This document shows positions 1-32,684 of a stretch of DNA of 32,684 nucleotides, in pieces; positions within the stretch are counted from its first letter, which is position 1, and the number at the start of each line of letters is the position of its first letter. The notes under the pieces are model-generated. The model saw only the letters and a list, made by a program, of their open reading frames with translations. It did no database searches and was not told the origin of the DNA. This stretch comes from an uncultured Fretibacterium sp. Its GTDB lineage: Bacteria; Synergistota; Synergistia; Synergistales; Aminobacteriaceae. The stretch lies in assembly GCA_947168585.1 (NCBI GenBank), contig CAMVMK010000023.1:1-32684 (forward strand). The letters are read 5' to 3'. A program made the translations under genes and the position numbers.

Positions 1-51
1 CGCTACATCCCCATAGCTAAAGCTAGGGGCTTTGCGCCGAATTTTCGGTAA
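1..51 (-). mobile_element. End of an IS200/IS605-family (IS608-type) element
   Basis: Read on the minus strand, positions 29-8 give CCCCTAGCTTTAGCTATGGGGA, a hairpin with CCCC/GGGG and TAGCT/AGCTA arms and one unpaired T in the 3' arm. That shape, with the bulged T, is the known recognition hairpin of the Y1 transposase TnpA of IS608. On the minus strand a TTAC (51-48), the IS608-type target tetranucleotide, lies 18 nt 5' of the hairpin. This suggests the left end of an element whose body continues off the left edge of the window. No tnpA or tnpB ORF lies to the right, so a right end is less likely. An isolated or decayed end is also possible. Confidence 0.6.
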
Positions 52-96
52 AAAAATTCTTAAAAAATATTCGCGTCCGTAAAAAATTTTTAGTGT

Positions 97-147
97 TATA
101 ATAATCGAAATGCAATTCTTGGGTTTGAGTCCGGGAATTGCATTTTT
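97..147 (+). terminator. Promoter-like TATAAT followed by an intrinsic terminator-like hairpin
   Basis: AAATGCAATTC (108-118) and GAATTGCATTT (135-145) form a perfect 11-bp stem with a 16-nt loop, followed by a short T run (143-147). It looks like a rho-independent terminator. A TATAAT sits at 97-102, so any transcript from it would begin at the foot of the stem and be only about 35-40 nt long. It may terminate an off-window transcript or be a tiny RNA. No gene enters it from the left within the window. Confidence 0.5.
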
Positions 148-260
148 ATTATTACATTTATTATTACGAAAATCTTAAATTTATTTTGTTGCTGCAAAAG
201 TTCACTAGGCTGACTCAAAAAAATTTTTGATTCATTTTTAATTTTATTTTTCGCGGAAAT
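144..260. repeat. Dispersed AT-rich repeat, copy 1
   Basis: Positions 144-160 are identical to 17807-17823. Similarity continues in register through AAAATCTTAA, a GTTGCTGCAAAA-like block (about 188-199, compare 17851-17862) and a run of T-rich sequence ending in GAAATTT. In both places a TATAAT-containing segment lies about 50 bp upstream. No ORF is present. Function is unknown; this could be a mobile or regulatory intergenic unit. Confidence 0.5.
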
Positions 261-276
261 TTGAATTTATTTTTTG

Positions 277-285
277 TGATAAAAT
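277..285 (+). promoter_or_regulatory. Extended -10 promoter of structured RNA A
   Basis: TGATAAAAT matches an extended -10 (TGnTATAAT type). It sits in a block, TTTTTGTGATAAAATAGG, that is repeated before RNA B at 586-602. It predicts a start near 291-293, exactly where the RNA's 5' pairing strand begins. No good -35 is visible, which is acceptable for an extended -10 promoter. Confidence 0.55.
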
Positions 286-290
286 AGGAA

Positions 291-552
291 CAACGAGAGA
301 GGGGTTGTACCCTATTTGAAAATAATATTACTTCCGGCTTAGCCGAACAATCTATCCCAAAGCTGTAAAGCTATAAGGGCGAAATTCATAAGCCAAGCGA
401 GGACAGTGAAGAATTTAATGATCTGGCGGATCATCTTCCCCACTGTCCCTTTTCGGTTTTTACGATGTCGTTTAGACAAAAGTTTTCACCTACTTGCTAC
501 AGGAGGAATCCCCGCGCAGGTTTCCTGTCATCACCTACCGGCCTCTCGTGAG
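291..552 (+). ncRNA. Structured RNA A (unassigned class), first of a tandem pair
   Basis: About 260 nt with no convincing coding frame. Predicted helices: P1 pairs ACGAGAG (293-299) with CTCTCGT (543-549), closing the molecule. Then come hairpins CGGC/GCCG (335-338/342-345), CCC..AGCT/AGCT..GGG (356-379), GGACAGTG/CACTGTCC (401-408/441-448, long arm) and ACAGGA/TCCTGT (499-504/523-528). Each has a counterpart at the same relative place in RNA B with different bases that still pair, which is strong evidence for selection on structure. The segments TTTTCACC and CTCGTGAGAAT are shared in sequence. No terminator follows P1; the conserved tail may be a processing signal. I looked for and did not find hallmarks of RNase P, tmRNA, SRP or 6S RNA. 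Confidence 0.72.
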
Positions 553-585
553 AATGATTATAACATGATGATTTTGGAAAGAAAT

Positions 586-599
586 TTTTGTGATAAAAT
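586..599 (+). promoter_or_regulatory. Extended -10 promoter of structured RNA B
   Basis: TTTTTGTGATAAAAT is identical to the promoter block before RNA A, with TAAAAT at 594-599. It lies about 35 bp after the end of RNA A, so each copy carries its own promoter rather than being one long transcript only. Confidence 0.55.
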
Positions 600-604
600 A
601 GGGA

Positions 605-866
605 CAACGTTGAGGGGTGTTGTTACCCTATTAGTTAAAAAGATTAAAACTCTCGCACTAATGCGCTAACTTTTCCCAGAGCTCTATGAGCATGAGAAGG
701 AAGCTAACGAACCAGTAAAGAGCAACGGCGAAGTTCTTCAGGCCACGAAGAAAACCCCGCCGTTTTTTTCTGGACTTGCGTTTAACTGCCAAGATTTTTC
801 ACCAGATTTCTACACGGAGGTCTTCCCCGTTTATGAGCCGTGTCCTCATAACGAGCCCCTCGTGAG
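605..866 (+). ncRNA. Structured RNA B (unassigned class), second of a tandem pair
   Basis: Same length and helix order as RNA A. P1 pairs GAGGGG (612-617) with CCCCTC (856-861). Hairpins are CGCA/TGCG (654-657/662-665), TTCC..GCTC/GAGC..GGAA (673-702), CCAG/CTGG enclosing AACGGCG/CGCCGTT (712-715/770-773 and 724-730/758-764), and ACACGG/CCGTGT (812-817/838-843). Nearly every stem differs in sequence from RNA A yet pairs, i.e. multiple compensatory changes. The 3' end abuts the stop codon of the convergent GT4 gene at 872. The internal arms have diverged much more than the ends, so the two RNAs may have different targets or partners but a common termini-recognising protein; that is inference. 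Confidence 0.72.
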
Positions 867-871
867 AATAA

Positions 872-1864
872 TTATATCAAAGTCTTATAAAATTCCTCCG
901 TCCGCCTTGCTGTTTCGCTGAACGTTGTTAATTTATCAACTGATAACGGACTCGCTTCGCCTCCGCTCAAAACTTTTAAGATTGCCGAACGCCATGCAGC
1001 AATGTTATTTACCGGAACAAGTTTCCCCGTTGCAAGAGGTTTCAAGGGTTCAATGTCCGATGCTAAGACAGGCAGGCCGACAGCTAAGGCTTCATTGACA
1101 GTCAAAGGCAGGCCCTCCTGACGCGACGGAAATAATAAACAAGCTGCTTCGCTCATAAATTTTTCTGCGTCATCACGGAAACCCCAAAACGTAACGCGGT
1201 CATCTATTCCAAGTTCTTCAGTGAGATTTTCGAGATCTTTGCGCTGTGAGCCGTCGCCTAAAACGTCAAGAGTCCATTCGTGATTTTTCAAAAGTCCGAG
1301 AGCGTTTAATGCCGTGTCAAGACCCTTGCGCCGTGCAAGATAGCCGACAAAAAGAAATTTTTTATTTTCAGGAAATTTTTTGCCCTGCCATTTATATAAA
1401 GGCTCGCGGACTCCGTTGGGAATTGTTACAGTGTTCTCGGGCAGATAGCCTTCGAGGGCTTCTTTAACGGCTTCGGAAACGCATATAACTCCGTCAGCGT
1501 GCTTCAAAGGTTTTATTCCTAAATTTAACGAGTAAGGAGCGTGGGCAGTCATCAGCCATTTAATTTTAATTTTTTTCGAGAGAAGCCAAGCTATCCACGC
1601 CGGAACTCTCGAATGAGCGTGAATTAAATCCCAGCCGCCGATTTTCGCTAATTTCCTGACGCAGCATAAGCCCGTTATTAAATTTTTTCGCTGAACGGGC
1701 AAGTGTAAAATTCTCACGCTGTCGGGCAAAAATTTTTCGAGTTTTCCTCCCGCCGTTGCGAGCGTGATTTTGTGTCCGTGATTAACTTGTTCGCGGCATA
1801 ACTGAACGACATAACGCTCTACGCCGCCTTCTTCAAATTCCGGAACGATGTGAAGAATTTTCAT
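872..1864 (-). CDS. Glycosyltransferase family 4
   Basis: A 330-residue GT-B fold retaining glycosyltransferase. The N-terminal Rossmann half starts with ILHIVPEFEEGGVERYV, where the GG-x-E loop at residues 12-18 is typical of GT4. The C-terminal half has the nucleotide-sugar site with the E-x7-E motif, E250 and E258, in SRQEGLPLTVNEAL, and the usual VLASD strand after it. It lacks a membrane segment and should act on a lipid-linked glycan at the inner face of the cytoplasmic membrane. It is divergent from the GT2 gene, sharing an 88-bp promoter region, and convergent with structured RNA B. The sugar and acceptor cannot be told from sequence. Confidence 0.9.
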   Translation of the reverse strand: MKILHIVPEFEEGGVERYVVQLCREQVNHGHKITLATAGGKLEKFLPDSVRILHLPVQRKNLITGLCCVRKLAKIGGWDLIHAHSRVPAWIAWLLSKKIKIKWLMTAHAPYSLNLGIKPLKHADGVICVSEAVKEALEGYLPENTVTIPNGVREPLYKWQGKKFPENKKFLFVGYLARRKGLDTALNALGLLKNHEWTLDVLGDGSQRKDLENLTEELGIDDRVTFWGFRDDAEKFMSEAACLLFPSRQEGLPLTVNEALAVGLPVLASDIEPLKPLATGKLVPVNNIAAWRSAILKVLSGGEASPLSVDKLTTFSETARRTEEFYKTLI

Positions 1865-1894
1865 TTTTTAATATCAATCCAAGCTAAATAAAAT

Positions 1895-1924
1895 TTGTTT
1901 TGAATTATAGCAAAATGTTATAAT
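1895..1924 (+). promoter_or_regulatory. Promoter of the glycan operon
   Basis: TTGTTT (1895-1900) and TATAAT (1919-1924) are separated by 18 bp and followed by an AAAGGAA ribosome site before the ATG at 1953. It is the only clear promoter before the six tightly spaced plus-strand genes, so it may drive 1953-7630 as one unit. Confidence 0.5.
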
Positions 1925-1952
1925 CACGAAAAATTTTTGAAAGGAATATTTT

Positions 1953-2981
1953 ATGCAGGAGAAACTTGTCAGTGTTATCGTACCGGCTTACAACGGAGAA
2001 AAATTTATAGCTCAAACGTTAGAGTCAATAATTAATCAGGATTATAAAAATCTTGAAATTATTTTAGTTGATGATGTCTCGACAGATAATACCGTAGAAG
2101 TTTCAAGAAAAATTTTAGAGAACAGCGGCAGACAATTTCAGATTATTAAACGAACTGTAAACGGTCATCAATCAGCAGCACGCAATACGGGACTTGACGC
2201 GGCGAACGGCGATTATGTAATTTTCTTTGACCACGATGATTTAGCTGAAAAAAATTTTGTTTCAAGTTTATATAAAGAAATTGAAGATAAAAATGCTGAT
2301 TTAGTTTTCTGTAGATATACCCATTATATAAAAAGTGAAGACAGACATAATAGAAATCTGTCGTGGCAGCCTAAAAATCCGTTACCATCGCCAATAGATT
2401 ATCTTAAAGCATATGCACGGCAAAAAATATCATTTCAAACTGTATGGAATTTTATTTTTCGTAAAAGTTTTCTTGACAGGAATAAATTAAGGTTTCCTGA
2501 AGATTCATATATTGCTGAGGATATAGAATTTATTTTGAAAGCTATTATTTTAAGTTCGCGTATTTTATTTGTAAAAGATGAACTTTATCATCATGTCATA
2601 CATCCGGCTCAGCAGACACAGGCTGATGTTAAAAAAAGAACTAACTATAAAAATTATAACCAGGAAGTTCTTTGTATGTGGCGGGCAGGACGTTGTATTA
2701 TGAGACATACAAATGACAGGGAATTAAAAAATTATGTTTTATACCGCTTCATCGCTGACAAAATTATAAAACGCTTTACGACGGCCGCTCGTGCTGGAGA
2801 TATTGAATATTACGAAAGACTTGTAACAACTATCAAGCATAAAAAAATCCGTAAAGTTATATCAATTACTGGAAAATTTATTTTTCGAGAACCGGAATTA
2901 TTTTTTAAGTCTTTAATGATTATTTATGCTCCGAATCTTTATTACAAATTGAGGAAAAAAAGCCATGAAATCAAATATTAA
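1953..2981 (+). CDS. Glycosyltransferase family 2, copy 1
   Basis: 342 residues, GT-A fold. Residues 6-96 form the nucleotide-sugar domain: VSVIVPAYNGEKFI, LVDDVSTDNT (acidic pair near 40-41) and the DxD-like metal site FFDHDD (93-96). An ED pair in the segment IAEDIEFI is a candidate catalytic base. The C-terminal 200 residues are basic and probably bind the acceptor or membrane surface. Its stop overlaps the start of the next gene by 17 bp. The first about 115 codons are almost identical to those of the next gene, while the acceptor half is diverged, so the pair probably adds the same donor sugar to different acceptors. SD AAAGGAA lies just before the ATG. Confidence 0.92.
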   Translation: MQEKLVSVIVPAYNGEKFIAQTLESIINQDYKNLEIILVDDVSTDNTVEVSRKILENSGRQFQIIKRTVNGHQSAARNTGLDAANGDYVIFFDHDDLAEKNFVSSLYKEIEDKNADLVFCRYTHYIKSEDRHNRNLSWQPKNPLPSPIDYLKAYARQKISFQTVWNFIFRKSFLDRNKLRFPEDSYIAEDIEFILKAIILSSRILFVKDELYHHVIHPAQQTQADVKKRTNYKNYNQEVLCMWRAGRCIMRHTNDRELKNYVLYRFIADKIIKRFTTAARAGDIEYYERLVTTIKHKKIRKVISITGKFIFREPELFFKSLMIIYAPNLYYKLRKKSHEIKY

Positions 2982-3993
2982 ATCTCTTGTCACTGTCATT
3001 GTACCGGCTTACAACGGCGAAAAATTTATAGCTCAGACTTTAGAGTCAATAATTAATCAGGATTATAAAAATCTTGAAATTATTTTAGTTGATGACGTTT
3101 CGACCGATAACACCGTTGAAATTTCGAGAAAAATTTTAGAGAACAGCGGCAGAAAGTTTCAATTAATAAAACGAACTGTCAACGGACATCAATCAGCAGC
3201 ACGCAATACGGGACTTGACGCGGCGAACGGCGATTATATAATTTTCTTTGATCATGATGATTTAGCCGAGAAAAATTTTGTATCGAGTTTATATAAAGAA
3301 ATTGAAGATAAAAATGCTGATTTAGTTTTCTGCGGTTTCAGAGAGTATTCAAAAACAGATAAAAAATATAAAGAATTTATTTCAGAAAAAATTTTTTCGC
3401 GTCCTGAAGATTATCTTAAAGAATGGGCAACAGAAAAATTAGAATTGTCTAGTGTTTGGAATTTTATCTTCAAAAAAGATTTCCTTGTCAAAAATCATTT
3501 AAGATTTCCTGAAGATTGCTACATATTTGAAGACGTAGAATTTATCTTAAAAGCTATAGCTGTGAGTTCAAGCGTTTCATATGTGAACAGCGTGTTATAT
3601 ACTCACGTTTATAATCCTACACAACAAACAACAGCAGATGTTAAGAACCGTGAAAATTACAAAAACTTTTCGCAAAAATTTTTTACATTACGGCGGGCTG
3701 GACGTTGTATACTAAAACATACTGATAATAAAGTTATAAGAAATTATATTTTGTCGTATCTATTTCCAGAAAAATTTTTGAAGTGGTGTACACTCTCCGC
3801 GTGCGCCGGTGATTATGATTTTTATAGGAATAAAATAAAACACTTCAGGCATAAAAAAGTGCGGGAAATTATGCTCTCGACTTTCAAATTTATTTTCCGC
3901 GAGCCGGAATTGTTTTTCAAGTCTTTAATGCTTCTTTATGCTCCTAATTTGTATTATAAAATCCGAAGCAGAAAATCTAAAATTAAGGAGTAA
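2965..3993 (+). CDS. Glycosyltransferase family 2, copy 2
   Basis: 342 residues, tandem paralog of the preceding gene. Over the N-terminal 110 or so residues I count only about five conservative differences (S/T, V/I, Q/K, I/L, V/I), whereas residues about 120-300 are strongly diverged. Similarity returns at the C-terminus (KFIFREPELFFKSLM). The DxD-like FFDHDD and the ED pair (FEDVEFI) are kept. Translation starts inside the upstream gene, with a GAGG site about 10 bp before the ATG, so coupling is expected. The stop is 3 bp before the next start. Confidence 0.92.
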   Translation: MKSNIKSLVTVIVPAYNGEKFIAQTLESIINQDYKNLEIILVDDVSTDNTVEISRKILENSGRKFQLIKRTVNGHQSAARNTGLDAANGDYIIFFDHDDLAEKNFVSSLYKEIEDKNADLVFCGFREYSKTDKKYKEFISEKIFSRPEDYLKEWATEKLELSSVWNFIFKKDFLVKNHLRFPEDCYIFEDVEFILKAIAVSSSVSYVNSVLYTHVYNPTQQTTADVKNRENYKNFSQKFFTLRRAGRCILKHTDNKVIRNYILSYLFPEKFLKWCTLSACAGDYDFYRNKIKHFRHKKVREIMLSTFKFIFREPELFFKSLMLLYAPNLYYKIRSRKSKIKE

Positions 3994-3996
3994 AAC

Positions 3997-4833
3997 ATGA
4001 ATTTCAGAAAAACATTTCGTGAAAGCAAAATTTATACCGTTTTGCGAAAATTCACGCGGAGCATTGAAAAATCTATAAAATATATCGTTAATATCAACAG
4101 TTTCAAAGACGGTCAGAATGCTGTCCGCAAATACAAAAATTTTTATGAAGGCAGACGCTGCTTTATTATAGGCAACGGTCCGAGCCTTACCGTCAGGGAT
4201 CTTGATAAAATTAAAAACGCCGGAGAAATCTCGATAGCTTCAAACAGTATTTACAAATTATATGACAAAACAGAATGGAGGCCGACAATTTATACAATTT
4301 CTGACGGCTGGGAAATTAAAAACGCCCTAAAAGAAATTTCTGAATTGAAACCTGAATTAAAAATCACTGCTATGAGTGCATTAGGGCGTGTTTATAATGT
4401 AGATAATGCAATTTTATTGAAACTTATCGACAAAGATGAAAAAGAAGAAAAAGTTCTCTTTTCTGATGATATTTCTAAATGTGTTCATGACGGCGGAACT
4501 ATAACTTATGTAAGTATTCAATGCGCTGTTTATCTCGGTTTCAAAGAGATTATTCTGCTCGGCGTGGATCATTCATTTGCAAAAGAAAGGACGAAAGACG
4601 GCCTAAAAATTAATTCGGGAGTTACTAATCATTTCCAAAATTATTTAACTGACAGAGCTAAAGAAATTGGTATTATAGATGAAGAATATGTTGTATTTCC
4701 TGTAGATTTTGCAACAATGGCTTTTGAGAAAGCAAAAGAATATGCCGACTCTCACGGAATTAAAATCCTAAACGCAACGAGGGGCGGAAAACTTGAAGTC
4801 TTTGAACGTGTCGATTTCGATGCGTTATTTTAA
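3997..4833 (+). CDS. DUF115 / MptE-like Rossmann-fold protein
   Basis: 278 residues. The N-terminus is basic (1-50). Then comes RRCFIIGNGPSL (residues 53-64), the hallmark loop of the DUF115/6-hydroxymethylpterin diphosphokinase MptE-like family, which also resembles the CMP-binding loop of GT42 sialyltransferases. Further on GGTITYVSIQCAVYLGFKEI and LLGVDHSF are typical of the DUF115 family, and the C-terminal NATRGGKLEVFERVDF is also family-like. Members are common in surface-glycan and flagellin-glycan loci (for example Maf/PseD relatives), so a role in transferring or handling an activated sugar is plausible. A pterin role is unlikely here given the glycan context. No membrane segment. 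Confidence 0.75.
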   Translation: MNFRKTFRESKIYTVLRKFTRSIEKSIKYIVNINSFKDGQNAVRKYKNFYEGRRCFIIGNGPSLTVRDLDKIKNAGEISIASNSIYKLYDKTEWRPTIYTISDGWEIKNALKEISELKPELKITAMSALGRVYNVDNAILLKLIDKDEKEEKVLFSDDISKCVHDGGTITYVSIQCAVYLGFKEIILLGVDHSFAKERTKDGLKINSGVTNHFQNYLTDRAKEIGIIDEEYVVFPVDFATMAFEKAKEYADSHGIKILNATRGGKLEVFERVDFDALF

Positions 4834-4845
4834 GGATATACAAAA

Positions 4846-5772
4846 ATGAAAATTTCGAGATTTATTGAACTTTATAAAAATTTCGGCGGCGATGTTGCAT
4901 TTGCGGCTCTCGGTGCGTCAAGATTTTGGAAAATGAATTACGTTAAACACCGTAAAGTTTTGAATTATCTTCAAAAAAATTACTCTGATTTTATACAAAA
5001 TTACAAGCCTCGTCCGTGCGATTTTAGTAATAAAAATCAAAATACAATCTGGACACTTTGGTGGCAGGGCGGTAACATTCCGGACGTTGTAAAAATCTCT
5101 CACTCAAGCATAAATAAGTTCAGAGGCTCTCACGATTTTAAGATTTTAACGCGAAATGATTTCCGCGATTACGTAAATTTGCCGGATTATATTTTGGAAA
5201 AATTTAACGCCGGGAAAATTACAATTACTCATTTATCCGACATAATCAGATTTTATTTGTTATTTAATTACGGCGGTTTATGGCTTGATTCGACTGTAGT
5301 AGTATCAAGAGAAATTCCCGAAGATATTTTCACTGCTGATTATTACACAGTACGGCGCGATTTAACGCCCCGCAATAGAAACGTTGCGCAAGACCGTTGG
5401 ACAAATTTTTTACACGCTTCTAAACCTGGTAATTTTTTATGCGGTTTTGTTCTTGATTTCTTTCTTGAATATTGGCCTGAACAGGAATTTTTAATTGATT
5501 ATTTTTTGATTGATTACGCTATACAAATTGCTTACGAAAATTTTTCCGAGTGTAAAAAAATTTTGGATTCAGTTCCGATTGTAAATCATGATTTATATAA
5601 ACTCGAAAATTCGCTAAATCTTGAGTACAGTCCTGAACTTCTTGACGAGATAAAAAATTCTGCGCTTTTTTCAAAACTTTCGTGGCGTAAACCCGGAAAA
5701 TTAAAAACTTCCGCAGGCAAGGAAACAATTTACGCTCATCTCTTAGAGGAGACTGTCCAAAATGGAAATTAA
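4846..5772 (+). CDS. Capsular polysaccharide synthesis-type glycosyltransferase, copy 1
   Basis: 308 residues of the PF05704-like (Caps_synth, GT32-related) family. Diagnostic segments are IWTLWWQGG (68-76), DVVKISHSSINKF (a sugar-nucleotide helix), THLSDIIRFYLLFNYGGLW (129-146) and the acidic LDST (D148), corresponding to the DxD region of GT32 enzymes. It is the most divergent of three tandem paralogs: its loop has GGNIPD where the others have GEENAPE. The stop overlaps the next start by 11 bp. Probable cytosolic glycosyltransferase of a surface polymer; donor unknown. Confidence 0.85.
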   Translation: MKISRFIELYKNFGGDVAFAALGASRFWKMNYVKHRKVLNYLQKNYSDFIQNYKPRPCDFSNKNQNTIWTLWWQGGNIPDVVKISHSSINKFRGSHDFKILTRNDFRDYVNLPDYILEKFNAGKITITHLSDIIRFYLLFNYGGLWLDSTVVVSREIPEDIFTADYYTVRRDLTPRNRNVAQDRWTNFLHASKPGNFLCGFVLDFFLEYWPEQEFLIDYFLIDYAIQIAYENFSECKKILDSVPIVNHDLYKLENSLNLEYSPELLDEIKNSALFSKLSWRKPGKLKTSAGKETIYAHLLEETVQNGN

Positions 5773-6679
5773 AAAAGGAATAAAATTATATAAAAATTTC
5801 GGCTTCAAAGTTACATTTGCAAGTTTCTGCTCGTCGGCTTTCCGTTTCCCTATGGCCGTAACACGCTGGAAAGACAGAGTTTTACTTGATAATCTTGAAA
5901 AAAAATATAGCAGTGTAATACAAAAATATAAAACTTTTAATGAAAAAAAATCCGATGAAAAATCAAATATAATTTGGTCAATTTGGTGGCAGGGCGAAGA
6001 AAACGCTCCCGAAGTTGTTAAAAGATGTTTTGCGAGCGTCCGCAGGCATTGCGGCGATAAAGAATTCAAAGTAATTACAAAAAATAATTTCTGTGATTAT
6101 GTCAAGCTTCCGGATCATATACTGAAAAAACTTGATTCCGGAATAATTACATTAACTCATTTATCAGACATTTTGAGATTTTATTTGCTTTCACGCTACG
6201 GCGGAATGTGGATAGACGCAACAATATTAGTAGTAAACAATATCCCCGAAGAAATTTTTGAGCGTGATTACTACGTCATCAGGCACGAAGAAAATCCTTA
6301 CAGCTACGGAGTTAACCGCGATAGATGGATAACTTATCTGCAAGCTGCAAAGAAAAATAATCTGCTATGTTCATTCGGTTATGATTTTTTTGTTGAATAT
6401 TGGAAAGAAAAAAATTGTTTAATTGATTATATGCTTATTGATTATGTAGTAGAGATTGCTTATAAAAATTTCCCTAAAGTTACAAAAATTTTAGATACTG
6501 TGCCTCTGAATAATCCTGAAATTGAAGGACTTAGGCCGCTGCTAAATTCGCCGTTTGACGAAAAAAAATTTGCAGATTTAACACAAAATACAAATTTCTT
6601 TAAGCTCACTTGGAAACATAAATTTCAAAAAAAAGTTGCAAACAGAGAGACTTTTTACGGATATATAATGAAAATCTAA
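5762..6679 (+). CDS. Capsular polysaccharide synthesis-type glycosyltransferase, copy 2
   Basis: 305 residues of the same family as its neighbours. It contains IIWSIWWQGEENAPEVVKRC, LTHLSDILRFYLLSRYGG and the acidic MWIDATI. Start lies inside the upstream gene, with GAGGAG about 10 bp before the ATG. Two blocks are nearly identical at DNA level to copy 3: the WWQG region (about 5968-6055) and the 3' block coding for FDEKKFADLTQNTNFF (about 6556-6625). The middle is more diverged, as expected of patchwork gene conversion between tandem paralogs. Confidence 0.85.
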   Translation: MEIKKGIKLYKNFGFKVTFASFCSSAFRFPMAVTRWKDRVLLDNLEKKYSSVIQKYKTFNEKKSDEKSNIIWSIWWQGEENAPEVVKRCFASVRRHCGDKEFKVITKNNFCDYVKLPDHILKKLDSGIITLTHLSDILRFYLLSRYGGMWIDATILVVNNIPEEIFERDYYVIRHEENPYSYGVNRDRWITYLQAAKKNNLLCSFGYDFFVEYWKEKNCLIDYMLIDYVVEIAYKNFPKVTKILDTVPLNNPEIEGLRPLLNSPFDEKKFADLTQNTNFFKLTWKHKFQKKVANRETFYGYIMKI

Positions 6680-6703
6680 TTTTTTACGAAAGGCGGCATA
6701 AAA

Positions 6704-7630
6704 ATGAAAGTCGAAAAAGTAATGCAATTATATAGAGAATTTGGCTTCAAAGTTGCGTTCGCAAGTTTCTGCTCATCGGCATTTACTCATCCTATGGCAA
6801 TAACACGTTGGAGAGACAAAGTTTTAATTAACTATTTGCGAAAAAATTGCAGTGATGTCCTCCAAAAATACAAAAATTTGCCTGAAAATAATACCAATGA
6901 GCCTTCAAATATAATTTGGTCAATTTGGTGGCAAGGTGAAGAAAATGCTCCGGAAGTTGTTAAAAGATGTTTTGCGAGTGTACGTAAGCATTGTATCGGT
7001 AAAGATTTTAAGATTATTACCAAAAATAATTTCCGCGATTATATTCAGCTCCCTGAGTATATAATAAAAAAAGTTGATCAAGGCATGATAACACTAACGC
7101 ATTTATCGGATATATTAAGGATGTATTTACTATATAATTACGGCGGTTTATGGCTTGATGCTACTATCTTTGTAACTGAAAAAATTCCAGATGAAATTTT
7201 TTTAATGCCTTATTTTACTATCAAACGCGAGGCTATTCCGAATGATTTTAACGTTGGGCAAAGACGTTGGACAACATTTTTGCAGGCAGCGCATAAAAGG
7301 CTTAATTTCTGCGGTTTTGTTTATGAAATTATGCTTGAATACTGGAAAAAACACGAAACCGTTTTTAATTATGTCCTGTTTGATTACATTATCGCGCTTG
7401 CTTATGAAGAACTTCCCGAATTTCGTTCGATGTTAGATGAACTGCCTGTGAATAATCCTGATGTAGACAGCATACAGGCACTGTTAAATATGCAGTTTGA
7501 CGAAAAAAAATTTGCAGATTTGACACAAAATACAAATTTCTTTAAGCTCACGTGGAAAGATCAATTTCAAAAAAACATTGCTGGCAGTGAGACTTTTTAC
7601 GGCAAAATAATGGACGAAAACTTTTTATAA
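6704..7630 (+). CDS. Capsular polysaccharide synthesis-type glycosyltransferase, copy 3
   Basis: 308 residues, last of the three paralogs, with IIWSIWWQGEENAPEVVKRC, LTHLSDILRMYLLYNYGG and LWLDATI. A 24-bp gap with AAAGGCGG before the ATG separates it from copy 2. It closes the operon and is followed by a hairpin at 7639-7677. No flippase, polymerase or exporter is present in the window, so the rest of the glycan machinery must lie elsewhere. Confidence 0.85.
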   Translation: MKVEKVMQLYREFGFKVAFASFCSSAFTHPMAITRWRDKVLINYLRKNCSDVLQKYKNLPENNTNEPSNIIWSIWWQGEENAPEVVKRCFASVRKHCIGKDFKIITKNNFRDYIQLPEYIIKKVDQGMITLTHLSDILRMYLLYNYGGLWLDATIFVTEKIPDEIFLMPYFTIKREAIPNDFNVGQRRWTTFLQAAHKRLNFCGFVYEIMLEYWKKHETVFNYVLFDYIIALAYEELPEFRSMLDELPVNNPDVDSIQALLNMQFDEKKFADLTQNTNFFKLTWKDQFQKNIAGSETFYGKIMDENFL

Positions 7631-7638
7631 AAATAAAA

Positions 7639-7677
7639 ATTGCGTTCCCAATCTTGAAAGAAATAAGGATACGCAAT
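7639..7677. terminator. Weak bidirectional terminator between convergent genes
   Basis: ATTGCGT (7639-7645) pairs with ACGCAAT (7671-7677), extended by TCC/GGA. A-rich sequence on the left gives a T run for the minus strand. It sits between the converging glycan operon and the Tp47-like gene. The loop is long, so confidence is moderate. Confidence 0.45.
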
Positions 7678-7686
7678 AAATTTATA

Positions 7687-8691
7687 TTATTTTACATAAA
7701 AACCAGCCCTGATATTTGGTGCTGTATTTTCATCGCTGCTCTTAAAAATAACTTGATATAAACCGGCTTTTGGTGCTTTGAGCGTCAAAGTCATGTCAGC
7801 AGGGTCGTAAATGTAATCTGTTTCATCTTTCAAAACCTCAGCTTTTTTACCGCCGCCTTGCAAGACTGTTAAAACCTCTGTGTAAGCTGCTTCAGTGTCG
7901 TTTGAAAAATCAAACTTAACTTCAAGATTTTCTTTTGCGGTTAAATTTTCTGCGCGGGCTGTAGGAATTTTAGGGATTTTTAACTCGAAGCCGCTTAAAA
8001 TGACATCATCGGCGTTTTTAACGAGATAAATGATTTTATTGATACTTTTTCCAACGATGCCGGCAAAATATTTGTAATCGCGGACAACGCCCGTGCCGTG
8101 AATTTCAACGTAAGCATCATCAACAGTCAAGCCTATTTCAGCAGCTGATTTTCTCCAATAATTTTCGGCAGGCCTGAGGGCATAGCGTGAGCCGTCCGTA
8201 GTTTCCAAAATTGCGCCCAATAAATTTTCTGTCGGAATTATGGAACTTAGGTCAACGCCGTTGATTTTTATGGTGTAGCTTCCCCATGCCGCTCCTGCGC
8301 CGCTTGCGAGAGTTAATTTAGCGTCTTTAATTTCCTTTAATGTTGTTACCATTGCGCCGAATGTTCCGTCTTCGTTAACTTCTTTGTACTCATTAAATTT
8401 TTTGTCCGACCAAACATAACGGCTGTTTGAAATATTTTTCTTGTAAACTTCCTCGCTCATACGGACTTGAACGGCTCTTATCCCCGCAGCTGAATTATTA
8501 TCCGTGATAATGTCCGGAAATCTTTTGCCGACAGTGGCTGAAGTGTAAGCATCGAGATTTTCAGTGTCTCCGATTTCGCCCGCGTAAAATTCTTTCCAGG
8601 TCATATCCGTCGTAGCGTAATGATAATCAGCAAATGCCGAGCCTGACAAAACGAAAATCAAGATAAAAAGTAAAATATTTAACCTTTTCAT
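7687..8691 (-). CDS. Secreted Tp47-like protein
   Basis: I place the start at 8691, not at the upstream ATG at 8760: an AAAGGAG site lies 9 bp before it, a promoter (8732-8760) overlaps the longer frame, and the shorter form begins with a clean signal peptide, MKRLNILLFILIFVLSGSAFA, cleaved before DYHY. The 334-residue product has YHYATTDMTWKEFYAGEIG just after cleavage, which resembles YGYATLSYADYWAGELG of the Treponema pallidum lipoprotein Tp47 (penicillin-binding/beta-lactamase-like). The resemblance is from memory and limited to the N-terminal domain. Unlike Tp47 there is no lipobox cysteine, so it should be free in the periplasm or secreted. The C-terminal about 90 residues look like an Ig-like beta domain (ending APKAGLYQVIFKSSDENTA). 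Confidence 0.65.
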   Translation of the reverse strand: MKRLNILLFILIFVLSGSAFADYHYATTDMTWKEFYAGEIGDTENLDAYTSATVGKRFPDIITDNNSAAGIRAVQVRMSEEVYKKNISNSRYVWSDKKFNEYKEVNEDGTFGAMVTTLKEIKDAKLTLASGAGAAWGSYTIKINGVDLSSIIPTENLLGAILETTDGSRYALRPAENYWRKSAAEIGLTVDDAYVEIHGTGVVRDYKYFAGIVGKSINKIIYLVKNADDVILSGFELKIPKIPTARAENLTAKENLEVKFDFSNDTEAAYTEVLTVLQGGGKKAEVLKDETDYIYDPADMTLTLKAPKAGLYQVIFKSSDENTAPNIRAGFYVK

Positions 8692-8731
8692 TTTATAAAT
8701 CTCCTTTGAAAATTTGAAAAATCCTGCGGAG

Positions 8732-8760
8732 ATTAAATCATAAAAAATTTGAATAGTCAA
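8732..8760 (-). promoter_or_regulatory. Promoter of the Tp47-like gene
   Basis: On the minus strand TTGACT (8760-8755), a 17-bp spacer and TTTAAT (8737-8732) preceded by TGA, i.e. an extended -10. It gives a 5' leader of roughly 35 nt to the ATG at 8691. Confidence 0.65.
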
Positions 8761-8799
8761 ATTTATTTTATCCAGCTCTCTATTTTATACACAAAATTT

Positions 8800-9864
8800 T
8801 TATTGCCTGACTAAATCTATAACTGTAACTTCAGGCGGAGTGAAAAGCCGCATCATAGCACCGTTAAAACCTGATCCGTTGCTGATATACAAAAATCCCC
8901 CGGCTTTTTGAGATAAACCTTGAGGAGCACCGGCGGCAAGCCTCTTAAAAAATCCTAAAGGCCAAAACTGACCTCCGTGAGTATGTCCGGAAATTTGTAA
9001 ATCAAAGTTATTTTCTGCGTCAAAAGGAAGTCCCGGCCTATGCTTAAGAACTAAAACAAAGCGGTTTTTATCTTCCGGCTTGAGAAAAATTTTAAGCCGT
9101 CCGTTTATTGTATCATCGAGGCCGATTAGTGTAATATTTGTATCTTTAACTTCTAAACGCTGGTTGATTAAAAGATTGAAACCGCAGTTCCTGATTATAT
9201 TTTCAACGTCTTCATCTAAAATTAAATAATGCTCGTGATTGCCGTTTACAGCATAAGATCCTAACTTTGCATTTTCAGCAGCTGATTTTAGTAAATCTTT
9301 CTCACGCTGTCTGTAATTCATATCGCCGTCAATCGTGTCTCCAAGCGATATAAAAACGTCTGGCTCTGCGTCATTTACAATTTTCATAGCGCGTTCAAAA
9401 TGCCAATGAGTTGAAAGCCCTCCGATATGTGAATCAGTTATATAAGCTATGCGTATCTTAGGAACATTTATTTTATCAGTCTTGATTACCACGTGTTTTT
9501 CGCGGACAAAATAAGCCTCAGCCATAGCATATAAACTTACTGAAATTGTAATTAAAACTGCAAAAAATAATTTTCTTTTTGTAAATACACTGAAATTTGT
9601 CAAAACATCGACAGTAAAAAACGCAAAAAAGCCGATTAACGTTATAACAGTCCAAGTTAAAGAACACGCCCTTATAATTTCATTAGTACGCATTGAAAAC
9701 CAGTCATATTCAGCGTGCATAAAATCATATTTACATATAAAACCGGCCAAAATCCAAAATGCCGCCCATAATATAAAAATATAAAGTGCTAAGTTATTTA
9801 TTCCGGCTTGTTTTAATTTTTTATAAATAAAATACTGAGTTCCGAATGAAAGAATTTCATACAT
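8800..9864 (-). CDS. Membrane-anchored metallophosphoesterase (YkuE/YaeI-like)
   Basis: 354 residues. The first 120 hold three likely membrane segments (about 24-43, 67-89, 100-120). A calcineurin-like phosphoesterase domain follows with all metal-binding motifs: D-S-H (144-146), GD (175-176), GNHE (208-211), KH (274-275) and GHTH (293-296), followed by GGQFWPLG typical of the YkuE/YaeI group. Relatives act on membrane-associated phosphoesters such as lipid A precursors or unknown phospholipids; the substrate here is not evident. It follows trmN6 by 12 bp and probably belongs to the smc operon. Confidence 0.88.
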   Translation of the reverse strand: MYEILSFGTQYFIYKKLKQAGINNLALYIFILWAAFWILAGFICKYDFMHAEYDWFSMRTNEIIRACSLTWTVITLIGFFAFFTVDVLTNFSVFTKRKLFFAVLITISVSLYAMAEAYFVREKHVVIKTDKINVPKIRIAYITDSHIGGLSTHWHFERAMKIVNDAEPDVFISLGDTIDGDMNYRQREKDLLKSAAENAKLGSYAVNGNHEHYLILDEDVENIIRNCGFNLLINQRLEVKDTNITLIGLDDTINGRLKIFLKPEDKNRFVLVLKHRPGLPFDAENNFDLQISGHTHGGQFWPLGFFKRLAAGAPQGLSQKAGGFLYISNGSGFNGAMMRLFTPPEVTVIDLVRQ

Positions 9865-9876
9865 AAATTTATCACC

Positions 9877-10599
9877 TTAAAATTTATATGCTTCTAATAA
9901 TTCTTTTGTGTAATTATTATTTTCGTCTCTAATTATTAAAGGCGGCATTAAGACTAAGCCTTCACCGCCGTTTTTTATACATTCTATTAAAAAAATTCCT
10001 GAATTACAATTTATTTTTGGATAAACGGGCTTCAATCTTTTGGGAATAATTTTGTATTTTGTCATAGAATTTAAGAAAATATCAAGCCTGGAACTTGCAA
10101 AAACTGCAAATAAACGCCCACGGCTTTTTAATAACCTAAACGCCGCTTCAGCTACATCATCAGGCGTGCAAGTTATTTCAAGACGCGCAGTAGAACGTGA
10201 TAAATTTTCGCTTTCACGCCCTGCATTTATTGAAGAATACGGAGGATTAATTACGATGCCGTCGAAACTTTCACGAGGAAAAATATTTTTACCGCGCAAA
10301 TCTCCCGCAACGAAATTTACACGGTCTTCTAATTTGTTATTTTTTGCGTTTGTATTTGCAATTTCTACAAGTTCTCTTTGAATATCAAGTCCGGTTATAT
10401 GAAAATTTCGCGCGAATTTTGACGCTAATAACAAAGATACTGCACCAACAGAACAACCTGCTTCCAAAAATTTTGCATTTCCGCGAGTTTTTTTCACCCA
10501 TGAAGCTAATAAAATCGTATCCATATTCACGCGAGGCCCTACAGCAGGCTGAATTAACTTTAATTTATTAATCTCGTCAAACGTACAATTTTTACACAT
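9877..10599 (-). CDS. trmN6: tRNA1(Val) adenine-N6 methyltransferase-like protein
   Basis: 240 residues, COG4123-type. The SAM-binding motif I is FLEAGCSVGAVSLLLA (44-59), and the N6-adenine/N-methyltransferase signature NPPY is at 118-121 (DGIVINPPYSS). The expected N-terminal stretch QPAVGPRVNMDTILLASWV is present. Family members methylate A37 of tRNA1(Val); other small-molecule targets are not excluded. Its start overlaps the 3' end of smc by 8 bp, so it is translationally coupled to it. Confidence 0.82.
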   Translation of the reverse strand: MCKNCTFDEINKLKLIQPAVGPRVNMDTILLASWVKKTRGNAKFLEAGCSVGAVSLLLASKFARNFHITGLDIQRELVEIANTNAKNNKLEDRVNFVAGDLRGKNIFPRESFDGIVINPPYSSINAGRESENLSRSTARLEITCTPDDVAEAAFRLLKSRGRLFAVFASSRLDIFLNSMTKYKIIPKRLKPVYPKINCNSGIFLIECIKNGGEGLVLMPPLIIRDENNNYTKELLEAYKF

Positions 10600-13500
10600 A
10601 ATTATCAGGATTTATACCGACTGTTGCAGTAAGTCCGGGCTCAATCATTGTAACACCGTAGATTAAATCAGCACGCTCCATAGTTGCACGTCTATGCGTC
10701 ATAGCAATAATCTGAATAGACTGCGAATAATCTTTTGCTAAATCCGCAAATCTAATTAAATTGTATTCGTCAAGAGCAGCATCGACCTCATCAAGGACAG
10801 CGAGCGGAGTTCCGGCGGCTTCAAGTGTTGCAAATATCAAAGCTATTGAAGTTAAAGACTGTTCACCGCCGGATAACTGGGAAATATTCTGCAATTTTTT
10901 TCCAGGCGGACGGGCAAAAATTTCAACGCCCCGATCCCAAATATTTTCACCTGACTGCAGAATTAAACGTGCTTCACCGCCTCCGAATAATCTTTGAAAC
11001 AACTCATTAAATCTATTATCAACTTTGGACATAGAATTAGTAAAAGATTTTTCAACTTGTGCATCAGTATCTTCGATTAAATTTTTGAGTTCCTGCGTTG
11101 AAGTTTCTACGTCGTCAAGCTGTTCCGTGAGAAAATCTATTCTGTCCGTCAAAGATTGGTCTTCGGATAACGCGCCTAAATTGTATTTTCCAAGCGATTT
11201 TAATTCGCGTTCCAATTTACGTAAAGAAGACGTTAATTCGCGTCCGTTCTCGATTTTTCGGGCTTCCAGCTGACTATAAGAATATTTTTCGTCCCAAAGT
11301 TCTATTAATTGATTTAGTTCGCTTTCAATGTGCGAAATTTTACCGTCAATAGTTGATAATTCATATTTTACGCTTGCAATATTAGCGTTGGATTTATCAA
11401 TTTTTTTGCGGATTTTGTCAGCTTTCTTTCTTGAACTTGAAAATTCGTCATCATGTTTTGAAATTTCCTCACGCAGTCTAATTTCTTCGGAATGAAATTT
11501 CTTTTTCTCAAGTGAAAGTTTCTGCAGTTCTACGCGGTTAGATTTTTCAATTTTGTATCCTGACGAAATTTCTTTTTCAGCTTTGTTTATACGCGAATTT
11601 ACATTTTTATATTCGCTGTCGACACGTTCAAAAAGAGTTTTAGTAACGTTCAGACGCTCAGTTAAAAGCCGTAATTCATTCTTAAGCGGTGTTATTATAA
11701 GTTCGTAATTTTCTTCCTGAATATCGGGCAACGACTTAATTTCTTCTTCAAATTCAAGCAGTTTTTCAGCGGCATTATCTAACTGCAGACGCAAATTTTT
11801 TTCTTTATCTGCATTTGTTTCATGCTCGCTAATTAATCTATTAATTACGTCTGTTAGAGATTTTAGATTTCTCTGTTCAGCATTAATATTTGATTTTATA
11901 TTATCAAGTTCGTTGGATATATTTTCAAATTCGCGCCTCGTTTTTGCTTCGTTATTTATTGCAATTTCTAAATTTTTCTTAGATAAAGCTATAGAATTAC
12001 GCAAATTTTCAAGTTGTTTATTTAACTCATCAAGTTTTTGACGTGCAACTACAGCTCCAGCCTTCTGCTTAGAACTTCCGCCGCTGACTGTTCCTGAAGC
12101 CGCAAAAACTTCACCTTCAATAGTTGCAATAGGAAATTTTACATTTTCTCTCATCAAAGCGCTTGCAGTTGCAAAATCTTCTACAATCAGCAGATCTCCC
12201 ATTAAATGAGAAATTGCGTCGTGCCATTCGTCCGCAACTGTGATTAAGTCCATAGCCCAGCCGATTATACCTTTTGCATTAGTGTTAATTCTTGTATCAA
12301 TATTGCGCGGTCTGCACCTTTCGAGGGCTAAATATGTTGCTCTACCTGCCTTGTTAGCTTTTAGAAAATCTATACCGTCTTGAGCTTCTTCAAGTTTGTG
12401 AACTAAAAGCCAATACTGTCGGCCTCCTAAAAATGCTTCAACAGCTTCGGCAACTTCGGGCGAGGAACTTACAAAAACATCTGCGGTGGCTTGAGGTTTA
12501 GAATTTAGTAAATTTTTCTCAGCGGCTTTCAATATTATGCGTACAGGCTCGGGATAAACACCCGTGAAAATATCTGTTGCGCTTAAATTATTATATTGTG
12601 CTTCAAGCTGATTTAATTCACGGCGGTAAGACTGAACTTCTGAATTTTTTTTCTGGCATAAAATACTGAAATTAGTAAATTTATCTTCAACAGAATTTTT
12701 TTGCGAGATTAATTTTTCGATTCTATCTTGTATATTTGAGCGTTCATTTTCAAGCTGTGTTATTTCTTCTGAATTTGTTTCGCTTGATTTTTCAAGTGCT
12801 GATATATCTGCTTCAAGTCTCGAACGTTTTAATTTCAACTCGGCTGTAGTATCTAAAATTTTCTTGCGTCTTGCAATTTCACTCTGCGTTTTTTTGCGGG
12901 CATCATTAAAAACTTTTTCGCGCTCATCAAATTCTTTAGTCTTAATTTTTAACTCATTCGATAAATTTTCATGTTCTTTATTAGTGCGTTCGCGTTCTTG
13001 ATATAAAGCCTGTTTTTGTATGTTCAGAGTATCAAGTTCATTTTGTAAATCTACGCGCCGCGACTTAATTTCTTTAATCTGCGTAGAAAGTTGAAACGCC
13101 TTTCTATGAACTAAATTTTTTTGTGTGGTTATATTATCAATCTGCGATAAAAATAAACTGCCTGAAGTATCTGCACTCAATTTATTTTCATAAAAATTTA
13201 ATGCAAGTGTCCAAAGTTTTAGCCATTTAGTAAAATCATCGAGCTTTGAATTTACAATATGACGCTTCAAATCGTAGTCGCCGTGCTCATTTTCTATTGA
13301 AAGACGGCGGAAAAAATAATAATCTTTTCTGAGAGCGTCAAGTTCATCTAAAATTCCTTGAGCCTCGACTGCAACTTTAACTTCATCTGAAATTTCTTCG
13401 CGTCTTATGTTTAATTCATCGATTAAAGTTTTAATTCTTATTGCTTCGTTTTCAGCGTCTGCAAGTTTTTTAATGCTGTCATCGCGCCGTTGTCTGTAGT

Positions 13501-13984
13501 GTTCAATACCAAAAAGAACATCAAACTGTCTTCGCCTTTCCTTAGGGCGCTGGTGTATTGTATCTGAAATTTCGCCCTGACCTATCAGCGCAAAACCCTC
13601 GCCCTCAAGATTAAAGCGCGATTTTATTTTATCCAAATCCTGCAGTAAAATTTTTTTACCGTCAAAATACAATAAAGCACCCGTATCATTAGCATAAACG
13701 CGGCGCAAAATTCCCTTGCTGTCTTCATTTTCGAGTTTTAATACTACTTCGGCATCTTTTGCGGCATTTGTTGAACTGCTGCCTTGAAATAATAAATCGC
13801 TCTGACGAGTAATTCTAAGGCCTGACGCTGAGCCCTCGCCCAAAATCCATTTTAACGCATCTAAAATATTGCTCTTGCCGCTTCCGTTAGGGCCTACGAT
13901 TGCAGTAAAATTCGGGCTGAACTCAAAACTGCAGACGTTTCCAAAACTCTTGAAGCCTCTTAATTTTAATGATTTTATTGCCAT
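10592..13984 (-). CDS. smc: Chromosome segregation protein SMC
   Basis: 1130 residues, slightly shorter than the usual roughly 1180. N-terminal ABC half: Walker A GPNGSGKSN (31-39). Two long coiled coils flank a hinge around residues 470-640 (ending GTVSGG). The C-terminal half has the signature LSGGEQ (1037-1042) and Walker B with LDEVDAALDE (D1065, E1066). It forms the SMC-ScpAB condensin that organises and segregates the chromosome. It starts only 2 bp after the stop of a small antitoxin gene, which is unusual: the typical partners (rnc, ftsY) are absent and a duplicated toxin-antitoxin pair occupies the upstream position. Confidence 0.97.
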   Translation of the reverse strand: MAIKSLKLRGFKSFGNVCSFEFSPNFTAIVGPNGSGKSNILDALKWILGEGSASGLRITRQSDLLFQGSSSTNAAKDAEVVLKLENEDSKGILRRVYANDTGALLYFDGKKILLQDLDKIKSRFNLEGEGFALIGQGEISDTIHQRPKERRRQFDVLFGIEHYRQRRDDSIKKLADAENEAIRIKTLIDELNIRREEISDEVKVAVEAQGILDELDALRKDYYFFRRLSIENEHGDYDLKRHIVNSKLDDFTKWLKLWTLALNFYENKLSADTSGSLFLSQIDNITTQKNLVHRKAFQLSTQIKEIKSRRVDLQNELDTLNIQKQALYQERERTNKEHENLSNELKIKTKEFDEREKVFNDARKKTQSEIARRKKILDTTAELKLKRSRLEADISALEKSSETNSEEITQLENERSNIQDRIEKLISQKNSVEDKFTNFSILCQKKNSEVQSYRRELNQLEAQYNNLSATDIFTGVYPEPVRIILKAAEKNLLNSKPQATADVFVSSSPEVAEAVEAFLGGRQYWLLVHKLEEAQDGIDFLKANKAGRATYLALERCRPRNIDTRINTNAKGIIGWAMDLITVADEWHDAISHLMGDLLIVEDFATASALMRENVKFPIATIEGEVFAASGTVSGGSSKQKAGAVVARQKLDELNKQLENLRNSIALSKKNLEIAINNEAKTRREFENISNELDNIKSNINAEQRNLKSLTDVINRLISEHETNADKEKNLRLQLDNAAEKLLEFEEEIKSLPDIQEENYELIITPLKNELRLLTERLNVTKTLFERVDSEYKNVNSRINKAEKEISSGYKIEKSNRVELQKLSLEKKKFHSEEIRLREEISKHDDEFSSSRKKADKIRKKIDKSNANIASVKYELSTIDGKISHIESELNQLIELWDEKYSYSQLEARKIENGRELTSSLRKLERELKSLGKYNLGALSEDQSLTDRIDFLTEQLDDVETSTQELKNLIEDTDAQVEKSFTNSMSKVDNRFNELFQRLFGGGEARLILQSGENIWDRGVEIFARPPGKKLQNISQLSGGEQSLTSIALIFATLEAAGTPLAVLDEVDAALDEYNLIRFADLAKDYSQSIQIIAMTHRRATMERADLIYGVTMIEPGLTATVGINPDNYV

Positions 13985-13986
13985 CT

Positions 13987-14175
13987 TTATACAGCTTTAG
14001 GCATTGCCTGCGAAGCTAAACGCGATTTTGCTTCTTTCATTCTTCGCCATACTATTTTTACTTCTTCCCAGTCTTCGTCATTTATAGCCTCATCTAACAT
14101 TATCTCGGCTAATTCTGGGTCTTCCATGAAATCTTCAATTACAACTTCTTCATGAGGTATATATCCTGTTATCAT
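13987..14175 (-). CDS. Short antitoxin of a RelE/HigB-type pair, copy 1
   Basis: 62 residues. The core VVIEDFMEDPELAEIMLDEA followed by a helix rich in E, K and R resembles the N-terminal part of the addiction-module antidote family (EYLxDEEDIAAYL...), but the protein ends where those antitoxins begin their helix-turn-helix. ATG overlaps the toxin's TGA (ATGA), with GGAGGAA upstream. From FMEDP to the end it is almost the same as copy 2, and the DNA of the last about 130 bp is nearly identical. A lack of the DNA-binding domain suggests it neutralises the toxin but does not itself repress the operon. Confidence 0.65.
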   Translation of the reverse strand: MITGYIPHEEVVIEDFMEDPELAEIMLDEAINDEDWEEVKIVWRRMKEAKSRLASQAMPKAV

Positions 14176-14498
14176 TGATGTTCCTCCTTATATTTTTTGA
14201 GATATTCCACAGCTTTATCTATATCTTTTTGCTGCGTCCGCTTTGTTCCGGCACAAAGTAACAAAACAACAATATTTCCAACTATAGCATAATAAACACG
14301 ATAGCCGGCTCCATAGTTTATAACAATTTCCCAAACGCCGTCGCGGCAATAATGATTATTCCCTAAATTTCCCTGTTCTAAGCGGTCAATCACTCTGTAT
14401 ATAGCTATTTTGCCTTTTTTATCTTTCAAGCTGTCCGCCCATTCTTTCAAAATTTTTCTACCGTTCTCAGTGTAATGAACAACTTTATATTCACTCAT
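14172..14498 (-). CDS. RelE/HigB-type toxin, copy 1
   Basis: 108 residues, phage Gp49-like/HigB family of the RelE superfamily (addiction-module killer proteins). Typical features: KEWADSLKDKKGKIAIYRVIDRLEQGNLG, then WEIVINYGAGYRVYYAIVG, then LLLCAGTKRTQQKDIDKA with the conserved K and R near the C-terminus. Members usually cleave mRNA at the ribosome. Its ATG is 3 bp after the stop of antitoxin copy 2 and has no visible SD, so its synthesis should depend on translation of that gene. Confidence 0.85.
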   Translation of the reverse strand: MSEYKVVHYTENGRKILKEWADSLKDKKGKIAIYRVIDRLEQGNLGNNHYCRDGVWEIVINYGAGYRVYYAIVGNIVVLLLCAGTKRTQQKDIDKAVEYLKKYKEEHQ

Positions 14499-14501
14499 GT
14501 T

Positions 14502-14705
14502 TTATACAGCTTTAGGCATTGCCTGCGAAGCTAAACGCGATTTTGCTTCTTTCATTCTTCGCCACACTATTTTAACTTCTTCCCAATCTTCGTCATTTAT
14601 TGCCTCATCTAACATTATCTCAGCTAATTTGGGCTCTTCCATAAAATGCTCAATTACAACTTCATCATAGCTTCTGCAATTTTTCAATTTATTGATGTCA
14701 ATCAT
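14502..14705 (-). CDS. Short antitoxin of a RelE/HigB-type pair, copy 2
   Basis: 67 residues: MIDINKLKNCRSYDE followed by the same core and C-terminus (ending RLASQAMPKAV) as copy 1. The frame overlaps the upstream toxin by 4 bp (ATGA), with a GGAGGAA ribosome site inside the toxin gene. As in copy 1 there is no helix-turn-helix. The N-terminal 13 residues differ from copy 1 and may set pairing specificity with the cognate toxin (inference). Confidence 0.65.
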   Translation of the reverse strand: MIDINKLKNCRSYDEVVIEHFMEEPKLAEIMLDEAINDEDWEEVKIVWRRMKEAKSRLASQAMPKAV

Positions 14706-15031
14706 AATTTATTTTCCTCCTTAAAGTCTTTGAGATATTTTACAGCTTTATCTATATCTTTTTGCTGTGTTCGTTTTGTTCCGGCACATAATAACAAAAT
14801 TAAAATATCTCCTACGATAGCGTAATAAACACGATAGCCGGGCCCGTAGTCTATGATAATTTCCCAAACGCCGTCGCGGCAATAATGATTATTTCCTAAA
14901 TTTCCATTCTTAATACGGTCAAGAACTCGATATATAGCAGATTTAGCGTGCATATCTTTGAGTTCAAGAAGCCAATCATAAAATATATCTCTACCGTTTT
15001 CTATGTAAGTAATAACTTGGTATTTATTCAT
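14702..15031 (-). CDS. RelE/HigB-type toxin, copy 2
   Basis: 109 residues, homologous over the whole length to copy 1 with the same NLGNNHYCRDGVWEI block and AGTKRTQQKDIDKA tail. The N-terminal half has diverged more (DIFYDWLLELKDMHAKSAI). It is the first gene of the run leading into smc. No good SD precedes the ATG at 15031, and the 90 bp upstream is filled by a REP-like element. Confidence 0.85.
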   Translation of the reverse strand: MNKYQVITYIENGRDIFYDWLLELKDMHAKSAIYRVLDRIKNGNLGNNHYCRDGVWEIIIDYGPGYRVYYAIVGDILILLLCAGTKRTQQKDIDKAVKYLKDFKEENKL

Positions 15032-15049
15032 GATTTATATATAAACATA

Positions 15050-15117
15050 AATTAGGAATTAGGAATGAGAAAACACTCCTCACGCCCGCCGACGCGGGGA
15101 GGCCTAACCCCTAACTT
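15050..15117. repeat. REP-like palindrome with heptad arms, intergenic copy
   Basis: Left arm has AATTAGG heptads (15053-15066). Then ACTCCTCACGCC, a GC-rich hairpin (CCCGC/GCGGG within CCTC/GAGG) and AGGCCTAAC with CCTAAC repeats. The same core recurs in frame inside the PAS-GTPase gene (27432-27482), and the heptads recur at 28385-28419. It separates hpt from the toxin-antitoxin genes. Confidence 0.65.
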
Positions 15118-15121
15118 TATT

Positions 15122-15658
15122 TTATTCTTCAACAACGTATTTTATATCTTTTAAGTGCCGCCACTTGCCTGCATAGTCAAGACCGTAGCCGACAACAAAT
15201 TTATCAGGTATTCTGAATCCGCAGTAGTCGACTTTTACTTCAGTTTTTCGGCGTTCGTATTTGTCCAAAAGCACGCAGACTTTCAGGCTCGCAGGGTTTC
15301 TGTTTTTGAGTAATTCCGTGAGGTGGGCAAGCGTCAGCCCCGAGTCGACTATATCTTCAACGATTATAACGTGTTTGCCCTCAATACTTGACTTTAAGTC
15401 GTGGAAAATTCTAACGACACCGCTGCTTTCTGTGCCGTCGCCGTATGAAGCTACAGACATGAAATCAACGCGGACATCGAAATCTTCGGGCATTTCGCGC
15501 ACTAAATCAGTAAGAAAAAAAGCCGCTCCCGTTAAAATTCCGACTATAACTAAAGGCTTATCTTTTCCGTAATCTTTTGCAATTTCGTCTGCAATTTCTT
15601 TGACGCGGCGCGAGATTGTCTCCCGTGAAAGTATTACCTCTCCTAATTTATATGCCAT
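15122..15658 (-). CDS. hpt: Hypoxanthine phosphoribosyltransferase
   Basis: 178 residues, the normal length. PRPP-binding motif VIIVEDIVDSGLTL is present, as are the flexible-loop region (SYGDGTESSG) and the C-terminal base-binding segment (FRIPDKFVVGYGLDYAGKWRHL). Converts hypoxanthine (and often guanine) plus PRPP to IMP/GMP in purine salvage. The ribosome site AAAAGGGG lies inside one arm of an inverted repeat (15668-15719), discussed separately. A uridine phosphorylase nearby completes a nucleobase-salvage neighbourhood. Confidence 0.95.
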   Translation of the reverse strand: MAYKLGEVILSRETISRRVKEIADEIAKDYGKDKPLVIVGILTGAAFFLTDLVREMPEDFDVRVDFMSVASYGDGTESSGVVRIFHDLKSSIEGKHVIIVEDIVDSGLTLAHLTELLKNRNPASLKVCVLLDKYERRKTEVKVDYCGFRIPDKFVVGYGLDYAGKWRHLKDIKYVVEE

Positions 15659-15667
15659 AAAAAAATC

Positions 15668-15719
15668 CCCTTTTAATTTTTAATAAAACTTGTGAATATT
15701 TTATCAGAAATTAAAAGGG
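15668..15719 (-). promoter_or_regulatory. Inverted repeat enclosing the hpt promoter and covering its SD
   Basis: CCCTTTTAATTT (15668-15679) and AAATTAAAAGGG (15708-15719) are a perfect 12-bp inverted repeat. Between them, on the minus strand, lies TGATAAAAT (15706-15698), an extended -10. RNA coming from the upstream gene would form the hairpin, hide the hpt SD and end in a T run (terminator-like). RNA from the internal promoter lacks the first arm and leaves the SD free. Confidence 0.6.
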
Positions 15720-15737
15720 AAAAAGCCTCTTATTCTT

Positions 15738-16184
15738 TTATGATGAAAATCGAATAAATACAGCTATACACTTTGAAGGGTCAAAATCTTTGAGCGATAA
15801 ATCAGACGGCGGGATTATTTTTTCATGTTTTTTGTATTTCGCAAAATTCTTCAAAACATTTTTCTGCTCATTTTTGTCGCCTCCGGTCATTCCGTCTAAA
15901 TCACAGACCATGTACCACGCTCCGGAACTTTTTACGATTGAGCAGTTTTTTTCTATATCTATTTTAGAGACGGTCATGTGCATTTCGTCTAATTCCTTTG
16001 CCTCTCTATAAGCCTGTTTGGCCATGCTATCTATATTAAGAAGAATTTTATTCGCCTTCATAGAATCAAGCCGCCCGGACACCGCAAACATTCCGAAACC
16101 GCAGAAAATTCCAGCAGTTACAATTAACGCTATAAAACCAAAAATTTTCGGTGCCGTAAATTCTTTCCTTTCTCGATATTTCAT
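15738..16184 (-). CDS. Small membrane-anchored protein of unknown function
   Basis: 148 residues. A basic N-terminus (MKYRERKEF) leads into one membrane helix, about residues 12-36, giving a type II-like anchor with the remaining 110 residues outside the membrane. That domain has two cysteines (in KNCSIV and MVCDLDG) that could form a disulfide; no catalytic motif is seen. I do not recognise the family. It has its own strong promoter (16227-16255) and a perfect AGGAGGT site 9 bp before the ATG, so it is probably well expressed and independent of udp. Confidence 0.7.
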   Translation of the reverse strand: MKYRERKEFTAPKIFGFIALIVTAGIFCGFGMFAVSGRLDSMKANKILLNIDSMAKQAYREAKELDEMHMTVSKIDIEKNCSIVKSSGAWYMVCDLDGMTGGDKNEQKNVLKNFAKYKKHEKIIPPSDLSLKDFDPSKCIAVFIRFSS

Positions 16185-16226
16185 TAAAAACTTACCTCCT
16201 CATGTAAAAATCCTTAAGGCGTATTA

Positions 16227-16255
16227 AGTATAATTACATAGAGGTAAACTGTCAA
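16227..16255 (-). promoter_or_regulatory. Strong sigma-70-type promoter of the small membrane protein
   Basis: Minus strand: TTGACA (16255-16250), 17-bp spacer, TATACT (16232-16227). It starts 3 bp beyond the udp stop codon. It is the closest match to consensus in the window. Confidence 0.8.
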
Positions 16256-16257
16256 AT

Positions 16258-17034
16258 TTAATCCGCTAAAATTTTTATTGCTTCGTCAGCGACTGTGATA
16301 GCGTCTTCGATACCGGCATAAACAAATTCATTTTTATTCCGGTCGGCAACGACAGCGAAAACTGCTCCTGCCCTGAGATTATATAAGCCCGCAAGCGTTA
16401 AAATTGCTGCCGCTTCCATCTCGAAACATAAAACTCCGGCGCGCTGTAAATCTTTGATTTTATTTTCAAATTTTGACTGAGTAAAATCATTAAATCCAGC
16501 TCTCGCTTGGCCGCAATGAAATGAAGCTGTAGTGCAGGAAATTCCTACGTGAAAAATTTTTTTATGCCGCCTGCAGGCCTCAATTAAAGCCGATACTACT
16601 TCATAATTTGCTACGGCAGGATAAGAAATATCGATATAATCTTCACTTGCTCCGTCCTGACGCATTGCTCCGGTGCAGATTATCAAATCGCCGCAGTTTA
16701 TTTTCGGATCAATAGCTCCGCAAGTTCCTATTCTTATGAAAGTTTCTGCTCCTAAAGATGCTAATTCTTCAATAGCTATAGCCGCTGACGGGCCGCCTAT
16801 GCCTGTTGAACACGCCGTAATATCAACGCCGGAATACTTTCCGCTGAAAGTTCTAAATTCGCGGTTTGAAGTTATTAATTTTGCTTCGTCCCAAGTTTTA
16901 GCGATTTCGTCAACTCTTTCGGGGTCGCCTGGCAGTAAAACATATTTATTAATATCTCCGTCCTTGCATTGAATATGATATTGAAGATTATCAGACATTA
17001 CGGGCTTGTCTGCGTTTGAATGCCAATTCTGCAT
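16258..17034 (-). CDS. udp: Uridine phosphorylase-type nucleoside phosphorylase
   Basis: 258 residues, PNP/UDP family. Features: LLPGDPERVDEIAKTWD, then STGIGGPSAAIAIEEL (phosphate and ribose site), FIRIGTCGAI, and FEMEAAAILTLAGL, the glutamate-methionine-glutamate ribose-binding signature. The QARAG segment fits uridine rather than purine specificity. Cleaves uridine with phosphate to uracil and ribose-1-phosphate. The stop of the yedF-like gene directly abuts its ATG. The only SD candidate, AAAGGA, is about 14 bp upstream, so translation probably relies on coupling. Confidence 0.9.
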   Translation of the reverse strand: MQNWHSNADKPVMSDNLQYHIQCKDGDINKYVLLPGDPERVDEIAKTWDEAKLITSNREFRTFSGKYSGVDITACSTGIGGPSAAIAIEELASLGAETFIRIGTCGAIDPKINCGDLIICTGAMRQDGASEDYIDISYPAVANYEVVSALIEACRRHKKIFHVGISCTTASFHCGQARAGFNDFTQSKFENKIKDLQRAGVLCFEMEAAAILTLAGLYNLRAGAVFAVVADRNKNEFVYAGIEDAITVADEAIKILAD

Positions 17035-17724
17035 TTATAAATTCACTATCCTTTCACAAGAAAAAATTTCCTCAAAAATTTCGCTCATGTCGACTGCTGT
17101 CCCTGCTCCGATTGCTTCTGTAAGACCTAAATAGTCGGCGCATGACTGTGAAATTAAAATTTTTACTCCGGCGGCCTCAAGTTCTTTAAGATAATCACAT
17201 GAACTTGAATTATAAGCGGCCTCTCTCACGGCGGCGTTCATCAAGGCTAAAACATCGGGTTTAATTTTTGAATTTACGAGGGAGCTTAAAATTTTCTGAA
17301 TAAAAATTTTTTTATATTTCCCGTTATTACCGCAGGAAATTAAAACTCCCGTTCCGTTTTGAATTTGAAAATTTTTAGGTCTTAAAAGCGGCCCTGTTTG
17401 CCCGTCTTGCCGACAGGTAGGCTCTGTCTGACGACAGTCAGGCACAGGCAAAGCAGGTTTATTAGAATTTTCCGGGCTTTCACCTGTTTGCACAGGCAAA
17501 GGATTTTCTTTAGATGTTTCAAGATATAAATTTCCATCGTCATCTTCAAGCACGAAATTAGAATAATTCAAAGGCTCTAAAAATTTTCTTATTTCTTCAA
17601 CTTGGACAGGCCCGTCAATTAAAATTTTTAATTCATAATCGTTATCTTTAAGTGAACTTTTCAAAAATTTAACGAGTTCTCCGCCACGTTTGCCGAGCGC
17701 GTCAAGAACGTTCAAAGTCTGCAT
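17035..17724 (-). CDS. yedF: YedF-like selenium-metabolism protein with degenerate TusA domain
   Basis: 229 residues. The C-terminal domain (about 125-229), with VLISCGNNGKYKKIFIQKIL, ALMNAAVREAAYNSS, ELEAAGVKILISQSCADYLG and a closing segment ERIVNL, follows the pattern of the YedF DsrE-like domain. The N-terminal 72 residues occupy the TusA position, but the active CPxP motif is missing: where it is expected there is GKRGGELVKFL. Residues about 76-115 are a P/T/Q-rich linker encoded by palindromic repeat DNA (17391-17477). YedF-type proteins accompany selenium transfer genes, but selD and the rest are not in the window. Loss of the catalytic Cys suggests a binding or regulatory role here. 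The GGAGATG site lies 7-10 bp before the ATG. Confidence 0.72.
   Translation of the reverse strand: MQTLNVLDALGKRGGELVKFLKSSLKDNDYELKILIDGPVQVEEIRKFLEPLNYSNFVLEDDDGNLYLETSKENPLPVQTGESPENSNKPALPVPDCRQTEPTCRQDGQTGPLLRPKNFQIQNGTGVLISCGNNGKYKKIFIQKILSSLVNSKIKPDVLALMNAAVREAAYNSSSCDYLKELEAAGVKILISQSCADYLGLTEAIGAGTAVDMSEIFEEIFSCERIVNL
17391..17477. repeat. Palindromic repeat forming an in-frame linker
   Basis: A run of short inverted repeats: CCTGT/ACAGG (17396-17420), CTGAC-gaca-GTCAG, CTGTC/GACAG, then CCTGTttgcACAGG. These are overlapping palindromes around the words CCTGT and ACAGG, and they translate without a stop into the Pro/Thr/Gln linker of the YedF-like protein. Base composition is richer in G+C than the rest of the gene. 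Confidence 0.5.
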
Positions 17725-17737
17725 GAAAAAATCATCT

Positions 17738-17772
17738 CCGAAATTTTTATTTTTAGATAATGATATAATATT
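17738..17772. repeat. 35-bp direct repeat, copy A (yedF promoter region)
   Basis: 33 of 35 bases match 17944-17978. It contains an extended -10-like TGATATAAT on the plus strand and a TATTAT on the minus strand that would serve yedF. The two copies bracket the AT-rich repeat 17807-17935. Confidence 0.6.
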
Positions 17773-17806
17773 AACAAAAATTTTCCCACATGAATGAAAA
17801 AAATAA

Positions 17807-17935
17807 TTTTATTATTACATTTAGTACTACAAAAATCTTAATTTCGAATAGCTGTTGCAAAACCTTACGCGCGAGCAGATAGAAAAATTTTTAATATCTT
17901 TTTTGAGCGTTGATTTTCTGAAATTTATGCGTAAA
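17807..17935. repeat. Dispersed AT-rich repeat, copy 2
   Basis: 17807-17823 is identical to 144-160, and AAAATCTTAA and GCTGTTGCAAAA follow at matching distances as in the copy at the left edge. The rest of the 278-bp gap between yedF and the HNH gene shows no ORF. Confidence 0.5.
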
Positions 17936-17943
17936 ATTTTCCC

Positions 17944-17978
17944 CCGAAATTTTTATTTTCAGATAATAATATAATATT
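17944..17978. repeat. 35-bp direct repeat, copy B
   Basis: Second copy of the 17738-17772 sequence, 206 bp away, ending 24 bp before the stop of the HNH gene. It lacks an associated start codon, so it looks like an orphan copy of the yedF upstream region left by duplication around the AT-rich repeat. Confidence 0.6.
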
Positions 17979-18002
17979 GAAGCTGATTTTAACAAGAGAT
18001 TT

Positions 18003-19226
18003 TTAAGGATCAGGAAGCAAGCTAAGCCCTTGAGAACGCCGTAAATTATTCAGTAAATTATGGTCAGCAATGCGCTGTGCCTGCGAAGCTGGATTATTTC
18101 TATAAACTGTATTTTCGTGATAAGGCTGTTTAGAATGACATTCTTTGCAAAGAACTTTCATATTATTTGCTCCTACATCGGGGTGAGAGCCGTTTACGTG
18201 ATGAACTACGAGCAAATCTCCATGTTCGTGGCTGTGGGCATACGCGCTTAAATCTACTCCGCACTGTTCACAGCAGTAACGATGAGCAATTCTATACATT
18301 CTTGAAATATATTGCCAGATTCCTTCAGGATAATTATTTCTAATATCAGCTCCGAACCAAACTTTATTATCGTTCATGAGTTCATAAAGTTCATTAAGTT
18401 CCGGCTGATTTTCAGCGCACTCGTCAAAAAAATCAATAATATTAAATCCAAACATTATTCTTTCTTTTTCGTCATTATTTGCAGTACTGTAATTTTTATA
18501 GCCTCTGCCGCCGTTCCATTCGCTTAAACAATGCCCGCACGGCCTTAATCTTTGAGTAGTTCTCTCGAAGCTGCCGTTTGTTCTTTCAACATAAACATAA
18601 AAATTGCCTGAAAGATTAGGTGTAAAGCGGTAAGTTTTTATCCAGTCTGTTTGTTCTTTATCGCGGATATCTAAGCATTTCATAAAATGAAACGGCGCGT
18701 TTTTCACGGGATTATATAGCAAATATCGTTTCATAATAGTACTATGTATTTGTTTATTCTCAGATGACAGCATTTCGAAGGGTATTGACGGCATAGACTC
18801 CAGCATTATTCTGTGCTTTATTTCGTCCCATACTTCCGGGTGATAACCGCATTGTGCTAAAAATTTTTCTATATCAAACGGAATTGGCACAGGATTATTG
18901 GGAAATTTTTCATTCCATTCTTTTATACAAACACTGCAAACTTTCAGCTCTTGAAGTTTTATCCCGTGTCCTCCTTCTGCACTAAACAGCGGAAATTTTC
19001 CGTCAGTGCGCGAGCTCCATTGATATTTCGGTAAGTCAGCTTTTTTTACAGCACTGCAAGGCATAAAATGGAATTTTGGAAAACCATCTTGATAATAATT
19101 TCGATTATAATACTTATATAAAAAAAGATGTTGTGTTATTCTTTGATTTATGTGAATTAACGGCGCACCGAGATTTTCTCTAATTTCTCTTAAAGGTGCT
19201 AAAATTTTTTCAATATTAAGAGGCAT
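18003..19226 (-). CDS. HNH endonuclease with duplicated Cys modules
   Basis: 407 residues. The C-terminus is a zinc-ribbon HNH nuclease: CEQC (C319, C322), the catalytic LVVHHVNG (H342-H343), NNMKVLC (N354-N355) and CKEC-H (C360, C363, H364). The first 290 residues hold two copies of a module I do not recognise: FHFMPC (52-57) with CSVC (97-100) and EWN, and FHFMKC (159-164) with CGHC (200-203) and EWN. Each is followed by a similar helix (FDIEKFLAQC, FNIIDFFDEC). Each module has three Cys plus a His, enough for a metal site or a nucleic-acid-recognition finger. It follows the coiled-coil gene by 12 bp, with an AAGGAAA site overlapping that gene's stop, so the two are cotranscribed. Confidence 0.85.
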   Translation of the reverse strand: MPLNIEKILAPLREIRENLGAPLIHINQRITQHLFLYKYYNRNYYQDGFPKFHFMPCSAVKKADLPKYQWSSRTDGKFPLFSAEGGHGIKLQELKVCSVCIKEWNEKFPNNPVPIPFDIEKFLAQCGYHPEVWDEIKHRIMLESMPSIPFEMLSSENKQIHSTIMKRYLLYNPVKNAPFHFMKCLDIRDKEQTDWIKTYRFTPNLSGNFYVYVERTNGSFERTTQRLRPCGHCLSEWNGGRGYKNYSTANNDEKERIMFGFNIIDFFDECAENQPELNELYELMNDNKVWFGADIRNNYPEGIWQYISRMYRIAHRYCCEQCGVDLSAYAHSHEHGDLLVVHHVNGSHPDVGANNMKVLCKECHSKQPYHENTVYRNNPASQAQRIADHNLLNNLRRSQGLSLLPDP

Positions 19227-19238
19227 TTTTATATTTCC

Positions 19239-20618
19239 TTAGTGATTTTGAGCATGTTGTCTTAAAATTTCAATTGCTGAAGCAAGTTCTTGAGCCATAG
19301 CATTGAAAACTTGTTCAATATTACGTCTGTATTCGGTATCTATTTGAAACAAAGTATTTTGGGTAACTGCGTTCATATTCTGCCCTATATTCTGCACTAA
19401 ATCTCGGATATGATTAATTTCGCTCTGAATAGCATGTGTGCCGTTTTCTAATAAACCTTGAACATTGCCGTTTAATTCAGCCAATAATTGGGGTAGTCTC
19501 TGCTGAGCATTAGCCGCGTTATTGAAATTAGTTGCGGCATTATGCAAGGCTGTATTAAATTCATTGAGATTATTTTCAAAATTTTGAATAGCAGAGTTTG
19601 AAAGTATCTCGTTAGCTATTGCAGGCGGCAGAGTATCCTGCAAAATATCTTTAAGATTATCCCAATCTATATTTATTTTAGTTCCGGCTGAATTTTGCTG
19701 TATTGAAGCAATGATATTGTCTGATTTATCAGCGACAGTCTGTTTAAGAGCCTCTATTCTTCCGCCTATATGTCCTGCTGCCCGTCTAATTAAATCGTTT
19801 TGAGTATCGATAGCATTTTTAATATTGCTGAAGTCCGGAATTTCCGTTACAGATGTCCCGCCGCCCGTTGTTGTTGCCGTTAAATTATCAAGAATATTTT
19901 TAGTATCTTCTTGAATTTGCTGAAGAATATTTTTTAATTCCTCAAAATTTATTTGTCCTAAAGAGTCAGCATTATTAGTAATGACATTTTCTGAATTTGC
20001 TGCTGTATTTGGGCTTGCTGAAATTTTATCAAGTTTTTGAAATTCTTGTTTTAACTCGTCAATTTTATCAAGAACATTTTTATCGAGAGTGTTTATTTTT
20101 TGGCCGATATAAGATGCAGATTTTTTGATAATATCGCTTTGAGCCTTGAAATTATTATTAACGTTTTCAATAGCAGCAACGAGATTTTTTATTTCGTCTT
20201 TAATCGTGTTTAAGTCGGGGTTGAAAGACTCCGGCGGATTTTCAGAAGAAATCGATCCGTAAATTTTTATTTCATTTATTTTTGAGAGCAGCTGATTGAA
20301 AGTGTTTTCTATATCGCTTTTGAAATTTTGCAGGACATCTTTAATACTTGAACTCATCGTAATAGCGTCAAGTTTTTCTATAATTTCAGAGCGCAAAAGT
20401 TCATTCTCCTGCTGCAACGCTTGAGTTCTGTCCAAAACTGTTTTATCAAGAGTTTCAATATTTTCGCCGATGTATTCAGCTGACGCGATTAAAACTTCAT
20501 TGAGATTATCGTTCAAAAATTTTTTCATTCCGTTTGAAATCTTATAGAGTGAAAATAAAACGATAATTATAAAAAATGCCGCAGTGCCTAAAGTTATAGA
20601 TAAAATTTCATAGTTCAA
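19239..20618 (-). CDS. Membrane-anchored coiled-coil protein with three internal repeats
   Basis: 459 residues from a TTG at 20618, with GGGAG 10-13 bp upstream; the next in-frame Met would remove the membrane helix. One membrane segment at residues about 7-25, then a long, mostly helical, Asn-rich cytoplasmic tail. Three repeats share the pattern A-x3-IG-x2-I-x2-L-x4-V-x-D at 44-63, 164-183 and 277-296 (e.g. SAEYIGENIETLDKTVLD; SASYIGQKINTLDKNVLD), spaced about 113-120 residues. An NPDLNTIKDEI / IPDFSNIKNAI element precedes the second and third. I recognise no family; the organisation recalls membrane sensors or scaffolds. Its neighbours suggest it positions or regulates the HNH nuclease. 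Confidence 0.75.
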   Translation of the reverse strand: MNYEILSITLGTAAFFIIIVLFSLYKISNGMKKFLNDNLNEVLIASAEYIGENIETLDKTVLDRTQALQQENELLRSEIIEKLDAITMSSSIKDVLQNFKSDIENTFNQLLSKINEIKIYGSISSENPPESFNPDLNTIKDEIKNLVAAIENVNNNFKAQSDIIKKSASYIGQKINTLDKNVLDKIDELKQEFQKLDKISASPNTAANSENVITNNADSLGQINFEELKNILQQIQEDTKNILDNLTATTTGGGTSVTEIPDFSNIKNAIDTQNDLIRRAAGHIGGRIEALKQTVADKSDNIIASIQQNSAGTKINIDWDNLKDILQDTLPPAIANEILSNSAIQNFENNLNEFNTALHNAATNFNNAANAQQRLPQLLAELNGNVQGLLENGTHAIQSEINHIRDLVQNIGQNMNAVTQNTLFQIDTEYRRNIEQVFNAMAQELASAIEILRQHAQNH

Positions 20619-20642
20619 GCTGCTTACACTCCCATAAAGAAT

Positions 20643-20669
20643 TAGGGGACATTATAAAATTATCCCCTA
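20643..20669. promoter_or_regulatory. Inverted repeat in the 80-bp gap
   Basis: TAGGGGA (20643-20649) and TCCCCTA (20663-20669) form a 7-bp stem with a 13-nt AT-rich loop between the ARH-VWA and coiled-coil genes. The T run after it on the minus strand is poor, so it could be a weak terminator or an operator/processing site. Confidence 0.4.
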
Positions 20670-20698
20670 TAAAACAAATATTTAATCCGGTTAATTTA

Positions 20699-22234
20699 TT
20701 AGAAAGGAACGTCATCAAAAGTTTCATTTTTTCTTTTTTGAGGCGAGCGTGTCATGCGCGTTAAAAAATCCCGGTCAAGTTCTTCGCGCCAGCTGTCTCT
20801 GATAGGCCTGCTGCATTGCATACATTCCACAGGATTGCTGACAGAACTGTAAGCAAGTTCCGTGCCGCGTTCGTCAGCAAGATAATCAACCGCTCTATCG
20901 GCTGATATACCCATGTGAGAGGCAGCTTTAACCGCGTCAATGTTTGCGCCTAAGAAAAGAAATTCCCAGCCGTATTTTTCTTTTTCATGCTCAATCATTT
21001 CTTTGACTTTTTCATAAGAATATCTCGTGCTTGCATTTTCGTAGCCGTCCGTGATTATTACGAAAATAGTATTTTCAGGGACAAGGTCATGATGCGTGTT
21101 TTTATGAACTTTTGCAATGTAATGAATTGAGCTGCCGACAGCGTCAAGCAGAGCAGTAGAGCCGCGAACCCAATAATCCTGCTCTGTCATTTCGTGAATT
21201 TGAGCAAGATTTACGCGGTCATGCAAGACCATTGTTTCATGGTCAAAAAGAACTGTCGAGACATAAACGTCTTTTTGAGTTTGTTTTTGAGTATCTTTCT
21301 GCTTTTTTATAGTCGAATTAAAACCGCCTATAGTGTCATCTTCAAGGCCGCCCATTGAGCCGCTTCTATCCAAAATAAATACTATTTCGGTAATGCCGTT
21401 TTTGGCTTTTTCGATTTGTTTTTCTTCTTCATTATTTAAGGCATTATCAAATTTTTCAAGTTCTGAGATTATAAACTCATTGAGGCAGGAACTCACAATA
21501 ATTTTAATTTTATCCGGAACGCCCCAAAAACCTTCAGCGATAGAGGCCGTTATTGCCGCGATAGTATCTGAATCGCCTCCGAGTGAAACAGCGTTGCGTA
21601 CAGCGTCCTCGAAATTTTCACCTTCAAGAAAAGCTGTAATTGCTTCCGGCACAGAACCTTGACAAGTTACGTCAAATTCATAATTAGGACGGATTTCGTC
21701 GCATGTTCTATCGAGATTGTATTTGTATTTTTCCTCGATATATTTTTTTATTTCGCTTTTGGATTTCCCTTTTCTTGCAAGAAAAACAGCAGCAGCTACG
21801 GCCTGCGCGCCCTTAATGCCTTCGGGGTGGCTGTGGGTAACTCTTGCGCTAATTTCGGCGAATTTCTCGACAGTTTCAAGTTCTTCAAAATACCAAGCGA
21901 CAGGAGAAACACGCATAGCCGAACCATTCCCGTAACTGTTGTAGCTTTCACGCGATGAGCTGTAAATCCAATGCTTAAAACGGGAGCCGTAACCTGCATG
22001 AGGATATTTTTTCCCGAAATATTTCATGGCATCAATTAAGGCGTTTTCAAATTCAGCTTCGGGAATATTGCTTCCTTTTTTGAATTTTCGGAGAGCACTT
22101 GCTACGGCCAGCGTCATTACTGTGTCGTCAGTGAAGTGCGATGATTTCATGATTAGTTGAAACTGCTTGCTTTTTACGTTATGGTGCTCGTAAATACTGC
22201 CGATGATGTCTCCGGCGATTGCGCCCAAAATCAT
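20699..22234 (-). CDS. ADP-ribosylglycohydrolase fused to a VWA domain
   Basis: 511 residues in two domains. Residues 1-240: ADP-ribosylglycohydrolase (DraG/ARH) fold, with GAIAGDIIGSIYE, the di-Asp DDT (36-38) and the Mg-site LGGDSDT (218-224), which is the full pair of metal sites, so it is probably active in removing ADP-ribose. Residues 281-450: von Willebrand A domain with complete MIDAS, DRSGS (289-293), a Thr in GSTALLDAVG and ITDGYENAS. A C-terminal tail has a CxxC (ECMQCSRP). ARH and VWA are usually separate. AGGAGG lies about 10 bp before the ATG. It is first in line with the coiled-coil and HNH genes on the same strand (80-bp gap). Confidence 0.9.
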   Translation of the reverse strand: MILGAIAGDIIGSIYEHHNVKSKQFQLIMKSSHFTDDTVMTLAVASALRKFKKGSNIPEAEFENALIDAMKYFGKKYPHAGYGSRFKHWIYSSSRESYNSYGNGSAMRVSPVAWYFEELETVEKFAEISARVTHSHPEGIKGAQAVAAAVFLARKGKSKSEIKKYIEEKYKYNLDRTCDEIRPNYEFDVTCQGSVPEAITAFLEGENFEDAVRNAVSLGGDSDTIAAITASIAEGFWGVPDKIKIIVSSCLNEFIISELEKFDNALNNEEEKQIEKAKNGITEIVFILDRSGSMGGLEDDTIGGFNSTIKKQKDTQKQTQKDVYVSTVLFDHETMVLHDRVNLAQIHEMTEQDYWVRGSTALLDAVGSSIHYIAKVHKNTHHDLVPENTIFVIITDGYENASTRYSYEKVKEMIEHEKEKYGWEFLFLGANIDAVKAASHMGISADRAVDYLADERGTELAYSSVSNPVECMQCSRPIRDSWREELDRDFLTRMTRSPQKRKNETFDDVPF

Positions 22235-22406
22235 ATCATATATTCCTCCTCTGGATTTTGTGATATAATTACTCTGCTTAATTTCAAATTTGAATTTTTA
22301 TATTTTTAATTATAGCTTATTTTTGTTTATTTGAAAAGACTGTGAGTTTTACGCTTGTAAAATTTATAATTTTATGATATATGGCTCAAAAAATTTTCGA
22401 TAATAC

Positions 22407-22443
22407 AAAAAAAGTTACCCCGCAGTCATTAAAGGCTACGGGG
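22407..22443 (-). terminator. Intrinsic terminator after the FMN reductase gene
   Basis: Minus strand: CCCCGTAG (22443-22436) pairs with CTGCGGGG (22425-22418), a 10-nt loop, then seven Ts (22413-22407). It lies 17 bp beyond the stop of the flavoprotein gene. Confidence 0.85.
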
Positions 22444-22459
22444 ATTATATTTTTGTTTT

Positions 22460-23131
22460 TTAGGATTTAGCTTTTTCGACTAATCTTTTGCCGAGTTCGT
22501 AGGCTTTCTGCAAATCTTCGGGGAAATGTTCTTCTTTATATTTGGCTTTTGCGTTGCCGTTAAACATGTTAGCTTCGTAGCGCGAGTAGTCATTAAACTG
22601 TAAAGTATTGTAAGCGCAAAGATTTTCAGTATAACCCATGACAGCGGCGAGGGCGGACGAATGAATTTCAATAATTTTATCGTAGCCGATTATGTTTGCA
22701 ATATCTTTCGGGGCGTTCATCGTGTAAATTGTTGCAGTATAAAATTTCTTATCTATCCAGCGGATTCTGTTGCCGTTTTTATCGTTGCTGTAACTCATCA
22801 CGGGAAAAACAAGTCTTTCAATAAATGAACGCAGCATTCCTGTTGGATAACTGAAATAAATCGGCGTTCCCATTACGATAACATCTGAACTCAAAGCTTT
22901 TTCAAGCACCGGTGTTAAAGCGTCTTTGAAAAGACAAAGACCGCTTCCTTTTACTTTTGAATTTTTGAGTTTGCAGGCAAGGCATGATATACAGCCTTTG
23001 AAATTGTAATCGTAAAGATGTACTAATTCAGTTTCAGCTCCTGCATCGCAGGCTCCTTTCATTGCACTTTCAAGCATTTTTACGGTGTTCCAGTTTTTTC
23101 GCGGCGAGCCGTTTACAAATAATGCTTTCAT
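22460..23131 (-). CDS. NADPH-dependent FMN reductase / iron-sulfur flavoprotein-like
   Basis: 223 residues, flavodoxin-like fold. The N-terminal FMN phosphate loop is VNGSPRKNWNTVKML. GCISCLACK is a three-Cys cluster typical of the iron-sulfur flavoprotein branch, and SDVIVMGTPIYFSYPTGMLRSFIERL is the FMN/dimer segment of this family. Probably a cytosolic electron-transfer or quinone/azo-type reductase in an anaerobe. Only three of four classical cluster cysteines are close together, so the cluster may be degenerate or redox-active thiols instead. AAAGGAG lies about 14 bp before the ATG. It is divergent from the glycine-zipper gene. Confidence 0.88.
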   Translation of the reverse strand: MKALFVNGSPRKNWNTVKMLESAMKGACDAGAETELVHLYDYNFKGCISCLACKLKNSKVKGSGLCLFKDALTPVLEKALSSDVIVMGTPIYFSYPTGMLRSFIERLVFPVMSYSNDKNGNRIRWIDKKFYTATIYTMNAPKDIANIIGYDKIIEIHSSALAAVMGYTENLCAYNTLQFNDYSRYEANMFNGNAKAKYKEEHFPEDLQKAYELGKRLVEKAKS

Positions 23132-23212
23132 TGTAATTTTATATTCTCCTTTTTAAGCATAAATTAAGGTTAAGGGTGAAAAGTTTTTATAAAAAATTCC
23201 TATTTTTTACAC

Positions 23213-23247
23213 TTGACTTACCCCCCCCCACTGTGCGGTAGTATAAC
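23213..23247 (+). promoter_or_regulatory. Promoter with C9 tract (candidate phase-variable)
   Basis: TTGACT (23213-23218), then nine Cs (23221-23229), then TATAAC (23242-23247). The spacer is 23 bp, longer than the 17 optimum, so the state read here would be weak. Loss of five to six Cs would restore normal spacing. See the matching G9 promoter at 29800. Confidence 0.5.
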
Positions 23248-23280
23248 ACACGTAAAATTAAACTAAAGGAGGCCAAAATC

Positions 23281-23487
23281 ATGGCAGACAGAACTAAAGA
23301 AGCCATCGGAACTGTTGGAGGATTAGCAGGAGGTGCGGCATTGGGAGCAAAACTCGGAGCCGGAATAGGAATTGCGTTAGGACCTCTCGGCGCAATGGCC
23401 GGTACAATTCCGGGTGCAATAATCGGCGGCATAATAGGCGGACTTACAGGAAATAAAATAGGGACTGAAATGGACAGGAAAGACTAA
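23281..23487 (+). CDS. Small glycine-zipper protein
   Basis: 68 residues, beginning MADRTKEAIG and followed by a 50-residue run of G-x3-G motifs (GGLAGGAALGAKLGAGIG; GGIIGGLTGNKIG) with a charged end (EMDRKD). Glycine-zipper proteins insert in or span membranes and form oligomers; some are toxins or outer-membrane components. No signal peptide is seen, so it could insert from the cytoplasm. A strong AAAGGAGG site precedes the ATG. It is a single-gene unit ending in the terminator at 23557. Confidence 0.75.
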   Translation: MADRTKEAIGTVGGLAGGAALGAKLGAGIGIALGPLGAMAGTIPGAIIGGIIGGLTGNKIGTEMDRKD

Positions 23488-23556
23488 AATTAAAGTGTCT
23501 ATCCAGTAGAATAGCCCGCAAAAGTATTGTCATGAAGTAAAGATTTTCAAAAACTC

Positions 23557-23588
23557 ACTCCCCTGAAAAATTTTCCGGGGAGTTTTTT
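23557..23588. terminator. Bidirectional intrinsic terminator
   Basis: ACTCCCC (23557-23563) pairs with GGGGAGT (23577-23583), with extra A/T pairs inside and T6 following. It separates the glycine-zipper gene from the convergent leuD. Confidence 0.85.
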
Positions 23589-23592
23589 ATTT

Positions 23593-24072
23593 CTATGCTT
23601 TTTTATTTTTTAGTGAAGCCATTAAACCGCCGTCATTAATCATTTTTTTGATAAAGTACGGGAACGGTTCAGCTTTGTAAGTTTTATTTTTAGTTTCGTT
23701 TGTAATTAATCCGGTATCGAAATTAATTTTAACTTCATCATTGTCCGCAATATCTTCGGCGGCTTCGGGACATTCAAGAATTGCAAGACCGATATTAATA
23801 GCATTGCGGTAAAAAATTCTCGCAAAACTTTTAGCAATTACGCACGAAATTCCTGACGCTTTTATTGCAACAGGAGCATGTTCACGGCTTGAACCGCACC
23901 CGAAATTTAATCCTGCAACGATAATATCGCCGTCTTTGACTTTAGCATGAAAATTTTTGTCTATATCTTCCATGCAGTGAGATGCAAGTTCTTTAGGGTC
24001 TTGAGTTGCAAGATAACGAGCCGGAATTATAACATCAGTATCAACATGGTCGCCGTATTTATGAGCTTTCAT
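23593..24072 (-). CDS. leuD: 3-isopropylmalate dehydratase small subunit
   Basis: 159 residues, the short leuD type. Signature: [16 protein letters not shown] at the N-terminus, then [16 protein letters not shown], the substrate-binding loop with the S-R pair, and [13 protein letters not shown]. Forms the swivelling domain of the isomerase that converts 2- to 3-isopropylmalate in leucine synthesis. It directly follows leuC with no gap. Relatives with homoaconitate or dimethylmalate substrates share this form, and specificity is not certain from sequence. Confidence 0.92.
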
Positions 24073-25347
24073 TTATAAAACCTCCTTGGGATGAGCTATA
24101 TGTCCTGCAATTCCTGAAGCAGCAGCAACAGCCGGAGAAGCTAAATAAACTTCGCTTTCAGTGTGTCCCATTCTACCCACGAAATTTCTATTTGTAGTAG
24201 AAACGCAGCGCTCGCCCTTTGCTAAAACTCCCATGTGTCCGCCGAGACACGGCCCGCATGTCGGTGTTGAAACTATACAGCCTGAATCAAGGAAAATTTC
24301 TATATAGCCGAGCTTCATAGCTTCTTTGTATACGCTTTGAGTAGCCGGGATAATAATTCCCCGAACTCCGTCAGCTAAATGTCTGCCTTTTAAGATTTCA
24401 GCGGCGGCTTTCAAGTCTTCAATTCTTCCGTTGGTGCATGAACCTATTACAATTTGGTCAATTTTAATATCTTTGCCTTCGGTTGCAGGTTTAGCATTTT
24501 CAGGCAAGTGAGGCCATGAGACAGTGCAGTCAATTTCGTCAAGATTTAACTCAACAACACTTTCATATTCTGCATCGCCGTCGGGGTCGTAAGCTGTCCA
24601 CGAGCGTTTAACGCGGTCTTTGAGATATTCGCGGGTAATATCATCAACGGGGAAAATACCGTTTTTTGCGCCTGCTTCGATAGCCATATTTGCAATAGTT
24701 AATCTGTCGGCCATTGAAAGTTCTTTAAGTCCGTCTCCTGCAAATTCGAGAGATTTATATAATGCTCCGTCAACGCCTATTTTGCCGATTAAATACAAAA
24801 TTAAATCTTTGCCGGATACAAATTCTTTTTTCCTGCCTGTTACGTTGACTTTTATAGCCGCAGGAACTTTGAACCAAGTATAGCCGACCGCCATAGCCGC
24901 GCCCAAATCCGTTGAGCCTACTCCTGTTGAAAAAGCGTTTACAGCTCCGTAAGTGCAAGTGTGGCTGTCCGCTCCGATTATTGCCTCGCCCGGAGCAACA
25001 AGACCCTGTTCAGGCAAAAGAGCGTGTTCAATGCCCATAGTGCCGACATCAAAGAAATTACTAAGATTAAATCTTTTTGCAAAAGTCCTGCACTGTTTGC
25101 ATTGAGTGGCAGATTTAATATCTTTGTTGGGAGTGAAGTGATCCATTACGAAAACGACTTTATTTTTGTCGAAAATTTTATCGAAACCAGCCGCTTCAAA
25201 TTCATTTATAGCTACGGGTGCGGTTATGTCGTTGCCGAGCGTTAAATCTAATTTAGCTTGAATTAACTGACCGGCGTGAACTTCGTCAAGTCCTGCATGA
25301 GCCGCTAAAATTTTTTGCGTCATTGTCATTTTTTTAACCGTCTGCAA
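24073..25347 (-). CDS. leuC: 3-isopropylmalate dehydratase large subunit
   Basis: 424 residues, aconitase-type short form. Fe4S4 ligands are in GSCTNGR and [30 protein letters not shown] is the other active-site block. I place the start at a TTG (25347): GAGGGGG stands 7 bp before it, while the ATG six codons later has no SD within range. A TGATAAAAT promoter (25386-25378) overlaps the pgeF stop codon. Acts with leuD in leucine synthesis; the other leu genes are not in the window. Confidence 0.92.
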
Positions 25348-25377
25348 TTTTATTCCCCCTCGTCAATATTTTAGAAT

Positions 25378-25386
25378 ATTTTATCA
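25378..25386 (-). promoter_or_regulatory. Extended -10 promoter of leuCD
   Basis: Minus strand TCTGATAAAATATTC is the same 15 bases as the hpt promoter. It lies just upstream of leuC and overlaps the end of pgeF. No good -35 is seen. Confidence 0.6.
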
Positions 25387-26058
25387 GAAAAGTGAGGACG
25401 GAAGTAATCTTATTTTCAGCGTCATCCGTTCAGTCTTATCGCCGCGCCGGTAAGAATAACAATTCGGATCTTCAAACGTATCAATGCCGGAGAGAGTAAT
25501 ATTTTCTTCTTCAAGTCCGATCTTGTATAACTTCAATTTAATTTCTCCGGCTAAATCAAAATAAATCTTCTCGTTTGCTTTGTCAATGTCCATATTTTTA
25601 TAACTGAATGACGAAAGCCCCCTAGATGTCCATTTATCGTTATACATATTTCTTGCGTAATTAGCACGGCCTATGCAGGGGCCTATCCATGCGTGAAGAT
25701 TTCTGATTTTTTCGCCGAAATCGTAATATAAAAGCACGCCTTTTGGAACAATTTGATAAATCGTGCCTTTATAGCCTGAATGTAAAATCATCGCGGAATT
25801 TTCGTTCCAAAGTAAAACCGGCACGCAGTCAGCAAACCTCAGCGAGGCTTCAGCATTTCGAGTCCGCAAAAAAATTCCGTCAGCTTCAGGACATTGCGGC
25901 AAAGCATATTTATTTACAGTCAATTCATCGACAATTAAAATTCTGTTCTCATGAACTTGTTTCGGTTCAACTAAAGGCAGTTCGCTTTTAGTTACTTCTT
26001 CATCGCGCATAAAAAACTCAGCTTGTAAAAATTTCGGTGTATCAATTATAATTTTCAT
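25384..26058 (-). CDS. pgeF: Peptidoglycan editing factor / purine nucleoside phosphorylase (YfiH)
   Basis: 224 residues, slightly short for the family. Core features: FADCVPVLLW, MILHSGYKGTI (active-site His in the position of AVHAGWRGT), AWIGPCIG (the metal-binding Cys) and a C-terminal YSYRRGDKTERM. Multicopper-oxidase-fold proteins of this family act as purine nucleoside phosphorylases and remove wrong amino acids from peptidoglycan precursors. The promoter at 26067-26095 would start the transcript a few bases before the ATG, and no SD is visible, so the mRNA may be leaderless. Confidence 0.88.
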   Translation of the reverse strand: MKIIIDTPKFLQAEFFMRDEEVTKSELPLVEPKQVHENRILIVDELTVNKYALPQCPEADGIFLRTRNAEASLRFADCVPVLLWNENSAMILHSGYKGTIYQIVPKGVLLYYDFGEKIRNLHAWIGPCIGRANYARNMYNDKWTSRGLSSFSYKNMDIDKANEKIYFDLAGEIKLKLYKIGLEEENITLSGIDTFEDPNCYSYRRGDKTERMTLKIRLLPSSLF

Positions 26059-26066
26059 AATTTTAT

Positions 26067-26095
26067 ATTGTAGTATAATTAAAAAAATAATTCAA
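26067..26095 (-). promoter_or_regulatory. Promoter of pgeF, probably leaderless
   Basis: Minus strand TTGAAT (26095-26090), 17-bp spacer, TACAAT (26072-26067). Predicted start about 26060, two bases before the ATG at 26058. Confidence 0.5.
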
Positions 26096-26188
26096 AAATA
26101 AAAGTAAAAAATATTTTTCCACTCATTTTTCCACTCAAAAAATCTTAATTTTTTATTCTCGTCATCAAGTTCCGCGAAAAAAATTTTT

Positions 26189-28339
26189 TTAGAAAATCGT
26201 ATAGTTCTCAAAGATAAAAATCTCAGGAATTTTTAAGCCGTTAGTCTCGGAAAAATTTTTAATCCCGTTTTTCAAATCTTCAATGCTGACGTTAGACTCG
26301 CCGTTAAGCAAAGCAGCGTTAGGGAACGACAAAATCCATTTTGACCGCGCTAAATTCGCTGCATAAGGAGAATAAATTAAATCAGACAGCCCCGACTCAA
26401 GCCTCGCTAAATCAACGTTGACTACAGCCGTGTAATCACTAAAAATTTTTTTCCAGTGAAAATCCGAATTTAATAAATAGTCCGGCGGTGCTATCAAAAT
26501 ATTTTCGTCTTTCGATAAAGCCTGAGATTCTAATTTTTTACAGTCAAAATGCGCAGAATTACCCGCGCAGAGCCATTCATTTTTATTTTCAATTTCGTCA
26601 AAATCGTTTTCGAGCCTCAAATTATGAGATAAACGCGCAAATAATTTTATGCTCATGTTTCTATCTGCTCCGAGCAAAACTGCACGGCGTTTACCTTCAA
26701 AAGAACTAAGCGAGAAAAATCTTCCCTTAAAACCGTGTTCACGCATTGAAGTTATTAACGAAGAAAGCAAATGTTTTTCCGGCTCTGCATGAGAAAAATT
26801 AAAATTAAATTTTGTTTCGGGGATTTTAATTTCGTTTTTAATTCCTAAATGTTGCAAATTTTTAATAACGGGCTCTAACTGCGGATTTTGAGAATTTTCG
26901 AGGATTTTCAAGACCCGTCCGGCACGTAAAATTAAAATTTTTTCGCGTAAATTTTCGCTGAAATTTTTAACGGTATCAATGACGCTCTCAATATTTGAAT
27001 TTTTCCATTCGTCGGAATTTCTGCTGAAGAAATTTTCAGCCGCTATTTTTGCAGACACCGGGATAACTTCAACATCGAGATTATTAAAATTTTTAATTTC
27101 GTTTTTAACTGCTTCGATATTGCTCAAAATTTTTTCTTCAGGAGTTTTTATAACTTGGCCTGCTTCAGTGTCGGAAGTCTCTAAATCAATTTTTGAAAGC
27201 ACGAAAATTATTTTATCGTTTTGAGATTTTAACTCGTCTAATAATTTATAGTCGCTGCCTTTTAATCTCGACCGCACAGGCAGAACGTAAATTATAAAAT
27301 CAAGTTCCTGAAAAATATTTTTCCAGTTTCCACGCCCCTTAAGACAATCCCAGCCCGGAATATCTATAAGGCAAATTCCTTCGGGGATTAATGCTCCCGG
27401 GATAGAAATTTCGATTTGAACAGCTTTATCAATAACTCCTAACGCCTCACTCCTCACGCCGCTTTGCGGGAGGCCTAACTCTATAATGTGGCCGTCTTGA
27501 TAAAAAATTTTCGCGGATTTTTTTTCGCCCTCGTGATAAATAACGGGAATATCTTTAACGTTAATTTTTTCGCCCGTGAAAGCGTTTATCAATGACGATT
27601 TACCGCCGCCGGACAAGCCTGTAACGCCGATATTTAAGCACGGTGAATTTAAGGAATTTTTCAAGTTTCTTAACTCTAAATTTGCAGGAATAATTTTTAA
27701 TGCCGAGTCTAAATTTTCATTCAAGAAATCAAAAATAAAATCTTCACGGCCTGAATTTTTCAAAATTTTTAACGGCTCAGGGAACGGCGAGAAAATTCTC
27801 CGTGAAATTTCATGCCTCAAAATTAAATTTTCGCGCTCTAAATCTTCAATCATTGAAACGTCATTAAAAACCATTGTCCCGGCGACACGCAGGGCTTCTA
27901 AAATTTTTACGCGCCCCGAGTCGTCTTTTAATTCTAATTTATCGCCGTCTTCAGCTTCTGAAAGCCAAGCGTTAAGAGCTAAAATTTCTTGGCCGTATAA
28001 TTTCGCCGGTCTTCCGTCATTATCGCGCTGAATGAAAGCATCAAGCCTGAAATTTCTATAAACTCCGTCTCCGCAATATAATTCACGGGTAATCGAGAAA
28101 AAATTTTCGCGGGATTTATAAATAATTTCCTCTAACTTTGAAATTTTCATGTGATCCGACGGCCTGCAAAGTTCGTACCATTGATCTAAAGTTTTCGGAC
28201 ACGTTGAATTTTCGAGCCTCATAGTCTTAAGAAGCCCGTCTGAAAAATAAATTTCGCGCGACGGAAATAAAACCGTCAGTCCCGGCTCGTTCGATGATTT
28301 TCTAAAAAATTGTTCTTCCCATTCTGAAAATTTAATCAT
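26189..28339 (-). CDS. PAS domain fused to a P-loop GTPase
   Basis: Start set at 28339, where AAGGAA lies 7 bp upstream; an earlier ATG at 28378 has none. 716 residues. N-terminal PAS-like domain, about 25-125 (FPSREIYFSDGLLKTM, then DGVYRNFRLDAFIQRDNDGRPAKLYG). Middle: TRAFAC-type GTPase with P-loop GLSGGGKSS (241-249), G3 DIPG (326-329) and G4 SKID (382-385, replacing NKxD). The C-terminal 200 residues have alternating helix and beta regions without a family I know. A REP-like repeat encodes residues about 286-303, between the P-loop and G3. Likely a signal-responsive, possibly membrane-remodelling or stress GTPase, but no target is visible. Confidence 0.8.
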   Translation of the reverse strand: MIKFSEWEEQFFRKSSNEPGLTVLFPSREIYFSDGLLKTMRLENSTCPKTLDQWYELCRPSDHMKISKLEEIIYKSRENFFSITRELYCGDGVYRNFRLDAFIQRDNDGRPAKLYGQEILALNAWLSEAEDGDKLELKDDSGRVKILEALRVAGTMVFNDVSMIEDLERENLILRHEISRRIFSPFPEPLKILKNSGREDFIFDFLNENLDSALKIIPANLELRNLKNSLNSPCLNIGVTGLSGGGKSSLINAFTGEKINVKDIPVIYHEGEKKSAKIFYQDGHIIELGLPQSGVRSEALGVIDKAVQIEISIPGALIPEGICLIDIPGWDCLKGRGNWKNIFQELDFIIYVLPVRSRLKGSDYKLLDELKSQNDKIIFVLSKIDLETSDTEAGQVIKTPEEKILSNIEAVKNEIKNFNNLDVEVIPVSAKIAAENFFSRNSDEWKNSNIESVIDTVKNFSENLREKILILRAGRVLKILENSQNPQLEPVIKNLQHLGIKNEIKIPETKFNFNFSHAEPEKHLLSSLITSMREHGFKGRFFSLSSFEGKRRAVLLGADRNMSIKLFARLSHNLRLENDFDEIENKNEWLCAGNSAHFDCKKLESQALSKDENILIAPPDYLLNSDFHWKKIFSDYTAVVNVDLARLESGLSDLIYSPYAANLARSKWILSFPNAALLNGESNVSIEDLKNGIKNFSETNGLKIPEIFIFENYTIF
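27432..27482 (-). repeat. REP-like palindrome inserted in a coding sequence
   Basis: Shares ACTCCTCACGCC, a GC hairpin and AGGCCTAAC with the intergenic copy at 15083-15112. Here it is read in frame as ELGLPQSGVRSEALGVI, adding about 17 codons without stop or frameshift. Confidence 0.7.
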
Positions 28340-28384
28340 ATTCTTTTCCTTAATGTATAATTCTGCAAATAATAACACGATTAA

Positions 28385-28419
28385 GAGTTAGGAGTTAGGG
28401 GTGAGGAGTTAGGAGTTAA
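28385..28419. repeat. Five tandem heptads (GAGTTAG type)
   Basis: GAGTTAG, GAGTTAG, GGGTGAG, GAGTTAG, GAGTTAA in perfect 7-bp register upstream of lysA. The same words occur at the edges of the REP-like elements at 15050 and 27432, so they seem to be parts of one family. Confidence 0.8.
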
Positions 28420-28480
28420 AAAAATTTCCTGCTCTTCTTAAAAAAATGATTTATTTTGTTTATAGAAAGGAAATTCTAAA

Positions 28481-29758
28481 ATGGAACGGCTTACTTGGGG
28501 CGGCGTTGATTGTCTTGAATTAGCAAAAAATTTCGGCACGCCTTTATATGTTTACGATACAGGAATAATTAAATCACGATGCCGCGAACTGCGCGAAACT
28601 TTTATGGAACGCTGGGAAAATACTACGGTACGTTACGCAAGCAAAGCATTTTTAGTTAAAGAAATGGCGCGGCTGATTAAAGACGAAGGGCTCGGCCTCG
28701 ATGTCGTTTCTATCGGAGAACTTTACACGGCATTGAAAGCAGATTTTCCGGCTGAAAAAATCGAAATGAACGGCAACGCTAAAAGCCATGAGGAAATTTC
28801 TTTTGCTGTTAATTCCGGAGTAGGGCGGATCATCATAGATCATCCGGACGAATTAAAAACTATTGAAAAATTTGCACGCGATAAAGGCATTAAGCAGAAA
28901 ATTTTAATCCGTGTTGCTCCGGGCGTTGACGCTCACACTCACGCTTATATTGCAACCGGCGCGACTGACAGCAAATTCGGCCTGCCTGTCGATATTTCTG
29001 AGGGTTCAATGCTGAATTACTCGATTAAATACGCTATGGCGAGCGAAAATCTTGATTTAAGAGGCTTGCATTTTCACGTAGGTTCACAGCTTTTTGACCC
29101 CGATGACAACGTTAAAGGTCTTGAAAAAACTTTAGAGTTAGTGAAAAAATTAAAAGATACTTTCGGCTTCACTACTCACGAATTAAATTGCGGAGGAGGC
29201 TTCGGGGCTGTTATTAATCCCTCAGTGTCGCCGGTTAAGTGCGCAGATTTTACAGACCCGATGATGAAATTGCTTTATAACGACTGCAAAAAATATAATC
29301 TCGAAGTCCCTGAAATTATCATTGAGCCCGGACGCTGGGTAATTTCAGAGGCCGGAATAACTCTCTATAAAGTCGAGAACATCAAAGAACTTCCCGAACT
29401 TACTTATGTTGCAGTTGACGGAGGAATGGCCGATAATCCGCGTTACGCTCTCTATCAAGCTGAATACGAGGCCGTAAAAGTTGAAGATATTGACGCTCCT
29501 GTTATTAATCCCGATAAAAAATTTTCTGTTGTAGGAAAATGCTGTGAGTCGGGCGATATTTTAATTGACGATGCTAAACTCCCGAGCCTTAAAGCCGGAG
29601 ATATTATCGCGCTTTATAATTCAGGAGCTTATACTTTCAGCATGTCGAGCAATTATAACCGTCTTCAAAGACCTGCTGTAGTTTTCGTTGAGAACGGCCA
29701 AGCGCGTGAAGTTGCCAAGCGTCAGACTCTTGATGATCTTATTGCGAATGAAATTTAA
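28481..29758 (+). CDS. lysA: Diaminopimelate decarboxylase
   Basis: 425 residues, fold-III PLP enzyme. The PLP lysine is in VRYASKAF. HVGSQ, LNCGGGFGAVI (phosphate loop) and IIEPGRWVISEAG are present, and GKCCESGDIL contains the Cys of the second active site. Decarboxylates meso-DAP to lysine, the last step of lysine synthesis. AAAGGAAA stands 8 bp before the ATG. It is divergent from the PAS-GTPase gene, with the heptad repeat between. Confidence 0.95.
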   Translation: MERLTWGGVDCLELAKNFGTPLYVYDTGIIKSRCRELRETFMERWENTTVRYASKAFLVKEMARLIKDEGLGLDVVSIGELYTALKADFPAEKIEMNGNAKSHEEISFAVNSGVGRIIIDHPDELKTIEKFARDKGIKQKILIRVAPGVDAHTHAYIATGATDSKFGLPVDISEGSMLNYSIKYAMASENLDLRGLHFHVGSQLFDPDDNVKGLEKTLELVKKLKDTFGFTTHELNCGGGFGAVINPSVSPVKCADFTDPMMKLLYNDCKKYNLEVPEIIIEPGRWVISEAGITLYKVENIKELPELTYVAVDGGMADNPRYALYQAEYEAVKVEDIDAPVINPDKKFSVVGKCCESGDILIDDAKLPSLKAGDIIALYNSGAYTFSMSSNYNRLQRPAVVFVENGQAREVAKRQTLDDLIANEI

Positions 29759-29799
29759 GTTATAAAAATCCTGACTTTTTTATGTTTATCCCTTGCCCC

Positions 29800-29826
29800 T
29801 TGACAATAATTGGGGGGGGGTAAAAT
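29800..29826 (+). promoter_or_regulatory. Promoter with G9 tract (candidate phase-variable)
   Basis: TTGACA (29800-29805, consensus), spacer of 15 bp that includes nine Gs (29812-29820), then TAAAAT (29821-29826). Two extra Gs would give the optimal 17-bp spacer, so slippage should tune transcription. An AGGAGGT site follows. Confidence 0.65.
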
Positions 29827-29858
29827 TACATTAAGATTTATAGTCAGGAGGTATTCAA

Positions 29859-30098
29859 ATGATAAAGGTTTTAGCTTTCATTCTGTTATTAGTAATCATG
29901 TGCAGCCCGGCTTTCGCTAATCAGGTTTTGAAAGACAAGTACGGTACTAAGATTGGTGAAATTAAGACTGAAAGTAATCGAGAAGTAATCTATGACAAAT
30001 ATGGCACCAGGCTCGGCTATTTTGACGGCAAGTATACGTACGATAAATACGGCAGTAGAATTGGCGAAGGAAATCTGCTTACAACATTACTTCGATAG
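29859..30098 (+). CDS. Small secreted DKYG-repeat protein
   Basis: 79 residues. A signal peptide (MIKVLAFILLLVIMCSPAFA) is cleaved before NQVL. The 59-residue mature part has three repeats: DKYGTKIG, DKYGTRLG, DKYGSRIG. The pattern resembles small proteins annotated as 5-fold beta-flower proteins, with short YD-x-YG-x-x-IG strands, though that is from memory. Exported, probably binding a surface or polymer. The gene stands alone between a G9 promoter and a perfect terminator. Confidence 0.8.
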   Translation: MIKVLAFILLLVIMCSPAFANQVLKDKYGTKIGEIKTESNREVIYDKYGTRLGYFDGKYTYDKYGSRIGEGNLLTTLLR

Positions 30099-30115
30099 TG
30101 TTTAGAAAATCAGTG

Positions 30116-30144
30116 AACGTCTCCTAAAATTGGAGACGTTTTTT
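30116..30144 (+). terminator. Perfect intrinsic terminator
   Basis: AACGTCTCC (30116-30124) and GGAGACGTT (30132-30140), a 9-bp perfect stem with a 7-nt loop, then T6. Ends the DKYG-repeat gene. Confidence 0.93.
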
Positions 30145-30189
30145 CATGCTGAAATTTTCTCTAAAAATTTAAGTTACACGCCTTTTTGC

Positions 30190-30195
30190 TATAAT
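30190..30195 (+). promoter_or_regulatory. TATAAT before garD
   Basis: Perfect TATAAT 52 bp upstream of the garD ATG, preceded by a poor -35 region. Probably an activator-dependent or weak promoter for the galactarate genes. Confidence 0.45.
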
Positions 30196-30247
30196 AATCC
30201 ATAATTAAAAACTCAAAATAAATTTAATTATAAAAAAGGAGGCTGTC

Positions 30248-31768
30248 ATGGCATCTCTTTGCATAAAAATTCATGAAAGAGATAACGTTGCTATTGCTAT
30301 CCGCGATATTACTAAAGGCACGGAAGTTTTGCCCGGAGTCGTAACAGTCTGCGACATTCCGCAGGCTCATAAAATTGCGCTTAAAAATATTCCGGCTGGC
30401 GGTGAAGTTGTCCGTTACGGCGTAGTTTTAGGGACAATGTTAGAAAATATGCCTTCGGGCGGTTGGATTAACGAGAAAAATTTGAAAATGGCTCCTGCTC
30501 CGGATTTAGATAAAATGAAATTCGCCGTGAATATCAAAAAAAATCTTCCTGAACCTCCTGTAAAAACTTGGGAAGGTTATAAAAATCCAAACGGCGGCCC
30601 GGCAGGAACACGGAATATTTTAGCGATTAATACTACAGTTCAATGCGTTGCAGGAGTTTTGAACGTAGCTGTTCAAAGAATCAGAAATGAAATTCTGCCG
30701 AAATATCCTAACGTTGACAGCGTTATAGCTATTAATCACCCTTACGGCTGCGGAGTTGCTATTGACGCTCCTGAAGCTAAAGTTCCTCAGAGAATTTTAA
30801 GAAATATCGCTCTTCACCCGAATTTCGGCGGTCAGTTTATGTTAGTTTCTTTAGGCTGTGAAAAATTTACGGTCGATAGATTTTGCGAAAAATTTCCGGA
30901 ATTAAACACTCCTGAAAATGTAATTATTTTGCAGGATTATCAAGGTTTTGACAAAATCATTAACGCTATTATGACAATGGCCGAGAAAAAATTAAAAATT
31001 TTGAATGAACGCAAGCGCGAGACTTTGTCTTTAAGCGATTTATTAATCGGTATGCAGTGCGGAGGCTCTGACGCTTTTTCGGGGATTACGGCTAACCCTA
31101 CAGCGGGCTATGCTGCTGATTTAATCGTCTCGGGAGGCGGAACGGTTTTATTTTCGGAAGTTACGGAAGTCCGCGACGGTGTTCAATTTATAGCTGAACG
31201 CTGCATTAATGACGAAGTCGGAGCCCGTCTCGTCCAAGAAATGAAATGGTATGATAAATATCTCAAAGACGGCGGAGTCGATCGCGGAGCTAACACAACA
31301 CCGGGCAACAAAAAAGGCGGACTCTCGAATATAATTGAAAAATCTATGGGTTCAATCGCTAAGTCCGGGACATCTCCTATAGTTGAAGTTTTATCGCCGG
31401 GCGAAAAGCCTACGAAACACGGCGAAATTTTTGCGGCTACTCCTGCATCAGATTTAGTCTGCGGCCCCTGCCAGTTAGCTTCAGGGATAGGGCTTCAAGT
31501 TTTCATGACGGGGCGCGGAACTCCTTACGGGCTTGCTGCTGCACCTGTTATAAAAGTTTGTTCAAGAAACGAAATGAAAGCTCAATGGCCGGATATAATA
31601 GACTTTAACGCGGGGCCTGCTGCTGTCGGTGAAAAAACTATTGCGGAACAGGGCGAAGAACTTTTCAAATTTATTCTTGACGTTGCCAGCGGACGTGCTA
31701 AACCTTACACGGAACAGTACGGACTTGAGAATGATTTATGTATTTTCAACCCTGCGCCTATAACGTAA
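30248..31768 (+). CDS. garD: Galactarate dehydratase (UxaA/GarD family)
   Basis: 506 residues. N-terminal SAF domain, about 1-95 (IKIHERDNVAIAIRDITKGTEV). The main domain begins with NGGPAGTRNILAI, the family's GTRN motif. HPYGCGVAIDAP, MQCGGSDAFSGITANPTAGY and LVCGPCQLASGIGLQVFMTGRGTPYG hold the Cys and His of the iron site. The size and the garR gene next to it favour galactarate dehydratase over altronate dehydratase (UxaA). Product would be 5-keto-4-deoxyglucarate. AAGGAGG lies 6 bp before the ATG. Altronate or glucarate as substrate cannot be excluded. Confidence 0.85.
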   Translation: MASLCIKIHERDNVAIAIRDITKGTEVLPGVVTVCDIPQAHKIALKNIPAGGEVVRYGVVLGTMLENMPSGGWINEKNLKMAPAPDLDKMKFAVNIKKNLPEPPVKTWEGYKNPNGGPAGTRNILAINTTVQCVAGVLNVAVQRIRNEILPKYPNVDSVIAINHPYGCGVAIDAPEAKVPQRILRNIALHPNFGGQFMLVSLGCEKFTVDRFCEKFPELNTPENVIILQDYQGFDKIINAIMTMAEKKLKILNERKRETLSLSDLLIGMQCGGSDAFSGITANPTAGYAADLIVSGGGTVLFSEVTEVRDGVQFIAERCINDEVGARLVQEMKWYDKYLKDGGVDRGANTTPGNKKGGLSNIIEKSMGSIAKSGTSPIVEVLSPGEKPTKHGEIFAATPASDLVCGPCQLASGIGLQVFMTGRGTPYGLAAAPVIKVCSRNEMKAQWPDIIDFNAGPAAVGEKTIAEQGEELFKFILDVASGRAKPYTEQYGLENDLCIFNPAPIT

Positions 31769-31809
31769 AATTTAAGAAATTAAAAATTGAAAGAAGGAAT
31801 TTTTTTATT

Positions 31810-32684
31810 ATGAAAGTCGGATTTATCGGAATGGGAATTATGGGCAAGCCTATGGCTATCAACCTCGTGAAAGCAGGCTATGAAGTCATGGTTTCAAACC
31901 GCAACATGGCCAAGTGCGACCCTGTTGTCGAAGCCGGAGCTAAAAAAGGCTCTTACAAAGAAGTCGCTGAATTTGCCGAAGTTGTCATTACAATGCTCCC
32001 GAACGGTCCTCAGGTTAAAGAAGTTATGTTAGGTGCGGACGGAGTAGCCTCTCACATGAAAAAAGGCAGCACCTTTATCGACATGAGTTCAATTAATCCC
32101 GTTTCGTCAAAAGAAATTTGCGCTGAACTTGCTAAATTCGGCGTTGAAATGCTTGACGCTCCTGTATCAGGCGGCGAACCTAAAGCTATTGACGGCTCAT
32201 TAAGCATTATGGTCGGCGGAAAGCAGGAAATTTTTGACAAATTCAAAGCCATGCTTGGCGCAATGGGCTCGTCAGTTGTCCGCTGCGGCGATGTCGGAGC
32301 AGGAAACACAACGAAATTAGCTAATCAAGTTATCGTAGCCTGCAACATTCAAGCACTTTCAGAAGCTATGACGCTCGCTCAGAAAGCCGGAGTAGATCCT
32401 CAATTAGTTTTCGAGGCTATCAAGGGCGGCCTTGCAGGTTCAACAGTAATGAACGCAAAAGCCCCGATGATTATCGCAGGCAACGACAAACCGGGCTTCA
32501 AGATTGACCTTCATATTAAGGACTTGAATAACGCTCTTGACTGCGCTCACTCTGTCGGTGCTCCTGTCCCGATGACTGCAGCTGTTCAAGAAGTCTTTGA
32601 ATGGATGAGCCACCACGACGGCGGTCAGAAAGACCACAGCGCAATCGCCCAGTATTACGAATATTTAACGGGAATTAAAATCGG
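31810..32684 (+). CDS. garR: 2-hydroxy-3-oxopropionate (tartronate semialdehyde) reductase, 3' end cut by window
   Basis: 291 complete codons then the window ends; the family is about 295 residues, so only the last few are missing. NAD(P) loop GFIGMGIMGKPM (4-15), the substrate motif DAPVSGGEPKA and the catalytic Lys in NTTKLANQ are present. Reduces tartronate semialdehyde to glycerate, the step after dehydratase and aldolase. The start has GAAGGA 12 bp upstream. A garL-type aldolase is not seen and may lie downstream of the edge. Other beta-hydroxyacid dehydrogenases share these motifs; the garD neighbour supports the call. Confidence 0.88.
   Translation, partial: MKVGFIGMGIMGKPMAINLVKAGYEVMVSNRNMAKCDPVVEAGAKKGSYKEVAEFAEVVITMLPNGPQVKEVMLGADGVASHMKKGSTFIDMSSINPVSSKEICAELAKFGVEMLDAPVSGGEPKAIDGSLSIMVGGKQEIFDKFKAMLGAMGSSVVRCGDVGAGNTTKLANQVIVACNIQALSEAMTLAQKAGVDPQLVFEAIKGGLAGSTVMNAKAPMIIAGNDKPGFKIDLHIKDLNNALDCAHSVGAPVPMTAAVQEVFEWMSHHDGGQKDHSAIAQYYEYLTGIKI

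Follow-up and report, generated by a model that had tools for sequence, protein, structure and literature searches.

Comparison of two tandem units in a 32,684-nt stretch of DNA from an uncultured Fretibacterium sp. (the window; contig C23 of a 2.35-Mb draft genome) with their relatives is best read as revealing a new, lineage-specific family of type I toxin-antitoxin-like loci that occur in tandem arrays. With a probability of about 0.8, each unit would be one such locus, a reading in which we infer transcription, transcript ends, toxicity, neutralisation and the order of events. The base pairings of the units are mostly those of an mRNA that is read from the minus strand and encodes a small membrane protein; they lie in its 5′ leader and in a contact between both of its ends.

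Minus-strand reading frames in two tandem units

The units extend from about 275 to 565 and from 589 to 879 (promoter to promoter) and lie directly 3′ of a glycosyltransferase gene (872–1864, minus strand), which has the same orientation as the new ORFs. A run of glycosyltransferase/capsule-synthesis-like genes (Glycos_transf_2, MptE-like and three Caps_synth) is located on the plus strand at 1953–7630. Both units, as a preliminary description of this DNA had noted, contain a common promoter block (TTTTTGTGATAAAATAGGRACAACG). The folding energy of single units was unremarkable compared with shuffled sequence (z −1.84 for copy 1 and −1.92 for copy 2); with so slight an advantage over shuffled sequence, the argument depends on comparison. 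Neither copy had been thought to have coding capacity, but each contains a conserved minus-strand ORF with a Shine-Dalgarno sequence:

339–479, minus strand: putative toxin ORF of copy 1, 46 aa, TTG start at 479, stop TAA at 341–339; conserved frame, dN/dS
658–792, minus strand: putative toxin ORF of copy 2, 44 aa, TTG start at 792, stop TAG at 660–658; conserved frame, dN/dS
487–491, minus strand: Shine-Dalgarno sequence of copy 1, AGGTG
800–804, minus strand: Shine-Dalgarno sequence of copy 2, TGGTG

The encoded peptides read (M)SKRHRKNRKGTVGKMIRQIIKFFTVLAWLMNFALIALQLWDRLFG in copy 1 and (M)AVKRKSRKKRRGFLRGLKNFAVALYWFVSFLLMLIELWEKLAH in copy 2. Among 35 distinct copies of the plus-strand promoter block gathered from the returned loci L001–L039, 30 exhibited a minus-strand ORF of 44–51 aa with a Shine-Dalgarno sequence 4–8 nt before ATG, TTG or GTG, a count that excludes a spurious frame in L019 and takes L010 at an alternative ATG start (46 aa); one further copy, in L026, contains the ORF with a variant Shine-Dalgarno sequence. 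Truncated or rearranged copies that keep the antisense promoter block and lack the full ORF were observed in L013, L017, L019 and L036.

Fetched diverged loci brought the family set to 83, from which five weak matches were dropped to leave 78 members, some with wrongly chosen start codons (e.g., the 57-aa calls in L014 and L060). Codon comparisons indicate that the ORF frame is under purifying selection across these members: dN/dS was below 1 in 84 of 84 usable pairs (median 0.27; 85 pairs of 68–97% identity, not independent of one another), and substitutions favoured the third codon position (870, 606 and 1404 at positions 1, 2 and 3, respectively). The N-terminus is basic, with a net charge of at least +4 in the first 18 residues of the matched region, and 73 of the 78 members contain a hydrophobic 17-residue stretch with a mean hydropathy of 1.6 or more. 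An AlphaFold2 model consists of a single helix (residues 8–45, mean pLDDT 80.7). With fewer than 60 aa and a predicted transmembrane helix, the peptide family has the size and hydrophobicity of type I toxins.

Database searches linked neither the RNA nor the peptide to a described family. Rfam at gathering and relaxed thresholds returned nothing or chance matches, and the earlier statement that the units match no known RNA class held, as searches of the window and of 12 loci containing relatives each gave 0 Rfam matches that reached the gathering score; no tRNA or tmRNA was found. For the 70 of 78 members in the profile A4, no known type I toxin family was among the Pfam and NCBIfam matches listed, the best of which (E 0.0017 and 0.025, respectively) each concerned 1–5 members and unrelated families. 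PHROGs returned 0 families for three of four peptides and one chance match for the fourth (E 0.094), PADLOC returned nothing for both window peptides, a PDB profile search gave one chance match (E 0.51), and the copy 1 peptide matched no phage or plasmid record. In viral contigs, 18 stretches fitted the peptide patterns and none was confirmed; six further contigs found by the antisense-promoter pattern are chance matches, since profile search found no family member in them (best E 0.29). Among the titles listed for literature on Synergistetes, Synergistaceae or Synergistota combined with toxin-antitoxin or antisense RNA, none described such loci, and an entry in T1TAdb is possible.

Pairings in the leader and between the messenger ends

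The leader of the putative toxin mRNA is ~80 nt long, and its covarying pseudoknot ends a few nt before the Shine-Dalgarno sequence. The positions of this fold, supported by 58 leaders, and of the helix that joins the mRNA ends are as follows:

499–528, minus strand: leader pseudoknot of copy 1, ACAGGA (523–528) with TCCTGT (499–504), around hairpin P2 (534–538 with 516–520)
812–855, minus strand: leader fold of copy 2, pseudoknot 838–843 with 812–817, P2 845–849 with 833–837, enclosing helix 851–855 with 826–830
543–549, minus strand: 5′ arm of the copy 1 end-to-end helix, ACGAGAG, partner CTCTCGT at 293–299
293–299, minus strand: 3′ arm of the copy 1 end-to-end helix, in the 3′ hairpin loop
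856–861, minus strand: 5′ arm of the copy 2 end-to-end helix, GAGGGG, partner CCCCTC at 612–617
612–617, minus strand: 3′ arm of the copy 2 end-to-end helix, in the 3′ hairpin loop

Two of the pairings in the preliminary description, ACAGGA/TCCTGT versus ACACGG/CCGTGT and the closing helix P1, are present as the pseudoknot and the end-to-end helix, respectively, and both covary in relatives and in held-out copies. A third, the hairpin CGGC/GCCG versus CGCA/TGCG, exists and straddles the stop codon, with weak support in the family: own arms paired over 3.87 bp versus 3.63 bp when swapped, and 77 of 5000 permutations were as good (77 of 78 members).

The leader alignment omits 20 of the 78 members (missing start or promoter, out-of-range leader, or identity). 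In the remaining 58, the pseudoknot helix was 95.9% paired with two-sided changes at 6/6 pairs, hairpin P2 was 82.0% paired, and the enclosing helix 68.1%, the last probably undercounted because MAFFT misplaces this helix in one subfamily. The fold as a whole exhibited 102 two-sided cells versus 34.6 in shuffles that ignore relatedness (0/500), and sliding the partner positions destroyed the covariation signal. RNAalifold on the leaders recovered four pseudoknot pairs only.

Analysis of the end-to-end pairing in the 60 usable members (18 of the 78 fell outside owing to a missing start, promoter, or out-of-range leader) revealed 6.33 bp between own ends versus 5.31 bp between ends swapped between copies (0/10000 permutations). 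At least 6 bp were formed in 52 of the 60, and fewer than 6 contiguous Watson-Crick pairs in the other eight. The 52 helices comprise 19 different strings, several of them nested, which group by eye into about 8 motifs; these include ACGAGAG/CTCTCGT (copy 1), GAGGGG/CCCCTC (copy 2 and 23 others), GAGGGAG/CTCCCTC, AGGAAG/CTTCCT, CGGTGGG/CCCACCG and GCGAAGGGAG/CTCCCTTCGC. A control pairing of leader with ORF gave no copy-specific signal (2771/5000), and the anti-Shine-Dalgarno analysis detected no copy-specific pairing with the ORF start (788/5000) or the 3′ region (4793/5000).

Both structures were also evaluated in a held-out set of 20 further regions with copies found by the 70-member profile A4, in which 20 of 26 ORFs satisfied the leader criteria; these loci are new but of the same family-level lineage as the main set. 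The end-to-end window was set beforehand, with a default 3′ window for held-out copies without the antisense motif, and the pseudoknot windows were fixed during this test and afterwards used on the main set. End-to-end pairing reached 6.15 bp versus 5.13 bp when swapped (1/10000), with at least 6 bp in 15 of 20 copies and fewer than 6 contiguous Watson-Crick pairs in five; the pseudoknot gave 5.55 versus 4.81 bp (36/10000). Held-out copies contained new compensated end-to-end pairs, such as GAAGAGG/CCTCTTC and GAGGAGG/CCTCCTC. The covarying end-to-end helix and leader pseudoknot represent conserved, putatively regulatory structure in the putative toxin mRNA.

Thermodynamic folding placed the end-to-end helix above a probability of 0.5 in only 35 of 58 cases (MFE folding). 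The idea that this helix hides the Shine-Dalgarno sequence was unsupported by folding: median predicted openness of the site was 0.28 with and 0.28 without the 3′ end, and was lower in the full mRNA in 27 of 58.

Signals on both strands, distribution and alternative readings

Each ORF is flanked by promoter-like and terminator-like sequences, and each unit contains a second, opposing set:

557–565, minus strand: toxin promoter of copy 1, extended −10 TGTTATAAT, candidate mRNA start near 549
871–879, minus strand: toxin promoter of copy 2, extended −10 TGATATAAT, candidate mRNA start near 863
275–285, plus strand: antisense promoter of copy 1, extended −10 TGTGATAAAAT
589–599, plus strand: antisense promoter of copy 2, extended −10 TGTGATAAAAT
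292–455, plus strand: predicted antisense RNA of copy 1, about 164 nt with putative ends, terminator-like arms 401–408/441–448, then a T-rich tail
606–769, plus strand: predicted antisense RNA of copy 2, about 164 nt with putative ends, terminator-like arms 724–730/758–764, then a T run
286–313, minus strand: terminator-like hairpin at the 3′ end of the copy 1 toxin mRNA, then ATTTTAT, putative termination
600–629, minus strand: terminator-like hairpin at the 3′ end of the copy 2 toxin mRNA, then ATTTTAT, putative termination

The copy 2 toxin promoter overlaps the stop codon of the upstream glycosyltransferase gene. On the toxin strand, 69 of 78 members contain the −10 element at 5/6 or better, and the extended form TGnTATAAT was present in 47 of 58; on the antisense strand, TGTGATAAAAT was likewise found at 9/11 or better in 69 of 78, and the extended motif in 68 of 69, though this motif was part of the search. 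The arms of the 3′ hairpin covary (0/5000 permutations). A terminator-like hairpin for the antisense RNA was located inside 57 of 78 ORFs (20 synonymous resamplings averaged 16 and never exceeded 23) and was undetectable by the same rule in the other 21; applied to the sense strand, this rule identified hairpins in 25 of 78 ORFs. A generic promoter and terminator scan of positions 200–950, which demands a −35 box and loops of 3–8, gave nothing. The predicted antisense RNA is complementary to the 3′ UTR and to roughly three quarters of the ORF, without reaching the Shine-Dalgarno sequence.

A DNA search of 100 genomes found relatives of copy 1 in 14 and of copy 2 in 24 (own genome counted), all in one genus. 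The profile A1 (30 sequences) extended this to 35 of 43 genomes in the genus and 42 of 185 in the phylum, and A4, whose alignment leaves out 8 of the 78 members, at E 1e-4 to at least 38 of 43 in the genus and at least 48 of 185 in the phylum, all within the family of the window. A4 matches numbered at least 10 in the most-populated genome and at least 7 in that of the window. Eight named loci are from Synergistaceae or Synergistales MAGs of goat reticulum, omasum and rumen and of red deer; most family members come from a single Synergistaceae genus that has named relatives in the rumen. The 78-member set contains 24 head-to-tail neighbour pairs on 18 loci, spaced 309–485 nt apart with an ORF identity of 0.50–0.75. 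Coding, orientation, the conserved signals on both strands, the pairings and the tandem amplification are established by these sequence comparisons. At one locus, L076 (G034:C147), at least five diverged copies are arrayed about 330 nt apart, and several distinct end-to-end motifs occur within this array.

The same sequence evidence would fit a small membrane protein that has a regulatory or housekeeping role rather than being a toxin and whose structured leader is under antisense control, since membrane peptides of about 46 aa need not be toxic. We consider this unlikely: tandem multi-copy arrays, patchy copy number, convergent antisense and multi-layer translational locks make up the usual type I picture, as far as it is described in the accessible parts of PMC8309996, PMC6733600 and PMC11228461.

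Less probable still is the first proposal, that the plus strand gives rise to a structured non-coding RNA of ~260 nt belonging to a new class. The helices on which it was built exist and are maintained by covariation, Rfam 15 lacks them, a promoter block lies on the plus strand, and covariation alone cannot tell the strands apart; however, the minus-strand ORF is under purifying selection and has its own Shine-Dalgarno sequence and promoter, and the supposed RNA would be shortened by the terminator-like hairpin that lies about 165 nt away from the plus-strand promoter. The structured RNA itself was upheld and its assignment to a plus-strand non-coding RNA was not; instead of a 260-nt species, the promoter block most probably makes the shorter (~165 nt) antisense RNA.

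A small non-autonomous mobile element, with the outer helix formed by its ends, would account for multiple copies in a genome, their tandem order and frequent position at contig ends, and for the palindrome CCCCATAGCTAAAGCTAGGGG at 9–29 with similar palindromes adjoining copies L036 (disrupted) and L060. This reading is highly improbable, because the outer helix varies by compensation between copies rather than forming a single sequence for an enzyme to recognise, and tandem copies are 50–75% alike with the protein still under purifying selection.

Two other repeats were observed in the window. The palindrome at 9–29 occurs exactly at 4 places in the genome and with 1–2 mismatches at 2 more, and is possibly the end of a mobile element. 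An interspersed element at about 95–185 comprises the extended −10 promoter TGTTATAAT, a hairpin (110–143) and the tail TTTTTATTATTACATTTATTATTAC, and matches 17 further places in the same genome; in 15 fetched copies, the hairpin differs and the tail is kept, with TATAAT just upstream in at least 11. Such copies may encode a family of very short RNAs, or the element may be a promoter-terminator cassette that is repeated.

Proposed mechanism and comparison with known systems

In the type I toxin-antitoxin-like reading, the minus-strand extended −10 promoter would produce an mRNA of ~270 nt encoding a peptide of 44–46 aa with a basic N-terminus and one membrane-spanning helix. The leader would fold into the pseudoknot, its last arm a few nt before the Shine-Dalgarno sequence, and the 5′ end would pair with the loop of the mRNA's own 3′ terminator-like hairpin to give a closed messenger. 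The opposing extended −10 promoter would drive an antisense RNA of ~165 nt, ending at the terminator-like hairpin within the peptide codons. This antisense RNA carries the GAGGGG-type motif of the mRNA 5′ end and therefore can compete for the 3′ loop. It may neutralise the messenger by forming a duplex with it, with decay by RNase III, refolding or both, and the peptide, once made, would insert in the membrane and slow or stop growth. In the model that we prefer, translation is set by the pseudoknot next to the Shine-Dalgarno sequence and limited by the closed form, with the antisense RNA invading from the 3′ loop.

According to the accessible part of PMC12390103 (2025), the cyanobacterial case was preceded by type I systems from Proteobacteria, Firmicutes and Tenericutes only; such systems are recognised mostly by likeness to known ones and reported from few phyla. 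We think it fairly likely that the present family is an undescribed type I superfamily, the first in Synergistota, characterised by an RBS-adjacent pseudoknot, a lock between the 5′ end and the terminator loop, an antitoxin terminator within toxin codons, and tandem diverged arrays. It was reached from RNA covariation alone, with a complete anatomy. A single DNA stretch is predicted to serve as both peptide code and antisense terminator, natural compensatory variants make each pairing testable by swap mutants, and the arrays offer natural material for studying how antisense-regulated loci in tandem remain independent of one another.

In TxpA/RatA and BsrG/SR4 of Bacillus, a convergent antisense RNA overlaps the 3′ end of the toxin mRNA. 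The antisense RNA predicted here is similarly placed, whereas its overlap spans most of the ORF and profiles reveal no family relation. The overlap of IsoA, the antisense RNA of the AapA/IsoA systems of Helicobacter, reaches the ribosome-binding site, unlike that of the antisense RNA predicted here, which covers the 3′ part. AapA/IsoA is otherwise similar in the features described in the accessible text of PMC6733600, namely several chromosomal copies, a small toxic peptide (here predicted), a cis antisense RNA (likewise predicted here), a 5′–3′ long-distance interaction in the toxin mRNA and covarying mRNA structures. Its end-to-end contact sequesters the Shine-Dalgarno sequence via an anti-Shine-Dalgarno sequence, according to the same text (PMC6733600), whereas in the present family the extreme 5′ end pairs with the 3′ hairpin loop and the anti-Shine-Dalgarno pairing was not found. 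The covarying 5′ UTR pseudoknot, which in the present family may help or hinder translation, has a counterpart in the type I toxin mRNA of timP/TimR of enterobacteria, where a covarying pseudoknot controls translation and is required for it; that system is proteobacterial, and an end-to-end contact is not mentioned in the accessible part of its description (PMC11228461). As a type I-like locus outside the usual phyla, the family resembles msoT1/msoA1 of Microcystis, which differs in being cyanobacterial and in having been tested in E. coli, as stated in the accessible part of PMC12390103.
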